64,000 nucleotides of DNA from Pseudomonas sp. FP2309 (lineage in GTDB: Bacteria > Pseudomonadota > Gammaproteobacteria > Pseudomonadales > Pseudomonadaceae), in the NCBI RefSeq assembly GCF_030687575.1, contig NZ_CP117439.1, positions 1,426,001 through 1,490,000 on the forward strand. The letters run 5' to 3'. Positions 1 to 64,000 of this stretch are shown piece after piece. The notes under the pieces are model-generated. The model was given only the letters and a program-made list of their open reading frames with translations, searched no databases and was not told where the DNA came from. Position 1 is the first letter of the stretch. Every line of letters starts with the position of its first letter. Both the position numbers and the translations under genes were made by a program.

Positions 1-170
1 AAATCTCGGTGCCGGATGCGTCCCTCAAGCTGGTGCAGGCCTGCGGACGCTTGCTGCGTACCGAAGAAGACCGGGGCACCATCACCTTGCTTGACCGTCG
101 TTTGGTCACCCAGCGCTACGGCAAGGCAATCCTTAATGCCTTGCCGCCGTTCCGGCGCGAAATTTCTTAA
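1..170 (+). CDS. dinG: ATP-dependent DNA helicase, DinG/YoaA type (3' end only)
   Basis: Only the last 56 codons are inside the window; the reading frame enters at base 3 and stops at TAA 168-170. The visible piece contains LKLVQACGRLLRTEEDRG and ends in a conserved LPPFRRE tail. QxxGRxxR is helicase motif VI of the XPD/DinG superfamily 2 enzymes, whose arginine contacts ATP. DinG-like helicases unwind DNA or R-loops during repair and replication. The N-terminal part, including any Fe-S cluster domain and the Walker motifs, lies outside the window, so DinG and the close paralogue YoaA cannot be separated with certainty. Confidence 0.8.
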   Translation, partial: ISVPDASLKLVQACGRLLRTEEDRGTITLLDRRLVTQRYGKAILNALPPFRREIS

Positions 171-258
171 GCCACCGTGGGCGGTTTCGCCCACTTTGTG
201 GTCTATCTCATGTCGTTTATCAGGCCATTCATCGGCCGTCCGGGAGAACCTTGTTCGT

Positions 259-2556
259 ATGATTCGCACGCTGCCCGCCCTTTTTGCCCTGCTGTTCGCT
301 GCGCCCTTGATGGCCGCGCCCACCGGGCAACAAACCCTGTTCAACTTCGTCCGGCCTGCCGATGTGGTCAAGGTGGCGACCCAGGACGCCAGCCTGCCGC
401 AATACAACGCCGAACAAACCCCCGAAGGCGAGGTGCTGCGTCGTATCACCTTTAACCCCGCCGCTGCACCGAGCCTGGTGCTCAGCCCGCAGAGCGGCGT
501 GTGGGACTGGTCGCAGTCCAGCGCGGTGAGCCTGCGTATCCAGAGCGCCATGGACTGGGCGCTGACGCTCTATGTCAAAGTGCAGAGCAGCGACGGCAAG
601 ACACTGGTCAGCCGCGTCGACCTGCCGGCCGGCCCGGCCCAGACCCTGCTGATCCCGCTGCAAGCCAATTCGCCATTGAGCCAGGGCATGAAGGCCGGCC
701 CGCCGATGCCGATCACCGTCGAGGGCCAGCGCGTGTTGCTGGCCGCCAGTGCGGGAGACATCGACCGCAGCCAGGTGGTGTCGGTGACCTTGTCGATGCT
801 CAAGCCCGATGCCGCGCAAAGTATCCTGCTCGAACGCTTTGGTGTGCAGGACAGTGAGCCGGTGCTCAAGGCCGCCTATAGCGAACTGGTCGATGCGTAC
901 GGGCAAGCCACCCGCGCCCGCTGGCCGGAGAAGGTCAGCAGCGACGAACAACTCAAGGCCGCCGCTGCCAGGGAACAACAGCAGTTGCAGGGCTGGCTGG
1001 CCGCGCGGGACAAATCCGCGCTGGACCCCTACGGTGGCTGGAACAAGGGCACGGCTTTCAAGGCCAGTGGTTTTTTCCGTACCGAGAAACGTGATGGTCG
1101 CTGGTTCCTCGTGACGCCGTTGGGCCATCCGTTTTACTCCCTGGGCGTCAACACCGTGGCGCCGGACAACAGCCAGACCTACGTCGCCGGCCGTGAATGG
1201 ATGTTTGCCGCGCTGCCCAAGGCCGGTGAACCGTTCGACAAGTACTACGGCAGTGGCGATCACCGCACCGGCAACGGAGCCGGTGAAGGGCGCAGTTTTG
1301 GTGCCGGGCGTTGGTACGATTTCTATGGGGCCAACCTGCAACGCACCTATGGTGGCGAGAGCTTTGACCACAAGCGCTGGATGACCCACACCCTCGACCG
1401 CCTGCAAGCCTGGGGCTTCAATACCGTGGGCAACTGGAGCGACGAGGCGCTGAGCACCGCCGATCGCGTGCCGTACACCTTGCCGCTGTCGATCGTCGGC
1501 GACTACGCCAGCATCAGCACCGGCACCGACTGGTGGGGCGGCATGCCGGACCCGTTCGACCCACGCTTTGCCATGGCCACCGAGCGCGCCGTGGCCATTG
1601 CCGCCCGCGATCACCGTGACGACCCGTGGTTGATTGGCTTCTTTGCCGATAACGAACTGGCCTGGGCCGGGCCGGGGGATGATCCGAAATCCCGTTACGC
1701 CCTGGCCTACGGCACGCTGCGCATGACCACCGACGTGCCGGCCAAACGTGCGTTCCTCAAGCAACTGCGCGACAAATACCGCAACGAGGCCGGTCTGTCC
1801 AAAGCCTGGGGCATCCAACTGGCGGGCTGGGAGTTGATGGAAGATCCGGGCTTTGAGCCACCGATGCCCAGCCCTGAACACCCGGAAATCGAAGCGGACT
1901 TCAAATACTTCCAGAAGACCTTCGCCGATGCCTATTTCAAAACCATCTCCGACTCACTGAAATGGCATGCGCCGAACCAGTTGCTGTTGGGCGGTCGCTT
2001 TGCAGTGAGCACGCCTGAAGCTGTGGCGTCCTGTGCGCAGTATTGCGATGTGTTGAGCTTCAACATGTACACCCTCAAGCCCCAGGACGGTTACGACTTC
2101 GCGGCGTTGCGCGCACTGGACAAGCCGGTGTTGATCACCGAATTCAACTTCGGCTCGGCCGACCGTGGCCCGTTCTGGGGTGGCGTGACGCAATTGGCCA
2201 AAGAAGAGGACCGAGGCGCGGCCTATGCCAACTTCCTCAAGCAGGCCATGGCCGAGCCGTCGATTGTTGGCGTGCATTGGTTCCAATACCTGGACCAGCC
2301 GGTGACCGGGCGTTTGCTGGACGGTGAAAACGGCCACTTCGGCCTGGTCGGGATCACCGATGTGCCATTCCAGGGCTTTGTCGACAGTGTGCGTAAAAGC
2401 AATCTGGCGGCGGTCGATCAATTGGGCAAGCAAGCGCAAAAGGCCGAGGCCGCGAGCGTTATTCGCGAGGGCGAGGGGGGCAAGCCCGGGCACGAAGGCA
2501 AAGGCCCGGGGCAGGGCGCCGGGCATGCCGGAGGGCACGCCGGTAATGGCCATTGA
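259..2556 (+). CDS. secreted agarase-like glycoside hydrolase (GH50-like)
   Basis: The 765-residue protein begins with a signal peptide (MIRTLPALFALLFAAPLMAA), so it is exported to the periplasm or beyond. I chose ATG 259 because this leader starts there; the frame stays open further upstream but that part reads into the DinG 3' end. An N-terminal jelly-roll-like region of about 250 residues precedes a TIM-barrel-like part that opens with GRWFLVTPLGHPFYSLGVN. Two acidic candidates fit a retaining hydrolase: Glu466 in FFADNELAW (acid/base) and Glu628 in LITEFNFG (nucleophile). These features resemble GH50 beta-agarases. The C-terminal 35 residues are a low-complexity Gly/His/Lys tail of unknown role. 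The real substrate in a Pseudomonas is uncertain; an alternative is another beta-galactan or an exopolysaccharide. Confidence 0.7.
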   Translation: MIRTLPALFALLFAAPLMAAPTGQQTLFNFVRPADVVKVATQDASLPQYNAEQTPEGEVLRRITFNPAAAPSLVLSPQSGVWDWSQSSAVSLRIQSAMDWALTLYVKVQSSDGKTLVSRVDLPAGPAQTLLIPLQANSPLSQGMKAGPPMPITVEGQRVLLAASAGDIDRSQVVSVTLSMLKPDAAQSILLERFGVQDSEPVLKAAYSELVDAYGQATRARWPEKVSSDEQLKAAAAREQQQLQGWLAARDKSALDPYGGWNKGTAFKASGFFRTEKRDGRWFLVTPLGHPFYSLGVNTVAPDNSQTYVAGREWMFAALPKAGEPFDKYYGSGDHRTGNGAGEGRSFGAGRWYDFYGANLQRTYGGESFDHKRWMTHTLDRLQAWGFNTVGNWSDEALSTADRVPYTLPLSIVGDYASISTGTDWWGGMPDPFDPRFAMATERAVAIAARDHRDDPWLIGFFADNELAWAGPGDDPKSRYALAYGTLRMTTDVPAKRAFLKQLRDKYRNEAGLSKAWGIQLAGWELMEDPGFEPPMPSPEHPEIEADFKYFQKTFADAYFKTISDSLKWHAPNQLLLGGRFAVSTPEAVASCAQYCDVLSFNMYTLKPQDGYDFAALRALDKPVLITEFNFGSADRGPFWGGVTQLAKEEDRGAAYANFLKQAMAEPSIVGVHWFQYLDQPVTGRLLDGENGHFGLVGITDVPFQGFVDSVRKSNLAAVDQLGKQAQKAEAASVIREGEGGKPGHEGKGPGQGAGHAGGHAGNGH

Positions 2557-2638
2557 TTGAGCGTTGACGGGTTCACAAAACCCGCAAGGACTGGAACAAT
2601 GGCGCGCACTTTTTACAGGGTTTTTCGAGGGGGCTTAG

Positions 2639-3784
2639 GTGCAGATTCAGGGTCATTACGAGCTCCAGTTCGAAGCGGTACGTGAAGCGTTCGCCGCGTT
2701 GTTCGATGACCCGCAGGAGCGTGGCGCCGGGCTGTGCATTCAGATCGGCGGCGAAACCGTCGTCGACCTGTGGGCCGGTACCGCCGACAAGGACGGTGCC
2801 GAGGCCTGGCACAGCGACACCATCGTCAACCTGTTTTCCTGTACCAAGACCTTTACCGCCGTCACGGCTCTGCAATTGGTAGCCGAAGGCAAATTGCAAT
2901 TGGACGTGCCTGTCGCCAGGTATTGGCCGGAATTTGCCGCCGCCGGTAAAGAAGCCATCACCCTGCGCCAACTCCTCTGCCATCAGGCCGGGTTGCCCGC
3001 GATCCGCGAGATGTTACCCACCGAAGCCCTGTACGACTGGCAATTGATGGTCGACACCCTGGCCGCCGAAGCACCGTGGTGGACGCCCGGCCAGGGGCAT
3101 GGCTACGAGGCCATCACCTACGGCTGGTTGGTCGGCGAATTGCTGCGCCGGGCTGACGGGCGTGGGCCGGGTGAGTCCATCGTGGCGCGGGTGGCACGAC
3201 CGCTGGGGTTGGACTTCCATGTGGGGCTGGCGGACGAGGAGTTTTATCGCGTCGCCCATATAGCGCGCAGCAAAGGCACTATGGGGGATGAGGCCGCACA
3301 ACGTTTACTGCAAGTAATGATGCGTGAGCCCAATGCCATGACCACCCGTGCGTTCGCCAACCCTCCATCTATTTTGACCAGCACTAATAAACCTGAATGG
3401 CGACGCATGCAGCAGCCAGCGGCAAATGGTCACGGTAATGCGCGCAGCCTCGCCGGTTTTTATAGTGGTTTGTTGGACGGTAGTTTGCTCGAAGCCGACA
3501 TGCTTGAAGAGTTAACCCGTGAACACAGTATCGGGCCGGATAAAACATTATTGACGCAAACCCGTTTCGGCCTGGGCTGTATGTTGGATCAGCCACAGCT
3601 GCCCAACGCGACGTTCGGCCTTGGATCGCGTGCTTTCGGGCATCCTGGCGCGGGTGGCTCGGTTGGCTTTGCCGATCCGGAGCGTGATGTAGCGTTTGGT
3701 TTCGTAACTAACACATTGGGGCCGTATGTACTTATGGACCCACGGGCGCAGAAGTTGGTCGGAATATTGGCCGGTTGTCTGTAA
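2639..3784 (+). CDS. beta-lactamase-fold serine hydrolase (EstB/family VIII esterase-like)
   Basis: Starts at GTG 2639, with a GAGGGGG Shine-Dalgarno stretch a few bases upstream, and encodes 381 residues without a signal peptide. The class C beta-lactamase/esterase motifs are visible: Ser67-Cys-Thr-Lys70 (SxxK nucleophile and base), Tyr161 in TYGWLVGE (the YxN-type tyrosine), and a C-terminal HPGAGGSVGF in place of the KTG box. This pattern is typical of cytoplasmic family VIII carboxylesterases, which cleave short acyl esters, rather than true beta-lactamases. A stem-loop at 3880-3906 probably ends its transcript. The substrate is not predictable from sequence. Confidence 0.85.
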   Translation: MQIQGHYELQFEAVREAFAALFDDPQERGAGLCIQIGGETVVDLWAGTADKDGAEAWHSDTIVNLFSCTKTFTAVTALQLVAEGKLQLDVPVARYWPEFAAAGKEAITLRQLLCHQAGLPAIREMLPTEALYDWQLMVDTLAAEAPWWTPGQGHGYEAITYGWLVGELLRRADGRGPGESIVARVARPLGLDFHVGLADEEFYRVAHIARSKGTMGDEAAQRLLQVMMREPNAMTTRAFANPPSILTSTNKPEWRRMQQPAANGHGNARSLAGFYSGLLDGSLLEADMLEELTREHSIGPDKTLLTQTRFGLGCMLDQPQLPNATFGLGSRAFGHPGAGGSVGFADPERDVAFGFVTNTLGPYVLMDPRAQKLVGILAGCL

Positions 3785-3879
3785 ACCCCTTGCCGTTTCA
3801 CGTTTTTTTGTTACAAAGGCAACTATAAGAAGGCGCTGAACGAAATTTTGTAACTTTAATGTTCTGTAAGCGTCTGTTT

Positions 3880-3906
3880 AACGGGTCATTCAGACCCCCG
3901 TTTTTT
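3880..3906 (+). terminator. likely rho-independent terminator
   Basis: ACGGGTC and GACCCCCGT can pair with one bulge around a short loop and are followed directly by TTTTTT. It lies 96 bases after the esterase gene and just before the OmpA-like gene, so it should end the esterase transcript. The imperfect stem lowers confidence. Confidence 0.5.
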
Positions 3907-3925
3907 CTCATTTTGTGGATATCTC

Positions 3926-5077
3926 ATGTTATCGAACAAGTCCTTGGCACTGGCCCTTTGCCTCACTATGACTGGCTGCGCACAAACTCCACAAAATGAT
4001 GCCGAGGGTGGGCATTGGTGGTCATTTGGATCTGACAAGGCCGCTACCAAGGACGCGGTCACCCAAACCGACACGAAGCCGGATGCCAAACCCGCCGCGG
4101 GTGCCAAGCCTGCCGCTCCGGTAGCTGCTGCCGCCGCTGCGCCGGCCCCCGCCGCCAAGGCGGATACCGGCTCCAGCTGGTGGCCGTTCTCGTCCAAGAG
4201 CGACGACGAAAAGGCTGCCGACGCCAAGGCCGCCGACTTGAAAGCCGACCTCAAGGCCGCAACACCTGCGCCATCCGCCGCGCCTGCCGTCGCCAAGACC
4301 GACAGCGAAACCCACTGGTGGTGGCCGTTCGAAAGCAAACCCAAGCCGCTGGCCAAGGTCGACGTGACCAACGTGCCGATGCCCGACCCGAAGATCACCC
4401 AGGCCTGGTTGGACGACTATGAGCCGCGCCTGCGTGCCGCCATCAAGGACAGCAACCTGCAACTGGAGCGTCGCGACAACGTACTCGTCGTGATTGCCCC
4501 CGTAGACGGTTCCTACAACCCCAAGCGCCCAGCGATGCTGTTGCCCGTTACCCTCGGCCCGTTCACCCGTGTGGCCAAGGCTGTTGAGGCCGATCCGAAG
4601 ACCGCCGTGCTGGTCTTGGGCCACGTTGACGCCACCGGCAGCGCGCCAGCAAGCCAGGCGCTGAGCAAAGAGCGTGCGCAGTCCATCGCGTCCATTTTCA
4701 GCCTCAGCGGCCTGAAGCAGGATCGCCTGATGCTGCGTGGCATGGGCGACCTGATGCCACGTGCCGCCAACGACAGCTCTCAAGGCCGCGCCTTGAACCG
4801 TCGCATGGAAATCATGTTCACCCAGCGCACCACCATGCTGGCCCTGCTGAGCAAGTACAACTCGGGCAAAACCCCGCCAGTGGCTGACATGGTAGCGGTA
4901 CAGGACGTTCCCGCACCGGCGCCGGCGGCCAAGGCCCCTGCGAAAAAGGCTACGGCGACCAAGAAAGCGGCCGCCAAGCCGGCTGCCAAAAAAGCCGCCG
5001 CCAAGCCCGCAGCGAAGAAAGCCGCCCCGGCCAAAGCCAAGGCCGCTGCACCGGCAACCGATCAGGCGAAAAACTGA
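3926..5077 (+). CDS. OmpA-family lipoprotein with Trp-rich repeats and Lys/Ala-rich tail
   Basis: 383 residues. A lipoprotein signal ends at MTGC (Cys18), suggesting lipid anchoring. Residues 20-140 are Ala/Lys/Asp-rich linker carrying three copies of a tryptophan motif: HWWSFGSDK (30-38), SWWPFSSKS (84-92) and HWWWPFESK (130-138). Residues about 160-300 form an OmpA C-terminal-like peptidoglycan-binding domain, with HVDATGSAPASQALSKERA (TDxxG-type loop) and NRRMEI near residue 291. After residue 310 the protein ends in AKKAAAKPAAKK-type repeats like histone H1 or AlgP tails. A role tethering the outer membrane to peptidoglycan is inferred from the domain; the purpose of the repeats and the basic tail is unknown. 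Confidence 0.8.
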   Translation: MLSNKSLALALCLTMTGCAQTPQNDAEGGHWWSFGSDKAATKDAVTQTDTKPDAKPAAGAKPAAPVAAAAAAPAPAAKADTGSSWWPFSSKSDDEKAADAKAADLKADLKAATPAPSAAPAVAKTDSETHWWWPFESKPKPLAKVDVTNVPMPDPKITQAWLDDYEPRLRAAIKDSNLQLERRDNVLVVIAPVDGSYNPKRPAMLLPVTLGPFTRVAKAVEADPKTAVLVLGHVDATGSAPASQALSKERAQSIASIFSLSGLKQDRLMLRGMGDLMPRAANDSSQGRALNRRMEIMFTQRTTMLALLSKYNSGKTPPVADMVAVQDVPAPAPAAKAPAKKATATKKAAAKPAAKKAAAKPAAKKAAPAKAKAAAPATDQAKN

Positions 5078-5104
5078 GCTGCTGAACCACAAGGATAAAG
5101 CCCC

Positions 5105-5752
5105 ATGACCCAGGCACTGGCCGATATGCGCCGTGACTACACACGGGATGGTTTGAGCGAGGCCCAGGCCCCGAGCGAGCCGTTTACCTTGTTCCACCAG
5201 TGGTTTGGCGAGGCGGTGAAAACCGAGCAGCCACCGGTGGAGGCCAATGCCATGACCCTGGCCACGGTCGATCAGGACGGTCGCCCGCACTGTCGCATCC
5301 TGTTGCTCAAGGGCCTGGATGCGCAGGGCTTTACCTTCTTCACCAACTACCAGAGCGCCAAGGGCGAACAGCTCGCCGCGCGGCCGTTTGCAGCCATGAC
5401 GTTTTTCTGGCCGACCCTTGAGCGCCAGGTGCGTATCGAGGGCAGGGTGGTCAAGGTCACGCCGGAGGAGTCGGACGCTTATTTTCAGGTGCGTCCTTTG
5501 GGCAGCCGCCTGGGCGCCTGGGCGTCGCCGCAAAGCCGGGTCATTCGTGACCGTGAAGAACTGCAGGACCTGCTCAAGGCCACCGAGCAGCGCTTCAGCG
5601 ATACGCAGCCCGATTGCCCTGAGCACTGGGGTGGCTATCGCCTGTTGCCCGAGCGCATCGAGTTCTGGCAGGGCCGCGCCAGCCGCTTGCATGACCGTCT
5701 GAACTATCGCCTGCAAGGGACCGACTGGGCCCGTGAGCGCCTGGCGCCCTGA
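5105..5752 (+). CDS. pdxH: pyridoxamine 5'-phosphate oxidase
   Basis: The 215-residue protein matches the PdxH family along its full length: DYTRDGL near the N-terminus, [22 protein letters not shown] (FMN-binding split barrel), [10 protein letters not shown] and QVRIEGRV, then the C-terminal segment with [26 protein letters not shown] lying between. It is an FMN-dependent cytoplasmic enzyme oxidising pyridoxamine or pyridoxine 5'-phosphate to pyridoxal 5'-phosphate with O2. The start at 5105 follows an AAGGA ribosome site. It sits 27 bases after the OmpA-like gene and converges with the small membrane protein gene downstream. Confidence 0.97.
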
Positions 5753-5788
5753 GCTGCACCTTTCGTCACTCCACCTGAATGATGCCCT

Positions 5789-6049
5789 TCACCCCGACGT
5801 CTCTGTTAAAGAGGTGTCGGGTGTGTAGTGCTGCGCGGCAATCTTCAGCCAGTTCGGCAGGTCGCTGCGTTTGATCTTCAGCGCGCGGGCCTTTTCCAGC
5901 TGTTGCAGCATGAAGGTACGCTTGGCTGGGTCGCCCTCGGCCAGCGACAGCGCAAGGTCGCGGTCCACCCAGCGTTTGATACGCAGGTATAACCAGCCAT
6001 GGAAATACAGGCCGGCGAGGGTAGTGACTACAATGATCAAGTAATCCAT
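5789..6049 (-). CDS. conserved small inner-membrane protein
   Basis: 86 residues: one N-terminal transmembrane helix (about residues 3-24, DYLIIVVTTLAGLYFHGWLY), then a basic amphipathic stretch and a soluble tail including FMLQQLEKARALKIK. I recognise no named domain. It converges with pdxH with only 36 bases between stops. Just inside its 3' end is an imperfect inverted repeat (CCGAC ... GTCGG, 5793-5820) with no U-tract. No function is assigned. Confidence 0.7.
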   Translation of the reverse strand: MDYLIIVVTTLAGLYFHGWLYLRIKRWVDRDLALSLAEGDPAKRTFMLQQLEKARALKIKRSDLPNWLKIAAQHYTPDTSLTETSG

Positions 6050-6205
6050 GAAAACCCCGGTTACGAGAGGGTGCTACCGTTTATCGAGTTTTGTGGTGGT
6101 GGCAGTCTGTACTAGGGCTGAATGAAAACAATTTTTTGCCGGGCTTGCCGTGACAGGCGTCAAGTCGCGGCGTCTAATGATCACCTGTCCTTTGGAGTTG
6201 ATGCT

Positions 6206-6670
6206 ATGCGTAAGTCCGTTTTACTGGTTGCCTGCTTTACCACCCTGTCTTTGCTGCTGGGTGGCTGCGCCTCGAGTCTGACCGGCGACTCGTATTCCCG
6301 TGATGAAGCGCGTCGTGTACAGACCGTGCGCATGGGTACCATCGAATCCCTGCGTCCGGTGAAAATCGAAGGCACCAAGACCCCAATCGGCGGTGCGGCC
6401 GGTGCCGTTATCGGTGGTGTGGGCGGCAGCGCTATCGGCGGTGGCCGGGGCAGTATCGTGACGGCCGTGATCGGCGCTGTCGCCGGCGGCCTGCTGGGTT
6501 CGGCCACTGAAGAAGGCCTGACCCGTACCCAGGGCGTGGAAATCACCGTTCGCGAAGACGATGGCAGCATGCGCGCTTACGTGCAGGCCGTGCAGGAGAA
6601 CGAAATCTTCCGCATTGGCGACCGTGTGCGCATCATGACGGTTGACGGTACCAGCCGCGTTACCCGCTAA
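6206..6670 (+). CDS. slyB: SlyB-like outer-membrane lipoprotein (glycine zipper)
   Basis: 154 residues from ATG 6206 (MRKSVLLVACFTTLSLLLGG-C), a lipoprotein signal with lipobox LGGC; the longer upstream frame lacks any signal and was rejected. The middle is a glycine-zipper 2TM region: IGGAAGAVIGGVGGSAIGGG and VTAVIGAVAGGLLGS. A small beta-rich C-terminus (VEITVREDDGS, GDRVRIMT) follows. SlyB/PcpY-type lipoproteins sit in the outer membrane and help its integrity under stress. The gene stands alone and is followed at once by a strong terminator. Confidence 0.85.
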   Translation: MRKSVLLVACFTTLSLLLGGCASSLTGDSYSRDEARRVQTVRMGTIESLRPVKIEGTKTPIGGAAGAVIGGVGGSAIGGGRGSIVTAVIGAVAGGLLGSATEEGLTRTQGVEITVREDDGSMRAYVQAVQENEIFRIGDRVRIMTVDGTSRVTR

Positions 6671-6692
6671 GCGGTAAAGCAGCAGGCAAACA

Positions 6693-6726
6693 AAACCCCA
6701 GCCGGGTGACCGGTTGGGGTTTTTTG
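6693..6726 (+). terminator. rho-independent terminator after slyB
   Basis: AAACCCCAGCCGG and CCGGTTGGGGTTT pair around GTGA, followed by a run of T. It lies 22 bases after the slyB-like stop. Confidence 0.9.
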
Positions 6727-7088
6727 TGGGCGTGGTTTGCCGGAGCCCAAGCGTTTATGTGGCTCGCCATCGTGCTCATCGCGTAACCGCTGCAGTTCCA
6801 GGCCGGCTCCGGCCAGACGCATCGAGGGGCTTGCCTGGCAACGGGCCGGCAGCGAGTCCATCAGACACAATTTCAGCGACACGGGAACGCGCGTGTCCAG
6901 AAGCGCCAATACATCCAGTGCGAAGGTGGTGTCGGTGCTCATCAGCTGCTTGCCCTTGATCTCCACGCCGACGGACAGGACGAGCAGCGCCTACCTGCAA
7001 TTGTGTGTGCAATTGCGCCGTCACTGTATCGGTGGCGAATGCAGGAAAGATTCTAATATTAATGCTGAAATCATTAGAGACCCCCCTC
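6727..7088. other. 362-base gap, no confident gene; possible remnant
   Basis: No reading frame here looks convincingly coding. On the minus strand a frame starting at ATG 6942 reads MSTDTTFALDVLALLDTRV and continues through the slyB terminator to 6667, which argues against a functional gene. Upstream of that ATG the same frame reads [16 protein letters not shown] before a stop, so this may be a decayed coding segment. The last about 80 bases are the leader of the PLP enzyme gene and are AT-rich. Confidence 0.3.
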
Positions 7089-8183
7089 ATGAGTGACCAC
7101 CGCCCCTGGGCCCGCGAAGCCATTCGCATTATTGAAGCGGATTTCCAGCGCAGCGCCGACACACACCTTATCCCCTTGCCGTTGCCAGGTTTGCCGGGGA
7201 TCGAGTTGTACTTCAAGGATGAGTCCAGCCACCCTACCGGCAGCCTGAAACATCGGCTGGCGCGCTCGCTCTTTCTGTATGCGCTGTGCAACGGCTGGCT
7301 CAAGCCCGGCGCGCCAGTAATCGAAGCGTCCAGTGGTTCCACGGCGATCTCCGAGGCGTACTTCGCGCGTCTGCTTGGCCTGCCGTTTATCGCGGTGATG
7401 CCGGCCACCACCTCTCAGGAAAAGATCGCACAGATTGCCTTCTACGGCGGCAAGAGCCATTTGGTGCAGGATCCGACACAGATCTACGCTGAATCCGAGC
7501 GCCTGGCGCAGGAAAGTGGCGGCCATTTCATGGATCAGTTCACTTACGCCGAACGCGCCACCGACTGGCGCGCGAACAACAACATCGCCGAGTCGATTTT
7601 CCAACAAATGCGCTTCGAACAGCATCCCGAGCCGAGCTGGCTGATTTCCAGCCCTGGCACCGGCGGCACCACCGCCACCCTGGGCCGCTATGTGCGTTAT
7701 CGCCAGCATTGCACCCGTGTGTTGTGCGCCGATGCCGAGCGTTCGGTGTTTTTTGAGTACTACCAGACGGGCGATGCCGGTCTGCGCCTGGACTGCGGTT
7801 CGCGCATCGAAGGCATTGGCCGGCCACGGGTCGAAGCATCGTTTTTACCCAAGGTGATCGATGCAATGGTCAAGGTGCCGGATGCGTTGTCGCTGGCGGC
7901 CATGCATTACCTGGCCGAGCGACTGGGGCGGCGAGTCGGCGGCTCGAGCGGGACCAACCTGATAGGCGCCTTGATCGCGGCACAGCAGATGAAAGCGGCG
8001 GGGGAGTCGGGTTCGATCGTGGCGATTTTGTGTGATGGGGGCGAGCGCTATGCGACGACCTATTACGATCAGGCGTGGCTGACCGGGCAGGGGTATGCGC
8101 TGGAAGACTTGGTCGCGGTGGTGGCGGCCAGTGTCGAGCGGGGCGAACCGTTGCCGCAGAGCATTCTGCGCGAAAACATCTGA
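7089..8183 (+). CDS. PLP-dependent cysteine synthase-like enzyme
   Basis: 364 residues of the fold-type II PLP family (O-acetylserine sulfhydrylase/cystathionine beta-synthase). Lys54 in [11 protein letters not shown] is the expected Schiff-base lysine, and SSGST (81-85) is the substrate/cofactor loop; [13 protein letters not shown] and a late ILCDGGERY are also family-like. I chose ATG 7089 ([19 protein letters not shown]), which starts at the conserved part; the frame is open 28 codons further upstream. These proteins are usually annotated as cysteine synthases, but their true reaction is often unproven. It stands alone and is followed by a REP-like hairpin. Confidence 0.8.
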
Positions 8184-8196
8184 CACACGACGCAAA

Positions 8197-8231
8197 CCAA
8201 TGTGGGGCGGGGTGCAAGGCTCCCACATTGG
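8197..8231. repeat. REP-like inverted repeat (CCAATGTGGG ... CCCACATTGG)
   Basis: A perfect 10-bp inverted repeat around a GC-rich 15-base loop lies between the convergent PLP-enzyme and FAD-oxidoreductase genes. AATGTGGGAG-type arms are characteristic of fluorescent-Pseudomonas intergenic repeats. It may also act as a transcription barrier for both genes, although no U-tract is present. Confidence 0.6.
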
Positions 8232-8244
8232 CTCCGTGGCGTTC

Positions 8245-9858
8245 TTAGGCTTCGATACCCAGCATGTCGCGAGCCAATGCTTCGGCAATTCGAATCCCGT
8301 CAACGCCCGCCGACAGAATCCCACCGGCATAACCGGCGCCTTCACCAGCCGGGAACAGACCCTTCACGTTCAAGCTCTGCATCGAATCGTTGCGGGTAAT
8401 CCGCAGCGGTGACGAGGTGCGGGTTTCGATCCCGGTCAACACGGCGTCGTACAGCGAGTAGCCTTTGATCTGCTTCTCGAACGCCGGCAGCGCTTCACGG
8501 ATCGCCTCAATGGCGAAGTCCGGCAACGCCAGGGCCAGATCGCCCAGGGACACGCCCGGTTTGTAGGACGGTTCCACACTGCCGATGGCCGTGGAGGGCT
8601 TGCCGGCAATGAAGTCACCGACCAACTGTGCCGGCGCCTCGTAGTTGCTGCCACCGAGGATGTACGCGTGGGACTCCAGGCGCTCCTGCAACTCGATACC
8701 GGCCAGCGGGCCACCGGGGTAGTCCACTTCCGGGGTGATGCCGACCACGATGCCGGAGTTGGCATTGCGCTCGTTACGCGAGTATTGGCTCATGCCGTTG
8801 GTCACCACGCGGTTCGGCTCCGACGTGGCGGCGACCACGGTGCCGCCTGGGCACATGCAGAAGCTGTAGACCGAGCGGCCGTTCTTGGCGTGGTGCACCA
8901 ATTTATAGTCGGCAGCGCCCAGTTTCGGGTGCCCGGCGTACTTGCCCAGGCGCGCGGCGTCGATCAGCGACTGCGGGTGTTCGATACGGAAGCCCACCGA
9001 GAACGGCTTGGCTTCCATGTACACACCGCGGCCGTGGAGCATGCGGAAGGTGTCGCGGGCGCTGTGGCCCAGGGCGAGGATCACGTGTTTGGAGAGGATC
9101 TGCTCACCACTGGCGAGTACTACGCCGTGCAGTTGACCGTCCTCGATCAACACGTCGGTGACGCGCTGTTCGAAGCGCACTTCACCGCCCAGGGCGATGA
9201 TCTGCTCGCGCATGTTTTCGACCACGCCGGTCAGGCGGAACGTACCGATGTGCGGCTTGCTGACGTAGAGGATTTCTTCCGGCGCACCGGCCTTGACGAA
9301 CTCGTGCAGCACTTTGCGCCCGTGGAATTTCGGGTCTTTGATCTGGCTGTAGAGCTTGCCGTCGGAGAACGTCCCCGCGCCGCCTTCGCCGAACTGCACG
9401 TTGGACTCGGGGTTGAGCACGTTTTTGCGCCACAGGCCCCAGGTGTCCTTGGTACGCTGACGCACTTCCTTGCCGCGTTCGAGGATGATCGGCTTGAAGC
9501 CCATCTGCGCCAGCAACAGCCCGGCGAAGATGCCGCAGGGGCCAAAGCCGACCACGATGGGGCGTTCGACCAGCCCTGCCGGTGCCTGGCCCACCACGTG
9601 GTAGCTGACGTCCGGCGCCGGGTTGATATTGCGGTCATCGGCAAACTTGAGCAGCAGGGCGGCTTCACCCTTCACATTCAGGTCGATGGTGTAGATGAAA
9701 CACAGCTCCGACGACTTTTTGCGGGCGTCGTAGCTGCGCTTGAACAGGGTGAAATCGAGCAGGTCATCACTGGCGATCCCCAGGCGCTGCACGATGGCGG
9801 GCCGCAGGTCTTCTTCGGGATGGTCGATGGGCAGCTTGAGTTCGGTGATTCGTAACAT
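8245..9858 (-). CDS. NAD(P)/FAD-dependent oxidoreductase (COG2509-like)
   Basis: 537 residues. An N-terminal domain of about 95 residues precedes a Rossmann FAD-binding motif, VVGFGPCGIFAG (Gly104-x-Gly106-x-x-Gly109), with the expected acidic residue at Glu127 (IILERG). Further conserved pieces are GGAGTFSDGKL, LALGHSARDTF, MCPGGTVV and, near the end, FPAGEGAGYAGGI with SAGVDGI, which closes the FAD site. The family is widespread and described only as an uncharacterised FAD-dependent dehydrogenase, so the substrate is unknown. Its start has about 100 bases of free upstream sequence before the next gene. Confidence 0.85.
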   Translation of the reverse strand: MLRITELKLPIDHPEEDLRPAIVQRLGIASDDLLDFTLFKRSYDARKKSSELCFIYTIDLNVKGEAALLLKFADDRNINPAPDVSYHVVGQAPAGLVERPIVVGFGPCGIFAGLLLAQMGFKPIILERGKEVRQRTKDTWGLWRKNVLNPESNVQFGEGGAGTFSDGKLYSQIKDPKFHGRKVLHEFVKAGAPEEILYVSKPHIGTFRLTGVVENMREQIIALGGEVRFEQRVTDVLIEDGQLHGVVLASGEQILSKHVILALGHSARDTFRMLHGRGVYMEAKPFSVGFRIEHPQSLIDAARLGKYAGHPKLGAADYKLVHHAKNGRSVYSFCMCPGGTVVAATSEPNRVVTNGMSQYSRNERNANSGIVVGITPEVDYPGGPLAGIELQERLESHAYILGGSNYEAPAQLVGDFIAGKPSTAIGSVEPSYKPGVSLGDLALALPDFAIEAIREALPAFEKQIKGYSLYDAVLTGIETRTSSPLRITRNDSMQSLNVKGLFPAGEGAGYAGGILSAGVDGIRIAEALARDMLGIEA

Positions 9859-9964
9859 GACGGGATCCGGTAGGCGGCGGGCAAATAGGCCGGCTGTTTT
9901 GCAAACCGGCGATTATAAGCCCCATTGGCGATTTTCCGTCAGGTAAAAACAGCGCAGGGCTGAG

Positions 9965-10636
9965 TCAGTCGTCGCGCGAGCCGCCAAACGCCGCGCAGCC
10001 ACGTTGCACCTGACCGTTTACACGCAACTCTGCGGTCATGTGTTGCAGGCTGCCGCTGACACTGTCCACACAGCGCTGCGGGGCTACCCATAGCTCGACG
10101 TGCTGGTTGTTGGCTTCGGTCATCAGGTTGAAGCGCCCGTCACCGATTTGCTCTTCCACATACGGGACCGCCAATGGCGGCTGGCCTTCACGCTCCAGCA
10201 CCATGCCTTTTGCCGTGACGTTCATCGCCCACGCCGGCTTGTGGCCGTTGGCGCGCAAGGTCATGCGCTTGAAGTCCGGATCGTCGCAGGCCGAGGTCGA
10301 CCGCTCGACACGGTACAACTGCTGCAGCTCCACTTCGCCCTGGGTACCGCTGGCAACACCGGAGAATTTGCCGCGCAGGTCGGTGAACAGCGCGCCTTGC
10401 TGGCCGGCAAGGGACGCCGCTTCCTGCAGGATGCTGGTGCCGCCGGTGTCCTTGACCACGTAGTTGCGCTGGTCGTGGCACGGTTGAAACAACAGCTTGC
10501 CACCCACCACGGTGAGTTCACCCTGCATGCGGGTCAGCCCGGCGGTAGAGGGCTTGGCCGGCTCGCTTTCGAACATCTGGCAGGCGGCGAACAGGGGAAG
10601 CAGGGCAAACACAGCGAGGGTACGGGCGGCACGCAT
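9965..10636 (-). CDS. conserved lipoprotein of unknown function
   Basis: 223 residues from ATG 10636, preceded by GGAG. The leader MRAARTLAVFALLPLFAAC ends in a lipobox (FAAC), so the protein is predicted to be lipid-anchored. The mature part is beta-rich, with two internally similar halves (KLLFQPCHDQRNYVVKD and VELWVAPQRCVDSVSG); such duplicated small domains resemble COG3650/META-like lipoproteins. Cysteines at the CHDQ and QRC positions may be disulfide-bonded. No function is assigned. Confidence 0.7.
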   Translation of the reverse strand: MRAARTLAVFALLPLFAACQMFESEPAKPSTAGLTRMQGELTVVGGKLLFQPCHDQRNYVVKDTGGTSILQEAASLAGQQGALFTDLRGKFSGVASGTQGEVELQQLYRVERSTSACDDPDFKRMTLRANGHKPAWAMNVTAKGMVLEREGQPPLAVPYVEEQIGDGRFNLMTEANNQHVELWVAPQRCVDSVSGSLQHMTAELRVNGQVQRGCAAFGGSRDD

Positions 10637-10731
10637 AAGGGGTCTCCAGACAAGTGCCGCCACGTTACGCAGGCTGGCGATGCATCACAAGCCCACTCGC
10701 CAGCTTCAGGCGTTTCTGACAGACCTGGCAG

Positions 10732-11331
10732 TCAGCCAACGATAAAGGTCTGGCCCGTCTGCAAGCCTTCCACGCTTTTCGCGTAGGCCAATGCCACATC
10801 GGCGCCACTGACCGGTTTGTAACCGCGGAAATACGGCGCGTAGCTGCCCATGGCCTCTTCCAGCACCGTCGGGCTGACGGCGTTGATGCGCAAGCCCCGT
10901 GGCAATTCAATTGCCGCCGCTTTGACAAAGGCATCGATGGCACCGTTGACCAGTGCCGCCGACGCGCCGGTACGAATCGGATCACGGTTGAGGATGCCGC
11001 TGGTCAGGGTGAATGAGGCGCCATCGTTGGCGTACTCACGGCCGATCAACAACAGGTTGACCTGGCCCATCAGCTTGTCACGCAGTCCCAGTTCGAAGTC
11101 GCTGTCGCGCATGTCCTCCAGGGCGACGAAATTCACGCTGCCCGCCGCGCACACCAAGGCGTCGAATTTGCCCGTCTGCTCAAACAAGCTGCGGATCGAG
11201 GCGCTGTCGCTGATATCCACCTGGAAGTCGCCGCTGCTGCGGCCGATGCTGATCACTTCGTGGCGCTCGGCCAGTTGCGCCTTGACCGCTGAGCCAATGG
11301 TGCCGCTGGCGCCAATCAGTAGAATTTTCAT
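10732..11331 (-). CDS. atypical short-chain dehydrogenase/reductase
   Basis: 199 residues with a clear N-terminal dinucleotide-binding motif, LLIGASGTIGSAV, then VDISDS and VCAAGSV (NAG-type motif). The usual catalytic YxxxK is not found: the position reads GASAALVNGAIDAF. It therefore belongs to the short atypical SDRs, which may act on unusual substrates or have altered chemistry. It is divergent from a LysR-type gene with about 104 bases between, the classic arrangement for a regulator and its target. Confidence 0.8.
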   Translation of the reverse strand: MKILLIGASGTIGSAVKAQLAERHEVISIGRSSGDFQVDISDSASIRSLFEQTGKFDALVCAAGSVNFVALEDMRDSDFELGLRDKLMGQVNLLLIGREYANDGASFTLTSGILNRDPIRTGASAALVNGAIDAFVKAAAIELPRGLRINAVSPTVLEEAMGSYAPYFRGYKPVSGADVALAYAKSVEGLQTGQTFIVG

Positions 11332-11435
11332 GCTGCTGTTTCTCCACGGAGTCAGTGAAGGTTCAGTCTAGAGTGGCTTTTTAAGCGGATAAACGTGCTA
11401 ATGGGCAACTTTTGGTTTTCATTTGGAAACAATCC

Positions 11436-12344
11436 ATGAGCGAAATGGATGACCTGGTGGCGTTTGCCGTATTGATCGAAGCCGGCAGTTTTACCCTTGC
11501 CGCCGAGCAGTTGGGGTGCAGCAAGGGCCAGTTGTCCAAGCGCATCAGCCAGCTGGAAGCGCAGTTTTGTGTGGTGCTGCTTCATCGCACCACGCGCAAG
11601 CTGAGCCTCACCGCTGCCGGCGCGGCGTTGTTGCCACAGGCCCAGGCCTTGGTGGTGCAGGTGGAACGTGCCCGCCAGGCATTGGCCCGGCTCAAGGATG
11701 ATTTGGCCGGGCCAGTGCGTATGACGGTTCCGGTTTCGTTGGGCGAAACCTTCTTCGACGGCTTGCTGCTGGAATTTACCCAGCGGTACCCGCAGGTGAA
11801 GATTGAACTGGAACTCAACAACAGCTACCGCGACCTGGCGCGGGACGGTTTTGACCTGGGGGTGCGTTCAGGCTCGATTGAAAACGAACGGCTGGTAGCC
11901 AGGCCGCTGTTGGCCTGGCACGAGATGACCTGTGCCAGCCCGGCGTACCTGGCGCAGCACGGCGAACCCCAAACCCCCGCCGACCTGGCGGCGCATACGT
12001 GCTTGCTCAACAGCCATTACAGCGGTCGCGAAGAGTGGCTGTATCACCAGCAGCACGAGTTGTTGCGGGTCAAGGTGAGTGGCACGTTCGCGTCCAACCA
12101 CTACAACTTGTTGAAGAAAGCCGCGTTGGTGGGCGCGGGCATCGCCCGTCTGCCGTCCTACGTGCTGCAGGCGGAATTGGCTGACGGTCGATTGCGCTGG
12201 CTCCTGCGCAATTATCAGACGCGCAGCCAGCCAATGTACCTGGTGCATCCCTATCAAGGTGGCCTGCCGCGCCGCACTCAGGTATTGGCCGATTACCTGG
12301 TGGACTGGTTCAAACGCAGCGGCGAAGCGCTGGATCGGCTTTAA
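11436..12344 (+). CDS. LysR-type transcriptional regulator
   Basis: 302 residues starting MSEMDDLVAFAVLIEAGSFT; ATG 11436 follows GGAAAC and fits family starts. The N-terminal winged HTH is clear (TLAAEQLGCSKGQLSKRISQLEAQF, residues about 20-45), followed by the LysR substrate-binding fold with GPVRMTVPVSLGE. It shares a promoter region with the atypical SDR gene at 10732-11331 and probably controls it. Its stop abuts the end of the convergent DoxX gene with no spacer. Confidence 0.88.
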   Translation: MSEMDDLVAFAVLIEAGSFTLAAEQLGCSKGQLSKRISQLEAQFCVVLLHRTTRKLSLTAAGAALLPQAQALVVQVERARQALARLKDDLAGPVRMTVPVSLGETFFDGLLLEFTQRYPQVKIELELNNSYRDLARDGFDLGVRSGSIENERLVARPLLAWHEMTCASPAYLAQHGEPQTPADLAAHTCLLNSHYSGREEWLYHQQHELLRVKVSGTFASNHYNLLKKAALVGAGIARLPSYVLQAELADGRLRWLLRNYQTRSQPMYLVHPYQGGLPRRTQVLADYLVDWFKRSGEALDRL

Positions 12345-12830
12345 CTAGCGGTAGCGCCGCGCAATCAGTTGGTCGATGGACAAGCGCCCTGGCCCCTTGG
12401 CGACCAACAGCAACAGCAGCGCAAGCCAGGTGCCGTGGGTTGGATAAGCATCCGGGTAGACGAACAGTTGAATGGTCAGGGTCATGCCGATCAAGGCCAG
12501 TGCCGAGAAGCGCGTGGCGAGCCCCACCAGAATCAGCACCGGAAAAAAGTGCTCGGCGAATGCCGCCAGGTACGCAGCGACTTCCGGCGACAGCAGCGGC
12601 ACGTGGTATTCGCTGCGAAACAGCGGCAATGTCGAGGCGGCCAACTTGGGCTCGCCAAGCTGGAAGGTGCCGTTGACCAGATCAATCGCCAAGCCTTCGA
12701 CCTTGGTTTGCCCGGATTTCCAGAACACGGCGGCAATCGAAAAGCGTGCGATAAATGCGATCAGGCTGTAGGGGATTGTGTCGAACAGTGCGATGACCCG
12801 TGTGATCGGGTTCGGAGCCTTGGCGTTCAT
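12345..12830 (-). CDS. DoxX-family membrane protein of the bufferin operon
   Basis: 161 residues with four hydrophobic helices typical of DoxX: IPYSLIAFIARFSIAAVFWKSG, AEHFFPVLILVGLATRFS, ALALIGMTLTIQLF and GTWLALLLLLVAKG. ATG 12830 overlaps the end of the upstream DUF2063 gene by four bases, so the two are translationally coupled. A DoxX gene is a common fourth member of DUF2282-DUF692-DUF2063 clusters (for example the gig operon of Cupriavidus). It may serve redox balance or metal/peptide handling at the inner membrane, but this is not established. Confidence 0.88.
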   Translation of the reverse strand: MNAKAPNPITRVIALFDTIPYSLIAFIARFSIAAVFWKSGQTKVEGLAIDLVNGTFQLGEPKLAASTLPLFRSEYHVPLLSPEVAAYLAAFAEHFFPVLILVGLATRFSALALIGMTLTIQLFVYPDAYPTHGTWLALLLLLVAKGPGRLSIDQLIARRYR

Positions 12831-13603
12831 GGCGATACCTTTTGTTCTGGGAGCAGGTGGGTAATGGCGTCGCGGCTGATCAGCAGCGACAGGCACTGTT
12901 GCAGGTCGAATTCGGCCGAGGTTTCAAGGGCCACGGCCACGGCAGGTTCCAATGGCGTACCGCGGTTCAGGCTGTCGATAAATGCCACCGAGCCGCTGTC
13001 GACGGCAAACACCTTGACCTCCAACCCTTGACGCAGGACCAGTGCGCTTTGGGCATGCCAGGGATTCAAGTCGGTAACCGCGCCGTCGGTTTGGTGTGCT
13101 GCCCATACCGCGACGACGGCGTAGGGCGAATTGAGCGTGGCGAGGGACGGGTGCAGACCCAGGCGTAACTGCCTGAGGTCTGCCTGACCGTGCAGTTGCT
13201 GGAGCACGCAGGACTGCTTCAACGGCGGGATATCCGCCGCGTGATAGGCGCTCACTCGCAGGCGCTCAAGCCGTGCAATGTCCGCCAGGTAGGGCACGCC
13301 CGCTGCAGGCTCGAAGCGCTGGATGAAGTCGGCCAATGTGCTGCCGTATTCGCTGATCAACGGGCTTTTTGGCGGGAATGCTTGTACGTAAACGCCGGCC
13401 ATCGCGCGAAAGAACTCATCGCCCACCAGTTGCAACGTCACGGGGTAGGCGCTTGCCAGTGCGTTGATCAACGCGCTGTGGACATTGTTGCGATACACCG
13501 CAAAGCGGCTTTGCGGGTCCGCCCCGTTGCTGCTGAACCAGCCGTCCGGGCAAGGCAGGTTCGGCGCCAGCAGCGCAGCGGAAAATTTGGCTTGCAGGCT
13601 CAT
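12827..13603 (-). CDS. bufC: bufferin maturation partner, DUF2063 family (BufC/HvfC-like)
   Basis: 258 residues from ATG 13603 (MSLQAKFSAALLAP). The N-terminal half fits the DUF2063 putative DNA-binding domain: RFAVYRNNVHSALINALASAYPV and PPKSPLISEYGSTLADFI. In characterised MNIO systems the DUF2063-type partner binds the precursor peptide and delivers it to the oxidase rather than binding DNA. It overlaps bufB upstream and the DoxX gene downstream by four bases each. The frame continues to 13627, but that extension lies inside bufB. Confidence 0.87.
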   Translation of the reverse strand: MSLQAKFSAALLAPNLPCPDGWFSSNGADPQSRFAVYRNNVHSALINALASAYPVTLQLVGDEFFRAMAGVYVQAFPPKSPLISEYGSTLADFIQRFEPAAGVPYLADIARLERLRVSAYHAADIPPLKQSCVLQQLHGQADLRQLRLGLHPSLATLNSPYAVVAVWAAHQTDGAVTDLNPWHAQSALVLRQGLEVKVFAVDSGSVAFIDSLNRGTPLEPAVAVALETSAEFDLQQCLSLLISRDAITHLLPEQKVSP

Positions 13604-14478
13604 GAGGATGCCCTCGCCAGATGCCATTCGGCCTGCCGGGCTTCGGCCATCAATACGCTGAAGGCCGGCACCTGGTTATCCCGCTCGATCAGCGTGGCCT
13701 TGGGGCCGGTGCGCGCCAGTAGCTGCTCGTACAAACGCCACACGGCGTCGTTGATCGGCGCACCATGGTCATCGATCAGCAGGCGGTCACCGAGGCTGTC
13801 GGTGTCTTCGGCAAAACCAGCCAGATGAATCTCACCCACCGCGTGCAACGGTAAGGCGTCGATGTAGGCCAACGGATCGCGCCGATGGTTGATGCACGAC
13901 ACGTAGACGTTATTCACATCAAGCAGCAAGCCACAGCCGGTGCGGCGGATCACTTCGCGGATGAAGTCGGTCTCGTCCAGGGTGGAGCGTTGGAACTGCA
14001 GGTAAGTGGAGGGATTCTCCAGCAACATCTGCCGTTTCAGCGTGCTCTGTACCTGGTCGACGTGTTCGCATACCCGGTTCAGGGTGTCCGTGTCGTAGGC
14101 CAGCGGCAGCAGATCATTGAGAAACACCGGGCCGTGGCTCGACCAGGCCAGGTGTTCGGAAAAGGACTGGGGTTGATAGCGGTCGATCAGCACGGCCAGG
14201 CGGGCCAGATGCTCACGGCTCAGCGCGCCTTCGCCGCCGATCGATAGGCCCACGCCATGCAGTGACAGCGGGTACTGCTCGCGGATCAACCCCAGGTAGT
14301 GATGGAACGGGCCGCCGGCGACCATATAGTTTTCGGCGTGTACTTCAAAAAAGCCGATATCGGGAGCGCTCTGGAGCACGTCGCTGAAGTGCTCGTTCTT
14401 CAGCCCCAGCCCGGCCCGAGAGGGCAGGCCGGGCGCCTGAGTCTGGGAGATGGCTTGCCGGGATGAAAGGGTCATCAT
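13600..14478 (-). CDS. bufB: multinuclear non-heme iron oxidase, DUF692 (BufB/MbnB-like)
   Basis: 292 residues of the DUF692 TIM-barrel family. Metal-ligand style motifs are in order: FEVHAENYM, LSLHGVGLSIGG, FSEHLAWSSH, LLENPSTYLQF, LLLDVNNVYVSC, GEIHLAGFAEDTD and DDHGAPI. MNIO enzymes use two or three iron ions and O2 to convert cysteines of a ribosomal peptide into oxazolone/thioamide or thiooxazole groups. The neighbour 23 bases upstream is the DUF2282 precursor, the natural substrate, and the next gene is the DUF2063 partner. Assignment to the family is strong; the exact modification is inferred from related systems. Confidence 0.92.
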   Translation of the reverse strand: MMTLSSRQAISQTQAPGLPSRAGLGLKNEHFSDVLQSAPDIGFFEVHAENYMVAGGPFHHYLGLIREQYPLSLHGVGLSIGGEGALSREHLARLAVLIDRYQPQSFSEHLAWSSHGPVFLNDLLPLAYDTDTLNRVCEHVDQVQSTLKRQMLLENPSTYLQFQRSTLDETDFIREVIRRTGCGLLLDVNNVYVSCINHRRDPLAYIDALPLHAVGEIHLAGFAEDTDSLGDRLLIDDHGAPINDAVWRLYEQLLARTGPKATLIERDNQVPAFSVLMAEARQAEWHLARASS

Positions 14479-14501
14479 CAGTACTCAGGCTGTGCTGGGT
14501 T

Positions 14502-14798
14502 TCAGGACTTGGCGGTAAAGGCTGCTTCCTGGCCGAAACCGGTCGGCGAGGTGGAGCTGGGAGTTTTGGTGCAGGTACCGGCGGGGACCAGCTTCCAGGC
14601 GTTCGCCTGGTCTTTGGTTTTCGAGGTGCCGGCGCAGGAAGTGCCAGCGCCTGCGGCGCAATCGTTCTTGCCGGCTTCAGCGACGCCGAAGCATTTCTGC
14701 ATATCGTCAGCGGCGTGTGCCGTGGTGCTCAGGGCGGACAGGCTCAGCGCGGAACTCAGGGCCAGAACGAGGGAGGCGGCGGACAGTTTGGTCGTCAT
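14502..14798 (-). CDS. bufA1: bufferin-type RiPP precursor, DUF2282
   Basis: 98 residues. A Sec-type signal peptide (residues 1-29, ending AHA-A) is unusual for RiPP precursors but typical of bufferins. The mature part carries four cysteines, at 36, 47, 55 and 76, in the DUF2282 pattern [14 protein letters not shown] and TSCAGTS, and ends in [10 protein letters not shown]. Bufferins are modified by the adjacent MNIO enzyme, exported, and described as copper-chelating. It is the first gene of the operon bufA1-bufB-bufC-doxX. A 5' leader hairpin (14827-14846) and a possible ECF-type promoter lie upstream. The metal ligand here is inferred, not shown. Confidence 0.92.
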
Positions 14799-14826
14799 GG
14801 TGTATCTCCAGCAGTGGGTTTTGAGG

Positions 14827-14882
14827 AGCAGGCTTGAATGCCTGCTTGCACCACTAGAGACGCGAGGATGATGTTCATTACA
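14827..14882 (-). promoter_or_regulatory. leader of the bufferin operon: candidate ECF promoter and hairpin
   Basis: On the minus strand TGTAA (14882-14878) is followed after 15 bases by CGTC (14862-14859). The spacing and CGTC element resemble ECF-sigma promoters that drive bufferin operons elsewhere. Just downstream, AGCAGGC and GCCTGCT pair perfectly around a six-base loop (14827-14846), leaving a hairpin in the mRNA leader ahead of the bufA1 ribosome site (GGAG). No sigma-factor gene is in the window, so this is a weak prediction. Confidence 0.35.
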
Positions 14883-14910
14883 CGGTCAGGCGAAATACTT
14901 TCAAACAACG

Positions 14911-14953
14911 AAAAAAAAAGTGGGAGGGGGGCTTATCCCCCCCCTCCCACTTT
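14911..14953 (-). terminator. REP-like terminator of the bra operon
   Basis: A long G/C stem, AAAGTGGGAGGGGGG paired with its C-rich complement around a short AT loop, is followed on the minus strand by a run of nine T. It lies 29 bases after braG. The GTGGGAGGGGGC arms are the standard fluorescent-Pseudomonas REP sequence, so the element doubles as repeat and terminator. Confidence 0.85.
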
Positions 14954-14981
14954 CAGACCCGGTTCATCCAGCCACCGGTTT

Positions 14982-15683
14982 TTAACCGCCCAGGTACGCC
15001 TCACGCACCTTCGGATCGGTCAGCAACTGCTCGCCAGTGCCCTGCATCACCACCCGACCGTTTTCCAGTACATAGGCGCGGTCGGCGATTTTCAGCGCCT
15101 GGTTGGCGTTCTGCTCCACCAGGAACACCGTCACACCGTCCTTGCGCAGCTGTTCGATGATGTCGAAGATCTGCTGGATGATGATCGGCGCCAGACCCAG
15201 GGACGGCTCGTCCAGCAGCAACAGCTTGGGCTTGCTCATCAGCGCGCGGCCGATCGCAAGCATCTGCTGTTCGCCGCCGGACATGGTGCCGCCACGCTGG
15301 CTGAAGCGTTCCTTGAGCCGGGGGAACAGGTGCAGCACCTTGTCCATCTGCTCCTGGTAATCGCCCTTGTCGGTGAAGAACCCGCCCATGGCCAGGTTCT
15401 CTTCCACGGTCAGGCGCGAAAACACGCGACGGCCTTCGGGCACCACCGCGATGCTCTTGCGCATGATGTGCGACGACTCCTGACCCACCAGTTCTTCACC
15501 CATGTAGCGGATGCTGCCGCTGTGGGCCTGGGGCGATCCGCACAAGGTCATCAGCAAGGTCGACTTGCCGGCGCCGTTGGCACCGATCAGGGTCACGATT
15601 TCACCCTGACGCACTTCGACATTGACGTTGTGCAGGGCCTGGATCTTGCCGTAGAAAGTGGAAACGTTTTCGAATTGCAGCAT
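14982..15683 (-). CDS. braG: branched-chain amino-acid ABC transporter, ATP-binding protein
   Basis: 233 residues (LivF/BraG). Walker A is GANGAGKST (34-42), the ABC signature is MSGGEQQMLAIGRAL, and Walker B is KLLLLDEPSLGL. It is the second ATPase of the high-affinity leucine/isoleucine/valine importer and works with BraF on the cytoplasmic face of BraD-BraE. Its start is one base beyond the braF stop, so it is the last gene of the braDEFG transcript. A REP-like terminator follows. Confidence 0.97.
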   Translation of the reverse strand: MLQFENVSTFYGKIQALHNVNVEVRQGEIVTLIGANGAGKSTLLMTLCGSPQAHSGSIRYMGEELVGQESSHIMRKSIAVVPEGRRVFSRLTVEENLAMGGFFTDKGDYQEQMDKVLHLFPRLKERFSQRGGTMSGGEQQMLAIGRALMSKPKLLLLDEPSLGLAPIIIQQIFDIIEQLRKDGVTVFLVEQNANQALKIADRAYVLENGRVVMQGTGEQLLTDPKVREAYLGG

Positions 15684-15684
15684 T

Positions 15685-16452
15685 TTACGCTTCCCCCAAA
15701 TAGGCTTTGATCACTTCAGGATTGTCGCGGATCTGCTCCGGCGTCCCGTCGGCCAGCGGCGTGCCCTGGTTGATCACTACGATGTGGTCGGAGATGCTCA
15801 TGACCAGTTTCATGTCGTGTTCGATCAGCAGCACCGTGGCGTTGTTTTCCTCACGCAGCACGCCGATCAGCGCCTTGAGGTCTTCGGTTTCCTTGGGGTT
15901 CAGACCGGCAGCCGGTTCGTCGAGCATGAGGATCCGCGGACGAGTCATCATGCAGCGGGCGATTTCCAGGCGACGTTGCTGACCATAGGCCAGGGTGCCG
16001 GCGGGGCGGTTGGCGAACTCGGTGAGGTTGACCTTGTCCAGCCAGTACTCGGCATATTCCATGGCTTCGCGCTCGCTTTTGCGGAACGCCGGGGTCTTGA
16101 ACAGGCCTGCGAAGAAGTTGGTGTTCAGGTGGCGGTGCTGGGCAATCAGCAGGTTTTCGACCGCCGTCATGTCCTTGAACAACCGCACGTTCTGGAAGGT
16201 CCGCACCACGCCTTTGCGGGCGATCTCGTGACCGGCCAGGCCCTGGATTGGCTGGCCGTCCAGCAGGATGCTGCCACCGCTCGGCTTGTAGAAGCCGGTG
16301 AGGCAGTTGAACACCGTGGTCTTGCCGGCGCCGTTGGGGCCGATCAGCGCTACCACTTGTTTCTCTTTCACGGTCAGGGCCACGCCGTTGACCGCCAGCA
16401 GGCCGCCGAAGCGCATGCTCAAGTTTTCGACTTTCAGGATCTCGCGGCTCAT
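15685..16452 (-). CDS. braF: branched-chain amino-acid ABC transporter, ATP-binding protein
   Basis: 255 residues (LivG/BraF). Walker A is GPNGAGKTT (38-46). The family's signature variant is [15 protein letters not shown], and Walker B is [11 protein letters not shown]. The C-terminal extension, with [24 protein letters not shown], is typical of LivG. It overlaps braE by four bases (ATG inside the braE stop) and is followed directly by braG. Confidence 0.97.
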
Positions 16453-17702
16453 TTGCGCAGCTCCATGTGTGGACGTTGCATGGGCAGCAGGCCTTGAGGA
16501 CGCCAGATCATCATCAGCACCATCATGGCGCCGAACATCAACATGCGGTATTCGCTGAATTCACGCATCAGTTCCGGCAGCAGGATCATCACGATCGCCG
16601 CCAGGATCACGCCCAGTTGCGAGCCCATGCCACCCAGTACCACGATGGCGAGGATGATCGCCGACTCGATAAAGGTGAATGATTCCGGCGTCACCAGGCC
16701 TTGGCGCGCGGCGAAGAAGCTGCCGGCGAAACCGGCGAACGCAGCGCCCAGGGTGAATGCGGAGAGTTTGATGATGGTCGGGTTGAGGCCCAGGGCACGG
16801 CAGGCGATCTCATCTTCGCGCAGCGCTTCCCAGGCACGACCGATCGGCATGCGCAACAGGCGGTTGATCACGAACAGGGCGGCCAGTGCCAGCAACAGCG
16901 CCACCAGGTACAGGAACACCACCTTGCTCACCGGGTTGTAGGCGATCCCGAAGTACTCGTGGAAGGTCTGCATTCCCTCGGCGGCATTACGGTCGAACGA
17001 CAGCCCGAAGAACGTTGGCTTGGGGATGCTGCTGATGCCGTTGGGGCCACCGGTGATGTCGGTGAGGTTACGCAGGAACAGGCGGATGATTTCCCCGAAA
17101 CCCAGGGTCACGATCGCCAGGTAGTCACCACGCAGGCGCAATACCGGGAAGCCCAGCAGGAAGCCGAACGTCGCCGCCGCCATGCCCGCCAGTGGCAGGC
17201 AGATCCAGAAGCTCCAGCCCAGGTAATGCGAGAGCAGCGCATAGGTGTAGGCACCCACGGCATAGAAACCCACATAACCCAGGTCAAGCAGGCCGGCCAG
17301 GCCCACCACGATGTTCAGGCCCAGGCCCAGCAACACGTAGATCAGGATCAGGGTGGCGATGTCGACGGCGCCGCGCGAGCCGAAGAACGGCCAGATCAGC
17401 GCGGCCACGATCAGGCCGATGATGATGTAGCGCTGGGTACGCGGCAGGGTCAGGAATTGGCTGACCTTGGGCGAGACCAGTGGGGCGCGGTTGCCTTTGA
17501 ACAAGGCACCGACCTGCTGGGTGAACAGCACACGCAGGAACATCAGCACCGAACACAGGGCGATGATGGTCAGGGTCACGGGACCGGTGCCATGCACTTC
17601 CAGGTTGATCCCGACAATGCTCAGCTTGAGGCCGAGTACCGGGAAGGCCACGGCCCAAACCAGCAGGGCGCTGAAAAACGCCGATTTAAGATATCTGCTC
17701 AT
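16449..17702 (-). CDS. braE: branched-chain amino-acid ABC transporter, permease
   Basis: 417 residues (LivM/BraE). It is a polytopic inner-membrane protein; the N-terminal about 110 residues contain extra helices found in the Pseudomonas/E. coli LivM form. The permease core includes [26 protein letters not shown] and the EAA-like loop [15 protein letters not shown]. The protein forms the translocation channel with BraD. It overlaps braD by four bases upstream and braF by four downstream. Confidence 0.97.
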
Positions 17703-18622
17703 ACTTTCTCAACCTCCGGACGGCCCAGGATGCCGGTCGGACGGAACAACAGCACCAGAACCAAGAGGCCGAACGCCACGACGTCCTTGTACTGGTCGCC
17801 GAAGATATCGGCACCAAAGGCCTCGGCCACACCCAGCACCAGCCCGCCGAGCATCGCGCCCGGAATACTGCCGATACCGCCCAATACCGCCGCGGTAAAG
17901 GCCTTGAGGCCTACCAGGAAACCGGCGTTGGGGTTGATCACGCCGTACTGCATGCTCAGCAGTACCGCCGCGACGGCGGCCAGCGCGGCACCGATCACGA
18001 ACGTCAGGGCGATGATGTTGTTGGTGTTGATGCCCAGCAGGTTGGCCATCTTGATGTCTTCGGCGCAAGCCCGGCAGGCGCGTCCCAGACGGGAGCGGGA
18101 GATGAACAGGGTCAGGCCGAGCATGGCCACCAGGGTGACGACGAAGACCAGGATTTGCATGTAGGAAATCAGGACTTCTTCCGCGCCACCCGGACCGAAG
18201 GAGAAGCTCCCCGGAATCAGGTTGGGGATGGATTTATCCTTGGAGTCCTGGGACAGCAATACGGTGTTCTGCAGGAAAATCGACATGCCGATGGCGGAAA
18301 TCAGCGGGATCAAACGGTTGCTGCCACGCAGGGGGCGGTAGGCAACGCGCTCGATACTGTAGCCATAGGCACTGGTTACGACGATCGACGCAAGGAACGC
18401 GGCGGTCATCAACAGCGGCAGGGAGTGGATACCCATCATGGCCAGCCCGGCAAGGGCGATGAAGGCCACGTAGGAACCAATCATGTACACCTCGCCATGG
18501 GCGAAGTTGATCATTCCAATGATGCCGTAAACCATTGTGTAGCCAATGGCTATCAAGGCATAGGTGCTGCCAATGGTCAGGCCATTAACCAGCTGTTGGA
18601 AAAAATGATAGATCTCAGGCAT
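17699..18622 (-). CDS. braD: branched-chain amino-acid ABC transporter, permease
   Basis: 307 residues (LivH/BraD). Hydrophobic throughout, with [34 protein letters not shown] at the N-terminus and the EAA loop [16 protein letters not shown]. It pairs with BraE in the membrane. A terminator-like hairpin (18796-18829) separates it from braC, so only part of the braC transcripts should extend into this gene; the leader between them is 229 bases. Confidence 0.97.
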
Positions 18623-18795
18623 TACAGCGCTCCTAAAAACCCGATACGCATTTCACTGGTGGAGTCATGTTCCGGCCCTGGGCTGTGTTCTGTGAGCACA
18701 TTTGCACAAAGCGTTTGCCAGCGAACCGCTGGTGACGGTTTTAAGATTTTCAGGTGAGCCAGCGCCCGGATCGCGGGTGACAGGCCCATAAACCT

Positions 18796-18829
18796 CGTAA
18801 AACAAAGCCCACTGCTTTCACAGTGGGCT
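18796..18829 (-). terminator. intra-operon terminator/attenuator between braC and braD
   Basis: AGCCCACTG and CAGTGGGCT form a perfect 9-bp stem around six bases, followed on the minus strand by TTGTTTT. It lies 22 bases after the braC stop. Partial termination here would give more binding protein than permease, as expected for periplasmic-binding-protein transporters. Confidence 0.8.
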
Positions 18830-18851
18830 TGTAGGACCAGTAACGCCTGGC

Positions 18852-19979
18852 TTACTGAGGGGAAACTTCGGTTTTAGGTTTGCCGAAGTGCCATTCGTAG
18901 ACCACGAACTTGAAGTCCTTCAGGTCGCCCTTGGCGTCGAAGCTCAGATCGCCGGTAGGGGTCTTGAAGGTGCCCGCGCGGATGGCTTCGGCCACTTTGG
19001 CGGTGTCTTCGCTCTTGGCGGCTTTGATACCGCCGGCGATGACTTCAACAGCCGAGTAGGCCGGGAACACGAATGGACCGGTCGGGTCCTGCTTCTTCTT
19101 GGTGAACTCGTCAACGATGGCTTTGTTGGCCGGGTCGGTGTCGAAGGATTTAGGCAGGGTGACCAGCAGGCCTTCGGAAGCGCCTTGGGCGATTTGCGAG
19201 ATGGAATCGTTGCCGACGCCTTCCGGACCCATGAACTTGGCATTCAGGCCTTTTTCCTTGGACTGGCGCAGGATCAGGCCCAGCTCAGGGTGGTAGCCGC
19301 CGTAGTAGACGAAGTCGACGTTGGCTTGCTTGAGCTTCTGGATGACCGAGGAGAAGTCCTTGTCACCGGCGTTCAGGCCTTCGAAGACGGCAACTTTCAC
19401 GCCTTTCTTCTCAAGAGTCTGCTTGACCGCAGTGGCGATACCTTCACCGTATTGTTGCTTGTCGTGCAGCACAGCAACGATTTTCGGCTTGACGTGGTCG
19501 GCGATGTAATTGCCGGCCGCCGGGCCCTGAGCGCTGTCCAGACCGATGGTGCGGAAGACCAGTTTGTAGCCTCGGGCGGTGATTTCCGGGCTGGTGGCAG
19601 CCGGGGTAATCATGATCACGCCTTCGTCTTCATAAATGTCGGACGCTGGCTGAGTGGAGCTGGAGCAGAGGTGACCGACCACGAACTTGACGCCGTCGTT
19701 GACCACACTGTTGGCCACGGCAACCGCTTGTTTAGGATCGCAAGCGTCGTCGTATTCCTTGGCTTCGAGCATCTTGCCGTCGACGCCGCCCTTGGCGTTG
19801 ATGTCGGCGATGGCCTGCTTGGCACCCATGAATTGCATGTCGCCGTACTGTGTTACAGGACCGGTCTTAGGACCGGCGATGCCGATCTTGATGGTGTCGG
19901 CTGCGAACGAATGGCCGGCAACCCCAGCCAGGACCATAGCGGCAAACAGTTTGGAAATCTGCTTAGTAGCCTTATTCAT
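18852..19979 (-). CDS. braC: branched-chain amino-acid binding protein, periplasmic
   Basis: 375 residues (LivJ/LivK/BraC). The signal peptide MNKATKQISKLFAAMVLAG... ends at SFA-A, followed by DTIKIGIAGPKTGPVTQYGD, the start of the type I periplasmic-binding fold. A disulfide-type pair, CDPKQA and LCSSST, matches the LIV-binding proteins. It captures leucine, isoleucine, valine (and often alanine/threonine) and delivers them to BraD-BraE. A GGAG ribosome site precedes ATG 19979. It is followed by a terminator-like hairpin before braD. Confidence 0.97.
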   Translation of the reverse strand: MNKATKQISKLFAAMVLAGVAGHSFAADTIKIGIAGPKTGPVTQYGDMQFMGAKQAIADINAKGGVDGKMLEAKEYDDACDPKQAVAVANSVVNDGVKFVVGHLCSSSTQPASDIYEDEGVIMITPAATSPEITARGYKLVFRTIGLDSAQGPAAGNYIADHVKPKIVAVLHDKQQYGEGIATAVKQTLEKKGVKVAVFEGLNAGDKDFSSVIQKLKQANVDFVYYGGYHPELGLILRQSKEKGLNAKFMGPEGVGNDSISQIAQGASEGLLVTLPKSFDTDPANKAIVDEFTKKKQDPTGPFVFPAYSAVEVIAGGIKAAKSEDTAKVAEAIRAGTFKTPTGDLSFDAKGDLKDFKFVVYEWHFGKPKTEVSPQ

Positions 19980-20319
19980 AGTGCTCCACTCTTACTGTTG
20001 TATTTTTTATAGTTCTAGCGGCCTTGTGAGCTGCAGAACCGGATTAGATATTTCGGATATCCCCCCGGCAGTGCCCTGGCAACTGTACCGGTACAGTGTA
20101 GAGCGCCGGTTGATCGCTTGAAAAGCTGGCTGCTGGGGGCAAAACCCGGACGTGTCGCATAAATGAAAGAAAAAGACAGAATGGCGGCGGGGTGATGCCA
20201 GACGTTCGGGCAATCCTTGGCTTTCCTGACACTTTCTCTCGGTGACTCAATTGCAACTGGGTTTTTCTGCCTGGGTTGCGACGTTATGATTGCGCCGATT
20301 TTTTCCCAAGGTGAATCCC
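19980..20319. other. 340-base divergent intergenic region, braC / DUF2288
   Basis: No gene seen. It must carry the braC promoter on one side and the short leader of the DUF2288 gene on the other. The notable element is the perfect palindrome at 20082-20097, listed separately. The part nearest 20300 is AT-rich and precedes the AAGGTG ribosome site of the DUF2288 gene. Confidence 0.6.
20082..20097. promoter_or_regulatory. perfect 16-bp palindrome, candidate operator upstream of braC
   Basis: ACTGTACCGGTACAGT is exactly self-complementary and lies 103 bases upstream of the braC start. A spacerless two-fold symmetric site suggests binding of a dimeric regulator, for example of the GntR/MocR or TetR type. 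No such regulator gene is adjacent, so the partner is unknown. Confidence 0.55.
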
Positions 20320-20622
20320 ATGACACAAGAACCTAGCACCCTCTATGCCAAGCTGCTCGGTGAAACTGCCGAAATTTCCTGGAAGGAGCTTGAACCGTTC
20401 TTTGCCAAGGGTGCCCTATTGTGGGTCGACGCCGGCCTGGATTTGATCGAAGCCGCCGAGGGAATGGCCGAGGATAACCGCGAGAAAGTGGCTGCCTGGC
20501 TGGCCTCGGGTAGCCTGGCCGAAGTGTCTGCCACGCGGGCATTGGACCTGGTTGAGCGTGATCCGAGCCTGTGGGCGGTGGTGGTTTCGCCGTGGATTCT
20601 GATCCAGGAAAGGGCGGCGTAG
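20320..20622 (+). CDS. DUF2288 family protein
   Basis: 100 residues from ATG 20320 (MTQEPSTLYAKLLGETAEI), with AAGGTGA upstream. The conserved DUF2288 features are ISWKELEPFFAKGALLWVDAGLDLIEAA and a late VERDPSLWAVVVSPWILIQER. It is a small soluble protein of unknown function found widely in Pseudomonas and cyanobacteria. The gene is divergent from braC and stands alone. Confidence 0.85.
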   Translation: MTQEPSTLYAKLLGETAEISWKELEPFFAKGALLWVDAGLDLIEAAEGMAEDNREKVAAWLASGSLAEVSATRALDLVERDPSLWAVVVSPWILIQERAA

Positions 20623-20731
20623 GAATTCTCTGCACGAAAAAGGTGCATGTCATGCGCCCTTGCAAGTGTGTAGCGGAGTAACCGCCGACGCCGTGATGGC
20701 ACCTTGCCGTAGAGAAAGGTCACAGGTGAGG

Positions 20732-20747
20732 GTGACGTTAACGTCAC
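20732..20747. promoter_or_regulatory. perfect 16-bp palindrome upstream of the glycosyltransferase-like gene
   Basis: GTGACGTTAACGTCAC is exactly self-complementary and sits 136 bases before ATG 20883, in the 260-base spacer after the DUF2288 gene. It looks like an operator for a dimeric regulator. No candidate regulator gene is adjacent and I recognise no known consensus. Confidence 0.45.
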
Positions 20748-20882
20748 GGGAACAGTTTTGGCCGTGGCGAAACCGTCGGGGAATTGTTTCGAGGTGTTTA
20801 TAGAAGCCACAAGCTGTCAGATGGTTCCGTAGGAAGCAGCGAATTCCGGTAAAGTTCGCCGCCTGTTTAACTGGAGCTCGTC

Positions 20883-21974
20883 ATGCAGCCTGCGCCGTCC
20901 TCTTTAGCGAACACTTCGCACCAGTTGCTCTACCTTATTTACGGCAGCCAAGACGTTTACCGGCGCGAAGCCAAATTCAGCATCCTCACCGCGCTCTCGC
21001 AACTTAAGCAGGGCGAGTCGTTGTGCATTCGCGTCATGACCGACCGCCCGCAGGACTACGTCGGCTGGCCTGTCGAGACCCTTGAACTGAGCCCGCAGAC
21101 CCTGTCTCAATGGCAGGGCGACAATGGCTACCCCCATCGCCGCAAGGCATGCGCGATTGCCCAGGGCTTGAGGCTTGCCGAAAAAACGCTGTTCGTTGAT
21201 ACCGATACGCTGTTCCTCAAATCCCCCCATCGCGTCTTCGAACTGATCGAGCCTGGCCAGTATGTGATGGATGAATTCGAGTACGACTGGAGCTACGTCT
21301 GCAAGCGTGCGGACTACCTTCAACTGGGCAAACACCTGCGTGCACATGGCATCACGGCCGACGCCAGCTTCAAGCTCTACAACAGCGGTCTGTGCGGTGT
21401 GCGCGCGACTGACGCGGCGCTGCTCGACACCTCGATCCGCTTGATTGACGAGTGGACTCAAGGCTCGTTCGATATCCACACCATCGAACAGATCGCGATT
21501 TCCTTCGCGATGCGTGACCAGAAAGTGCGCGAAGCCAGGAAGTTCGTGCATCACTACTATGCGGACAAGCGGTTTTTCCACGCTATGCAGGCTCATTTTT
21601 TCACGCAGTACGGCGAAGCGTTCACTGCTGAACTGGTCGAGCGTTGCCGGGAAGTGCCGCGTATCAAGCCTGTGCCACCCCCTTGGCAACGCTTGCTGAT
21701 CAAATGGAAACTGCGCAATCAACGCAAGCATTTGAAAAAGGTCGGTCGCGACCTGCTCTACGGTAGCTCGGCGCCTGAGCACCCGTACTACCAAGTCTGC
21801 CGGCACGGCTGGTGGGAATCGGCCTCGAAGGAGATCGGCGGCTGGGATGAGGCTGAGCAGCGTGCGTTTTTTGGTGTGACCGACGCCGGTTGGCCGAAGC
21901 ATCTGCCGCGGCCTGCAAAGCGCGCTGACGAAGAAACCATTATTGCGTTTCTGCGCCAGCGCCGGGTGCAGTGA
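20883..21974 (+). CDS. glycosyltransferase-like protein (nucleotide-diphospho-sugar transferase fold)
   Basis: 363 residues, no signal peptide or membrane helix. The N-terminal part fits a GT-A fold: HQLLYLIYGSQDVYRREAKFSILTALSQL, then RLAEKTLFVDTDTLFLK, where Asp106-Thr-Asp108 is a DxD-type metal/nucleotide-sugar motif, and LYNSGLCGVRATDAAL. The C-terminal about 100 residues are basic and Trp-rich. It may transfer a sugar to a surface glycan, but it is not in a polysaccharide cluster and its acceptor cannot be named. It converges on the tubulin-like gene across a GC-rich stem-loop. Confidence 0.6.
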   Translation: MQPAPSSLANTSHQLLYLIYGSQDVYRREAKFSILTALSQLKQGESLCIRVMTDRPQDYVGWPVETLELSPQTLSQWQGDNGYPHRRKACAIAQGLRLAEKTLFVDTDTLFLKSPHRVFELIEPGQYVMDEFEYDWSYVCKRADYLQLGKHLRAHGITADASFKLYNSGLCGVRATDAALLDTSIRLIDEWTQGSFDIHTIEQIAISFAMRDQKVREARKFVHHYYADKRFFHAMQAHFFTQYGEAFTAELVERCREVPRIKPVPPPWQRLLIKWKLRNQRKHLKKVGRDLLYGSSAPEHPYYQVCRHGWWESASKEIGGWDEAEQRAFFGVTDAGWPKHLPRPAKRADEETIIAFLRQRRVQ

Positions 21975-21979
21975 CAGAC

Positions 21980-22005
21980 GCGACGGCGCCATGCAGCGCC
22001 GTCGC
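21980..22005. terminator. GC-rich stem-loop between convergent genes
   Basis: GCGACGGCGC and GCGCCGTCGC form a perfect 10-bp stem around CATGCA in the 37-base gap between two convergent stops. There is no U-tract, so it may block or stabilise transcripts rather than act as a classical terminator. Confidence 0.5.
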
Positions 22006-22011
22006 CATCGA

Positions 22012-24186
22012 CTAGGCCGTCTTGCCGGTGTGGTTATTCAACGAAATAACCTTCGTCTTACCGATGCGGTGACGGTAAATCTCGCGCAAGTACTTGATCG
22101 CCTTCTTCACGCAATCCCGTGACAGACGAATGTCATTGATCGACACAAACTTGTCTTTGTCGTTGATCAGCTCGCGGTACTTCTTCTCATACATCGGCTT
22201 GATCGCGTACCAGTTGGTATCGAGGATCTTCGCCGGGTTCTCGTACTCATTGAGCAGTTCGTCGATGCGCTCTTCGTCGAAGTCTTCGTGGATGATGAAG
22301 TCCAGGATCGAGTTGTCCAGGGTGTCGTCGAAGCGGTACGGGTTGCGGGCGAAGCAGCGCTTGATAAACGCCACGATGAGCGTCAGGAAGTCATCCGACA
22401 GGCATGGGCTTTTGGCGATCAGGGTGGTCAACGACAGGTTGGCCGACGCGCCGATTACCAGGGCGTAACGCTTGAGGGTGGTGTTGGGGAACAGGCTGTT
22501 GAGGTGGGTCTTGAGCCGGTTCAGGTCCATGTAGGACAGTTTGTAGTCCTTGGGCAGCGAGACGATGGACACCACCGACGAGCAGTTTTTGAAGAAGTGC
22601 AGGTCATGCAGCGCCGCCGCGTCGTATCCCGAATTCTTGTACTGCTCCAAAGAGGCCTTGTAGCGCTTGGATTCGATCGGCAACAGGCTGATGCCTTCGA
22701 TGGCCTGGGTGACTTTGTTGAAGTGCGGCAGGTCGATGGAACGGAAGAACAGGTCGTCGATGTTCAGGCGCTGCGGTTCTTTTTCGAACACCTTGAACTT
22801 GTCGTTCGACGGCGCCGGGGTTTCCGGGACCACGGACTCAGCGTAGGCAATCGCCACCGGGCCGGCCAGGCTCATAAACAGGTCGTTGGCGTCCAGGCGG
22901 ATGGTTTCGCCAATGTCGATACCGGCGCGCCGGAAATAGTTCTGGTCGTAGTCGGTGGTCACGGCCTGGGCGGTGAGGATGTTGAAAATCTGCTGGGAAA
23001 TATACTGGTTGGCGTGTTTTTCCATGGCATTGACATCAATGTTCTGGATGTTGCCGTCATCGCTTTCTTCGGCGTAGCGCATGATGTCGTTGGAGATCAG
23101 CATCATCGCGTTCCACGGACGGATGCGGCCTTTGACGCTGGCTTCGCTGCTGTCTTCGTTGGCGAAGTTGTACGAGAAATCCCATTCTTCCGACAGGTAC
23201 TTGCAGAGCAGTCGCCCGGCGTTGATGTGCAGCGCCTCGGACATTTCACTGCGGTGATCGGAAATATTCGGCAACACGCAAATGCCGCTGGTGAAGATTG
23301 GTTCGAACACAAACGCATGGCCGCTCTTGCTGTCGTGCTCGTCGGCGGGTTTGGTGTCGAACGTTTTGTTCATGTACGAATGCTGCTGGGCCAGGCCAAA
23401 CTCCGAAGCCATGCCCGAACCGGTACCGCCGCCGGCGCTGAAGATCGAGAAGTACAGGCGCGATTGGTTGGCCTTGATCCCGCACGAGTCGATCAGGTAC
23501 GAGTGGATCATCTTCCAGTCGGGGCTGGAAAAACGTTGGGTATCTTTGTTGAGGATGATCTTGGCCAGGTACTGGCCGAGGATCGGCGCGTTACCGGCGC
23601 CGCCGGCATGGACTTCCGACAGGTCCATGATTTTCATCTTGCTGTAGTCGCGCAGGAACCCGCTTTTTTCGCCCTTGCGCGAGAAGCGGATGCGCCCGGC
23701 GATGTCCTTGTCCAAGTCGCCCAGCATCACCAAAGGTTCCACCAGAAACACCGGTTTGCTGGCCTTGCCGCCGCCCAGGCGCAGGTTGTTGCGGATCCAC
23801 TGGGCCGGGCTGTAGCCCTTGTCCAACGACTTATCTTCGTTACTGAATTCGTTCAGGTAGAACTTGCGCGCGTTGTACACCAGTTCCGCCACGTCCAGCG
23901 CGATGTTCGAACCGCAACGGCCCAGCCCGATCAAGCACACCGAGGGAAATTCCTGCTCGCTGCGATGCTGGTCGTCGACTTCCAGATGGGGCGGGCGCGG
24001 GAACACCATATCGCGCAGGCCATCGAGGTTATCGAGGATGCGGTCGGTATTGGTTTCGGTGAAATACAGGTATTGCTGGGTGGCCGGCGGGCGGGCGCTC
24101 AATGACTTTGAACCTGAGGGCATGTCCGCAGGAGCAGTGGGCAACACGTCGGATACCACGGTGGCAGATTTATTTTTAGAAGTCAT
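22012..24186 (-). CDS. tubulin/FtsZ-superfamily-like protein, 724 aa
   Basis: Two signature loops of the tubulin/FtsZ GTPase fold are visible. ICLIGLGRCGSN-type sequence (Gly87-x-Gly89-x-x-Gly92-x-Asn94) matches the T1 nucleotide loop, and FSAGGGTGSGM (Gly252-Gly-Gly-Thr-Gly-Ser-Gly258) matches the T4 tubulin signature. Between them is a long insert, and after them about 460 residues without a domain I can name; no FtsZ-like T7 NxDFAD loop was found. There is no membrane helix. ATG 24186 was chosen (MTSKNKSATVVSD); the frame is open 74 codons further but reads like non-coding leader. It resembles the FtsZ-like families (FtsZl) implicated in membrane remodelling. It stands alone, opposite an orphan glycosyltransferase-like gene. 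GTP binding and polymerisation are inferred. Confidence 0.75.
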   Translation of the reverse strand: MTSKNKSATVVSDVLPTAPADMPSGSKSLSARPPATQQYLYFTETNTDRILDNLDGLRDMVFPRPPHLEVDDQHRSEQEFPSVCLIGLGRCGSNIALDVAELVYNARKFYLNEFSNEDKSLDKGYSPAQWIRNNLRLGGGKASKPVFLVEPLVMLGDLDKDIAGRIRFSRKGEKSGFLRDYSKMKIMDLSEVHAGGAGNAPILGQYLAKIILNKDTQRFSSPDWKMIHSYLIDSCGIKANQSRLYFSIFSAGGGTGSGMASEFGLAQQHSYMNKTFDTKPADEHDSKSGHAFVFEPIFTSGICVLPNISDHRSEMSEALHINAGRLLCKYLSEEWDFSYNFANEDSSEASVKGRIRPWNAMMLISNDIMRYAEESDDGNIQNIDVNAMEKHANQYISQQIFNILTAQAVTTDYDQNYFRRAGIDIGETIRLDANDLFMSLAGPVAIAYAESVVPETPAPSNDKFKVFEKEPQRLNIDDLFFRSIDLPHFNKVTQAIEGISLLPIESKRYKASLEQYKNSGYDAAALHDLHFFKNCSSVVSIVSLPKDYKLSYMDLNRLKTHLNSLFPNTTLKRYALVIGASANLSLTTLIAKSPCLSDDFLTLIVAFIKRCFARNPYRFDDTLDNSILDFIIHEDFDEERIDELLNEYENPAKILDTNWYAIKPMYEKKYRELINDKDKFVSINDIRLSRDCVKKAIKYLREIYRHRIGKTKVISLNNHTGKTA

Positions 24187-24647
24187 TGTGCGCCATGTGC
24201 CTGGGCGGATGGCTGAAAAAATCAAAGGGCCATCACGGAATGGGTGTTCGCGACTTTGCAGTGCGTCCTTGTCCAGAACAGTCGGGCTCTGCCCTGTGTT
24301 CTCTGAGAAAACCTGGCCGGACTCTGATGAATCGGCCGTTTGTCGGCGATCTTTAGGTAAATGATGGCGTAATGCCAAAGAATCCGCGCCAGCGTATTGG
24401 CCGCACAATCGATGAGGGCATTGCGCGATCGGGGGCAGGCTCTCTCGGTAAAATCGGTGCTTTGGGGGCTATCGTGCTGCACGGGTAGAGCGGGTCTATT
24501 TGAAGGGCATCGCCGTCAGGTTTGATCGTGACGACACGGCTTGAGGCGATGACCTCCGACATCGAGTATAGAAGCCTTGCGGAATTTTCCACGGGCAATG
24601 GCACTTTGCCCTGAATGATGTTGGCATGCCCTCCATAGCGTTTAATG
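24187..24647. other. 461-base intergenic region
   Basis: No convincing gene on either strand. It holds the upstream region of the tubulin-like gene and the 3' flank of the YkgJ-type gene, both transcribed on the minus strand. I see no clear terminator; AGCG ... CGCT arms near 24640-24657 are too short to call. Confidence 0.5.
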
Positions 24648-25013
24648 CTAAGCGCTGATGGGCAGCTCCAGCTCGAAAGGTGCCGGCAGTGGCGCCAGGC
24701 CAAATGCAGCGCGCGCCGTATCGCATTCCACGCTTTGCACCCCTTGGCTCCACGAAGCGTCGAACTCCCGGCAGGGGCTTGAGCGTTGCTCATAAATCGA
24801 GCAGCTCGTGGCTTTCCCCACTTCGCCCTCAAGGCTGCAGCAGCGCGCGGGTTTTTGGTCGGTACCGATCATCGCCACGCGGGTGGGGTTGATCTGCACC
24901 ACCAGTTCATCGGGCACCGTGCCCCCCGACGAGGCGCATTCGCCCCAGAAGAAAGACACGCGGAAGTATGAACAGCAGGCACCGCAACTCAGACACGGAC
25001 TGGCTTCGGACAT
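24648..25013 (-). CDS. YkgJ-family cysteine-cluster protein
   Basis: 121 residues from ATG 25013 (MSEASPCLSCGACCSYF); a second in-frame ATG at 25022 is possible but the shorter form starts at the conserved part. The N-terminal cluster Cys7-x2-Cys10-x2-Cys13-Cys14 with later cysteines (ARCCSLEG, TSCSIYE, SPCREF) is the zinc- or iron-binding pattern of the YkgJ/UPF0153 family. The function of the family is unknown. It is divergent from the MFS carrier downstream of it on the plus strand. Confidence 0.85.
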   Translation of the reverse strand: MSEASPCLSCGACCSYFRVSFFWGECASSGGTVPDELVVQINPTRVAMIGTDQKPARCCSLEGEVGKATSCSIYEQRSSPCREFDASWSQGVQSVECDTARAAFGLAPLPAPFELELPISA

Positions 25014-25265
25014 GGGCGTCATCGATAAGAAGGTAGGAATGGGGTGCTACGGGAAGGCTCGTCATTCTATCCGCGCCATGGCCATTGGGAAGGGGGGCGC
25101 GCACATATATTTTTGTCAGGAAAGTCCCGTAGCGCCGGACGAAATTACGTCCTATCAGCTTTACGAATCATTACAGACAACCGGGGGCCGCCTGACTATG
25201 TTGCAGGTACCTGAGCAGGATGCATCGGGCATCGCAGCTCTCATAACAATAAAAGAGACGGACCC

Positions 25266-26612
25266 ATGCAGAACTCGACCCAAGCGGCGAATGCCTGGCG
25301 CATTCTGTTCCTGCTGTTCCTCGCCAACCTGTTCAATTTTTTCGATCGCACCATTCCCGCGATCATCATCGAACCCATCCGCATGGAATGGCACCTGAGC
25401 GACTTCCAGCTCGGCATCATCGGCACCGCCTTCACCATCGTTTACGCCATCGCCGGTCTGCCCCTTGGGCGTATGGCCGACACCGGCTCGCGCAGCAAAC
25501 TGATGGGCTGGGGCCTGTTTGCCTGGAGCGGACTGACGGCCGTCAACGGCCTGGTGGGCAGTTTCTGGACGTTTTTGCTGGTGCGTATGGGCGTCGGTAT
25601 CGGTGAAGCCAGCTATGCGCCGGCGGCTAACTCATTGATTGGCGATTTGTTCCCGGCACACCGTCGCGCCCGCGCCATGGGCATTTTCATGCTGGGCCTG
25701 CCGCTTGGCCTGCTGTTGGCGTTCTTTACCATTGGTGCGATGGTCAAGGCGTTCGACAGCTGGCGCGCGCCGTTCTTTATTGCGGCGGTGCCGGGGCTGA
25801 TCCTGGCGGTGTTCATGTTCTATATCAAGGAACCCAAGCGCGGTGCGGCAGAGACCGTGCAGGTCTCCCAGGAGCGCGTCGACCGCCCGATCCGGCGCGT
25901 GCTGGCCGTGTCAACCTTCCTCTGGCTGGTGCTGGCCGGACTGTGTTTTAACTTCGCCACCTACGCGTGCAATTCGTTCCTGGTGCCGATGCTGCAACGC
26001 TATTTTTTGATGCCTTTGCAGGACGCGGCGGTGGCCACCGGTGTCATCGTCGGGTTGACCGGGCTGGTGGGCCTGACCTTAGGCGGATGGGTTGCCGACA
26101 AGATCCATCAGCGTGTCGCCAATGGCCGTCTGCTGTTTGCGGCATTCAGCCTGATCATCTCCACGGTCACCACCGCGTGGGCGTTGCATGCCGGGCGCGT
26201 CGAGATCGGTGTGTTTGTCGCATTGTTCAGTGTGGGCTGGCTGTTCGCTTATAACTTCTATACCTGCGTGTACACGGCGATCCAGGACGTGGTCGAGCCA
26301 CGCCTGCGGGCAACGGCGATGGCGTTGTTTTTTGCCGGTCTGTACTTGTTGGGCGGGGGGATGGGACCGATCGTGGTGGGCGGGTTGTCCGATCATTTTG
26401 CCCATTCGGCCATGTATGCGGCGGGGGCCGAGCAGATGACCGAGGCCTACAAGGCGGTGGGCTTGCACGACGCGATGTACCTGATTCCCGTGGCGCTGTT
26501 TTTGACCATGCTGTTTCTGTTCCAGGCGTCGCGCAGTTTTGTGCGCGATGCCAAGCGCATGAAGGAGGGGTTGGTGGCAGTTGAGGCACCGGCTGCTGCC
26601 GCGACGGCATGA
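25266..26612 (+). CDS. MFS transporter, Spinster-like
   Basis: 448 residues with 12 predicted membrane helices. The first helix region, RILFLLFLANLFNFFDRTIPAII, and GLPLGRMADTGSR (MFS motif A between TM2 and TM3) fit the Spinster-type branch of the major facilitator superfamily. LVRMGVGIGEASYAPAANSLI and the RRARAMGIFMLGLPLG segment are also characteristic. Members move lipids, sphingolipids or organic acids, so the substrate is open. It ends at a bidirectional terminator shared with rapA. Confidence 0.85.
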   Translation: MQNSTQAANAWRILFLLFLANLFNFFDRTIPAIIIEPIRMEWHLSDFQLGIIGTAFTIVYAIAGLPLGRMADTGSRSKLMGWGLFAWSGLTAVNGLVGSFWTFLLVRMGVGIGEASYAPAANSLIGDLFPAHRRARAMGIFMLGLPLGLLLAFFTIGAMVKAFDSWRAPFFIAAVPGLILAVFMFYIKEPKRGAAETVQVSQERVDRPIRRVLAVSTFLWLVLAGLCFNFATYACNSFLVPMLQRYFLMPLQDAAVATGVIVGLTGLVGLTLGGWVADKIHQRVANGRLLFAAFSLIISTVTTAWALHAGRVEIGVFVALFSVGWLFAYNFYTCVYTAIQDVVEPRLRATAMALFFAGLYLLGGGMGPIVVGGLSDHFAHSAMYAAGAEQMTEAYKAVGLHDAMYLIPVALFLTMLFLFQASRSFVRDAKRMKEGLVAVEAPAAAATA

Positions 26613-26654
26613 GGCCGAGCTGACCCTTTCGTGAGCAAGCCCTTGAGACAAACA

Positions 26655-26687
26655 AAGAAGGCCCGCATACGCGGGCCTTCCTTATTA
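26655..26687. terminator. bidirectional terminator between the MFS gene and rapA
   Basis: AAGGCCCGC and GCGGGCCTT form a perfect 9-bp stem around ATAC, with T-rich sequence on both sides (TCCTTATT on plus, CTTTGTTTG on minus). It lies between two convergent genes and can serve both. Confidence 0.88.
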
Positions 26688-26704
26688 ACGGGGCGGGGCG
26701 GTCA

Positions 26705-29551
26705 TCAACCCGCCACTAACACCCGGATCGCTTCCAGTCGCAGCGCCGCTTTGTCGAGCATGGCCAGGCCTTGCTCGCGTTGGTTGCACAGGGCGACCAG
26801 TTCGCTGTCACGCACGGTCGGGTTGACCGCTTGCAAGGCGCTCAGGCGTGCGAGTTCTTCGTCAGTGTCCGCTGCCAGGCGACGCTTGGCCTCGGCCACG
26901 CGCTCGGCGTGACGCGGGGTGATCTTCTCTTCACCGGCGTTGATGCGCGGCGTGAGTTGATCGCGCTGGGCCTGCACGAACTTGTTGGCGCTGGCCCGTG
27001 GCACGCTTTCGAGCTGATCGTTCAAGGTTTCGAACGACACGCGGCCCGACAGGTCATTGCCATTGGCGTCCAGCAGGCAGCGCAGCGCAGCCGGCGGCAG
27101 GTAACGACCCAGTTGCAGCGCACGCGGTGCCACCACTTCACTGACGTAAAGCAGCTCCAGCAACACGGTGCCTGGCTTGAGCGCTTTGTTCTTGATCAGC
27201 GCCACGGCGGTGTTGCCCATGGAGCCGGACAGCACCAGGTCCATGCCGCCCTGCACCATCGGGTGTTCCCAGGTGATGAACTGCATGTCTTCGCGCGACA
27301 GCGCCTGGTTACGGTCGTAGGTGATGGTCACGCCTTCGTCGTCGCCCAGGGGGAAGCTGGCGTCGAGCATTTTTTCGCTTGGCTTGAGGATCAGCGCGTT
27401 TTCCGAATGGTCTTCGCTGTCGATGCCGAAGGCGTCGAACAGGGTTTCCATGTAGATCGGCAGGGCGAACTGATCGTCCTGCTCAAGGATGTCTTCGACC
27501 AGCGCATCGCCTTCACCCGCGCCGCCGGAATTAAGCTCCAGCAGGCGGTCGCGACCAGTGTGCAGTTCCTGCTCCAGGCGCTCACGCTCGGCGCGGGCTT
27601 CGTCGATCAGGGCTTGCCACTCGCCGTCGTCGGCGTTTTCCAGCAGCGGCAGCAGGCGCGGGCCGAACTGATGCTGCAAGGCGTTGCCGGTCGGGCAGGT
27701 ATTGAGGAACGCGTTCAGCGCTTCGTGGTACCACTGGAACAGACGCTCTTGGGGGCTGGTTTCCAGGTACGGCACGTGCAGTTCGATCACATGTTTCTGG
27801 CCGATCCGGTCCAGACGGCCGATCCGCTGTTCCAGCAGGTCGGGGTGGGACGGCAGGTCGAACAGCACCAGGTGATGGGAGAACTGGAAGTTACGGCCTT
27901 CGGAGCCGATTTCCGAACAGATCAGCACCTGGGCGCCGAACTCTTCATCGGCAAAGTAGGCGGCGGCGCGGTCACGCTCGAGGATGTTCATGCCCTCGTG
28001 GAACACCGTGGCCGGGATGCCGGAGCGCACGCGCAGGGCGTCTTCCAGGTCCATCGCGGTCTCGGCGTGGGCGCAGATCACCAACACCTTGGTGCGCTTG
28101 AGCATTTTCAGCTGGTCGATCAGCCACTCGACCCGTGGGTCGAAGCGCCACCAGCGGTTTTCTTCTTCGATGTCCGGCTGCGACTGGAAGCTGACTTCCG
28201 GGTACAGCTCGGCGTGCTCCCCCAGCGGCAACTCCATGTATTCGTCCGGGTTTGGCAGCGGGTAGGCGTGCAGCTTGCGCTCCGGGAAACCCTGCACGGC
28301 GGCGCGGGTGTTGCGGAACAGCACACGGCCGGTGCCGTGGCGGTCGAGCAGTTCACGCACCAGGCGGGCGCTGGCTTCAGCGTCGCCATCGTTGACCGCG
28401 GTCAGCAGCGCTTCGCCTTCGTTGCCGAGGAAACCCTGGATGGTCTTGTGCGCCGCCGGTGACAGGCGGCCCTTGTCCAGCAGCTCCTGAACGGCCTCGG
28501 CCACCGGGCGATAGTTTTCGCTTTCGGCGCGGAAGGCCTGCAGGTCGTGGAAGCGGTTCGGGTCCAGCAGGCGCAGGCGCGCGAAGTGGCTGTCCTGGCC
28601 CAGTTGTTCCGGGGTCGCGGTGAGCAGCAGCACGCCAGGAATCACTTCGGCCAGCTGCTCGACCAGCGCGTATTCCGGGCTGGCTTTTTCTTCATGCCAG
28701 ACCAGGTGGTGGGCTTCGTCGACCACCAGCAAATCCCAGCCGGCGGCAAACAGCGCGTCCTGGGCCTTCTCGTCGTCCACCAGCCACTCCAGTGCGACCA
28801 GTGCGAGCTGGGTGTCTTCGAAGGGGTTGGTGGCATCGCTTTCGATAAAGCGCTCTTCGTCGAACAGCGCGACTTGCAGATTGAAGCGGCGGCGCATTTC
28901 CACCAGCCATTGGTGCTGCAGGTTTTCCGGGACCAGGATCAGCACGCGATTGGCGCGACCCGACAGCAACTGGCGATGGATCACCAGACCCGCTTCGATG
29001 GTCTTGCCCAGACCCACTTCGTCGGCCAGCAATACGCGCGGCGCGATACGGTCGGCGACTTCGCGGGCGATATGCAGTTGGTGGGCAATAGGTTGCGCAC
29101 GCACGCCACCCAGGCCCCACAGCGAGGACTGCAACTGGCGGCTGGTGTGTTCCAGGGTGTGGTAGCGCAACGAGAACCAGGCCAGCGGGTCGATCTGGCC
29201 GGCGAACAGACGGTCGCTGGCCAGGCGGAACTGGATGAAATTGGAGAGTTGGGTTTCCGGCAGGGTGACCTGCTCGTTTTGCCCATTGAGGCCGTGGTAG
29301 ACCAGCAGGCCGTCGACATCGTCGACTTCCTGCACGGTCATTTTCCAGCCTTCGAAATGGGTGATGGTGTCACCCGGCGAGAACCTCACGCGGGTGAGGG
29401 GCGCATTCCGTAGCGCATACTGGCGAGTGTCGCCAGTGGCCGGATAGAGCACGGTCAACAAGCGGCCGTCCTGTGCCAGAACGGTGCCTAACCCCAGCTC
29501 TGCTTCGCTGTCACTAATCCAGCGTTGCCCCGGTTGATACTGCTGCGCCAT
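26705..29551 (-). CDS. rapA: RNA polymerase-associated helicase RapA (HepA)
   Basis: 948 residues, close to the usual 968 of E. coli RapA. The N-terminal Tudor-like part ([17 protein letters not shown]) precedes an SWI2/SNF2 ATPase: Walker A with Lys183 ([16 protein letters not shown]), DEAH box Asp278-His281 ([10 protein letters not shown]), LLTATPEQL, and helicase C-terminal motifs [15 protein letters not shown] and [13 protein letters not shown]. RapA binds core RNA polymerase and recycles it from post-termination complexes using ATP. It is monocistronic, with a free upstream region of about 220 bases and a strong terminator. Confidence 0.97.
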
Positions 29552-29770
29552 GCTGCCTGACTCCCGCCGTGAAAAAGCCGACTATCTTAACGGAACAAGG
29601 TCCCCAGCCAAAGGACTCTGAGAAAAACTACTCTGTTTGAGGCGGACGGTGAGCCGTGAATCGACAGGTGGCGGGCACTTGCGAGTGTCGACTGGGTCAC
29701 AGGTTGGCGAGCTTGTGTTCAAGTCGCCCTGCGTCCCGCCGACAGCCTGTTGATCAGGAGAATTAAGATT

Positions 29771-30112
29771 ATGTTGCCACCTATGCTGCCCGTCAGCGTT
29801 GTGCCGGTTACGTCACAACTGGACCCGGTACGCCAGAAGCCGGATATCCCGCCCGTTGTACCTGCGCAGGCGAGTTCCAGCGAAAGCACGATCGACCTGA
29901 AGAAGGGCGATGCCGAGCAGTCGACGTTTTTGCTGCGTGAAGAACAGCGTCGCCAGCAGGAGCAACAGAAACGCCGGCGCGAAGCCGATGAAGATCCTGA
30001 CCAGCATCTGGCGATCCCCGGTGATCTGCTCAATGCCGACAACACCGTGCCCGTCGTGCCGTTGATCGAAGACGCACCGCGCCAGGGCTTGTGGGTGGAC
30101 GTCGAGGTTTAA
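29771..30112 (+). CDS. conserved Pseudomonas hypothetical protein
   Basis: 113 residues from ATG 29771, with AGGAGA ten bases upstream; a longer start at 29750 lacks a ribosome site. The N-terminal half is rich in Pro and Val (MLPPMLPVSVVPVTSQLDPV). The middle is a highly charged Gln/Arg/Glu stretch likely to be helical (REEQRRQQEQQKRRREADED). The end contains IPGDLLNADNTVPVVPLI. I recognise no domain; the composition suggests a largely disordered protein. Its stop overlaps the convergent aminotransferase stop by four bases. Confidence 0.6.
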   Translation: MLPPMLPVSVVPVTSQLDPVRQKPDIPPVVPAQASSSESTIDLKKGDAEQSTFLLREEQRRQQEQQKRRREADEDPDQHLAIPGDLLNADNTVPVVPLIEDAPRQGLWVDVEV

Positions 30113-31290
30113 CCGCGTAACTCCCGCAAGGCCGCCATCAGTGAGTCGATGTCGTGATCGTGGTTCAAGGGGCTCACCGAGATGCGCGCCACGCTGGTCA
30201 ACCCGCGTGCCTGCATATCCAGCGGGGTATAGGCCACGCCGTTGGCGCCGATATTGATCCGCTGCAATCCCAAGCGTCGTTTCAGTTCGAACGCATCCCA
30301 ATCGGCGAGGTTGAAGGCGATCAGGCCCGATTGGTGCGTGCCCAAGTCATACAGCGCAATACCTGGAATCTCACGCAAGGCTGTGCGTATGCGCGCTCCT
30401 GTCTGCGAGACGCGTTCCCACACCCGCTCAATCCCCAACTGATTGAGTTCCTGCAGGGCATTGCCCAGCCCCGCCAACAAAGCGAACGACACCTCGCTGG
30501 TCTCAAAACGCCGGGCGTCGTCGCGCAGGTCGAAGCCGTGGGCGCTCAATGGCGCTGAAAAAACATCGCGCCCGGCAGGCTGCAACTGCTCGAGAAACGC
30601 CGGTCGCACATACAGCAGCGCCGTGCCCCTTGGGCCGCGCAGGTGTTTGCGCCCGGCCGACTTGAGCACATCGCAGTGCAACGTCTGCACGTCCACCGGC
30701 AGTTGGCCGAGTGCCTGGCCGGCGTCGATGAAATAGGCAATGCCATGACGCTTGGCCACTTCGCCGACAGCCTGGGCGGGGTTGATCAGGCCGCCATTAG
30801 CCGGCAGCCAGGTCAGGTCGATCAGCTTCACGCGGGTATCGATCATCGCCTCCAACGCCTGCGGGCAGACCGCGCCGGTGGCATCGCAGGGGATGACCTC
30901 CACACGCGCACCGGCCTGCACGGCCAACTGCATGCTCGCCAGGTTGCCGCCCCATTCATGGCGCCCGACCAGGATGCGATCACCGGGGTGCCACGGGCCC
31001 AAGGCCTGGAACGCGAGGTTCCAGGCGGTCGAGCCACTGCTGGCGAACGCCACTGAGGCGGCAGGCGCGTTAAGCAGGTACGCGGCGGCACGGCGGGCGT
31101 TTTCCATCAGCACAGCGCCGTGCTCGCCGGCTTCCATCGGGCCGTCGCGGGCTTCGCGGTGCAACTGATCGAGGATGGCATCGAGGGTCGCCTGGCTCGG
31201 CAGGGAGGCACCGGCATGGTTGAAATGCACGAGGCCGGATTGGCAGCCGGGCGTGGCCTGTCTGAGTCGTTGGACGTCGATCGGGCTCAT
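30109..31290 (-). CDS. class V PLP aminotransferase (cysteine desulfurase/EgtE-like)
   Basis: 393 residues of fold-type I class V. Lys215 in SAGRKHLRGPRGT is the expected PLP lysine and Asp189 in YFIDAGQALGQ contacts the cofactor; FASSGSTAWNLAF (83-95) binds its phosphate. The N-terminal HFNHAGASLPS is typical of the EgtE/isopenicillin-epimerase-like branch, which acts as C-S lyases or aminotransferases. It overlaps the RidA gene by four bases, and RidA proteins remove the reactive enamines such enzymes release. A LysR gene in the same orientation precedes the pair. Confidence 0.85.
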   Translation of the reverse strand: MSPIDVQRLRQATPGCQSGLVHFNHAGASLPSQATLDAILDQLHREARDGPMEAGEHGAVLMENARRAAAYLLNAPAASVAFASSGSTAWNLAFQALGPWHPGDRILVGRHEWGGNLASMQLAVQAGARVEVIPCDATGAVCPQALEAMIDTRVKLIDLTWLPANGGLINPAQAVGEVAKRHGIAYFIDAGQALGQLPVDVQTLHCDVLKSAGRKHLRGPRGTALLYVRPAFLEQLQPAGRDVFSAPLSAHGFDLRDDARRFETSEVSFALLAGLGNALQELNQLGIERVWERVSQTGARIRTALREIPGIALYDLGTHQSGLIAFNLADWDAFELKRRLGLQRINIGANGVAYTPLDMQARGLTSVARISVSPLNHDHDIDSLMAALRELRG

Positions 31291-31757
31291 GGGCGCAGCT
31301 CGAAAATCGCGTCAACCTCCACCGCCACGCCGCCCGGCAGGCTGGACACACCCACCGCCGTGCGGGCATGCCGGCCCTTTTCACCGAGGGCGTTGACCAG
31401 CAGATTCGATGCGCCGTTGGCCACCGCACCCTGGCGCTGGAAGTCGGCGCCGCTGGCGATAAAAACCCCCAAGCGCAGGATGCGCACCAGACGTGACAGG
31501 TCATCGCCCAGGGCATCGCTCAATTGCGCGAGCAAACCCAATGCGGCCAGTTCCGCCGCCTGTGTGCCTTCTTCTTCACTGAGCGACTCGCCCAAACGGC
31601 CCACATAGGCAGGCCGGCCGTCCAGCAGCGGGATTTGCCCGGAGATAAACAGCTGATTCTGGCTGAATACATGGTTGACGTAGTTGGCAATCGGTTGGCT
31701 AGGTGCGGGCAGCGTCAGGCCAAGGGCCTGTGTGCGTTGGCGCAGGGAGTCGCTCAT
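31287..31757 (-). CDS. RidA/YjgF-family enamine/imine deaminase
   Basis: 156 residues from ATG 31757 (MSDSLRQRTQALGLTLP). The long form of the family is visible: SQPIANYVNHVFSQNQLFISGQIPL, then GRHARTAVGVSSLPGGVAVEVDAIFEL, which carries the arginine expected to bind the substrate carboxylate. RidA proteins hydrolyse 2-aminoacrylate and other enamines from PLP enzymes. Its 3' end overlaps the aminotransferase start by four bases, so the two are coupled and probably work together. Confidence 0.9.
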   Translation of the reverse strand: MSDSLRQRTQALGLTLPAPSQPIANYVNHVFSQNQLFISGQIPLLDGRPAYVGRLGESLSEEEGTQAAELAALGLLAQLSDALGDDLSRLVRILRLGVFIASGADFQRQGAVANGASNLLVNALGEKGRHARTAVGVSSLPGGVAVEVDAIFELRP

Positions 31758-31847
31758 GGTCAATTCTCATGGGTGATGAGGGTTGAGCATGTTGGCCTGG
31801 AGGGGAGGTGACAAACGGATAGAACTCACGGGACCTATCGAAATAAC

Positions 31848-32741
31848 TCACGCGTCGCGGCAGGCGTGTTTCAACCACTGGCCAAAGCACTCGGCCGCTT
31901 CACTGGCAGGGCCGTTGGGGGTGATCAGCCAATAGCCGATGTCACTGTGATAGGGCGGCCAGTCGAAGGCTTCGACCAGGCTGCCATCTTGCAGGCGGCG
32001 CTCGATCAAGCGGTGGCGGCCCATGGCGATGCCCTGGCCGGCCACGGCGGCTTCGACGACGATGTTGTAATCGTGCAGCCTCACGCGCGGGTGGTGTTCG
32101 AGGTTGACGTGATAGTGCCTGGACCAGTCCGTCCACTCGAACGGCCGGTGTGAGGTGGCCATCAACAGCGGCGCGTTGTGCCGTTGGCCGGCCTTGAACG
32201 CCGGGCTGCACACCGGTGAAATCACTTCCGCCATCAGCCGGGTAGCCTGCACGTCAGGCCAATCCCCCTTGCCGTAACGAATGGCCAGGTCGACTTCGGC
32301 GGCGGCGACGTTGGCCAGTGGAATGGCGGGTAGCAATTCCACCTGGATATGCGGGTGGCGCTCGAGAAACCCGGCCAGGCGCGGAGCCAGCCACAGCGCG
32401 GCGAAAGACGCCAGCAGGCCGATGCGCAGCACCGTGGCGCTGGGGGCCACCCGTTGCTCACGGGTGGCGGCGGCGATGGCGTCGAGCGCCGGGCGGATGT
32501 GGGCGTAGTACTGCTGGCCGTCGGCCGTCAGATCAATGGCGCGGGTGCGTCGGATAAACAGCGGTTTTCCGAGAAAGGCTTCGAGTTTATGCACCTGATG
32601 GCTAAGGGCGCTCTGGGTGACCGACAGCTCATGGGCTGCCTTGATAAAACTCAAGTGGCGCGCCACGGCTTCAAAGGCGCGCAGGGCCAGCAATGGCGGA
32701 AGATCCTTATGCAGTGCCACCTGAATGCGCCTCCTGGGCAA
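31848..32741 (-). CDS. LysR-type regulator, GcvA-like
   Basis: 297 residues. The winged HTH is clear (LRAFEAVARHLSFIKAAHELSVTQSALSHQVHKLE), and the effector domain has LRIGLLASFAALWLAPRLAGF and the GcvA-type ISPVCSPAF. A later GTG (MPRRRIQ-V, at 32720) is a possible alternative start. It lies 90 bases upstream of the RidA/aminotransferase pair in the same orientation, so it may regulate that pair or its own unit. Confidence 0.88.
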   Translation of the reverse strand: MPRRRIQVALHKDLPPLLALRAFEAVARHLSFIKAAHELSVTQSALSHQVHKLEAFLGKPLFIRRTRAIDLTADGQQYYAHIRPALDAIAAATREQRVAPSATVLRIGLLASFAALWLAPRLAGFLERHPHIQVELLPAIPLANVAAAEVDLAIRYGKGDWPDVQATRLMAEVISPVCSPAFKAGQRHNAPLLMATSHRPFEWTDWSRHYHVNLEHHPRVRLHDYNIVVEAAVAGQGIAMGRHRLIERRLQDGSLVEAFDWPPYHSDIGYWLITPNGPASEAAECFGQWLKHACRDA

Positions 32742-32853
32742 GCTCGAGAGCGCCGATTTTGGGCGACGGCCTGCCTTTTGTCGCGCGCTGATTTGCCGTC
32801 AGGCAGAGGAGGCCGCATTATTGGCGCATTCTCGCCACGACGTAAGCCAAGCC

Positions 32854-33015
32854 ATGAGTGATGACGACAAACTGATCGACCTGAATGCCGAACGCGCCAA
32901 GCGCGTGCATGACCTCAATGACAAACGCCTGAATGAAGTGCGCCAAGCGTTCGAACAAGCGATGCCGTTGGGAAAAGCCAAGAAGAAATCGAAAAACAAA
33001 CCTAAAAAGCGTTGA
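32854..33015 (+). CDS. small conserved basic protein
   Basis: 53 residues from ATG 32854 (MSDDDKLIDLNAERAKRVHDL). It is acidic at the start and ends in a strongly basic KAKKKSKNKPKKR tail. A predicted single amphipathic helix spans residues 8-38. The frame is open far upstream, but that part overlaps the divergent LysR gene. It is followed directly by a strong terminator. Function unknown; the basic tail suggests nucleic-acid or ribosome contact. Confidence 0.65.
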   Translation: MSDDDKLIDLNAERAKRVHDLNDKRLNEVRQAFEQAMPLGKAKKKSKNKPKKR

Positions 33016-33055
33016 ACTGACCTGCATCCATTGATGCAGGTCAGTTATTTCCCTT
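33015..33055 (+). terminator. rho-independent terminator
   Basis: AACTGACCTGCATC pairs perfectly over 14 bp with GATGCAGGTCAGTT around a four-base loop, followed by ATTTCCCTTCTTT. It begins at the stop codon of the small basic protein and separates it from the ANR-box region. Confidence 0.85.
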
Positions 33056-33079
33056 CTTTACGCCCCGTTGCGGGCGACA

Positions 33080-33093
33080 TTGATCCCCGTCAA
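33080..33093 (+). promoter_or_regulatory. ANR/FNR box upstream of the CcoM-like gene
   Basis: TTGATCCCCGTCAA matches the ANR/FNR consensus TTGAT-N4-ATCAA at nine of ten positions. A TTAACT -10-like element at 33115-33120 puts the site centre about 41 bases before the expected transcription start, the class II position. This predicts induction under low oxygen. Confidence 0.7.
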
Positions 33094-33158
33094 TTTTCCA
33101 ATCCGCCTTCTCCATTAACTTAGCCCTATCGCAACAGGGCAAGCACAGGAGGCCGGTC

Positions 33159-33275
33159 ATGTTTATCGATAATGTGGTGTTCGCCGGAGTGCTGACCGTA
33201 AGCCTCATGGTGCTGTTTTTTGTAGGGTTTGGATTTTTTATCTGGAAAGACGCGAACAAGCGTAAAAAACCATAG
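33159..33275 (+). CDS. ccoM: small membrane protein, probable cbb3 oxidase subunit CcoM
   Basis: 38 residues (MFIDNVVFAGVLTVSLMVLF followed by FVGFGFFIWKDANKRKKP), preceded by a perfect AGGAGG six bases before ATG. One transmembrane helix (about residues 8-28) leads into a basic C-terminal tail. Length, the DNVV start and the GFxxFIWKDxxK end match my recollection of the CcoM subunit of Pseudomonas cbb3-type cytochrome c oxidase, which stabilises the complex. The gene has its own ANR-type box and terminator, and the cco operon itself is not in this window, which fits CcoM being encoded separately. Confidence 0.8.
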   Translation: MFIDNVVFAGVLTVSLMVLFFVGFGFFIWKDANKRKKP

Positions 33276-33310
33276 GTTTTTCCGGGTTACATGAGCACGC
33301 AAGGCATTTT

Positions 33311-33336
33311 GGGCGACTTCGGTCGCCCTTTTTTTT
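33311..33336 (+). terminator. rho-independent terminator after the CcoM-like gene
   Basis: GGGCGAC-TTCG-GTCGCCC, a stem closed by a very stable UUCG tetraloop, followed by eight T. It lies 35 bases after the small gene's stop. Confidence 0.92.
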
Positions 33337-33373
33337 GCTTGCGATTTAATCCCTTTTGATAAAACCGGCGCAT

Positions 33374-33408
33374 AAAAAAAGGTGCGGTCCTCAGTGAGGC
33401 CGCACCTT
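33374..33408 (-). terminator. rho-independent terminator after pitA
   Basis: AAGGTGCGG and CCGCACCTT pair with further pairing towards the loop; on the minus strand the stem is followed by a run of seven T. It lies 20 bases after the pitA stop. Confidence 0.88.
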
Positions 33409-33427
33409 GTTCTTCAGCGACTGGCTA

Positions 33428-34903
33428 TCAGTTGCCGAGTGCCTTCGAGGCCAACCAGAACAACCCGGCCGACAGGCCGACGGTCGCGGGCAGGGTCAGT
33501 ACCCAGGCCATCAGGATGGTCTTGACGGTGCCGCCTTGCAGGCCGCTCTTGTTGGCGACCATGGTGCCGGCCACACCGGAAGACAGCACATGGGTGGTGG
33601 ATACCGGCAGGGCGAAGATGTTGGCAAAGCCAATCATGGTGGCGGTGGTGATTTGCGCCGACATGCCTTGGGCGTAGGTCATGCCCTGCTTGCCGATCTT
33701 CTCACCGATGGTCAGCACCACGCGCTTCCAGCCCACCATGGTGCCCAGGCCCAAGGCCAGTGCGACAGCGAGGATCACCCAGAACGGTGCGTACTCGGTA
33801 GTGGCGGTCAGGTCTTTGCGCAGCTTGTCCAGGTCCGCCTTCTCGCGCGCATCCAGGCCCGGCAGCTTGCCGACTTTCTTCGCGGTGTCGTCCAGGCAAA
33901 GCAGGTAGCGACGCACTTCGATACGCTGGTCCGAGGTCAGTGAATGGTAGTCGGAGACGCCTTTCAATGTGCTGACGAGCGCGTTGATGGTGGGTTCGGT
34001 CTGCTGTGGATTGCACTGGAACTTGCCTGGCAGATCGTCCTTCACGCTTTTGCCCAGTGCCAGGAACTCGCCGAGCGTGGCGTTATTGCGCTGGTAGAAC
34101 TGGCTCAAATGCACGGTAGCGTCGCGGGTGCGCTCGATCTGGTAAGTGGTGCTGCCCAGGTCGAGTACGAACTGCGCCGGCACGATGCCGATCAGCACCA
34201 GCATGATCAGGCCGATACCTTTCTGACCGTCGTTGGAGCCGTGCACGAAACTCACGGCCATGGCGGAAATCACCAGGACCAGGCGGTTCCAGAACGGTGG
34301 GTGCTTCTTGTCGTCGAGCTTGCGGCGCTGGTCCGGGGTCTTGTGCATCTTCGACAGCGGGCGCCACCACTTCAGGCCGATCAGCACCAGGGCTGCGACC
34401 AGGAAACCGGCCATCGGCGAGAACACCAGGGAAGCCCCGATATCAATCGCCTTCTGCCAGTTCACGCCGTCAGCCAGCGGGATATCGTTGATCAGGGCGT
34501 TGGCCAGGCCGACACCAAGGATCGAGCCGATCAGTGTGTGCGAACTGGAGGCGGGGATGCCGAAGTACCACGTGCCCAGGTTCCAGGTGATCGCCGCCGC
34601 CAATAAAGAGAAGACCATGGCCAGACCGTGGCCGGTGTTCACATTGATCAGCAACTCCACCGGCAGCAGGTGCACGATGGCGTAGGCGACACCGACACCA
34701 CCGAGCAACACGCCGAGGAAGTTGAACACCCCGGAGAAGAACACGGCCAGATGCGGCGGCATGGCTTTGGTATAGATGACTGTGGCCACCGCGTTAGCGG
34801 TGTCATGAAAGCCATTGATGAACTCGAAGGCGAGGACAAAGGCCAGGGCGAGCAACAGGCTCACGAGAACCCAAGCATCCAGTCCGCTGAATAAATCGAT
34901 CAT
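33428..34903 (-). CDS. pitA: low-affinity inorganic phosphate transporter
   Basis: 491 residues of the PiT family with ten or more membrane helices. The family signature is duplicated: FEFINGFHDTANAVATVIYTKAM near the N-terminus and VHGSNDGQKGIGL in the middle, with SSSHTLIGSILGVG and LPVSTTHVLSSGVAGT as the paired substrate-binding loops. A central cytoplasmic loop of about 140 residues separates the halves, as in E. coli PitA (499 residues). It takes up metal-phosphate with protons. The gene is monocistronic with its own terminator. Confidence 0.93.
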   Translation of the reverse strand: MIDLFSGLDAWVLVSLLLALAFVLAFEFINGFHDTANAVATVIYTKAMPPHLAVFFSGVFNFLGVLLGGVGVAYAIVHLLPVELLINVNTGHGLAMVFSLLAAAITWNLGTWYFGIPASSSHTLIGSILGVGLANALINDIPLADGVNWQKAIDIGASLVFSPMAGFLVAALVLIGLKWWRPLSKMHKTPDQRRKLDDKKHPPFWNRLVLVISAMAVSFVHGSNDGQKGIGLIMLVLIGIVPAQFVLDLGSTTYQIERTRDATVHLSQFYQRNNATLGEFLALGKSVKDDLPGKFQCNPQQTEPTINALVSTLKGVSDYHSLTSDQRIEVRRYLLCLDDTAKKVGKLPGLDAREKADLDKLRKDLTATTEYAPFWVILAVALALGLGTMVGWKRVVLTIGEKIGKQGMTYAQGMSAQITTATMIGFANIFALPVSTTHVLSSGVAGTMVANKSGLQGGTVKTILMAWVLTLPATVGLSAGLFWLASKALGN

Positions 34904-35215
34904 GAAGGTTTTCTGACCCGGTCGTAAGGGGGCGCGATTATGCCAGAAAACCTCAGTAATCGATGCACTAGCTGCTCATCGGTAACAATCTTCACTGAAA
35001 AAAGCCGGCCAAAAGCGGGCCATCCCAGGGTTTTCGGGGCTTGGGCAAGTCTTTGATTTATAAAGCAGGGGGGTAAAAAGGCAGGGTTTTGTCATCAAAA
35101 CGTCATGCCTGAAACATTTGTATGAAATTTTACCGGCGACCGAGGGGTGCAGGGCGGTCGACCAATGGCTATGCGCCATTGGTCGAAGCATGACCCTGGA
35201 CTCAAATCCAAACGC
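34904..35215. other. 312-base gap between the 66-residue gene and pitA
   Basis: No gene seen. It contains the pitA upstream region (34904-35000) and, further away, a perfect 12-bp inverted repeat at 35158-35186. The stretch around 35040-35140 is relatively AT-rich and may hold the pitA promoter. Confidence 0.5.
35158..35186. repeat. perfect 12-bp inverted repeat
   Basis: TCGACCAATGGC and GCCATTGGTCGA pair exactly around TATGC. It lies 30 bases after the 66-residue gene (minus strand). No U-tract follows on either strand, so it is an unusual terminator or an mRNA 3'-end stabilising hairpin. Confidence 0.55.
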
Positions 35216-35416
35216 TTATGGCTCTTCGGCTTTGAGTTCCTGTTCAATCTTTTGGATTTCCTGGGCAAATGCCTGGTCGAGCAGACTGGCTCGTTTACGC
35301 CAGGGTTTGCGTTCAGGTTCCGGCTGGGCGGCGTAGGTGGTGACTTCCCCGCCGTAAACGTCCTTGTAACGTTGCTCCTGGCGCTCAAGTTCCGCGCGCA
35401 GTTCATCTTTCGTCAC
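35216..35416 (-). CDS. conserved small hypothetical protein
   Basis: 66 residues, highly charged and probably helical: [20 protein letters not shown], then a Pro-rich middle ([14 protein letters not shown]) and [22 protein letters not shown]. Both ends look coiled-coil-like. No named domain is recognised; similar proteins are common in Pseudomonas. It stands alone between the pca cluster and pitA. Confidence 0.65.
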
Positions 35417-35980
35417 AGTGTTACCTAATTGAGTTGAGTGTGTAATGACAGCACAGCGTTATGCCTGAATCTCGCGCTCACAGTGTGCAAAGTTGAACCA
35501 TTGGGCTGTTCAACATTTAAAAGTGAGAACTGCGTATCAGGGGAGCCATTGAAGGCCGTTAGTTGCGACCGCCGATGCCGTGAAGGTGCATGGCGTGGCG
35601 AGCGTTGTTCCTGATAACGAAACGGCTGCGCGTGCACAGGGTGCATTATAGCGGCGCGTTTGAATAACACTATCGGCATAAAGTTAAAAAGCGTCAACTT
35701 TGTGTGTGAGTTTTGTTACGCAGACACGTCGGTAAGTGCAGGAAAACTGGCGTCATAAATTTCGCGGAACGTGAGCCGTTATAAAACGTCGCATTAACTT
35801 TGCAGCGGCGGCAGCGATTTTTCCACGCGTTGCCCGCGCTCGTTCGCCAATTGCGATAATCGACGGCGCGTCCGATAATCGCCCAATGTCGCGGGTGCTG
35901 CCTTGTGCACCACGTCCGACGCGGCTTGTAATAGCAGCCCAATCCCCCAGTGGTTGAAAATAAGAGAATAGGAACCCCCC
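35417..35980. other. 564-base intergenic region upstream of pcaR
   Basis: No convincing gene. It is more AT-rich than its surroundings between about 35430 and 35780. The last 130 bases hold two CGATAATCG motifs (35851-35884), listed separately, and the leader of pcaR. An unrecognised small RNA cannot be excluded. Confidence 0.5.
35851..35884 (+). promoter_or_regulatory. PcaR-type boxes upstream of pcaR
   Basis: Two direct copies of CGATAATCG occur: TTGCGATAATCGAC (35851-35864) and GTCCGATAATCGCCC (35870-35884). The second differs at two positions from the published Pseudomonas putida PcaR site GTTCGATAATCGCAC as I recall it. Their place about 100-130 bases before pcaR suggests autoregulation. 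Confidence 0.65.
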
Positions 35981-36823
35981 ATGAACGATCAATTGCGCAA
36001 CTCTTTCGCGTCAGTAGCGCCGCCGATCGTTGCCTCGCCGGCCAAGCGCATCCAGGCGTTTACCGGTGATCCGGATTTTATGACCTCCCTGGCCCGTGGC
36101 CTGGCCGTGGTGCAGGCGTTCCAGGAGCGCAAGCGTCACCTGACCATCGCCCAGATCAGCCACCGCACCGAAATCCCGCGCGCCGCCGTGCGCCGTTGCC
36201 TGCATACCTTGATCAAACTCGGTTACGCCACCACCGATGGGCGTACCTATTCGCTGCTGCCCAAGGTGCTGACCCTGGGCCACGCCTACCTGTCGTCGAC
36301 ACCGCTGGCCGTGTCGGCTCAGCCCTACCTCGATCGTATGAGCGAGCAACTTCATGAGGCCTGCAACATGGCCACTCTTGAAGGTGACGACATCCTCTAC
36401 ATTGCTCGTTCGGCCACCACCCAGCGCCTGATTTCCGTGGACCTGTCGGTGGGCGGGCGGTTGCCGGCCTATTGCACTTCCATGGGGCGCATTCTGCTTG
36501 CCGCGCTGGACGACGCGTCGCTGCAGGACTACCTCGACCACGCTGACCTGCAAACCAAGACCAGCCGCACCCTCACCACCCCCGAAGCCTTGTTCGAATG
36601 CCTGCAACAAGTGCGTCAGCAGGGCTGGTGCATCGTCGACCAGGAACTGGAGCAAGGCCTGCGTTCTATTGCCGTGCCGGTGTATGACGCGTCGGGCCAG
36701 GTCCTGGCGGCGCTGAACGTCAGCACCCACGCCGGACGGGTGAGTCGCAGCGAGTTGGAACAGCGCTTCCTGCCGAGCATGCTCAGCGCCAGCCGTGAGC
36801 TGAGTGCACAGCTGTTTGCTTAA
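35981..36823 (+). CDS. pcaR: IclR-type regulator of the beta-ketoadipate pathway
   Basis: 280 residues. The N-terminal IclR HTH covers DPDFMTSLARGLAVVQAFQ and LTIAQISHRTEIPRAAVRRCLHTL, and the effector domain ends with the IclR pattern of acidic and glycine residues (GQVLAALNVSTHAGRVS). PcaR activates the pca genes in response to beta-ketoadipate. It heads the pca cluster and is preceded by two CGATAATCG boxes that resemble its own binding site. Confidence 0.95.
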   Translation: MNDQLRNSFASVAPPIVASPAKRIQAFTGDPDFMTSLARGLAVVQAFQERKRHLTIAQISHRTEIPRAAVRRCLHTLIKLGYATTDGRTYSLLPKVLTLGHAYLSSTPLAVSAQPYLDRMSEQLHEACNMATLEGDDILYIARSATTQRLISVDLSVGGRLPAYCTSMGRILLAALDDASLQDYLDHADLQTKTSRTLTTPEALFECLQQVRQQGWCIVDQELEQGLRSIAVPVYDASGQVLAALNVSTHAGRVSRSELEQRFLPSMLSASRELSAQLFA

Positions 36824-36969
36824 GCTGTTCGGTGACCGCACAGATCCCGGCGTGATCAATTGACGCTGTTTCCCAAGGCTTATTACTGTGCGGCAGCGCG
36901 CTTGCACGCGCCTCCAATAAGAATGACGGCCTCAGGCCGTCGGCCCGCCATCGGTGTGGAATAAGAATA

Positions 36970-38310
36970 ATGAATCAGCCTTCTGTCGGTACCTCCCTGG
37001 ACGTACAGTCCTTTATCAACGCCCAGCCACTGTCGCGCTACCAATGGCGTGTGGTGATCCTGTGTTTTCTGATTGTGTTCCTTGATGGCCTCGACACCGC
37101 TGCCATGGGCTTTATCGCGCCTGCGCTGTCCCAGGACTGGGGTATCGACCGCGCCAGCCTCGGCCCGGTGATGAGCGCGGCGTTGATCGGCATGGTGTTC
37201 GGCGCACTGGGCTCCGGCCCGTTGGCCGACCGTTTTGGCCGCAAAGTCGTGCTGGTGGGCGCGGTACTGGTGTTCGGCGCCTTCAGTCTGGCGTCGGCCT
37301 ACAGCAGCAACGTCGATCAACTGCTGGTGCTGCGCTTCCTCACCGGGCTGGGGCTGGGGGCAGGGATGCCCAACGCGACTACGCTGCTGTCCGAATACAC
37401 CCCTGAGCGCCACAAGTCGCTGCTGGTCACCAGCATGTTCTGCGGCTTCAACCTGGGCATGGCCGGCGGCGGGTTTATCTCGGCCAAGCTCATCCCTGCG
37501 TTCGGCTGGCACAGCCTGTTGCTGATCGGCGGCATCCTGCCGTTGATCCTGACGGTGGTGCTGCTGGTATGGCTGCCAGAGTCCGCGCGTTACTTGGTGG
37601 TGCGCAACCGGGGTACCGACAAGGTGCGTAAAACCCTGTCACCGATCGAGCCAAGCATTGTTGCGCAGGCCAGCAGTTTCAGCGTGCCCGAGCAAAAAAC
37701 CGTGAAGGCCCGCAACGTGTTCGCGGTGATTTTCTCCGGCACCTACAGCGCCGGCACCTTGCTGCTGTGGCTCACCTACTTTATGGGCCTGGTGATTGTG
37801 TACCTGCTCACCAGCTGGCTGCCGACGCTGATGCGTGACAGCGGCGCGAGCATGGAACAGGCCGCGTTTATCGGCGCGTTGTTCCAGTTCGGCGGGGTGT
37901 TGAGCGCGGTCGGCGTGGGTTGGGCGATGGACCGCTTCAATCCCCACAAGGTTATCGGCACCTTCTACCTGCTGGCCGGGGTGTTTGCCTACGCGGTCGG
38001 GCAGAGCCTGGGCAACATCACGCTGCTGGCCACCCTGGTGCTGGTTGCCGGGATGTGTGTCAACGGTGCGCAATCGGCGATGCCGTCCCTGGCCGCACGC
38101 TTCTACCCGACCCAAGGCCGCGCCACCGGCGTGTCGTGGATGCTCGGTATCGGCCGTTTCGGCGCGATTCTCGGTGCCTGGATGGGGGCGACCCTGCTGG
38201 GTCTGGGCTGGAACTTCGAGCAGGTGCTCACGGCGTTGGTGATCCCGGCTGCCTTGGCGACTGCCGCAGTGGTCATCAAGGGCATGGTCAGCCACGCGGA
38301 TGCGACCTGA
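36970..38310 (+). CDS. pcaK: 4-hydroxybenzoate transporter/chemoreceptor-type MFS carrier
   Basis: 446 residues, 12 membrane helices, of the aromatic acid:H+ symporter branch of the MFS. The markers are FLDGLDTAAMGFIAPAL in TM1 (the DGxD motif of this family), GPLADRFGRKVVL in loop 2-3, and WMLGIGRFGAILGAW near the C-terminus. PcaK imports 4-hydroxybenzoate and protocatechuate and supports chemotaxis to them in Pseudomonas putida. It lies between pcaR and pcaIJ and has its own 146-base leader. Confidence 0.92.
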   Translation: MNQPSVGTSLDVQSFINAQPLSRYQWRVVILCFLIVFLDGLDTAAMGFIAPALSQDWGIDRASLGPVMSAALIGMVFGALGSGPLADRFGRKVVLVGAVLVFGAFSLASAYSSNVDQLLVLRFLTGLGLGAGMPNATTLLSEYTPERHKSLLVTSMFCGFNLGMAGGGFISAKLIPAFGWHSLLLIGGILPLILTVVLLVWLPESARYLVVRNRGTDKVRKTLSPIEPSIVAQASSFSVPEQKTVKARNVFAVIFSGTYSAGTLLLWLTYFMGLVIVYLLTSWLPTLMRDSGASMEQAAFIGALFQFGGVLSAVGVGWAMDRFNPHKVIGTFYLLAGVFAYAVGQSLGNITLLATLVLVAGMCVNGAQSAMPSLAARFYPTQGRATGVSWMLGIGRFGAILGAWMGATLLGLGWNFEQVLTALVIPAALATAAVVIKGMVSHADAT

Positions 38311-38337
38311 GGTTGATTGATAGCTTGCCAACAATCG

Positions 38338-38372
38338 GTTCGATAATCGAACGGTTAGTCGATTATCGGATT
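38338..38372 (+). promoter_or_regulatory. PcaR operator pair upstream of pcaIJ
   Basis: GTTCGATAATCGAAC (38338-38352) matches the recalled PcaR site GTTCGATAATCGCAC at 14 of 15 positions. A second copy in opposite orientation (GTCGATTATCGGATT, 38358-38372) follows. They lie about 90-120 bases before pcaI, where PcaR is expected to span the promoter elements. Confidence 0.8.
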
Positions 38373-38457
38373 GTTTGGCCTAAGGGGCCGGCTTAATCTT
38401 CAAGCTGTTCGGCGCCACCTCAGCGCCTTTTTCGATCAACACCGGGAGCCCAACCCC

Positions 38458-39315
38458 ATGGCTGAAATTCTCACCCTGCGTGATGCGGTCAAGCGCTTCG
38501 TGAACGACGGCGATACCGTCGCCCTCGAAGGTTTTACCCATCTGATCCCTACTGCCGCAGGCCACGAAATCATTCGTCAGCGCAAGAAAGACCTGACGCT
38601 GGTGCGTATGACGCCTGACCTGGTTTACGACCAGTTGATCGGCGCCGGCTGCGCCCGCAAGTTGATTTTCTCCTGGGGCGGCAACCCTGGTGTGGGCTCC
38701 TTGCATCGCCTGCGTGACGCGGTTGAAAAACAATGGCCGCAGCCGCTGGAGATCGAAGAACACAGCCACGCCGACCTGGCCAATGCTTACGTCGCCGGCG
38801 CTTCGGGCCTGCCGTTCGCGGTGCTGCGCGCCTACGCTGGCTCCGACCTGCCCAAGGTCAACCCGCTGATCAAAAGCGTGACCTGCCCGTTTACCGGCGA
38901 AGTGCTGGCGGCGGTGCCGTCGGTACGCCCGGACATCACCGTGATCCATGCGCAGAAAGCCGACCGCAAGGGCAACGTGCTGCTCTGGGGCATCCTCGGC
39001 GTGCAGAAAGAAGCGGCCCTGGCGGCCAAGCGTTGCATCGTCACCGTGGAAGAAATCGTCGACGACCTGAATGCCCCGATGAACAGCTGCGTCCTGCCCA
39101 CCTGGGCCCTGACCGCGGTATGCCATGTACCCGGTGGCGCACACCCGTCCTACGCTCACGGTTACAACGAACGCGATAACCGCTTCTACCAGGCGTGGGA
39201 CCCGATTGCCCGCGACCGTGGGACCTTTACCGCATGGATTGACGAATACATCCACGGCACTGCCGACTTCAGTGAATTCCAGGCCAAACTGGCCACCGCG
39301 CAGGAGGCCAAGTAA
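38458..39315 (+). CDS. pcaI: 3-oxoadipate CoA-transferase, subunit A
   Basis: 285 residues from ATG 38458 (MAEILTLRDAVKRFVNDGDT), after GGGAG. It is a family I CoA-transferase alpha subunit with VALEGFTHLIPTAAGHEIIRQ and SWGGNPGVGSLHRLRDA. With PcaJ it transfers CoA from succinyl-CoA to beta-ketoadipate. It is preceded by the PcaR operator pair; its stop overlaps the pcaJ start (TAATG), so the subunits are made in equal amounts. Confidence 0.96.
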   Translation: MAEILTLRDAVKRFVNDGDTVALEGFTHLIPTAAGHEIIRQRKKDLTLVRMTPDLVYDQLIGAGCARKLIFSWGGNPGVGSLHRLRDAVEKQWPQPLEIEEHSHADLANAYVAGASGLPFAVLRAYAGSDLPKVNPLIKSVTCPFTGEVLAAVPSVRPDITVIHAQKADRKGNVLLWGILGVQKEAALAAKRCIVTVEEIVDDLNAPMNSCVLPTWALTAVCHVPGGAHPSYAHGYNERDNRFYQAWDPIARDRGTFTAWIDEYIHGTADFSEFQAKLATAQEAK

Positions 39316-40094
39316 TGGCTTACTCGACCAATGAAATGATGACCGTCGCCGCCGCGCGCCGCCTGAAGAACGGTTCGGTGTGCTTCGTGGGCATCGGCTT
39401 GCCGTCGAAAGCGGCCAACCTGGCGCGCCTGACGTCGTCGCCCGATGTGGTGCTGATCTACGAGTCCGGCCCGATTGGCGCCAAGCCTTCGGTACTGCCG
39501 CTGTCCATCGGTGACGGCGAGCTGGCGGAAACCGCCGACACCGTGGTGCCGACCGGTGAGATCTTTCGCTACTGGCTGCAGGGCGGGCGTATCGACGTCG
39601 GGTTTCTCGGCGCGGCCCAGGTCGACCGTTTCGGCAATATCAACACCACCGTGGTCGGTGACTATCACCAGCCCAAGGTGCGCCTGCCGGGTGCCGGTGG
39701 CGCGCCGGAGATCGCCGGTTCCGCCAAGAGCGTGCTGATCATACTTAAACAGTCGTCCCGTTCGTTTGTCGACAAGCTGGACTTCATCACTTCCGTGGGC
39801 CACGGCGAAGGCGGCGATTCACGCAAGCGCCTGGGCCTGCCGGGCGCAGGTCCGGTGGGCATCATCACCGACTTGTGCATCATGGAGCCGGAAGAGGGCA
39901 CCCACGAATTTGTGGTCACCGCCCTGCACCCCGGCGTGACGCGCGAACAAGTGGTGGCGGCCACCGGCTGGGCCATCCGCTTTGCCGACCACGTAGACAC
40001 CACCGCTGAACCCACTGAGGTTGAGCTGACCGCCCTGCGGGACCTCGAAGCCCGCACGGCCGCCGCCCATGGCCAGGCACCAGGAGAAGCATGA
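39315..40094 (+). CDS. pcaJ: 3-oxoadipate CoA-transferase, subunit B
   Basis: 259 residues. Glu50 in [10 protein letters not shown] is the catalytic glutamate that forms the enzyme-CoA thioester in family I CoA-transferases. [17 protein letters not shown] and [16 protein letters not shown] are beta-subunit hallmarks. It overlaps pcaI by one base and pcaF by four, a tightly coupled operon. Confidence 0.96.
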
Positions 40095-41293
40095 TGCGTG
40101 AGGTATTTATCTGTGATGCCGTTCGCACGCCCATCGGCCGTTTCGGCGGTGGCCTGGCCACCGTGCGCGCCGATGACCTGGCGGCGGTGCCGATCAAGGC
40201 GCTGATGGAGCGCAACCCGTCGGTGCAGTGGAGCGCGGTGGACGAGGTGTTCCTCGGCTGCGCCAACCAGGCCGGCGAAGACAACCGTAACGTCGCCCGC
40301 ATGGCGCTGTTGCTCGCGGGGCTGCCGGAGAGTATTCCCGGCGTGACTCTTAACCGCTTGTGCGCCTCGGGCATGGACGCGATCGGTACTGCATTCCGCG
40401 CCATCGCCAGCGGCGAAATGGAGCTGGCGATTGCCGGCGGTGTCGAGTCGATGTCCCGCGCGCCGTTCGTGATGGGCAAGGCCGACGCTGCGTTTTCGCG
40501 CAACATGAAGCTGGAAGACACCACCATCGGTTGGCGCTTTATCAACCCGTTGATGAAGGCCCAATACGGCGTGGATGCGATGCCGCAGACCGCCGATAAC
40601 GTGGCCGACGATTACAAGGTGTCCCGTGCCGACCAGGATGCCTTCGCTCTGCGCAGCCAGCAACGCACCGCGGCCGCGCAAGCGGCCGGGTACTTCGCTG
40701 AAGAAATCGTGCCGGTGCGGGTTGCCCATAAAAAAGGCGAAACCGTGGTGGAGCATGACGAGCATCCCCGCGACACCACCCTCGAAGCGCTGGCCAGGCT
40801 CAAACCGGTCAATGGCCCCGACAAGACGGTCACCGCCGGCAACGCGTCAGGCGTCAATGATGGCGCCGCCGCGCTGATTCTCGCCTCGGCCGAAGCGGTC
40901 AAGAAACATGGGCTTACCGCCCGCGCCCGGGTATTGGGCATGGCCAGTGCCGGTGTCGCCCCGCGTGTGATGGGCATTGGCCCGGTGCCGGCGGTGCGCA
41001 AACTGGTGGAACGCCTGGGCCTGGCGGTCACCGATTTTGACGTGATCGAACTCAACGAAGCCTTCGCCAGCCAAGGCCTGGCGGTGCTGCGCGAACTGGG
41101 CATTGCCGACGACGCGCCGCAGGTCAACCCGAACGGCGGCGCCATCGCCCTCGGCCACCCCCTGGGGATGAGCGGTGCGCGGCTGGTCATGACCGCCCTG
41201 CATCAGTTGGAAAAGACCGGCGGCCGCAAGGGGCTGGCGACCATGTGTGTGGGCGTCGGCCAAGGCTTGGCCCTGGCGATTGAACGCATCTAA
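40091..41293 (+). CDS. pcaF: beta-ketoadipyl-CoA thiolase
   Basis: 400 residues of the thiolase family. The catalytic residues are in place: Cys91 ([12 protein letters not shown]), His356 ([10 protein letters not shown]) and Cys386 (TMCVGVGQG). It cleaves beta-ketoadipyl-CoA to succinyl-CoA and acetyl-CoA, the last step of the pathway. Two consecutive ATGs (40091 and 40094) are both possible starts. It lies in the operon after pcaIJ and 17 bases before pcaH. Confidence 0.96.
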
Positions 41294-41310
41294 TAAGAGA
41301 GGACTGCTCC

Positions 41311-42015
41311 ATGAGTGACAAGCCCGGTTACCGGCGCCCGCAAGCGGGCACTCAACCTGATTACCTGCACCCGGCCTACCAGTCGACGAACCTGCGTTCG
41401 CCGTCCCAGCCGTTGGTGTTCCTGCCCCATTCCTTGTCGGAAATCACCGGCCCGACCATCGGCGCCGAGCGGGTCAACGAGAAGGACAACGACCTGACCG
41501 CCCAGCATGACGGCGAGCCCCAGGGCGAGCGCATCATCATTCACGGCCGTGTGCTGGATGAAAACGGCCTGCCGGTGCCGGGCATTCTGGTGGAGATCTG
41601 GCAAGCCAACGCCGCTGGCCGATACAACCACAAACGCGACCTGCACGATGCGCCGCTGGACCCGAACTTCACCGGCACCGGGCGCACCGTGACCGACGCC
41701 GATGGCTGGTACCAGTTCCAGACCATCAAGCCCGGCGCCTACCCATGGGGCAACCATCACAACGCATGGCGCCCGGCGCATATCCACTTTTCGCTGTTCG
41801 GCCCGAGTGTGCTGACGCGCTTGGTGACGCAGATGTATTTCCCCGGCGACCCGCTGCTCGAATACGACCCGATCTACAACTGTGTGCCGGACACCAGCGC
41901 CAAGGAGCGTTTGATCGCCCGCTTCGACCTGGAAAAAACCATTCCTTCCTATGCCCTCGGCTACCGCTGGGACATCGTCCTGCGCGGCCGCGACGCCACG
42001 CCGATGGAGAAATGA
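41311..42015 (+). CDS. pcaH: protocatechuate 3,4-dioxygenase, beta subunit
   Basis: 234 residues. All four Fe(III) ligands of the intradiol dioxygenases are present: Tyr105 (GRYNHK), Tyr144 (PGAYPW), His157 and His159 (RPAHIHFS), each three lower than the standard Pseudomonas putida numbering. The enzyme opens protocatechuate between the two hydroxyls to 3-carboxy-cis,cis-muconate. AGAGAGGA precedes ATG. It is followed after one base by pcaG, whose product is the partner chain. Confidence 0.97.
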   Translation: MSDKPGYRRPQAGTQPDYLHPAYQSTNLRSPSQPLVFLPHSLSEITGPTIGAERVNEKDNDLTAQHDGEPQGERIIIHGRVLDENGLPVPGILVEIWQANAAGRYNHKRDLHDAPLDPNFTGTGRTVTDADGWYQFQTIKPGAYPWGNHHNAWRPAHIHFSLFGPSVLTRLVTQMYFPGDPLLEYDPIYNCVPDTSAKERLIARFDLEKTIPSYALGYRWDIVLRGRDATPMEK

Positions 42016-42016
42016 G

Positions 42017-42583
42017 ATGAGCCTTTACGCAACCACGTCCCACACGGTGGGGCCTTACTACCACATCGGCCTCACCTGGCTTAACCGCGAAGACATGACC
42101 ACCGCCGCCACCCTTGGCGAACGCGTGGCGATCAGCGGGCAAGTGGTGGATGGCAACGGTGATGTGGTCAACGACGCCATGCTGGAAGTCTGGCAGGCCA
42201 ACGCCGCGGGTAAGTACGACCATCCGGAGGACGAGCAGGACAAGGCCGTCGACCCGAGTTTCGAAGGCTTTGGCCGTGTGCCGGTGGACGCCGAAGGGCG
42301 CTTCCGCTTTACCACCATCAAACCCGGCAGCGTGCCGGGCCTGAAGGGCAGCACCCAAGCGCCGCACCTGGTGGTGTTGGTGTTTGCCCGTGGCTTGGTC
42401 AAGCACCTGCTCACGCGGATTTACTTTGACGGTGAGGCACTGAACGGTGACGACCCGTTGCTCGGCTGTGTGCCGGCAGAGCGACGCAGCACCCTGATCG
42501 CCCAGCCGGATGGCGACGGCGTGTACCAGTGGAATGTGATCTTGCAGGGCACCGATAAGGAAACCGTGTTCTTCGATTATTGA
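42017..42583 (+). CDS. pcaG: protocatechuate 3,4-dioxygenase, alpha subunit
   Basis: 188 residues from ATG 42017 (MSLYATTSHTVGPYYHIGL). It shares the dioxygenase fold with PcaH (EVWQANAAGKYDHPED, RFTTIKPGSVPG) but the PcaH tyrosine and histidine iron ligands are replaced, e.g. SVPG for AYPW, as expected for the non-catalytic chain. It forms the (alpha-beta-Fe) protomer with PcaH. A repeat-rich 166-base gap follows. Confidence 0.96.
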   Translation: MSLYATTSHTVGPYYHIGLTWLNREDMTTAATLGERVAISGQVVDGNGDVVNDAMLEVWQANAAGKYDHPEDEQDKAVDPSFEGFGRVPVDAEGRFRFTTIKPGSVPGLKGSTQAPHLVVLVFARGLVKHLLTRIYFDGEALNGDDPLLGCVPAERRSTLIAQPDGDGVYQWNVILQGTDKETVFFDY

Positions 42584-42595
42584 TCAGCATCGGTT

Positions 42596-42680
42596 GCAAG
42601 CTTCAAGCTGCAAGCTCCAGGAAAAAACGGCGATTGCGCCAGCGCTGCTCTTGCCGCTGTGGCTTGCAGCTTGTAACTGC
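42596..42680. repeat. AGCTTGCAG-type intergenic repeat, inverted pair
   Basis: GCAAGCTTCAAGCTGCAAGCT at the left contains three CAAGCT units and pairs (AGCTGCAAGC with GCTTGCAGCT) with the right arm at 42662-42671. GCTTGCAGCT-type elements recur between genes in fluorescent pseudomonads. It divides pcaHG from the pcaT operon. Confidence 0.55.
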
Positions 42681-42749
42681 AGTAAATGCGGAACATGGTT
42701 GTTGCAAAGTGTGTCTAGGCTATAACCGTTCCCACTGAGTGAAAACATC

Positions 42750-44045
42750 ATGACAACAACCACCAGTCACTACACCGGAGAAGAACGCAGCAAACGGATC
42801 TTTGCGATCGTCGGTGCCTCCTCCGGCAACCTGGTCGAGTGGTTCGACTTCTACGTGTATGCCTTCTGCGCGATTTACTTCGCCCCGGCGTTTTTTCCGT
42901 CCGACAACCCCACTGTGCAGTTGGTCAACACCGCCGGGGTGTTCGCCGCCGGCTTCCTGATGCGTCCCATCGGTGGCTGGCTGTTTGGGCGTGTGGCCGA
43001 TAAACACGGTCGCAAAAACTCGATGATGATCTCGGTGCTGATGATGTGCGCGGGCTCGCTGGTCATCGCCTTTTTGCCGACCTACAACGACATTGGCGTG
43101 TGGGCACCGATCCTGCTGCTGGTGGCGCGCCTGTTCCAGGGCCTGTCCGTGGGCGGTGAGTACGGCACCACGGCCACCTATATGAGTGAAGTCGCACTCA
43201 AGGGCCAGCGTGGGTTCTTTGCGTCCTTCCAATACGTGACACTGATCGGCGGCCAGTTGCTGGCGGTGCTGGTGGTGGTGATCCTGCAGCAGATCCTCAC
43301 CGAGGAAGAACTGCGTGCCTGGGGCTGGCGCATCCCGTTTGTGATCGGCGCCATTGCCGCGGTGATCTCGCTGTTGCTGCGTCGCACCCTCAAAGAAACC
43401 ACCAGCAAGGAAATGCGTGAAGACAAGGACGCCGGCAGCATCGCGGCGTTGTTTCGCGACCACAAGGCGGCCTTTATCACGGTGCTGGGCTACACCGCCG
43501 GCGGCTCGCTGATTTTCTACACCTTCACCACGTACATGCAGAAGTACCTGGTGAACACCGTCGGGATGCATGCCAAGACCTCCAGCTACATCATGACCGG
43601 CGCCCTGTTTCTTTATATGTGCATGCAGCCGGTGTTTGGCATGCTGGCGGACAAAATCGGCCGCCGTAACTCAATGCTGTGGTTCGCAGGCTTGGGCACG
43701 TTGTTCACGATGCCTATCCTGCTGACCCTCAAAACTGTGAGCAGCCCGTTCCTGGCGTTTGTGCTGATCACCCTGGCGCTGGCGATCGTGAGTTTCTACA
43801 CCTCGATCAGCGGCTTGGTGAAGGCCGAAATGTTTCCACCCCAGGTGCGTGCGCTCGGCGTCGGCCTGGCGTATGCGGTGGCCAATGCGATCTTCGGCGG
43901 TTCGGCGGAGTTCGTTGCCCTGGGGCTCAAATCCATGGGCATGGAAAACACCTTTTATTGGTACGTCACCGCGATGATGGCGGTGGCGTTCCTGTTCAGC
44001 TTGCGTCTGCCCAAGCAGGCGGCGTACTTGCACCACGATTTGTAA
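42750..44045 (+). CDS. pcaT: beta-ketoadipate/dicarboxylate MFS transporter
   Basis: 431 residues, 12 membrane helices, of the KgtP/metabolite:H+ symporter branch: [16 protein letters not shown] in TM1, [24 protein letters not shown] in loop 2-3 and [18 protein letters not shown] in TM4. In Pseudomonas putida PcaT imports beta-ketoadipate and sits at the head of pcaTBDC, exactly the arrangement here. It is the first gene after a repeat and is followed ten bases later by pcaB. Confidence 0.92.
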
Positions 44046-44055
44046 GGGATGAGTG

Positions 44056-45420
44056 ATGACGTTGCGCACCAGTAACCAACTGTTCGACGCCTACTTCACC
44101 GCTGACAGCATGGCCGACGTGTTCTGCGACAGCGGCCGCTTGCAGGGCATGCTGGATTTCGAAGCCGGCTTGGCCCGGGCACAGGCGCAGGTCGGGTTGA
44201 TTCCCCAGGCTGCCGTCGCGCCGATCGCCCAGGCGTGCCTGGCCTCGCTTTACGACGTGGATGCCTTGGGCGTAGCGATCGCGGCGGCGGGCAATTCGGC
44301 GATTCCCTTGGTCAAGGCCCTGGGCAAGTTGATTGCCAGCGAAGATGCCGGCGCCGAGCGCTATGTGCACCTGGGGGCCACCAGCCAGGACGTGATGGAC
44401 ACCGGCCTGGTCCTGCAACTGCGCCAGGCCGTGGATCTGATCGAAACCGACCTGGCGCGTTTAGGCGATGTGCTGGCCGCCCAGGCGCAGCGTTATGCCG
44501 ACGTGCCGTTGGCCGGGCGCACCTGGTTGCAGCATGCGACGCCGGTGACCCTGGGCATGAAAGTCGCCGGTTGGCTGGGGGCGGTCACCCGTAACCGGCA
44601 ACGGCTCGCCGAACTCAAACCGCGCCTGCTGGTGCTGCAGTTTGGCGGCGCCTCCGGCACGCTGGCGGCGCTGGGCGAACAGGCCATGCCCGTGGCCGAG
44701 GCACTGGCGGCCCAGTTGCAGTTGACCTTGCCCGACCAACCCTGGCACACCCAGCGCGATCGCTTGGTGGAGTTCGCCGGCGTGCTGGGCTTGATCGCCG
44801 GCAGTCTCGGCAAGCTGGGGCGCGATGTCAGCCTGCTGATGCAAACCGAAGCGGCTGAAGTGTTCGAACCCTCCGCGCCGGGCAAGGGTGGCTCCTCGAC
44901 CATGCCCCACAAGCGCAACCCGGTGGGCGCCGCCGTGCTGATCAGCGCCGCGACCCGCGTGCCTGGGCTGGTGTCGACGATGTTCAGCGCCATGCCCCAG
45001 GAACACGAACGCAGCCTGGGCCTGTGGCATGCCGAGTGGGAAACCTTGCCGCAGATTTGCCGCTTGGTTTCCGGCGCCTTGCAACAGGCGCTGCTGGTGA
45101 GCGAAGGGCTGGAAGTCGACCCGCAGCGCATGAAGCACAATCTCGACCTGACCCAGGGTCTGGTGTTGGCCGAGGCGGTGAGCATCGTGCTCGCCCAGCG
45201 CCTGGGCCGCGAAACCGCACACCATCTGCTGGAACAGTGCTGCAAGCGCGCCGTCGCCGATGGCCGTCACCTGCGCGCGGTACTGGCGGATGAACCACAG
45301 GTCACCGCCGAACTGTCCGCCGCCGAACTGGACCGCCTGCTCGACCCGGCCCACTACCTGGGCCAGGCGCGCACCTGGGTCAGCCGCGCGGTCACTGAAC
45401 ACGTTCAACACACTGCCTAA
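44056..45420 (+). CDS. pcaB: 3-carboxy-cis,cis-muconate cycloisomerase
   Basis: 454 residues of the fumarase/aspartase superfamily, with the signature GKGGSSTMPHKRNPVGA and an earlier HLGATSQDVMDTGLVLQ (Ser/His helper loop). It lactonises 3-carboxy-muconate to gamma-carboxymuconolactone. A GTG three bases before ATG 44056 is an alternative start. The gene is the second of pcaTBDC and is followed by a GGAG ribosome site for pcaD. Confidence 0.96.
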   Translation: MTLRTSNQLFDAYFTADSMADVFCDSGRLQGMLDFEAGLARAQAQVGLIPQAAVAPIAQACLASLYDVDALGVAIAAAGNSAIPLVKALGKLIASEDAGAERYVHLGATSQDVMDTGLVLQLRQAVDLIETDLARLGDVLAAQAQRYADVPLAGRTWLQHATPVTLGMKVAGWLGAVTRNRQRLAELKPRLLVLQFGGASGTLAALGEQAMPVAEALAAQLQLTLPDQPWHTQRDRLVEFAGVLGLIAGSLGKLGRDVSLLMQTEAAEVFEPSAPGKGGSSTMPHKRNPVGAAVLISAATRVPGLVSTMFSAMPQEHERSLGLWHAEWETLPQICRLVSGALQQALLVSEGLEVDPQRMKHNLDLTQGLVLAEAVSIVLAQRLGRETAHHLLEQCCKRAVADGRHLRAVLADEPQVTAELSAAELDRLLDPAHYLGQARTWVSRAVTEHVQHTA

Positions 45421-45430
45421 GGAGTCCGCT

Positions 45431-46222
45431 GTGCCATTTGTACAACTCGCCGAGGGCGAACTGCATTACCAACTGGATGGGCCTGTCGACGCACCGGTAT
45501 TGGTGCTGTCCAACTCCCTGGGCACCGACCTGCATATGTGGGACATCCAGGTCCCAGCGTTTACCGAGCATTTTCGCGTGTTGCGTTTTGACACCCGTGG
45601 TCACGGCAAATCCCTGGTCACCGAGGGGCCCTACAGCATCGAGCAGTTGGGCCGCGACGTGATTGCCTTGCTCGATGCGCTGGAGATTTCGCGTGCGCAT
45701 TTTTGCGGGCTGTCCATGGGGGGCTTGATCGGCCAATGGTTGGGGATTCATGCCGGTGAGCGTCTGCAGCGTCTGGTGGTGTGCAACACCGCGGCCAGGA
45801 TCGGCACGCCAGAGATCTGGAACCCACGCATCGAAACGGTGCTGCGTGACGGTGCAGCCGCGATGGTCGCACTGCGTGACGCCTCCATTGCGCGCTGGTT
45901 CACCGCCGACTTTGCCGAGGCCAACCCGCACCAGGCCAAGCAGATTACCGACATGCTCGCGGCCACGTCGCCCCAGGGTTATGCGGCAAATTGCGCAGCG
46001 GTACGGGATGCGGACTTCCGTGAGCAACTGGCCTCGATCAAGGTACCGACCCTGGTCATCGCCGGCACTGAAGACGCGGTCACACCGCCAGCGGGCGGCC
46101 ACTTTATCCAGAGCCATGTGAAGGGCGCCGAGTACGCCGAGTTCTATGCGGCCCATCTGTCGAATGTGCAGGCTGGCGCTGCGTTCAGCGACCGTGTAAT
46201 TGAATTTTTGCTGGCGCCTTAA
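45431..46222 (+). CDS. pcaD: beta-ketoadipate enol-lactone hydrolase
   Basis: 263 residues starting at GTG 45431 with GGAG immediately upstream; the frame is open into pcaB but that part is shadow. Alpha/beta-hydrolase: nucleophile Ser95 in FCGLSMGGLIG, acid in VIAGTEDAVTPP and histidine in YAAHLSNVQ. It hydrolyses beta-ketoadipate enol-lactone to beta-ketoadipate. It follows pcaB by ten bases. Confidence 0.95.
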   Translation: MPFVQLAEGELHYQLDGPVDAPVLVLSNSLGTDLHMWDIQVPAFTEHFRVLRFDTRGHGKSLVTEGPYSIEQLGRDVIALLDALEISRAHFCGLSMGGLIGQWLGIHAGERLQRLVVCNTAARIGTPEIWNPRIETVLRDGAAAMVALRDASIARWFTADFAEANPHQAKQITDMLAATSPQGYAANCAAVRDADFREQLASIKVPTLVIAGTEDAVTPPAGGHFIQSHVKGAEYAEFYAAHLSNVQAGAAFSDRVIEFLLAP

Positions 46223-46233
46223 CCCGGATTTAT

Positions 46234-46256
46234 GGCGAGCGGGCAGCTCGCTCGCC
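46234..46256 (+). repeat. stem-loop between pcaD and pcaC
   Basis: GGCGAGCG and CGCTCGCC form an 8-bp stem around seven bases in the 64-base gap. There is no U-tract, so it may tune expression of the last gene rather than end transcription. Confidence 0.4.
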
Positions 46257-46286
46257 TGCCAACTATTTACATCGAGGATGTCTGCT

Positions 46287-46682
46287 GTGGACGAGAAACA
46301 ACGTTACGCCGAGGGCCTGCAAGTACGGCGCGAAGTGCTGGGCGACGCCCATGTCGACCGCAGCCTTAACGCCCTGACCGAGTTCAACGGCGAGTTCCAG
46401 GAAATGATCACCCGCCACGCCTGGGGCGATATCTGGACCCGTCCCGGCCTGCCGCGGCACACCCGCAGCCTGATCACTATCGCCATGTTGATCGGCATGA
46501 ACCGCAGTGAAGAACTCAAGCTGCACCTGCGCGCCGCCGCCAGCAATGGCGTGACCCGCGCCGAGATCAAGGAAGTGCTGATGCAGAGTGCGATCTATTG
46601 CGGGATTCCAGCGGCGAATGCCACTTTCCACCTGGCTGAGTCGGTGTGGGATGAGCTGGGGGTCGAGTCCCGTCAAGCCTGA
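46287..46682 (+). CDS. pcaC: 4-carboxymuconolactone decarboxylase
   Basis: 131 residues of the AhpD-like CMD family: EFQEMITRHAWGDIWTRPGLPRHTRSL is the core, and IKEVLMQSAIYCGIPAANATF follows. It decarboxylates gamma-carboxymuconolactone to beta-ketoadipate enol-lactone. I chose GTG 46287 (VDEKQRYAEGLQVRR), with GAGG nine bases before; an ATG at 46278 overlaps that site and adds three residues. It is the last gene of pcaTBDC and converges with the deacetylase gene. Confidence 0.95.
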   Translation: MDEKQRYAEGLQVRREVLGDAHVDRSLNALTEFNGEFQEMITRHAWGDIWTRPGLPRHTRSLITIAMLIGMNRSEELKLHLRAAASNGVTRAEIKEVLMQSAIYCGIPAANATFHLAESVWDELGVESRQA

Positions 46683-46697
46683 CGGGCGCTCGAGCGG

Positions 46698-47597
46698 TCA
46701 GCGCGCGTCAGCGCCCCACACCCAGTTCCACACGCCGGGCAGATGCACCTCTTCATTCACATCCTTGACCGTGCGCGCCAGCGCCGCGCGCTGCAGCGCG
46801 GCGTGGTCGGTGTAGAACGGCTGGGCAGCGGTTTTCAGACTGTTGACCTGTGCACTGTCGAGCAGGATCTGCAGGTATTCCTGCAGGTGCCGCGCGGTGT
46901 AGCGGTTGATGTCGTGAAAGGTCACCACCACCGGTATCACGCCGTCCACCGTCGGCAACTCACCCAACGCAATGCGCTCGCGCACCACGGACAGCTGTCG
47001 ATACAGGTTGGCGCGACGGCGCGGGCTGGCGTTGAAGCCCCAGATTTTGCCGTCGTTGGCGCTCAAGTCGGTCAGCAATACGTGCATGCCATGGCGTTGG
47101 TAGGCGGCAAAGGTACGGCGGTCGTAGTTCCAGAATGGCGGGCGTACCAACACCGGCGGCGCGCCGGTGATTGCGGCAATGTCGGCGGCCCCCTGGGTGA
47201 GGGTGCTATCCAGTTCGGCGTTGTTCAGCCAGCGGTGGTTGGTATGAAACGCGGTGGCGGTGTGGAACGCCAGGACATGACCTGCGGCGTACTCCCGCTC
47301 CATGGTCTTGCGCCCGCGCGAACTGCCACCGGAACGGGCCGCTTCGGTCTGCAGGAAGAACACCGCCTTGATCCCCGGCAACACCGGGTTGTCGGCCAGG
47401 TCGGCCACCACCGAGCGGCTCGGGTTGTTGTAGCCCGAGGCACTGGGGCCATCGTCGAAGGTCAGCAAAAAACGGATCGGTGCCTGGCGTTGCAGGCGTT
47501 GTTCGGTCTGTGGCGTCAGCGCAATGGGCGCGCCGATGCAGCCACTGAGGCTGATGGCCAGGGCAAGCACGGCGGATGCGATGGCAAAGGATTTCAT
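46698..47597 (-). CDS. polysaccharide deacetylase-family lipoprotein
   Basis: 299 residues. The leader ends at a lipobox, ISLSGC (Cys20), so the protein is predicted to be lipid-anchored. NodB motifs are present: LLTFDDGPSASG (Asp48-Asp49), HTNH at 118-121 (metal histidines), RPPFWNYDR and TFHD. Such enzymes remove N-acetyl groups from peptidoglycan or exopolysaccharide. It is inserted between pcaC and the aromatic porin gene and runs opposite to pca, so it is unlikely to belong to the pathway. Confidence 0.85.
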   Translation of the reverse strand: MKSFAIASAVLALAISLSGCIGAPIALTPQTEQRLQRQAPIRFLLTFDDGPSASGYNNPSRSVVADLADNPVLPGIKAVFFLQTEAARSGGSSRGRKTMEREYAAGHVLAFHTATAFHTNHRWLNNAELDSTLTQGAADIAAITGAPPVLVRPPFWNYDRRTFAAYQRHGMHVLLTDLSANDGKIWGFNASPRRRANLYRQLSVVRERIALGELPTVDGVIPVVVTFHDINRYTARHLQEYLQILLDSAQVNSLKTAAQPFYTDHAALQRAALARTVKDVNEEVHLPGVWNWVWGADAR

Positions 47598-47621
47598 GGT
47601 GGGCGCGGGCTCGATTAAGAG

Positions 47622-47648
47622 GCCGCTGCTGGGCGGATCAGCAGCGGC
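47622..47648. repeat. perfect 10-bp inverted repeat between porin and deacetylase genes
   Basis: GCCGCTGCTG and CAGCAGCGGC pair around seven bases, 34 bases after the porin stop on the minus strand. No U-tract is seen; it may mark the 3' end of the porin mRNA. Confidence 0.45.
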
Positions 47649-47681
47649 AGGCGCGCACGATACAGTAAGTGCCGCGCCGGT

Positions 47682-48932
47682 TTACAGCAGACTTAGCGGG
47701 TAACTGACGATCAACCGGTTTTCATCGAACTCGTTGTTGCTGTAGTCGCGGCGCATGCTGGAATTACGCAAGCGCACTGTCAGGTTCTTCAGGTTGCCGC
47801 TCTGCACGGTGTAGCCCAATTCGCTTTCACGCCCCCATTCCTTGCCGTCGGTAATCGTGCCGGTGTGCACGTTGCTGCCGCTGATGTAGCGGTTCATCAA
47901 CGTCAGGCCGGGCACGCCGAGGGCGGCGAAGTTGTAGTCGTGGCGCACTTGCCAGGATTTTTCCTGGGCGTTGTCGTAGCTGGAGTTGTAGCTGTCGTTG
48001 GCCAGGGTGCCGCCGCTGGTGCCGTTGACGCGCATCCAGGCAGTGTTCCCGGTGAGTTTCTGCAGGCCGACGTAAAAGGTGTTGCCGCCGTACTTGGCCG
48101 AGAACAGGCCGGACCAGGTCTTGTTGTCCAGTGCGCCGGCGCGGGCGCTGCCGTCGTCCTTGCCGTAGAAGAACCCCAGGTTGGCGCCCAGGGTCCAGGC
48201 GCCGAGGGGCTGGCTGTGGATCAGGTTGACGTACTGCTGGCGATAGATGTCCTTGAGCTGGGCGTTCCACAGACCAATCTGGGTGCGTTTGTCGTTGAAC
48301 GCGTATTCGCCGCCCTGGAAGTTGAAACGGTCGGAGGTGAACGCGGTTTTACCGGTCATCGACAGGTCGTTCATGCTGCTGTCGTCGCGCGGGCTGTTGG
48401 CGCGGAACTGGCCGCCATAGAGGGTCAGGCCGTCAATTTCTCTGGAGGTGATCTGCCCGCCGCGCAGGGTTTGCGGCAGCGAGCGGCCATCGTCGGCACG
48501 CAGGATCGGCAGCACCGGCATCCATTCGCCGACCTTCACTTCGGTCTTCGAAATACGTGCCTTGAATGCCACACCGAGGCGGCCGAATTCATCCGCCGGG
48601 CGGCCATCGTGGTCCAGCGGCAACAACTGGGTGCCACCGGTGCCATGCCCGCCGTCGAGCTTCAACGAATACAGGCCCAGCACATCCACCCCGAAGCCTA
48701 CCGTGCCCTGGGTGAAGCCGGACTTGGCGTCGAGAATGAAACTCTGCGTCCACTCCTGCGCGCCGCCCTGGGTTTTGGTCGGGTTGGTGAAATTGCGGTT
48801 GAAGAAGAAATTGCGCAGGTTGAGGTTGGCACTGGCGTCTTCCAGGAAACCGTGTTCTTCGGCGATTGCAGGAAGGGCAAAACTGGCAACAGCGGTGGCC
48901 AGCAACAGCTGGCGAGGGCGGAACATGCTCAT
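47682..48932 (-). CDS. OprD-family porin, probable aromatic-acid porin (BenF-like)
   Basis: 416 residues from ATG 48932; signal peptide MSMFRPRQLLLATAVASFAL ends at AIA-E. OprD family marks follow: GFLEDASANLNLRNFFFNRNF at the N-terminus, EWTQSFILDAKSGFTQGTVGFGVD, and an 18-strand barrel ending in aromatic/hydrophobic residues (IVSYPLSLL). In Pseudomonas putida a BenF-like porin follows pcaRKFTBDC, so the position fits uptake of benzoate-type acids for this pathway. The exact substrate is inferred from context only. Confidence 0.85.
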   Translation of the reverse strand: MSMFRPRQLLLATAVASFALPAIAEEHGFLEDASANLNLRNFFFNRNFTNPTKTQGGAQEWTQSFILDAKSGFTQGTVGFGVDVLGLYSLKLDGGHGTGGTQLLPLDHDGRPADEFGRLGVAFKARISKTEVKVGEWMPVLPILRADDGRSLPQTLRGGQITSREIDGLTLYGGQFRANSPRDDSSMNDLSMTGKTAFTSDRFNFQGGEYAFNDKRTQIGLWNAQLKDIYRQQYVNLIHSQPLGAWTLGANLGFFYGKDDGSARAGALDNKTWSGLFSAKYGGNTFYVGLQKLTGNTAWMRVNGTSGGTLANDSYNSSYDNAQEKSWQVRHDYNFAALGVPGLTLMNRYISGSNVHTGTITDGKEWGRESELGYTVQSGNLKNLTVRLRNSSMRRDYSNNEFDENRLIVSYPLSLL

Positions 48933-49074
48933 GGCGTTGGACCTGTTGTTATTGGGGTTTTGCAGGTGCGGGCCATGGTGCGTGGCGGTGCGGGGGCGGT
49001 TCAATCGGGGCTGGGCGGGTTGTGGGCGATGATCGAACGCAAGTTGCCGGGCGCTGAGGCCCGGTTGCGGCAGC

Positions 49075-50682
49075 TCAGGACTTGGGCGGGGTGAAGTGGG
49101 TCCAGGGGATCGCCGGCAAGTAATGCTGGGCGGCGACGATCAGCGCCACCATCACCACCACGAACACCGCTTGCAGGGGACTCCAGAATGCCCAATGCAG
49201 GCCGTTCAGCCAGGGATAACCTTCACTGAATTTCTGGCTCATCCGGCCGATGCGTTTTGTGTGCAGCAGGTTGATCAGCAGCGCGCCGGCATAGGTCACT
49301 GCGCCGAGTATGCCGAGCATCAGGCCGCAGGCGATCAGCATGATTGCCTGGGGCACGCCGTGGCGAATCACCAGCCAATAGTCGTTGGGATTGAGTCGTT
49401 TAGGGATCAGGTACTGGCTCAGCCAGATATCCGGCACCCGGTATACCGAACTCATGACCGCCCAGAACTGGGTGACACGAAAGGCGACAAGGGCCGGCAC
49501 GAATGACATCAGCATGAAAAGGAACACCGACATCATGTCCAGTTTGCCTGGTGTGTCGTGGGCGATGTTCAAGCCGATGGCGAGGGCGAAGATCGCCCAC
49601 AGTCGGATAAACACCTGGGTGTAGATCGGCCTCGGTACGAATTTGCGCCAGAAAAACACATCGGCCTGAGGCAAGCGTTCAATCAATTGCGGGTAGCGCC
49701 AGGTCAGGGTTTGGGCCAGGTGCTGGCAGGCATTCCACTCGTTATCGCCAAACCCGTCGATCATGTTTTTCTGTTGGGTGGCCGTCATGGGCGTCAGCAA
49801 CAGGCGCGCGGCAAAGGCGTCGGCAGAGGTGCGTCGCGGATCGTGGGCCTTGTCTTGCAGGTGGGCGTAGAAGCTTTCCTGCTCGCAACGCGACACCAGT
49901 TCGCGCCACATCCAGGCCGGTTCCGGATACACGCCTTTCTGATCGTCCCAGCCAAATGCCTGGCACACCCGTTCGAACAGCGGCACGCTCCACTGCGTGT
50001 CATGCAGCAGGTGCAGAATGATGCGTTGCCACTGCTGTTGCAGGTCGAACACCCGCAGCCACGGTTGGTTGTTGTAGGCCGTCAGTTGGCTGATGAACTC
50101 GCGTTCGGCCTTGTGTTCCAGCAGTTCCTGCAAGACACGGCGGTAGTCCTGCAGCAGCTCGCCTGTCAGCGCTTCGTGCTGCCAGGGGGTCATGGCCACG
50201 TGTTGCCACGGCGTCAGCCAGTCCAGGTGTTGCACGGCCCATTGGGCGATGGCGCTGCGCTCGCCGGGGGCGTCGAAGCAATGGCGCAGCAGACCGGCCT
50301 GGAACGCGTCGGTGCAGGCCTGTTGCCGGGCCTGTGCCCAGCGCTCGTCAAGGTTGTGGGTGTTGAGGCCGCTGAGCAGGGCGTCGGCGAGGTTCGGTGT
50401 TTCGAACGGGGCAGGGCTGAGGGGGCGGATGTCCATCAGCTCGGCCAGGTCGTTGAGGTTGCCGTAGGCCTGTTCGACCGCTGGCGCCTCGACGTTTGCT
50501 TCGTCCTCGCTGTCAGCACGCCAGCGCGCCTCGCTCAACGCGTATTCATAGGCTTCACGCAGGCGCTGGAAACCGGCCGGGTCGTCATCCGGGCGGCAGC
50601 TTTTCAGCAACCGCGCGTAGGTACGCTTGATGGTGCGCTCGTCGGCGTCTTGCGGCAGTTGCAGTACGGTCCAGCAGTCCAT
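49075..50682 (-). CDS. membrane-bound J-domain protein, partner of HscC
   Basis: 535 residues. The first about 65 form a J-domain-like helical unit (CWTVLQLPQDADERTIKRTYARLLKSC), where the usual HPD tripeptide reads Arg30-Pro31-Asp32. A long helical region follows, then about four membrane helices in the last 160 residues (for example AIFALAIGLNIAHD and FVVVMVALIVAAQHYLPAIPW). It lies 12 bases after hscC and in the same operon, like the HscC-DjlB/DjlC pairs of enterobacteria. It probably stimulates HscC at the inner membrane. Confidence 0.8.
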   Translation of the reverse strand: MDCWTVLQLPQDADERTIKRTYARLLKSCRPDDDPAGFQRLREAYEYALSEARWRADSEDEANVEAPAVEQAYGNLNDLAELMDIRPLSPAPFETPNLADALLSGLNTHNLDERWAQARQQACTDAFQAGLLRHCFDAPGERSAIAQWAVQHLDWLTPWQHVAMTPWQHEALTGELLQDYRRVLQELLEHKAEREFISQLTAYNNQPWLRVFDLQQQWQRIILHLLHDTQWSVPLFERVCQAFGWDDQKGVYPEPAWMWRELVSRCEQESFYAHLQDKAHDPRRTSADAFAARLLLTPMTATQQKNMIDGFGDNEWNACQHLAQTLTWRYPQLIERLPQADVFFWRKFVPRPIYTQVFIRLWAIFALAIGLNIAHDTPGKLDMMSVFLFMLMSFVPALVAFRVTQFWAVMSSVYRVPDIWLSQYLIPKRLNPNDYWLVIRHGVPQAIMLIACGLMLGILGAVTYAGALLINLLHTKRIGRMSQKFSEGYPWLNGLHWAFWSPLQAVFVVVMVALIVAAQHYLPAIPWTHFTPPKS

Positions 50683-50694
50683 GTCGTGCTCCCC

Positions 50695-52392
50695 TCAGCG
50701 CCAGAACCCGGTGTCCAATTGCTCCAGTTGCCGGGTCAGTTCACTGCGCGCTTCACGGATGCGCCGCTCGTCCTGGGTGTCGAGCACCTGCTGGAACTGC
50801 GCGGCCCAGTGGCCCAGTTGCTCACGCAACTCACCGAGGTTTTCCTGATAGAGCCGTTCCAGGCGTGCGGTGAGCACCGTGTTGACTTGCTGGTCGCGCG
50901 GGTGAACCTTCAACTGCGCCAGGGCTTGCAGGCGTTGCTGGATCTCCTGCGGGCTGAGCACGCCGGGGTTGTTCTCGATCACCAGCGAATGTTGCTCGCC
51001 GGTGAGGGGAATGTTCACCTGGGCTTCCAGCAGGCCGTTGTTGTCGTAGGTGAAGCGCACGTCCAGCGAGACTTCACCGGCTTTGCGCTTGGGCACGTCG
51101 ATCTCCAACTGGCCCAGTTCGATGTTGTCTTTGACCAGGCGGCTTTCACCCTGGTAGATCTTCAACAGCACCTGGCTCTGGTTGTCGTGCAGCGTCACCA
51201 CGCTTTTGACCCGGCTCACCGGCACACTGCTGTTGCGTTCGATCAGCGGCAGGTAGTGGCCGCTTTCGATATGGCCGCCGTATTGGTTCGAGGTCTCGAT
51301 ACCCAGGGTGTAGGGGCACACGTCAGTCAGCACCACTTCTTCCAGCGCCGCCGAACGGGCTTTGAGTGCGGCCTGGATCGCGGCGCCGTGAGCAACCACC
51401 TGGTCCGGGTCGAGGCTGATGGATGGAAAGCGCCCGAACAGGCCGGCGGCGAGCTTGCGCACCAACGGCATACGCGTGGTTCCGCCGACCAGCAGGATTT
51501 CATCCAGGTCGCCGACGCGAATCCGCGCATCGCGCAGGGCACGTTCGATGGGCGCGCGCAGGCGTTCGAGCAGCGGCGTGTAAAGCTTGGCCAGTTCCTG
51601 CTGGGTGATGGTCTGTACCCATTGCTGGCCGTCGATGCGCAGCGCGAACTCAGCGCTGTCGTCCTGGCCCAGGGCTTTGCGCACGCGCTCGGCTTCGCGG
51701 CGCAGCGCGTGCAGCACGCTGCTGGTGGGCGGGAAGCCGGCGGCATTGCGCTGGCTGTCGACGAAGTGCTCCAGCAGCAGGGTGTCGAAGTCTTCGCCGC
51801 CCAGGAAGTTGTCGCCGGCACTGGCGCGTACTTCCATCACGCCGTCGAACAGCTCAATGATCGACACGTCAAAGGTGCCGCCGCCGAGGTCGAACACCAA
51901 GAACGAGGTTTCCTTGTCACGCTGATGCAGGCCGTAGGCGAGGGCGGCGGCTGTGGGTTCGTTGATCAGTTTTTCAACGTTGAGCCCGGCCAGTTCGCCG
52001 GCAATCCGCGTGGCTTTGCGCTGGCCGTCGCTGAAGTAGGCGGGCACGCTGATCACAGCTTCGGTGACGGTATGGCCGTAGGTGCGTTCGATGTCTTCCT
52101 TGAGGCTCTTGAGCACCAGCGCCGAGAGCTCTTCGGGGCGAAACGAACGATCACCCAGGCGCACTTCGGTGGCGCTGCCCATGAAACGCTTGAACAGCGA
52201 GGTGGTCAGGTGCGGGTGAGTGTGCAGGCGCTCTTTGGCAGCCTGGCCCACCAGGACACGGCCTTGATCATCCAGCCCGACCACGCTTGGGGTCAGCAAC
52301 TGGCCAAGGGCATTGGGCACCAATTCGGTGGCGTCACCGCGCCAGACGGCGGCGAGACTGTGGGTGGTCCCCAGGTCGATTCCTACGATCAT
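50695..52392 (-). CDS. hscC: Hsp70-family chaperone HscC
   Basis: 565 residues from ATG 52392 ([17 protein letters not shown]), shorter than DnaK (about 640) and close to E. coli HscC. The actin-type ATPase motifs are seen: GIDLGTTHS (phosphate 1), [25 protein letters not shown] (phosphate 2) and [17 protein letters not shown] substrate-binding domain follows, with a reduced C-terminal lid. GGGAG precedes the start. It is the first gene of a two-gene operon with the membrane J-domain protein. Its specific clients are not known. Confidence 0.93.
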
Positions 52393-52534
52393 TACGACAA
52401 GCTCCCTCTGTGGTCGGTAAGAATCTGTAACCAATTTTAACCTGAAAGGTTGAAGCGAAAGCAAGACTGCACAGCCCCTGGGGGCGAGCGGAGTTCAGGT
52501 GGCGAGCCAGTCCTGATGGGCATCGATCAGTCGG

Positions 52535-52572
52535 CATAAAAAAACCGCCTCCAGTAAGGGAGGCGGTTTTTT
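52535..52572 (-). terminator. rho-independent terminator after the RND efflux operon
   Basis: AAAACCGCCTCC and GGAGGCGGTTTT pair around AGTAAG, followed by T on both strands (seven on the minus strand). It lies 18 bases after the outer-membrane-factor stop and about 150 bases upstream of hscC. Confidence 0.9.
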
Positions 52573-52589
52573 GTTTACAGCAGCGCTAA

Positions 52590-54047
52590 TCAGAACAACT
52601 TCAACGCCGGGGCTTCTTCTTTCAATGGCTCATTCTTTGCGGTCTGCTCGTTCCAACCGCCGCCGAGGGCCTTGTACAGGGTGACTTCGCTGGTCAGCTG
52701 CGCCAGGCGGTCGGTGATCAGCGATTGCTGGGCACTGAACAGTTGGCGCTGGGCGTCGAGGAAGGTCAGGTTGCTGTCGACACCGATGCGGTAGCGACGC
52801 TCGGCCAGGCGGTAGTAATCCTGGTTGGCTGCCACGAAGCCGCGCTGGGCATCCAGCTGTTGCTTGTAGGTCTCACGGGCGGCCAGGCCGTCGGAGACTT
52901 CCTGGAAGCCAGTCTGGATGGCTTTCTCGTAGTTGGCCACGTTGATCTCTTTCTGGATCTTCGAGTAGTCCAGGCTGGCGCGCAGGCTACCGGCGTTGAA
53001 GATCGGGATGTTGATCTGCGGGGCGAACGACCAGGTGCCCGAGCCGCCCTTGAACAGGCCGCCCAGGGTCGGGCTGGCGGTGCCGGCGCTGGCCGTCAGG
53101 GTGATGCTCGGGAAGAACGCTGCACGGGCTGCACCGATATTGGCGTTGGCTGCCTTGAGGTTGTACTCGGCCTGCACGATGTCGGGACGACGTTGCAGCA
53201 GGTCCGATGGCAACCCGGCCGGCACTTCGCTGAGCAGGTCATCGGACAGCGGCTTGCTGGCGATATTCGCCGGCAAACCGGTGCCCAGCAGCAGGGTCAG
53301 ATTGTTCTCATCCTGGGCCACCTGGCGGGTATAGCGCGCCAGGGCGACGCGGGCGTTTTCCACCGAGGTGCGTGCCTGGCTCAGGTCGAGGGCCGAGGCC
53401 ACGCCGACTTCGTTGCTGCGCGAGGTCAACTTGAAGCTCTGCTCGTACGCGCCCAGGGTGTCCTGGGTGAGCTTGAGCAGTTCCTTGTCGGCCTGCCAGG
53501 TCAGGTACGCGGTGGCCACGTTGGCCACCAGGCTGATCTGGGTGCTGCGCCGTGCCTCTTCGGTGGCGAAGTACTTTTGCAGTGCTTCTTCACTCAGGCT
53601 GCGTACGCGGCCGAACAGGTCCAGCTCGTAGGAACTGATGCCCAGGCCTGCCGAGTACTGGCTGGCGATGGTCGCTTCACCGGTCTGCGACAGTTTGGCC
53701 GGCGTACGCGAACGGCTGCCGCTGCCCGTGGCCGAGACGGCCGGGAACAGGTCGGCGCGCTGGATCTGGTACTGCGCGGCATAGGCATCGATGTTCAGCG
53801 CCGCGACACGCAGGTCACGGTTGTTTTCCAGTGCGGTCTTGATCAGCTGTTGCAGGGCAGGGTCATGGAAAAACTGCTTCCAGCCCTGCTCGGCAGCGGC
53901 CTGGTTCGGCGCCTGGGCCGGCGAGTACGCCGGACCCTGCGGGAACTGCGCCGCCACCGGCGCTTCGGGGCGCTGGTAGTCAGGTATCAACGAGCAGCCA
54001 CTGAGCACGAAGGCGGTGACGGCTAGGGAAAGTAGCGACTTGCTCAT
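52590..54047 (-). CDS. emhC: outer-membrane factor of the RND efflux pump (OprM/TtgC/EmhC)
   Basis: 485 residues. Lipoprotein signal with lipobox VLSGC, then [18 protein letters not shown], the OprM start. TolC-type repeats of helices and beta hairpin include [12 protein letters not shown] and the two equivalent [24 protein letters not shown] stretches. It forms the trimeric channel across the outer membrane and periplasm. Its start overlaps the pump gene stop by four bases. The name emhC follows Pseudomonas fluorescens usage; ttgC and oprM are equivalents. Confidence 0.94.
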
Positions 54048-57000
54048 TGGCCAGCCTCTTTAGAAGTGTGCTTGGGTTCAGTCTTTTTACGCTCGCCGGC
54101 GGCGGACACAGTGGCGAAGAACAGCGGGACCCAGAAGATCGCCAGGACAGTCGCCGTGATCATACCGCCAATCACGCCGGTACCGATCGCATGCTGGCTG
54201 CCTGAGCCGGCACCCGAGGAGATCGCCAGCGGCAGTACGCCGAGGATGAACGCCATGGAGGTCATGATGATCGGACGCAGACGCATGCGGGATGCCTCGA
54301 TGGCCGCTTCGACGATGCCCTTGCCTTGTTCGTGAAGCTCTTTGGCGAACTCTACGATCAGGATGGCGTTTTTCGCCGCCAGGCCCACCGTCACCAACAG
54401 GCCCACCTGGAAGAACACGTCGTTGGACAAGCCGCGCATGCTGGTGGCGATCAACGCCCCCACCACACCCAGCGGCACCACCAACACGACCGCGATCGGG
54501 ATCGACCAGCTCTCGTACAACGCCGCGAGGCACAGGAACACCACCAGCAGCGACAGGGCGTACAAGGCCGGTGCCTGGGAGCCGGACAGACGTTCTTCGT
54601 ACGACAGGCCCGTCCACGCGTAGCCGATACCCGCCGGCAATTGCTTGGCGATGCGTTCGACTTCAGTCATCGCGTCACCGGTGCTGTAACCCGGTGCCGG
54701 GGTGCCGAGGATTTCCATCGCCGCCACACCGTTATAGCGCGAGAGTTTCGGCGAACCGTAGATCCATTTGCCCGAGGCGATGGCCGACAACGGCACCATC
54801 TTCCCGGAGTCGCTGCGCACGTACCATTTGTTCAGGTCTTCGGGCGACATGCGGCTGGCGGCTTCGCCTTGTACGTACACCTTCTTCACGCGACCACGGT
54901 CGATAAAGTCGTTGACGTAGCTGCCACCCAGGGCAATCGCCAGGGTCTGGTTGATGTTCGACAGCGTGATGCCCAGGGCACTGGCTTTTTCGTCATCGAC
55001 GGTCAGTTCGTACTGCGGCTCATCGTTCACCCCGTTAGGACGCACGCCTGCAAGAATCTTGCTTTGTGCGGCCATGCCCAGGAACTGGTTACGCGCGGCC
55101 ATCAACTTGTCATGGCCGACGCCGCCCTGATCTTGCAGGAACACGTCGAAGCCGGTGGCGTTACCCAGCTCCAGTACCGAAGGCGGCACGATCGCAAACA
55201 CCATGGCGTCCTGGAAGGTCTGCATGAAGTAGCCTTGGGCACGCTTGGCGATTTCGAACACCGACGTCGACGCGTCGCGTTCATCCCATGGCTTGAGCAT
55301 CACGAAGGCCAGACCGGAGCTTTGGCCACGGCCGGCGAAGTTGAAGCCGTTGACGGTAAATACCGATTTCACGCCCTTGCCTTCGCCTGGCTCGCCTTCC
55401 TTGTCGTTGAGCAGGAATATCCGCATGTCGTCGATGACTTTTTGCGTACGCTCAGCGGTGGAGCCGACGGGGGTCTGCACCTGGGCGAAGATCACGCCCT
55501 GGTCTTCGTCGGGCAGGAACGCGGCAGGGATGCGCATGAACAGCCAGATCATGCCGGCGAAGATCAGCAGGTAGACCAGGAACGCCGGGATCTTGTGCTT
55601 GATCATGTTGCCCACACCGCGCTCGTAGCTCAGTACGCCACGGTCGAAGGTGCGGTTGAACCAGCCGAAGAAACCGCGCTTGGGTTGGCCGTGTTTTTCC
55701 GGGTCGATCGGCTTGAGCATGGTGGCGCACAAGGCCGGGGTGAAGATCAGGGCAACCAGTACCGACAACGCCATGGCCGAAACGATGGTGATGGAGAACT
55801 GTTTGTAGATCACCCCGGTGGAACCACCGAAGAACGCCATCGGCAGCAGTACCGCCGACAGCACCAGGGCAATACCCACCAGGGCGCCCTGGATCTGGGT
55901 CATGGACTTGACCGTCGCCTCTTTCGGCGACAGATGTTCCTCGGCCATTACCCGCTCGACGTTTTCCACCACGACGATGGCATCGTCCACCAGCAGGCCG
56001 ATGGCCAGGATCATGCCGAACATGGTCAGGGTGTTGATGGTGAAACCGAACGCCGCCAGGATCCCGAAGGTCCCCAGCAGTACCACCGGTACCGTCATGG
56101 TGGTGATGATGGTGGCGCGGAAGTTCTGCAGGAACAGGAACATCACCAGGAACACCAGCACGATGGCTTCGACCAGGGTGTGCACCACGCCGGAGATCGA
56201 TTCGGTGACCACAGGGGTGGTGTCATACGGCACCACCGCCTTCATGCCTGGCGGGAAGAACGGTTCGAGGGACTTCACGGTTGCGCGAATGGCCTTGGCC
56301 GTGTCCAGGGCGTTGGCACCGGAGGCGAGCTTGATCGCCATACCCGACGCCGGGTTACCGTTGAACTGCGCGCTGATGCTGTAGGTCTGGCCGCCCAGTT
56401 CGATACGCGCGACGTCTTTCAGGCGGACCTGGGAACCGTCGGTGTTGACCTTCATCAAGATGTTGCCGAACTGCTCTGCGGTTTGCAGGCGAGTCTTGCC
56501 GATGATGGTCGCGTTCAGCTGGGTGCCGGGCAGGGCGGGCAAACCGCCCAATTGGCCGGTGGCCACCTGCACGTTTTGAGCGGCGATCGCGGTGCTGACG
56601 TCCACCGGGGTCAGCTGATAGTTGTTCAGCTTGGCCGGGTCGAGCCAAATCCGCATGGCGTACTGCGAACCGAAGACCTGGAAGTCACCCACACCCGGCG
56701 TCCGGGAAATCGGGTCCTGGATGTTGGACACGATGTAGTTGGACAGGTCGTCCTTGGTCATGCTGCCGTCTTCCGACACCAGACCGATCACCATCAGGAA
56801 GTTCTTCACCGACTTGGTCACGCGGATACCCTGCTGCTGTACTTCTTGCGGCAGCAGTGGGGTGGCCAGGTTCAGCTTGTTCTGCACCTGAACCTGGGCG
56901 ATGTCCGGGTTGGTGCCCTGGTTGAACGTCACGGTGATGGTCATGCTGCCGTCGGAGTTACTGTCCGAGGAGACATAACGCAGGTTGTCGATACCGTTGA

Positions 57001-57205
57001 GCTGTTGTTCGATGACCTGCACCACGGTGTCCTGCACGGTTTGTGCGGACGCGCCTGGGTAGGTCACCTGGATGTCGATGGCGGTGGGCGCAATGGCCGG
57101 GTATTGGTTGATGGGCAACTTCAGGATCGACAGTGCCCCGACCAGCATGATCACCAGAGCAATTACCCAGGCGAAAATGGGACGGTCGATAAAAAATTTC
57201 GACAT
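54044..57205 (-). CDS. emhB: RND multidrug efflux pump (MexB/TtgB/EmhB)
   Basis: 1053 residues, the normal size of HAE1-type RND pumps. [28 protein letters not shown] is the classic N-terminus; [18 protein letters not shown] (TM4 with the proton-relay aspartates) and the second-half [19 protein letters not shown] are conserved. Twelve membrane helices and two large periplasmic loops are expected. It exports organic solvents, aromatic hydrocarbons and antibiotics using protons. It is 3 bases after emhA and overlaps emhC. Confidence 0.95.
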
Positions 57206-57208
57206 GGA

Positions 57209-58354
57209 TTACTCCCCTTTGCCGGCAGCGGCGGCAGGAGCAGCGGAACCGGCGGGTTTGGCGTTGTCAGCTTCCTTGACCTTGACCTCCGCGCCCGGCT
57301 TGACGTACTGCAGGCCTTCGGTGATCACGCGGTCACCGGCGTTCAAGCCTTTTTCCACCAGCCAGTAAGCGCCGGCGGTACGGTTGGCCACCAGCTCGCG
57401 TTGCTCGACTTTGTTATCGGCATTGACTACCAGCGCCGTTGGTGTGCCCTTGAGGTCGCGGGTCACGCCTTGCTGCGGTGCCAGGATCGCCTTGCTGTTC
57501 ACACCGGCCTGCAGTTGGGCGTGGACAAACATGCCAGGCAGCAAGACGTGGTCAGGGTTGGGGAACACTGCGCGCAGGGTCACGGAACCGGTGGTCTGGT
57601 CGACCGACACTTCGGAGAACTCCAGCTTGCCGTCCTGGCCGTAATCACTGCCGTCTTCCAGGGTCAGCTTGACCTTGGCGGCGTTGGCACCGGCTTTTTC
57701 CAACTGACCGCTTTCCAGGTCGCGGCGCAGTTTGAGCATCTCGGCAGAAGACTGCGTGACATCGACGTAGATCGGGTCCAGTTGCTGGATCACCGCCATG
57801 GCATCCGCCTGGCCGTTACTGACCAGTGCGCCTTCGGTGACGGCGGAGCGACCGATACGCCCGGAAATCGGCGCGTACACCTTGGTGTAACGCACGTTGA
57901 TCTGGGCGGTTTGCACGTTTGCTTCGGCGGTCATGCGGTTGGCGACAGCGGTGTCGTATTCCTGACGGCTGACGGCCTGCTCATCGACCAACTGTTTGTA
58001 GCGGTCGGTGATCGACTTGGTCTGGGTCAGGGTGGCTTGTGCGCTTTTCAGGGTCGCTTCGTAGACCGACGGGTCGATCTGATAAAGCTGCTGGCCTTCC
58101 TTCACATCGGCGCCTTCCTTGAACAGACGCTTGAGGATGATGCCGTTGACCTGTGGACGAACTTCCGCGATGCGGTAGGCGGTGGTGCGGCCTGGCAGTT
58201 CGGAGGTGAGGGTATAGGCTTGCGGTTGAATAGTGACCACGCCGACCTGAGGGATTTGAGCGGGCGGAGCCGCTTCTTCCTTTTTACATCCGCTGAGCAG
58301 CGATGCCAGGGTGACGGCAGTGACCAGAGCGGTAACAGCTGGCTTAAGTTGCAT
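57209..58354 (-). CDS. emhA: membrane-fusion protein of the RND pump (MexA/TtgA/EmhA)
   Basis: 381 residues from ATG 58354 (MQLKPAVTALVTAVTLASLLSGC), a lipoprotein with lipobox LLSGC. HlyD/AcrA-type lipoyl and coiled-coil hairpin regions are visible: GRTTAYRIAEVRPQVNGIILKRLFKEGADVKEGQQLYQIDPSVYEA in pieces and YTKVYAPISGRIGRSAVTEGALVS. It couples the pump to the outer-membrane channel. It heads the operon; its promoter region carries a TtgR-type operator. Confidence 0.94.
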   Translation of the reverse strand: MQLKPAVTALVTAVTLASLLSGCKKEEAAPPAQIPQVGVVTIQPQAYTLTSELPGRTTAYRIAEVRPQVNGIILKRLFKEGADVKEGQQLYQIDPSVYEATLKSAQATLTQTKSITDRYKQLVDEQAVSRQEYDTAVANRMTAEANVQTAQINVRYTKVYAPISGRIGRSAVTEGALVSNGQADAMAVIQQLDPIYVDVTQSSAEMLKLRRDLESGQLEKAGANAAKVKLTLEDGSDYGQDGKLEFSEVSVDQTTGSVTLRAVFPNPDHVLLPGMFVHAQLQAGVNSKAILAPQQGVTRDLKGTPTALVVNADNKVEQRELVANRTAGAYWLVEKGLNAGDRVITEGLQYVKPGAEVKVKEADNAKPAGSAAPAAAAGKGE

Positions 58355-58447
58355 GAAGATCCTCGGGTCAGGCGCGCAGGCTGCGCACAAGAAAGGTGAA
58401 AGGGTAAAAAACGAGCCGTGAGTGGATAAGTAGCTTGCTACGCAATA

Positions 58448-58473
58448 TACTTACGTTCATGGTTGTTTGTAAA
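58448..58473. promoter_or_regulatory. TtgR/EmhR-type operator over the efflux promoter
   Basis: Read on the minus strand it contains TTTACAAACAACCATGAA followed by GTAAGTA, matching the Pseudomonas putida TtgR operator as I recall it apart from one base in the centre. On the same strand TTTACA and a downstream TATATT (18-base spacing) form a -35/-10 pair for emhABC, so bound repressor would cover the promoter. It lies between divergent emhA and the repressor gene. Confidence 0.85.
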
Positions 58474-58640
58474 CTCTTGACAGGCTTCGCGTGTTGTTGA
58501 CAAAGCAACGCCTGCAGCCTCGATTCCATTACGTTCGGCGCCCATGATGGTGTCGTCCCACAAATATTCAGATCATCGTTTGCATCTATTAACGTTGCGT
58601 TAACGATAGTCTCAAGTGTCCTGATTGAGGTTGTACTGCC

Positions 58641-59273
58641 ATGGTCCGTCGCACCAAAGAGGAAGCTCAAGAAACGCGCAGCCAGATTCTCGATGCCGCC
58701 GAGCAAGCCTTTTATGAACGCGGCGTTGCACGCACGACGCTGGCGGACATTGCCGCGTTGGCGGGCGTGACGCGAGGCGCGATTTACTGGCATTTCAGCA
58801 ATAAGTCCGATCTGTTGCAGGCACTGCTCGACACCTTGCACGAGCCGTTGGACGAGTTGGCCAGGGCCAGCGAAAGCGAAGACGAAATCGACCCGCTGGG
58901 CTGTATGCGCAAACTGCTGATTCATCTGTTTCATCAAGTGGCCCTGGACCCGAAAACCCGGCGCATCAACGAGATCTTGTTTCATAAGTGCGAATTCACC
59001 GATGAAATGTGCGACATGCGCCGCCAGCGCCAAACCCACAGCCTGGAATGCAACCTGCGCATCGGATTGACGCTGCGTAACGCGGTGCACCGTGGGCAAC
59101 TTCCGGAAAACCTCGACACCACCCGCGGCGCGGTGTGCCTGCATGCTTACATCAATGGGCTGATTGGCCAGTGGCTGCTGGTCCCCGACAGCTTCCAATT
59201 ACACCAGGAAGCCGAACGCTGGGTGGATGCAGGGCTGGACATGCTGCGCTTTAGCCCCAGCCTGCGCAATTGA
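58641..59273 (+). CDS. emhR: TetR-family repressor of the efflux pump (TtgR/EmhR)
   Basis: 210 residues. The N-terminal [43 protein letters not shown], is near-identical in type to TtgR/AcrR repressors. The ligand domain has [27 protein letters not shown]. It should repress emhABC and release DNA on binding aromatic compounds or antibiotics. It is divergent from emhA across a 286-base spacer with the operator. Confidence 0.94.
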
Positions 59274-59457
59274 GACAAAATGCGTAATTGCCGCGGGCTG
59301 TGTCAACAGTAAAGCCTAAGGACAGTCAATCGTCCTTATGCCTGATCGGTGGGGTGACTTTATATACGGGCTGGCGGGCGGTTGATAGGTAGCCGCCTAA
59401 GTATTTTGTAGGGAATTTGTTGCGGTTCTGTGAAGCAGTGTTTCCTGCCCCAGTGAA

Positions 59458-59487
59458 AAAGCCCCGGTTCGCGAGAGCCGGGGCTTT
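59458..59487 (-). terminator. rho-independent terminator after the xenobiotic reductase operon
   Basis: AAAGCCCCGG and CCGGGGCTTT form a 10-bp stem that extends to a GCGA loop, with five T on the minus strand. It lies 20 bases after the reductase stop. On the plus strand it is about 185 bases after emhR. Confidence 0.82.
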
Positions 59488-59506
59488 GTCGTTTTAGCGC
59501 GTTACG

Positions 59507-60562
59507 TCACAGCGCCAGGGTCGGGTAGTCGATGTAGCCCACCGGGCCTTTGCCATAGAAGGTCTGCGGATTAGCTTCATTCAAGGGGGCATCGGCCTTC
59601 AGACGCGCCGGCAGGTCCGGGTTGGCAATGAACGGCACGCCGAAGGCCACCGCATCGGCCTTGCCGGCGGCCAGCCACGCATTGGCGCTGTCCTTGGTGA
59701 AGCTTTCGTTGGCGATGTACGCGCCGCCGAAGGCTTTTTTCAGTTGCGGGCCGAGGCTGTCCGCCCCTTCCTTTTCACGGGAGCAGATAAAGGCGATGCC
59801 GCGCTTGCCCAGTTCGCTGGCGACGTAGGTGAAGGTTTCCGCGAGGTTATCGTCCCCCATGTCGTGGGCATCGGCACGCGGTGCCAGGTGCACACCCACA
59901 CGGCCAGCGCCCCAGACTTCGATGGCCGCGTCGGTCACTTCGAGCAACAGGCGTGCGCGGTTTTCCAGGGAGCCACCATAGTTGTCGGTACGTTTATTGG
60001 TGCTGCTTTGCAGGAACTGATCGAGCAGGTAACCGTTGGCGCCGTGGATCTCCACGCCGTCAAAGCCTGCGGCCTTGGCGTTTTCGGCACCGGTGCGGTA
60101 AGCGTCGACGATGTCGGCGATTTCAGCGGTCTCCAGCGCACGTGGGGTCGGGTAGTCGGCCAGTGGGCGCACCAGGCTCACATGCCCTTTGGGTTGGATC
60201 GCGCTCGGCGCCACCGGGGCTTCGCCGTTCAGGTACGACGGATGGGAAATACGCCCCACGTGCCACAGTTGCAGGAAGATCTTGCCGCCCGCACCGTGCA
60301 CGGCCTTGGTCACGTTGGCCCAGCCGCGCACCTGGTCGTTGGACCAGATACCCGGCGTGTCCGGGTAGCCCACGCCCAGCGGCGCTACCGAGGTGGCTTC
60401 GCTGAGGATCAGCCCGGCGGAGGCGCGTTGCACGTAGTACTCGGCCATCAGCGCGTTGGGCACGCGACCTTCATCGGCGCGGCAGCGGGTCAGCGGCGCC
60501 ATGATGATGCGGTTGGACAGCTGCACGTCGCCCAGTGTGATCGGATCGAAAATAGTCGTCAT
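59507..60562 (-). CDS. xenB: Old Yellow Enzyme-family alkene/nitro reductase (XenB-like)
   Basis: 351 residues from ATG 60562 (MTTIFDPITLGDVQLSNRI). FMN-dependent TIM barrel: MAPLTRCRA, LQLWHVGRISHP, and GVEIHGANGYLLDQFLQ with His173, Asn176 and Tyr178 as substrate-binding and proton-donor residues. Length and motifs agree with Pseudomonas xenobiotic reductase B, which reduces nitroesters, nitroaromatics and activated alkenes with NADPH. It is the last of three genes (ArsR - MFS - reductase), 26 bases after the MFS gene. Confidence 0.9.
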   Translation of the reverse strand: MTTIFDPITLGDVQLSNRIIMAPLTRCRADEGRVPNALMAEYYVQRASAGLILSEATSVAPLGVGYPDTPGIWSNDQVRGWANVTKAVHGAGGKIFLQLWHVGRISHPSYLNGEAPVAPSAIQPKGHVSLVRPLADYPTPRALETAEIADIVDAYRTGAENAKAAGFDGVEIHGANGYLLDQFLQSSTNKRTDNYGGSLENRARLLLEVTDAAIEVWGAGRVGVHLAPRADAHDMGDDNLAETFTYVASELGKRGIAFICSREKEGADSLGPQLKKAFGGAYIANESFTKDSANAWLAAGKADAVAFGVPFIANPDLPARLKADAPLNEANPQTFYGKGPVGYIDYPTLAL

Positions 60563-60588
60563 GGGATAACACCCTTCAATTGAGTTGA

Positions 60589-61755
60589 TCAGTTGGTCGC
60601 AGGAGCCAGATCGGCGTCGCCGCTCTGACGGAAAGTAATCAGGGTCACCACCAGTGCCAGGACCGCCAGGGCCGCTGCTGCCAGCGGCACGCTGGTCAGG
60701 CCGAAACCGTGGGCGATCACGCTGCCGCCGACCCAGGCGCCGAGGGCGTTGCCGATGTTGAAGGCGCCGATATTCAAGGTGGACACCAGATTCGGTGCGG
60801 CCTTGCCGAAGGTCACCACGTTTATCTGCAACGCCGGGACGGCGGCAAACGACGCGGTGGCCCACAGGAACAAGGTGATTTCAGTCGGGATCAGCGCGAC
60901 GCTGGTCCAGCTCAGCGCCGTGGACACCACCGCCATGCTGATAAACACACCGACCAACGTAGCGGCCAGGCGTTTGTCGGCCAGCTTGCCGCCGATGATG
61001 TTGCCCACGGTCAGGCCCAGGCCGATCAGCAGCAGGGTCCAGGTCACGCCCTTGGGCGACACGCCAGTGACATCGCCCAGCAGCGGCGCAACGTAGGTGA
61101 AGAGGGTGAACATGGACGCGGCGAACAGCGCCGTCATGCTCAGCGACAGCCAGATGCCGGCGCCTTTGAGGGCGGCCAGTTCGGCGCGCATGTCGAGTTT
61201 TTCTTCGTCACGCTTGGCCGGCAGGAAGCGGATCAGGCCGATCAGCGCGACAACGCCAATCACCGTGACCGCCCAGAAGGTCGAACGCCAGCCGGCTTCC
61301 TGGCCCAGCGCGGTGCCCAGCGGGACGCCAAGCACATTGGCCAGGGTCAGACCGGTGAACATCAAGGCCACCGCCGACGCACGTTTGTTGGCCGGGACCA
61401 GGTTGGCGGCAACCACCGAACCAATCCCAAAGAAAGCGCCGTGACACAGCGCGGTGACCACACGGGCAAACATCAGCACGTTGTAATCACTGGCCAGGGC
61501 GCAGAGCAGGTTGCCGACGATGAAGATACCCATCAACGCTACCAAGGCGGCTTTGCGTGGCAGCCTGGCGGTGGCCAATGCCATGAACGGCGCACCAATC
61601 GCCACGCCCAGGGCATAACCGGTAACCAACCAGCCGGCGCCGGGGATCGACACGCCGAGGTCCGTCGCCACATCGGGCAACAAGCCCATGATGACGAACT
61701 CGGTCGTGCCGATGGCGAAGGCGCTCAGGGCCAGGATGAGTAGCGAGAGGGGCAT
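60589..61755 (-). CDS. MFS efflux transporter (AraJ/YdhP-like)
   Basis: 388 residues with 12 membrane helices. LSLLILALSAFAIGTTEFVIMGLLPDVATDLGVSIPGAGWLVTGYALGVAIGAP in pieces is the DHA1 drug-efflux N-terminus, and FMALATARLPRKAAL is loop 2-3. HGAFFGIGSVVAANLVPANKRASAVALMF follows. Members export sugars or drugs. It lies between an ArsR regulator and an OYE reductase with gaps of 11 and 26 bases, so it probably exports the compound, or reduction product, the operon responds to. Confidence 0.88.
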   Translation of the reverse strand: MPLSLLILALSAFAIGTTEFVIMGLLPDVATDLGVSIPGAGWLVTGYALGVAIGAPFMALATARLPRKAALVALMGIFIVGNLLCALASDYNVLMFARVVTALCHGAFFGIGSVVAANLVPANKRASAVALMFTGLTLANVLGVPLGTALGQEAGWRSTFWAVTVIGVVALIGLIRFLPAKRDEEKLDMRAELAALKGAGIWLSLSMTALFAASMFTLFTYVAPLLGDVTGVSPKGVTWTLLLIGLGLTVGNIIGGKLADKRLAATLVGVFISMAVVSTALSWTSVALIPTEITLFLWATASFAAVPALQINVVTFGKAAPNLVSTLNIGAFNIGNALGAWVGGSVIAHGFGLTSVPLAAAALAVLALVVTLITFRQSGDADLAPATN

Positions 61756-61766
61756 TGTCGTGTCCT

Positions 61767-62093
61767 TTACAGCGGCGCGCGGATGTCAGCGCTGAGTTCA
61801 GTGATAAACGCCGTGAGGAAGGCTTGGATCACTTCCTCATTGCGTTTGAAAAAGTGCCATTGCCCGGCCTTCTGGCTGCTGATCAGTCCCGCCCGTTGCA
61901 ACGTGGCGAGGTGGGCCGACACGGTCGACTGGGACAAGCCGCAGCGCTGGTCGATCTGCCCGGCACAGATGCCGTATTCGTGGTTATGCAGTTGCTCGGG
62001 GAACTGCACCTTCGGGTCTTTCAGCCAGGTGAGGATGTCTCGTCGTACTGGGTGCGCCAGGGCTTTTATTATTTCGTCGAGGTCAATGGACAT
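61767..62093 (-). CDS. ArsR-family transcriptional regulator
   Basis: 108 residues from ATG 62093 (MSIDLDEIIKALAHPVRRDIL). The winged HTH is clear: CGLSQSTVSAHLATLQRAGLISSQKAGQWHFFKRNEE. The usual ELCVCDL metal site is missing; only Cys43 (GICAGQI) and Cys51 (QRCGLSQ) are present, so it may sense an electrophile or redox signal instead of arsenite. It heads the operon with the MFS carrier and the reductase and probably binds the inverted repeats upstream. Confidence 0.9.
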   Translation of the reverse strand: MSIDLDEIIKALAHPVRRDILTWLKDPKVQFPEQLHNHEYGICAGQIDQRCGLSQSTVSAHLATLQRAGLISSQKAGQWHFFKRNEEVIQAFLTAFITELSADIRAPL

Positions 62094-62144
62094 GGCAGTC
62101 GCTCGGTGTCGTAAAGCGTTATATCGCGATGAAGCGAACTTTAA

Positions 62145-62217
62145 ATCGTAATATCCCGATATACCAATATGATTTCGATCTGATGTCAGGCTAAATCGGT
62201 ATATCGGGTTATAACGA
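62145..62217 (-). promoter_or_regulatory. long inverted repeats, operators of the ArsR regulator
   Basis: A 24-base element at 62145-62168 (core ATATCCCGATATACC) is repeated in reverse at 62194-62217 (core GGTATATCGGGTTAT) with 21 of 24 positions identical. A third shorter ATATCGCGAT copy lies at 62121-62130. They fill the space between the ArsR gene and divergent acpH, covering both expected promoters. Confidence 0.75.
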
Positions 62218-62247
62218 TACGTTGATGGCAGTGCTAGACTGCGCGCC

Positions 62248-62832
62248 ATGAATTATCTCGCACATCTGCACTTGGGCGGCCAACTTCCTGCGCAACTGCT
62301 GGGCAGCCTCTATGGCGACTTCGTCAAAGGCCGCCTGCAAGGGCAGTTCAGCCCGCCGATCGAGGCGGCGATCCAGTTGCATCGCGCCATCGACCGCTTC
62401 ACCGACACTCATCCACTGGTGGGGCAGGCGTTGTCGCGCTTCAGCCTCACCCGCAGGCGCTATGCCGGGATCGTCGTCGACGTGTTTTTCGATCATTGCC
62501 TGGCGCGGGATTGGGCGTTGTATGCCGACCAGCCGCTGGCGCACTTCACGTCGCAGGTGTACCGCGTGCTGCAGGCCGAACCGGAGTTGCCGGGGCGCTT
62601 GGCGCAGATTGCGCCTTATATGGCGGCCCAGGATTGGTTGGGCTCGTACCGTGAGTTCGCGGTGATGGAGCAGGTGTTGCGGGGGATTTCGCGGCGGCTG
62701 ACGCAGCCGGAAGCGTTGGGACATGCGATGCAGGAGTTGCGGCTTTTATATGAACCGCTGAGTGAAGACTTCCGGCGCTTCTACCCTCAATTGCAGGAAT
62801 TCGCACAGTCTCAACTGATCACACAAAACTAA
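62248..62832 (+). CDS. acpH: acyl carrier protein phosphodiesterase
   Basis: 194 residues of the AcpH/DUF479 family: MNYLAHLHLGGQLPAQLLGSLYGDFVKG at the start, IQLHRAIDRFTDTHP (HD-like metal residues) and VFFDHCLARDW. It removes the phosphopantetheine arm from holo-ACP. It starts 30 bases after the inverted repeats, so its expression may also be affected by the ArsR regulator. A REP-like terminator follows. Confidence 0.92.
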   Translation: MNYLAHLHLGGQLPAQLLGSLYGDFVKGRLQGQFSPPIEAAIQLHRAIDRFTDTHPLVGQALSRFSLTRRRYAGIVVDVFFDHCLARDWALYADQPLAHFTSQVYRVLQAEPELPGRLAQIAPYMAAQDWLGSYREFAVMEQVLRGISRRLTQPEALGHAMQELRLLYEPLSEDFRRFYPQLQEFAQSQLITQN

Positions 62833-62863
62833 AGGTGGGAGGCGGGTCGCCCCTCCCACCTTT
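62831..62863 (+). terminator. REP-like terminator between acpH and olsA
   Basis: AAAGGTGGGAG and CTCCCACCTTT form an 11-bp stem with extra GGG/CCC pairing around TCG. It overlaps the acpH stop and lies 15 bases from the olsA stop, so it can serve both convergent genes. The arms match fluorescent-Pseudomonas REP sequences. Confidence 0.75.
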
Positions 62864-62878
62864 CTGACCATGCCCGCG

Positions 62879-63670
62879 TCAAGCGGCGAAGGCTGGTCGC
62901 GCCGCCAGGTGCTCTGCCTCCGGCAACGGCCCGAACAACGCCTTCTGCACCGCTTGCTGCGCCTGATACGCCAGCGCCGCACGTTCCTGGCCGGCGCAGG
63001 CGATCGGCTTGAGTATGTGGATTTCCACGTCGCCCTGATCATTGGCAAACAAGCGCATCAGGTGCGAGAGCAAATCATCATCGCCAATGAACGGTGCCAG
63101 CGGGTCCACCTGGCCGTCGCGCACATAACGAATCGCCACCGGTTGCAGGCACACATCCGCGTCGATCGCACTGGCCAGCAAGCGCCCGTGAAAGGTGCGC
63201 AGGCTGCGCCCGTCGGTGGTGGTGCCTTCCGGAAACATCAACAAGGGGTGCTGTTGCTCCAGATGACGGGTCATCTGTTTGCGGATCAACTGGCTGTCGC
63301 CCGAACCCCGGCGGATAAACAGACTGCCGGCTTTGGCCGCCAACCAACCGGCCACCGGCCAGGTGCGCACTTCGGCCTTGGACAGAAACGACATCGGCGC
63401 CACAGCGCCCAGCAACGGAATGTCGGTCCAGGACACGTGATTGCTCACCCACAGCATCGGCTGCGTCGGCAGCGAACCGTGCACCGTCACGCGAAAGGGC
63501 AGGGCGTTGGTCAGTCGCGCCATAAAGAACCGCGACCAGCGCTGGCGCCGCACCATCGAGTTGGCCACGCCCAGGCGCTCGAACAGCCCAAACACACTGG
63601 CCATGCTCAGGCCCAGCGCCACCACCACTAATACGCGGGCAATGCGCCCGTAGACGCGCAGGCGGCCCAT
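62879..63670 (-). CDS. olsA: lyso-ornithine lipid O-acyltransferase (OlsA-type)
   Basis: 263 residues from ATG 63670 ([19 protein letters not shown]), with an N-terminal membrane helix. PlsC motifs: SNHVSWTD (His78-x4-Asp83, catalytic), RRGSGDS, and LMFPEGTTTDG (Glu148). As the partner of the adjacent OlsB it should add the second fatty acid to form ornithine lipid. Its start overlaps the end of the upstream gene by one codon (TGA/ATG), so the two are coupled. Confidence 0.9.
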   Translation of the reverse strand: MGRLRVYGRIARVLVVVALGLSMASVFGLFERLGVANSMVRRQRWSRFFMARLTNALPFRVTVHGSLPTQPMLWVSNHVSWTDIPLLGAVAPMSFLSKAEVRTWPVAGWLAAKAGSLFIRRGSGDSQLIRKQMTRHLEQQHPLLMFPEGTTTDGRSLRTFHGRLLASAIDADVCLQPVAIRYVRDGQVDPLAPFIGDDDLLSHLMRLFANDQGDVEIHILKPIACAGQERAALAYQAQQAVQKALFGPLPEAEHLAARPAFAA

Positions 63671-64000
63671 CACATGGCCGCCTTGAAGTGACGTGCATAA
63701 CGCGGGCACAGCTCATCGCGCTTGAGCAGGATGAACACGTCGGCGACCTGGAAGTCTTCATCCCAGCACGGCTCGCCACAGATCTTCGCACCCAGGCGCA
63801 TATACGCCTTGAGCAGCGGCGGCATTTCGGCGATGACGTTGGATGGCAGGTCCAGTGCCGGCAGGGGTTTTTTCGGTTCGGCGCGCAAGTGTTCGTTGCA
63901 CAGGTAGCGTTCGCGCAGGCGCTGCATGATCGCATGGGCCTGGATGCCACCGTCATGCATCGGGATGCTCGCGCAGCCCATCAGGTAACTGTAGCCGCCC
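63670..64000 (-). CDS. olsB: L-ornithine N(alpha)-acyltransferase (OlsB-type), 5' end outside
   Basis: About 109 C-terminal residues are inside the window, from [18 protein letters not shown] to [14 protein letters not shown] and the [27 protein letters not shown] block are hallmarks of the GNAT-like OlsB/hemolysin family. OlsB transfers a 3-hydroxyacyl group from ACP to ornithine, the first step of ornithine lipid synthesis. The gene continues beyond base 64000, so its start and N-terminal domain are not seen. Confidence 0.92.

Follow-up and report, generated by a model that had tools for sequence, protein, structure and literature searches.

A conserved, putatively FtsZl2-type protein of the tubulin/FtsZ superfamily encoded on the chromosome of Pseudomonas sp. 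FP2309

The question raised by this locus is what kind of protein is encoded by a 724-codon gene displaying tubulin-type nucleotide-binding motifs in a genome that also carries an ordinary FtsZ, and what such a protein could do. The gene lies in a stretch of 64,000 nucleotides of Pseudomonas sp. FP2309, referred to below as the window, whose numbering is used for all positions. An earlier note on the same DNA had described a tubulin/FtsZ-superfamily protein of unassigned role. Its coordinates, the length of 724 residues and the placement of T1 (87-94) and T4 (252-258) proved correct; the strand, which it did not give, is the minus strand, with the ATG at 24186 and a stop codon ending at 22012. 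The reading frame is accompanied by 638 homologous proteins in the homologue search (best 120 listed). On the plus strand, the same stretch holds merely an overlapping antisense ORF (22288-24105), which was not counted as a gene. The FP2309 assembly consists of one 5.66 Mb contig in which the gene is present once. The features discussed below are collected in Table 1.

Table 1. Coordinates of the candidate FtsZl2-type gene, its segments and its upstream remnant in the window
Feature	Position	Strand	Basis
FtsZl2-type gene (candidate), 724 codons + stop	22012..24186	-	ORF call; homologues within Pseudomonas and in further gammaproteobacteria
Variable N-terminal tail, residues 1-75; short conserved segment at about 41-58	23962..24186	-	block conservation, alignment
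T1-like loop GLGRCGSN, residues 87-94	23905..23928	-	invariant positions; PF00091 best stretch
T2-like segment EPLVMLGD, residues 150-157	23716..23739	-	positions 150, 151, 156 and 157 identical in 70/70
T3-like segment AGGAGNAP, residues 194-201	23584..23607	-	conservation; hhalign pairing, score not significant
T4 signature GGGTGSG, residues 252-258	23413..23433	-	motif; PF00091 best stretch 246-261
T6-like segment LISND, residues 363-367	23086..23100	-	Asn366 and Asp367 identical in 70/70; by eye
H7-like helix, residues 385-409, invariant Asn393	22960..23034	-	helix in low-confidence model; Asn393 in 70/70
T7-like loop IRLDAND, residues 429-435	22882..22902	-	motif reading, invariant positions
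C-terminal region, residues 471-724, stand-alone domain not recognised	22015..22776	-	homologue search, block conservation
35-residue remnant of GGDEF-EAL gene end	24392..24496	-	tblastn E 4.6e-06, blastn

The motifs of the putative nucleotide pocket were examined across 70 aligned family sequences, among them the window protein and some near-duplicate members. T1 positions 87, 89, 90, 92 and 94 and the entire T4 signature do not vary in any of the 70. When the 724-residue protein was shuffled 200,000 times with its composition preserved, the T4 pattern arose once and a T1-type pattern 3,084 times, and not one shuffle contained T1 followed by T4 at a spacing of 60-200. Between the two motifs lie EPLVMLGD, which we liken to tubulin's T2, and the T3-like segment, where seven of eight positions are identical in 70/70 and position 197 is Ala in 62 sequences and Ser in 8. 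Beyond T4, LISND was likened by eye to TIPNE of FtsZ; the T6 search pattern did not match FtsZ. At the place likened to Asn393 of the H7-like helix, the FtsZ encoded by this genome carries an Asp (ADDVL).

Comparison with Pfam gave weak matches to two tubulin families, both sub-threshold for the window protein: PF13809 (Tubulin_2; E=0.0012, 18.6 bits against a cut-off of 27) and PF00091 (Tubulin; E=0.0027, 18.4 bits against 33). Among the 52 aligned members, PF00091 was matched by all at E<=1 (best 3.1e-05, below the curated cut-off wherever scores were shown) and PF13809 by 49 (best 5.2e-04). Weak matches of the lower sort can arise by chance, since the unrelated DUF6562 was also weakly matched by 22 of the 52 (best 0.0026). 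Nine members scanned singly matched PF00091 at E values from 3.1e-05 to 0.12, and in three of them (P0124, P0132 and P0175) the best stretch lies over T1, starting from profile position 2. The T1 region of P0124 aligns to profile positions 2-56 and the T4 region of the window protein to positions 113-128, both motifs being found where the profile expects them. The proposed membership in the tubulin/FtsZ superfamily is supported by these matches and by the published description of the FtsZl2 family considered below.

Profile-profile comparisons with FtsZ were performed with hhalign on shallow alignments (effective number about 2). One comparison gave E=0.025 and covered T3-T4 only; those with 70 and 43 sequences gave E=0.012 and 0.011, which is not significant against the reversed control, as the reversed profile scored slightly above the real one (29.8 vs 29.0; 25.5 vs 25.2). 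In the first of these comparisons, also non-significant, GAGNAPILG of the family faces GAGANPEVG of FtsZ. None of 30 column shuffles reached the real score when the whole protein or residues 80-460 were compared, whereas it was equalled or exceeded by 22 of 30 for the T6-T7 region and by 19 and 12 of 30 for two C-terminal regions. BLASTP detected no similarity to the FtsZ of the same genome (best E 2.7). A sequence search of the PDB returned nothing relevant, the best hit being ribosomal L23 at E=0.33, and the single-sequence query had no match. Structure prediction, which the earlier note had suggested, was carried out on the full-length protein with AlphaFold2 and 52 sequences; the resulting confidence (pLDDT 40.2, pTM 0.29) is too low to call a fold or to place the motifs in a pocket. 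In this low-confidence model, residues 495-589 follow the order strand-helix-strand-helix-strand-strand with an extra short helix at 530-534, presumably close to the order of the FtsZ C-terminal domain, a hint at this model confidence. No membrane span is expected, because no 19-residue hydropathy window exceeds 1.4.

The earlier note had reported the lack of an obvious T7 loop and had concluded that GTP might be bound without FtsZ-like catalysis. By motif reading, IRLDAND appears to be such a T7-like loop, the counterpart of INVDFAD at 207-213 of the FtsZ of the same genome, in line with the T7 stated for FtsZl2 in the 2010 family description. Positions 430 and 432-435 are identical in 70/70 sequences and positions 429 and 431 in 52/52; both acidic residues, Asp432 and Asp435, are thus kept throughout, as is Arg430 where FtsZ has an Asn. 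According to the account of FtsZ catalysis in PMC8936486, two catalytic aspartates of T7 act on the nucleotide of the neighbouring subunit; in Staphylococcus aureus FtsZ, D210 is catalytic, D213 contributes to the chemical environment and N208 contacts metal ions. The statement that an obvious loop is lacking needs correction, and the ground for deducing absent catalysis falls with it, because by motif reading the T7-like loop is there and its two acidic residues never vary. What survives is a narrower proposal, namely that an Arg at the Asn position could alter or abolish catalysis. With the loop recognised, polymerisation and GTP hydrolysis become directly testable questions.

The same substitution lends itself to a somewhat unlikely alternative, in which the protein would be a GTP-binding but non-polymerising scaffold or switch of tubulin fold, the Asn-to-Arg change and the large inserts blocking the stacking of subunits and the C-terminal region acting as output. 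The invariance of Arg430 would suit such a device, as would T1-T4 and T4-T7 spacings longer than in the FtsZ of the same genome and a block conservation that extends over most of the chain, beyond the motifs alone. The retention of both T7 acidic residues argues against it, as does the statement of Makarova and Koonin (2010; PMC2875224) that all superfamily members characterised so far form filaments.

The approximately 460 residues past T4 had been considered unassignable. The first 190 or so hold the T6-, H7- and T7-like segments; for the remainder, roughly 260 residues, the description stands, as residues ~460-724 had no match reaching the cut-off in Pfam, NCBIfam or PHROGs, nor any in the PDB better than the E value given above. 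A stand-alone C-terminal domain was considered and rejected: residues 460-724 used as query gave 87 matches that are apparently pieces of the same family, judging from their length, their 'partial' labels and their short contigs. In four of these 87 matches, a Pfam domain belonging to a different family is present. Over about 680 residues, conservation between families is about like that of the FtsZ core: the window genome compared with four other families (labelled f196, f20, f59 and f233) gives identities of 68-72%, against 66-74% for the FtsZ core. Divergence within the genus is faster than that of the FtsZ core (77 and 81% vs 93% identity), and the same holds for genome G048 (57% vs 71%).

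The closest described system is FtsZl2, a proteobacterial family found through its GGGTG(S/T)G motif, with PFL_1302 of P. fluorescens Pf-5 as type (Makarova and Koonin 2010; PMC2875224). In that paper, T1, T4, T6, T7 and H7 are stated to be present, together with inserts between T1 and T4, a C-terminal region of about 300 residues of no known relationship and no coiled-coil domain; no associated genes and no functional clue are given (PMC2875224). The window protein, compared with PFL_1302 by description, displays the GGGTGSG signature with T1 ahead of it and T1-T4 inserts; LISND, Asn393 and IRLDAND, with invariant key positions, are candidates for T6, H7 and T7 by motif reading. It likewise possesses a long C-terminal region unrelated to other families from about residue 460 onward, shares no neighbour across groups, co-exists with FtsZ and comes from the same genus. 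No difference from FtsZl2 was found by the published description, and we infer that the window protein belongs to this family. It is accordingly not new as a kind, the family having received its name in 2010 on the basis of a Pseudomonas protein. Among the open-licence full texts searched, FtsZl2 or PFL_1302 is named in the 2010 paper alone, no study of the family was apparent from the titles and abstracts listed in further searches, and the papers listed as carrying the title phrase of the 2010 work (PMC3232192 and PMC9871819 among them) announce no FtsZl2 experiment in their titles. The string 'FtsZl2' in PMC7327170 is the name of a mutant, FtsZ L272E, and not of the family.

The suggestion that the protein could be an FtsZ-like (FtsZl) member may therefore be kept for FtsZl2 and abandoned for FtsZl1. 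The T4 signature and the sub-threshold PF13809 match are shared with FtsZl1/Tubulin_2; unlike FtsZl1, the window protein stays below the Pfam cut-off, has neither a vWA nor an OmpA-type gene within the eight window neighbours scanned, and displays T6-, H7- and T7-like segments, which the 2010 authors were unable to identify in FtsZl1 (PMC2875224). A role in membrane remodelling, also raised previously, loses its footing, since the published proposal is based on the gene neighbourhoods of FtsZl1, the paper's text on FtsZl2 offers no such clue (PMC2875224) and no universal partner gene was found here. With FtsZ itself, the protein shares T1 (GxGxxGxN), T4 (GGGTGxG), a T6-like Asn assigned by eye and the Asp-x-x-Asp of T7, in the same order. 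Unlike FtsZ, it has 724 residues instead of 401, an Arg for the T7 Asn and longer motif spacings, fails to reach the PF00091 cut-off and lacks an end resembling DIPAFLRRQAD.

With moderate confidence, we propose that the gene encodes a soluble, GTP-binding and probably polymerising FtsZl2 protein of the tubulin superfamily that acts apart from cell division. The protein would be cytoplasmic and would bind GTP in a T1-T6 pocket formed by residues ~80-395, and its subunits would assemble head to tail; formation of filaments was also predicted for FtsZl2 by the 2010 authors (PMC2875224). The T7-like loop would then reach the GTP of the next subunit through Asp432 and Asp435 and promote its hydrolysis, Arg430 altering the rate or the metal dependence of the reaction. 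The C-terminal region of about 260 residues may comprise a second tubulin-type domain followed by a family-specific extension that would bind a partner or regulate assembly. The task is expected to be a cell-organising one distinct from division, given that this genome also encodes an FtsZ of the ordinary type.

The FtsZ of the window's genome is a separate gene (G000:C1:1045400), approximately 0.4 Mb away. The two genes occur together in 13 of the 13 genomes checked for both, which could be accommodated by an improbable reading in which the protein regulates or co-polymerises with FtsZ and thereby acts on division. This co-existence says little, because FtsZ is found in 55 of 55 genomes with or without the FtsZl2-type gene. 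The distance from ftsZ also speaks against such a function, as do the dispensability of the gene, which follows from the lack of a match in 122 of the 348 genus genomes and from the disrupted copy found in another genome, and the opinion of the 2010 authors that a direct role in division is unlikely (PMC2875224).

In the genus, the gene was detected in 226 of the 348 sampled genomes (223 of 336 in the good-quality subset), usually as a single copy; a conserved tubulin-superfamily protein is thus widespread in a much-studied genus, with no function described in the literature searched. Matches were obtained in 16 of 293 genomes of the order sample, 2 of 274 of the class sample and, with another query, 9 of 398 of the phylum sample, the own genome being counted in each. 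Coverage of individual families ranges from 11 of 12 genomes (family of G939, one copy broken) to 1 of 3 (family of G092) and 9 of 121 (family of G450). By protein name, the best 120 of 638 and of 648 matches include Rheinheimera, Arsukibacterium, Cellvibrio, Alkalimonas, Catenovulum and Echinimonas. Searching E. coli in 'distant' mode gave no DNA match, and PF13809 was absent at E<=0.001 from 120 genomes of the phylum. The copy of G939 is broken by about 1 kb of sequence without match in a sister locus, and by decay.

In a 13-protein tree, f196 is placed inside f233 (97/99), in conflict with the FtsZ tree, where f233 holds together (100/100), and members of the two families reach 83% identity against 65% for the FtsZ core; one horizontal transfer between them is well supported by this conflict and these identities. 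A second transfer may perhaps be seen in f59, whose copy joins Pseudomonas at 97/97 and falls within the genus at the lower support of 88/90, whereas FtsZ keeps Pseudomonas together (100/100). The f59 copy could also be a stray contig, because it resides on a contig of 9.4 kb in an assembly listed with 3% contamination. The branch of G048 is very long and its placement unsure. TubZ and PhuZ belong to the same superfamily as the FtsZ-like proteins, and transfer between families could fit a plasmid- or phage-derived segregation tubulin of that kind, captured on the chromosome. Such a capture is disfavoured and appears highly improbable: unlike TubZ and PhuZ, the family has no plasmid or phage relatives among 72,556 plasmid and 50,697 phage records (0 matches, tblastn E<=0.01), no confirmed match in viral contigs by a search that reaches close relatives only, and no PHROG match at E<=1, and its chromosomal sites are shared by the members of a group.

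The neighbouring genes were surveyed in 118 loci, of which 80 are close relatives (92-98% identical, and not independent) and seven were dropped as the target was lost by the gene caller (L034, L037, L054, L067, L079, L104 and L107); L175 is a broken copy, and L108, L179 and L180 fall outside all groups of the near and far gene count described below. In the window, a glycosyltransferase-like gene (20883-21974, plus strand) lies downstream in convergent orientation with a gap of 37 bp. The facing neighbour named in the earlier note is therefore real, its family match being sub-threshold in Pfam (PF03407, E=0.041) and in NCBIfam. As a partner it was rejected: a simple gene caller placed it in 8 of 102 loci, a count that takes in the locus of the window itself, and contig ends truncate several of the loci. 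Beyond it are DUF2288 and branched-chain amino-acid (liv) transport genes; the single plasmid match of a further search for plasmid or phage origin corresponds to this DUF2288 gene. Upstream are genes for a CxxCxxCC protein, an MFS transporter and RapA. The conserved partner that such a survey had been hoped to reveal did not emerge, no neighbour being universal in the loci examined and the association with GGDEF-EAL genes described below being limited to certain groups. All 8 of the f233 loci have, next after the FtsZl2-type gene, a gene of cluster 29 that we read as 6-phosphofructokinase, a group-specific neighbour.

Of the 75 usable loci among the 80 close relatives, 64 have a gene with GGDEF/EAL motifs on the same strand and no more than 2.5 kb away; in f196, 4 of the 6 loci have such a gene immediately next to the FtsZl2-type gene and on its strand, and f59 has one at 2.2 kb. 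Among close relatives, whose common ancestry makes them non-independent, such motifs occur in 64 of 175 near genes and in none of 337 far genes; in the other groups, none of 59 near genes has them. The enzyme was read from its sequence as MHYT-GGDEF-EAL in close relatives and as ammonium-transporter-like plus GGDEF-EAL in f196, the N-terminal parts thus differing. These observations constitute a lead and would agree with a cyclic-di-GMP-linked module, in which the polymer or switch responds to, or localises, the neighbouring enzyme. We judge this reading distinctly improbable: the other groups and the greater distance in f59 speak against it, and it draws on at most three independent co-occurrences, scored with simple motif patterns in a test made after the pattern had been seen. 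Furthermore, in the window genome the GGDEF-EAL gene that most close relatives carry just upstream has been deleted except for the remnant listed in Table 1; retention of the FtsZl2-type gene hence does not depend on the enzyme.

Returning to the preferred reading of a GTP-binding, probably polymerising protein, a bolder extension can be formulated, which we regard as unlikely in its entirety. FtsZl2 would represent a third gammaproteobacterial cytomotive system beside FtsZ and MreB, a self-contained and horizontally transferable filament whose catalytic T7 loop contains an Arg and which about two thirds of Pseudomonas species possess, that would organise a process not assigned to any polymer and might be linked to cyclic-di-GMP where it lies beside GGDEF-EAL genes. 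Possible counterparts of the neighbouring genes in P. putida KT2440 are PP_1142-1144. In the literature, FleQ is described as activating the GGDEF/EAL gene PP1144 about 3-fold, and PP_1143 is a '3-hydroxyisobutyrate' entry.

The FtsZl2-type protein of the window, a member by inference of a tubulin/FtsZ-superfamily family, is matched far less significantly in two genomes of the same genus, G1104 and G1284 (E about 4e-206 and 2e-207), and the much lower significance suggests that the version they carry is divergent or partial. An FtsZl2 copy in genome G939 (locus L175, 8896-11730) is interrupted by about 1 kb, within which lies a 210-residue open reading frame, and this copy has also decayed further.

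Upstream of the FtsZl2-type gene, the site of a GGDEF-EAL gene remnant is occupied in most close relatives by the whole gene, of approximately 2.3 kb. The glycosyltransferase-like gene, convergent with the FtsZl2-type gene, is present at 8 of 102 loci. Between the FtsZl2-type and glycosyltransferase-like genes a GC-rich hairpin was observed, which is possibly a terminator; its comparison with shuffled sequences was unexceptional (z -0.72). The remaining elements are listed in the table.

Features of the window
Feature	Position	Strand	Remarks
Tandem repeat	4959-5026		27-base unit, 2.5 copies
Glycosyltransferase-like gene	20883-21974	+	families all below cut-off
GC-rich hairpin	21950-22030		candidate terminator (possible)
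GGDEF-EAL gene remnant	24392-24496	-	last 35 residues
PhrS small RNA	33120-33337	+	Rfam RF01673, 200 bits
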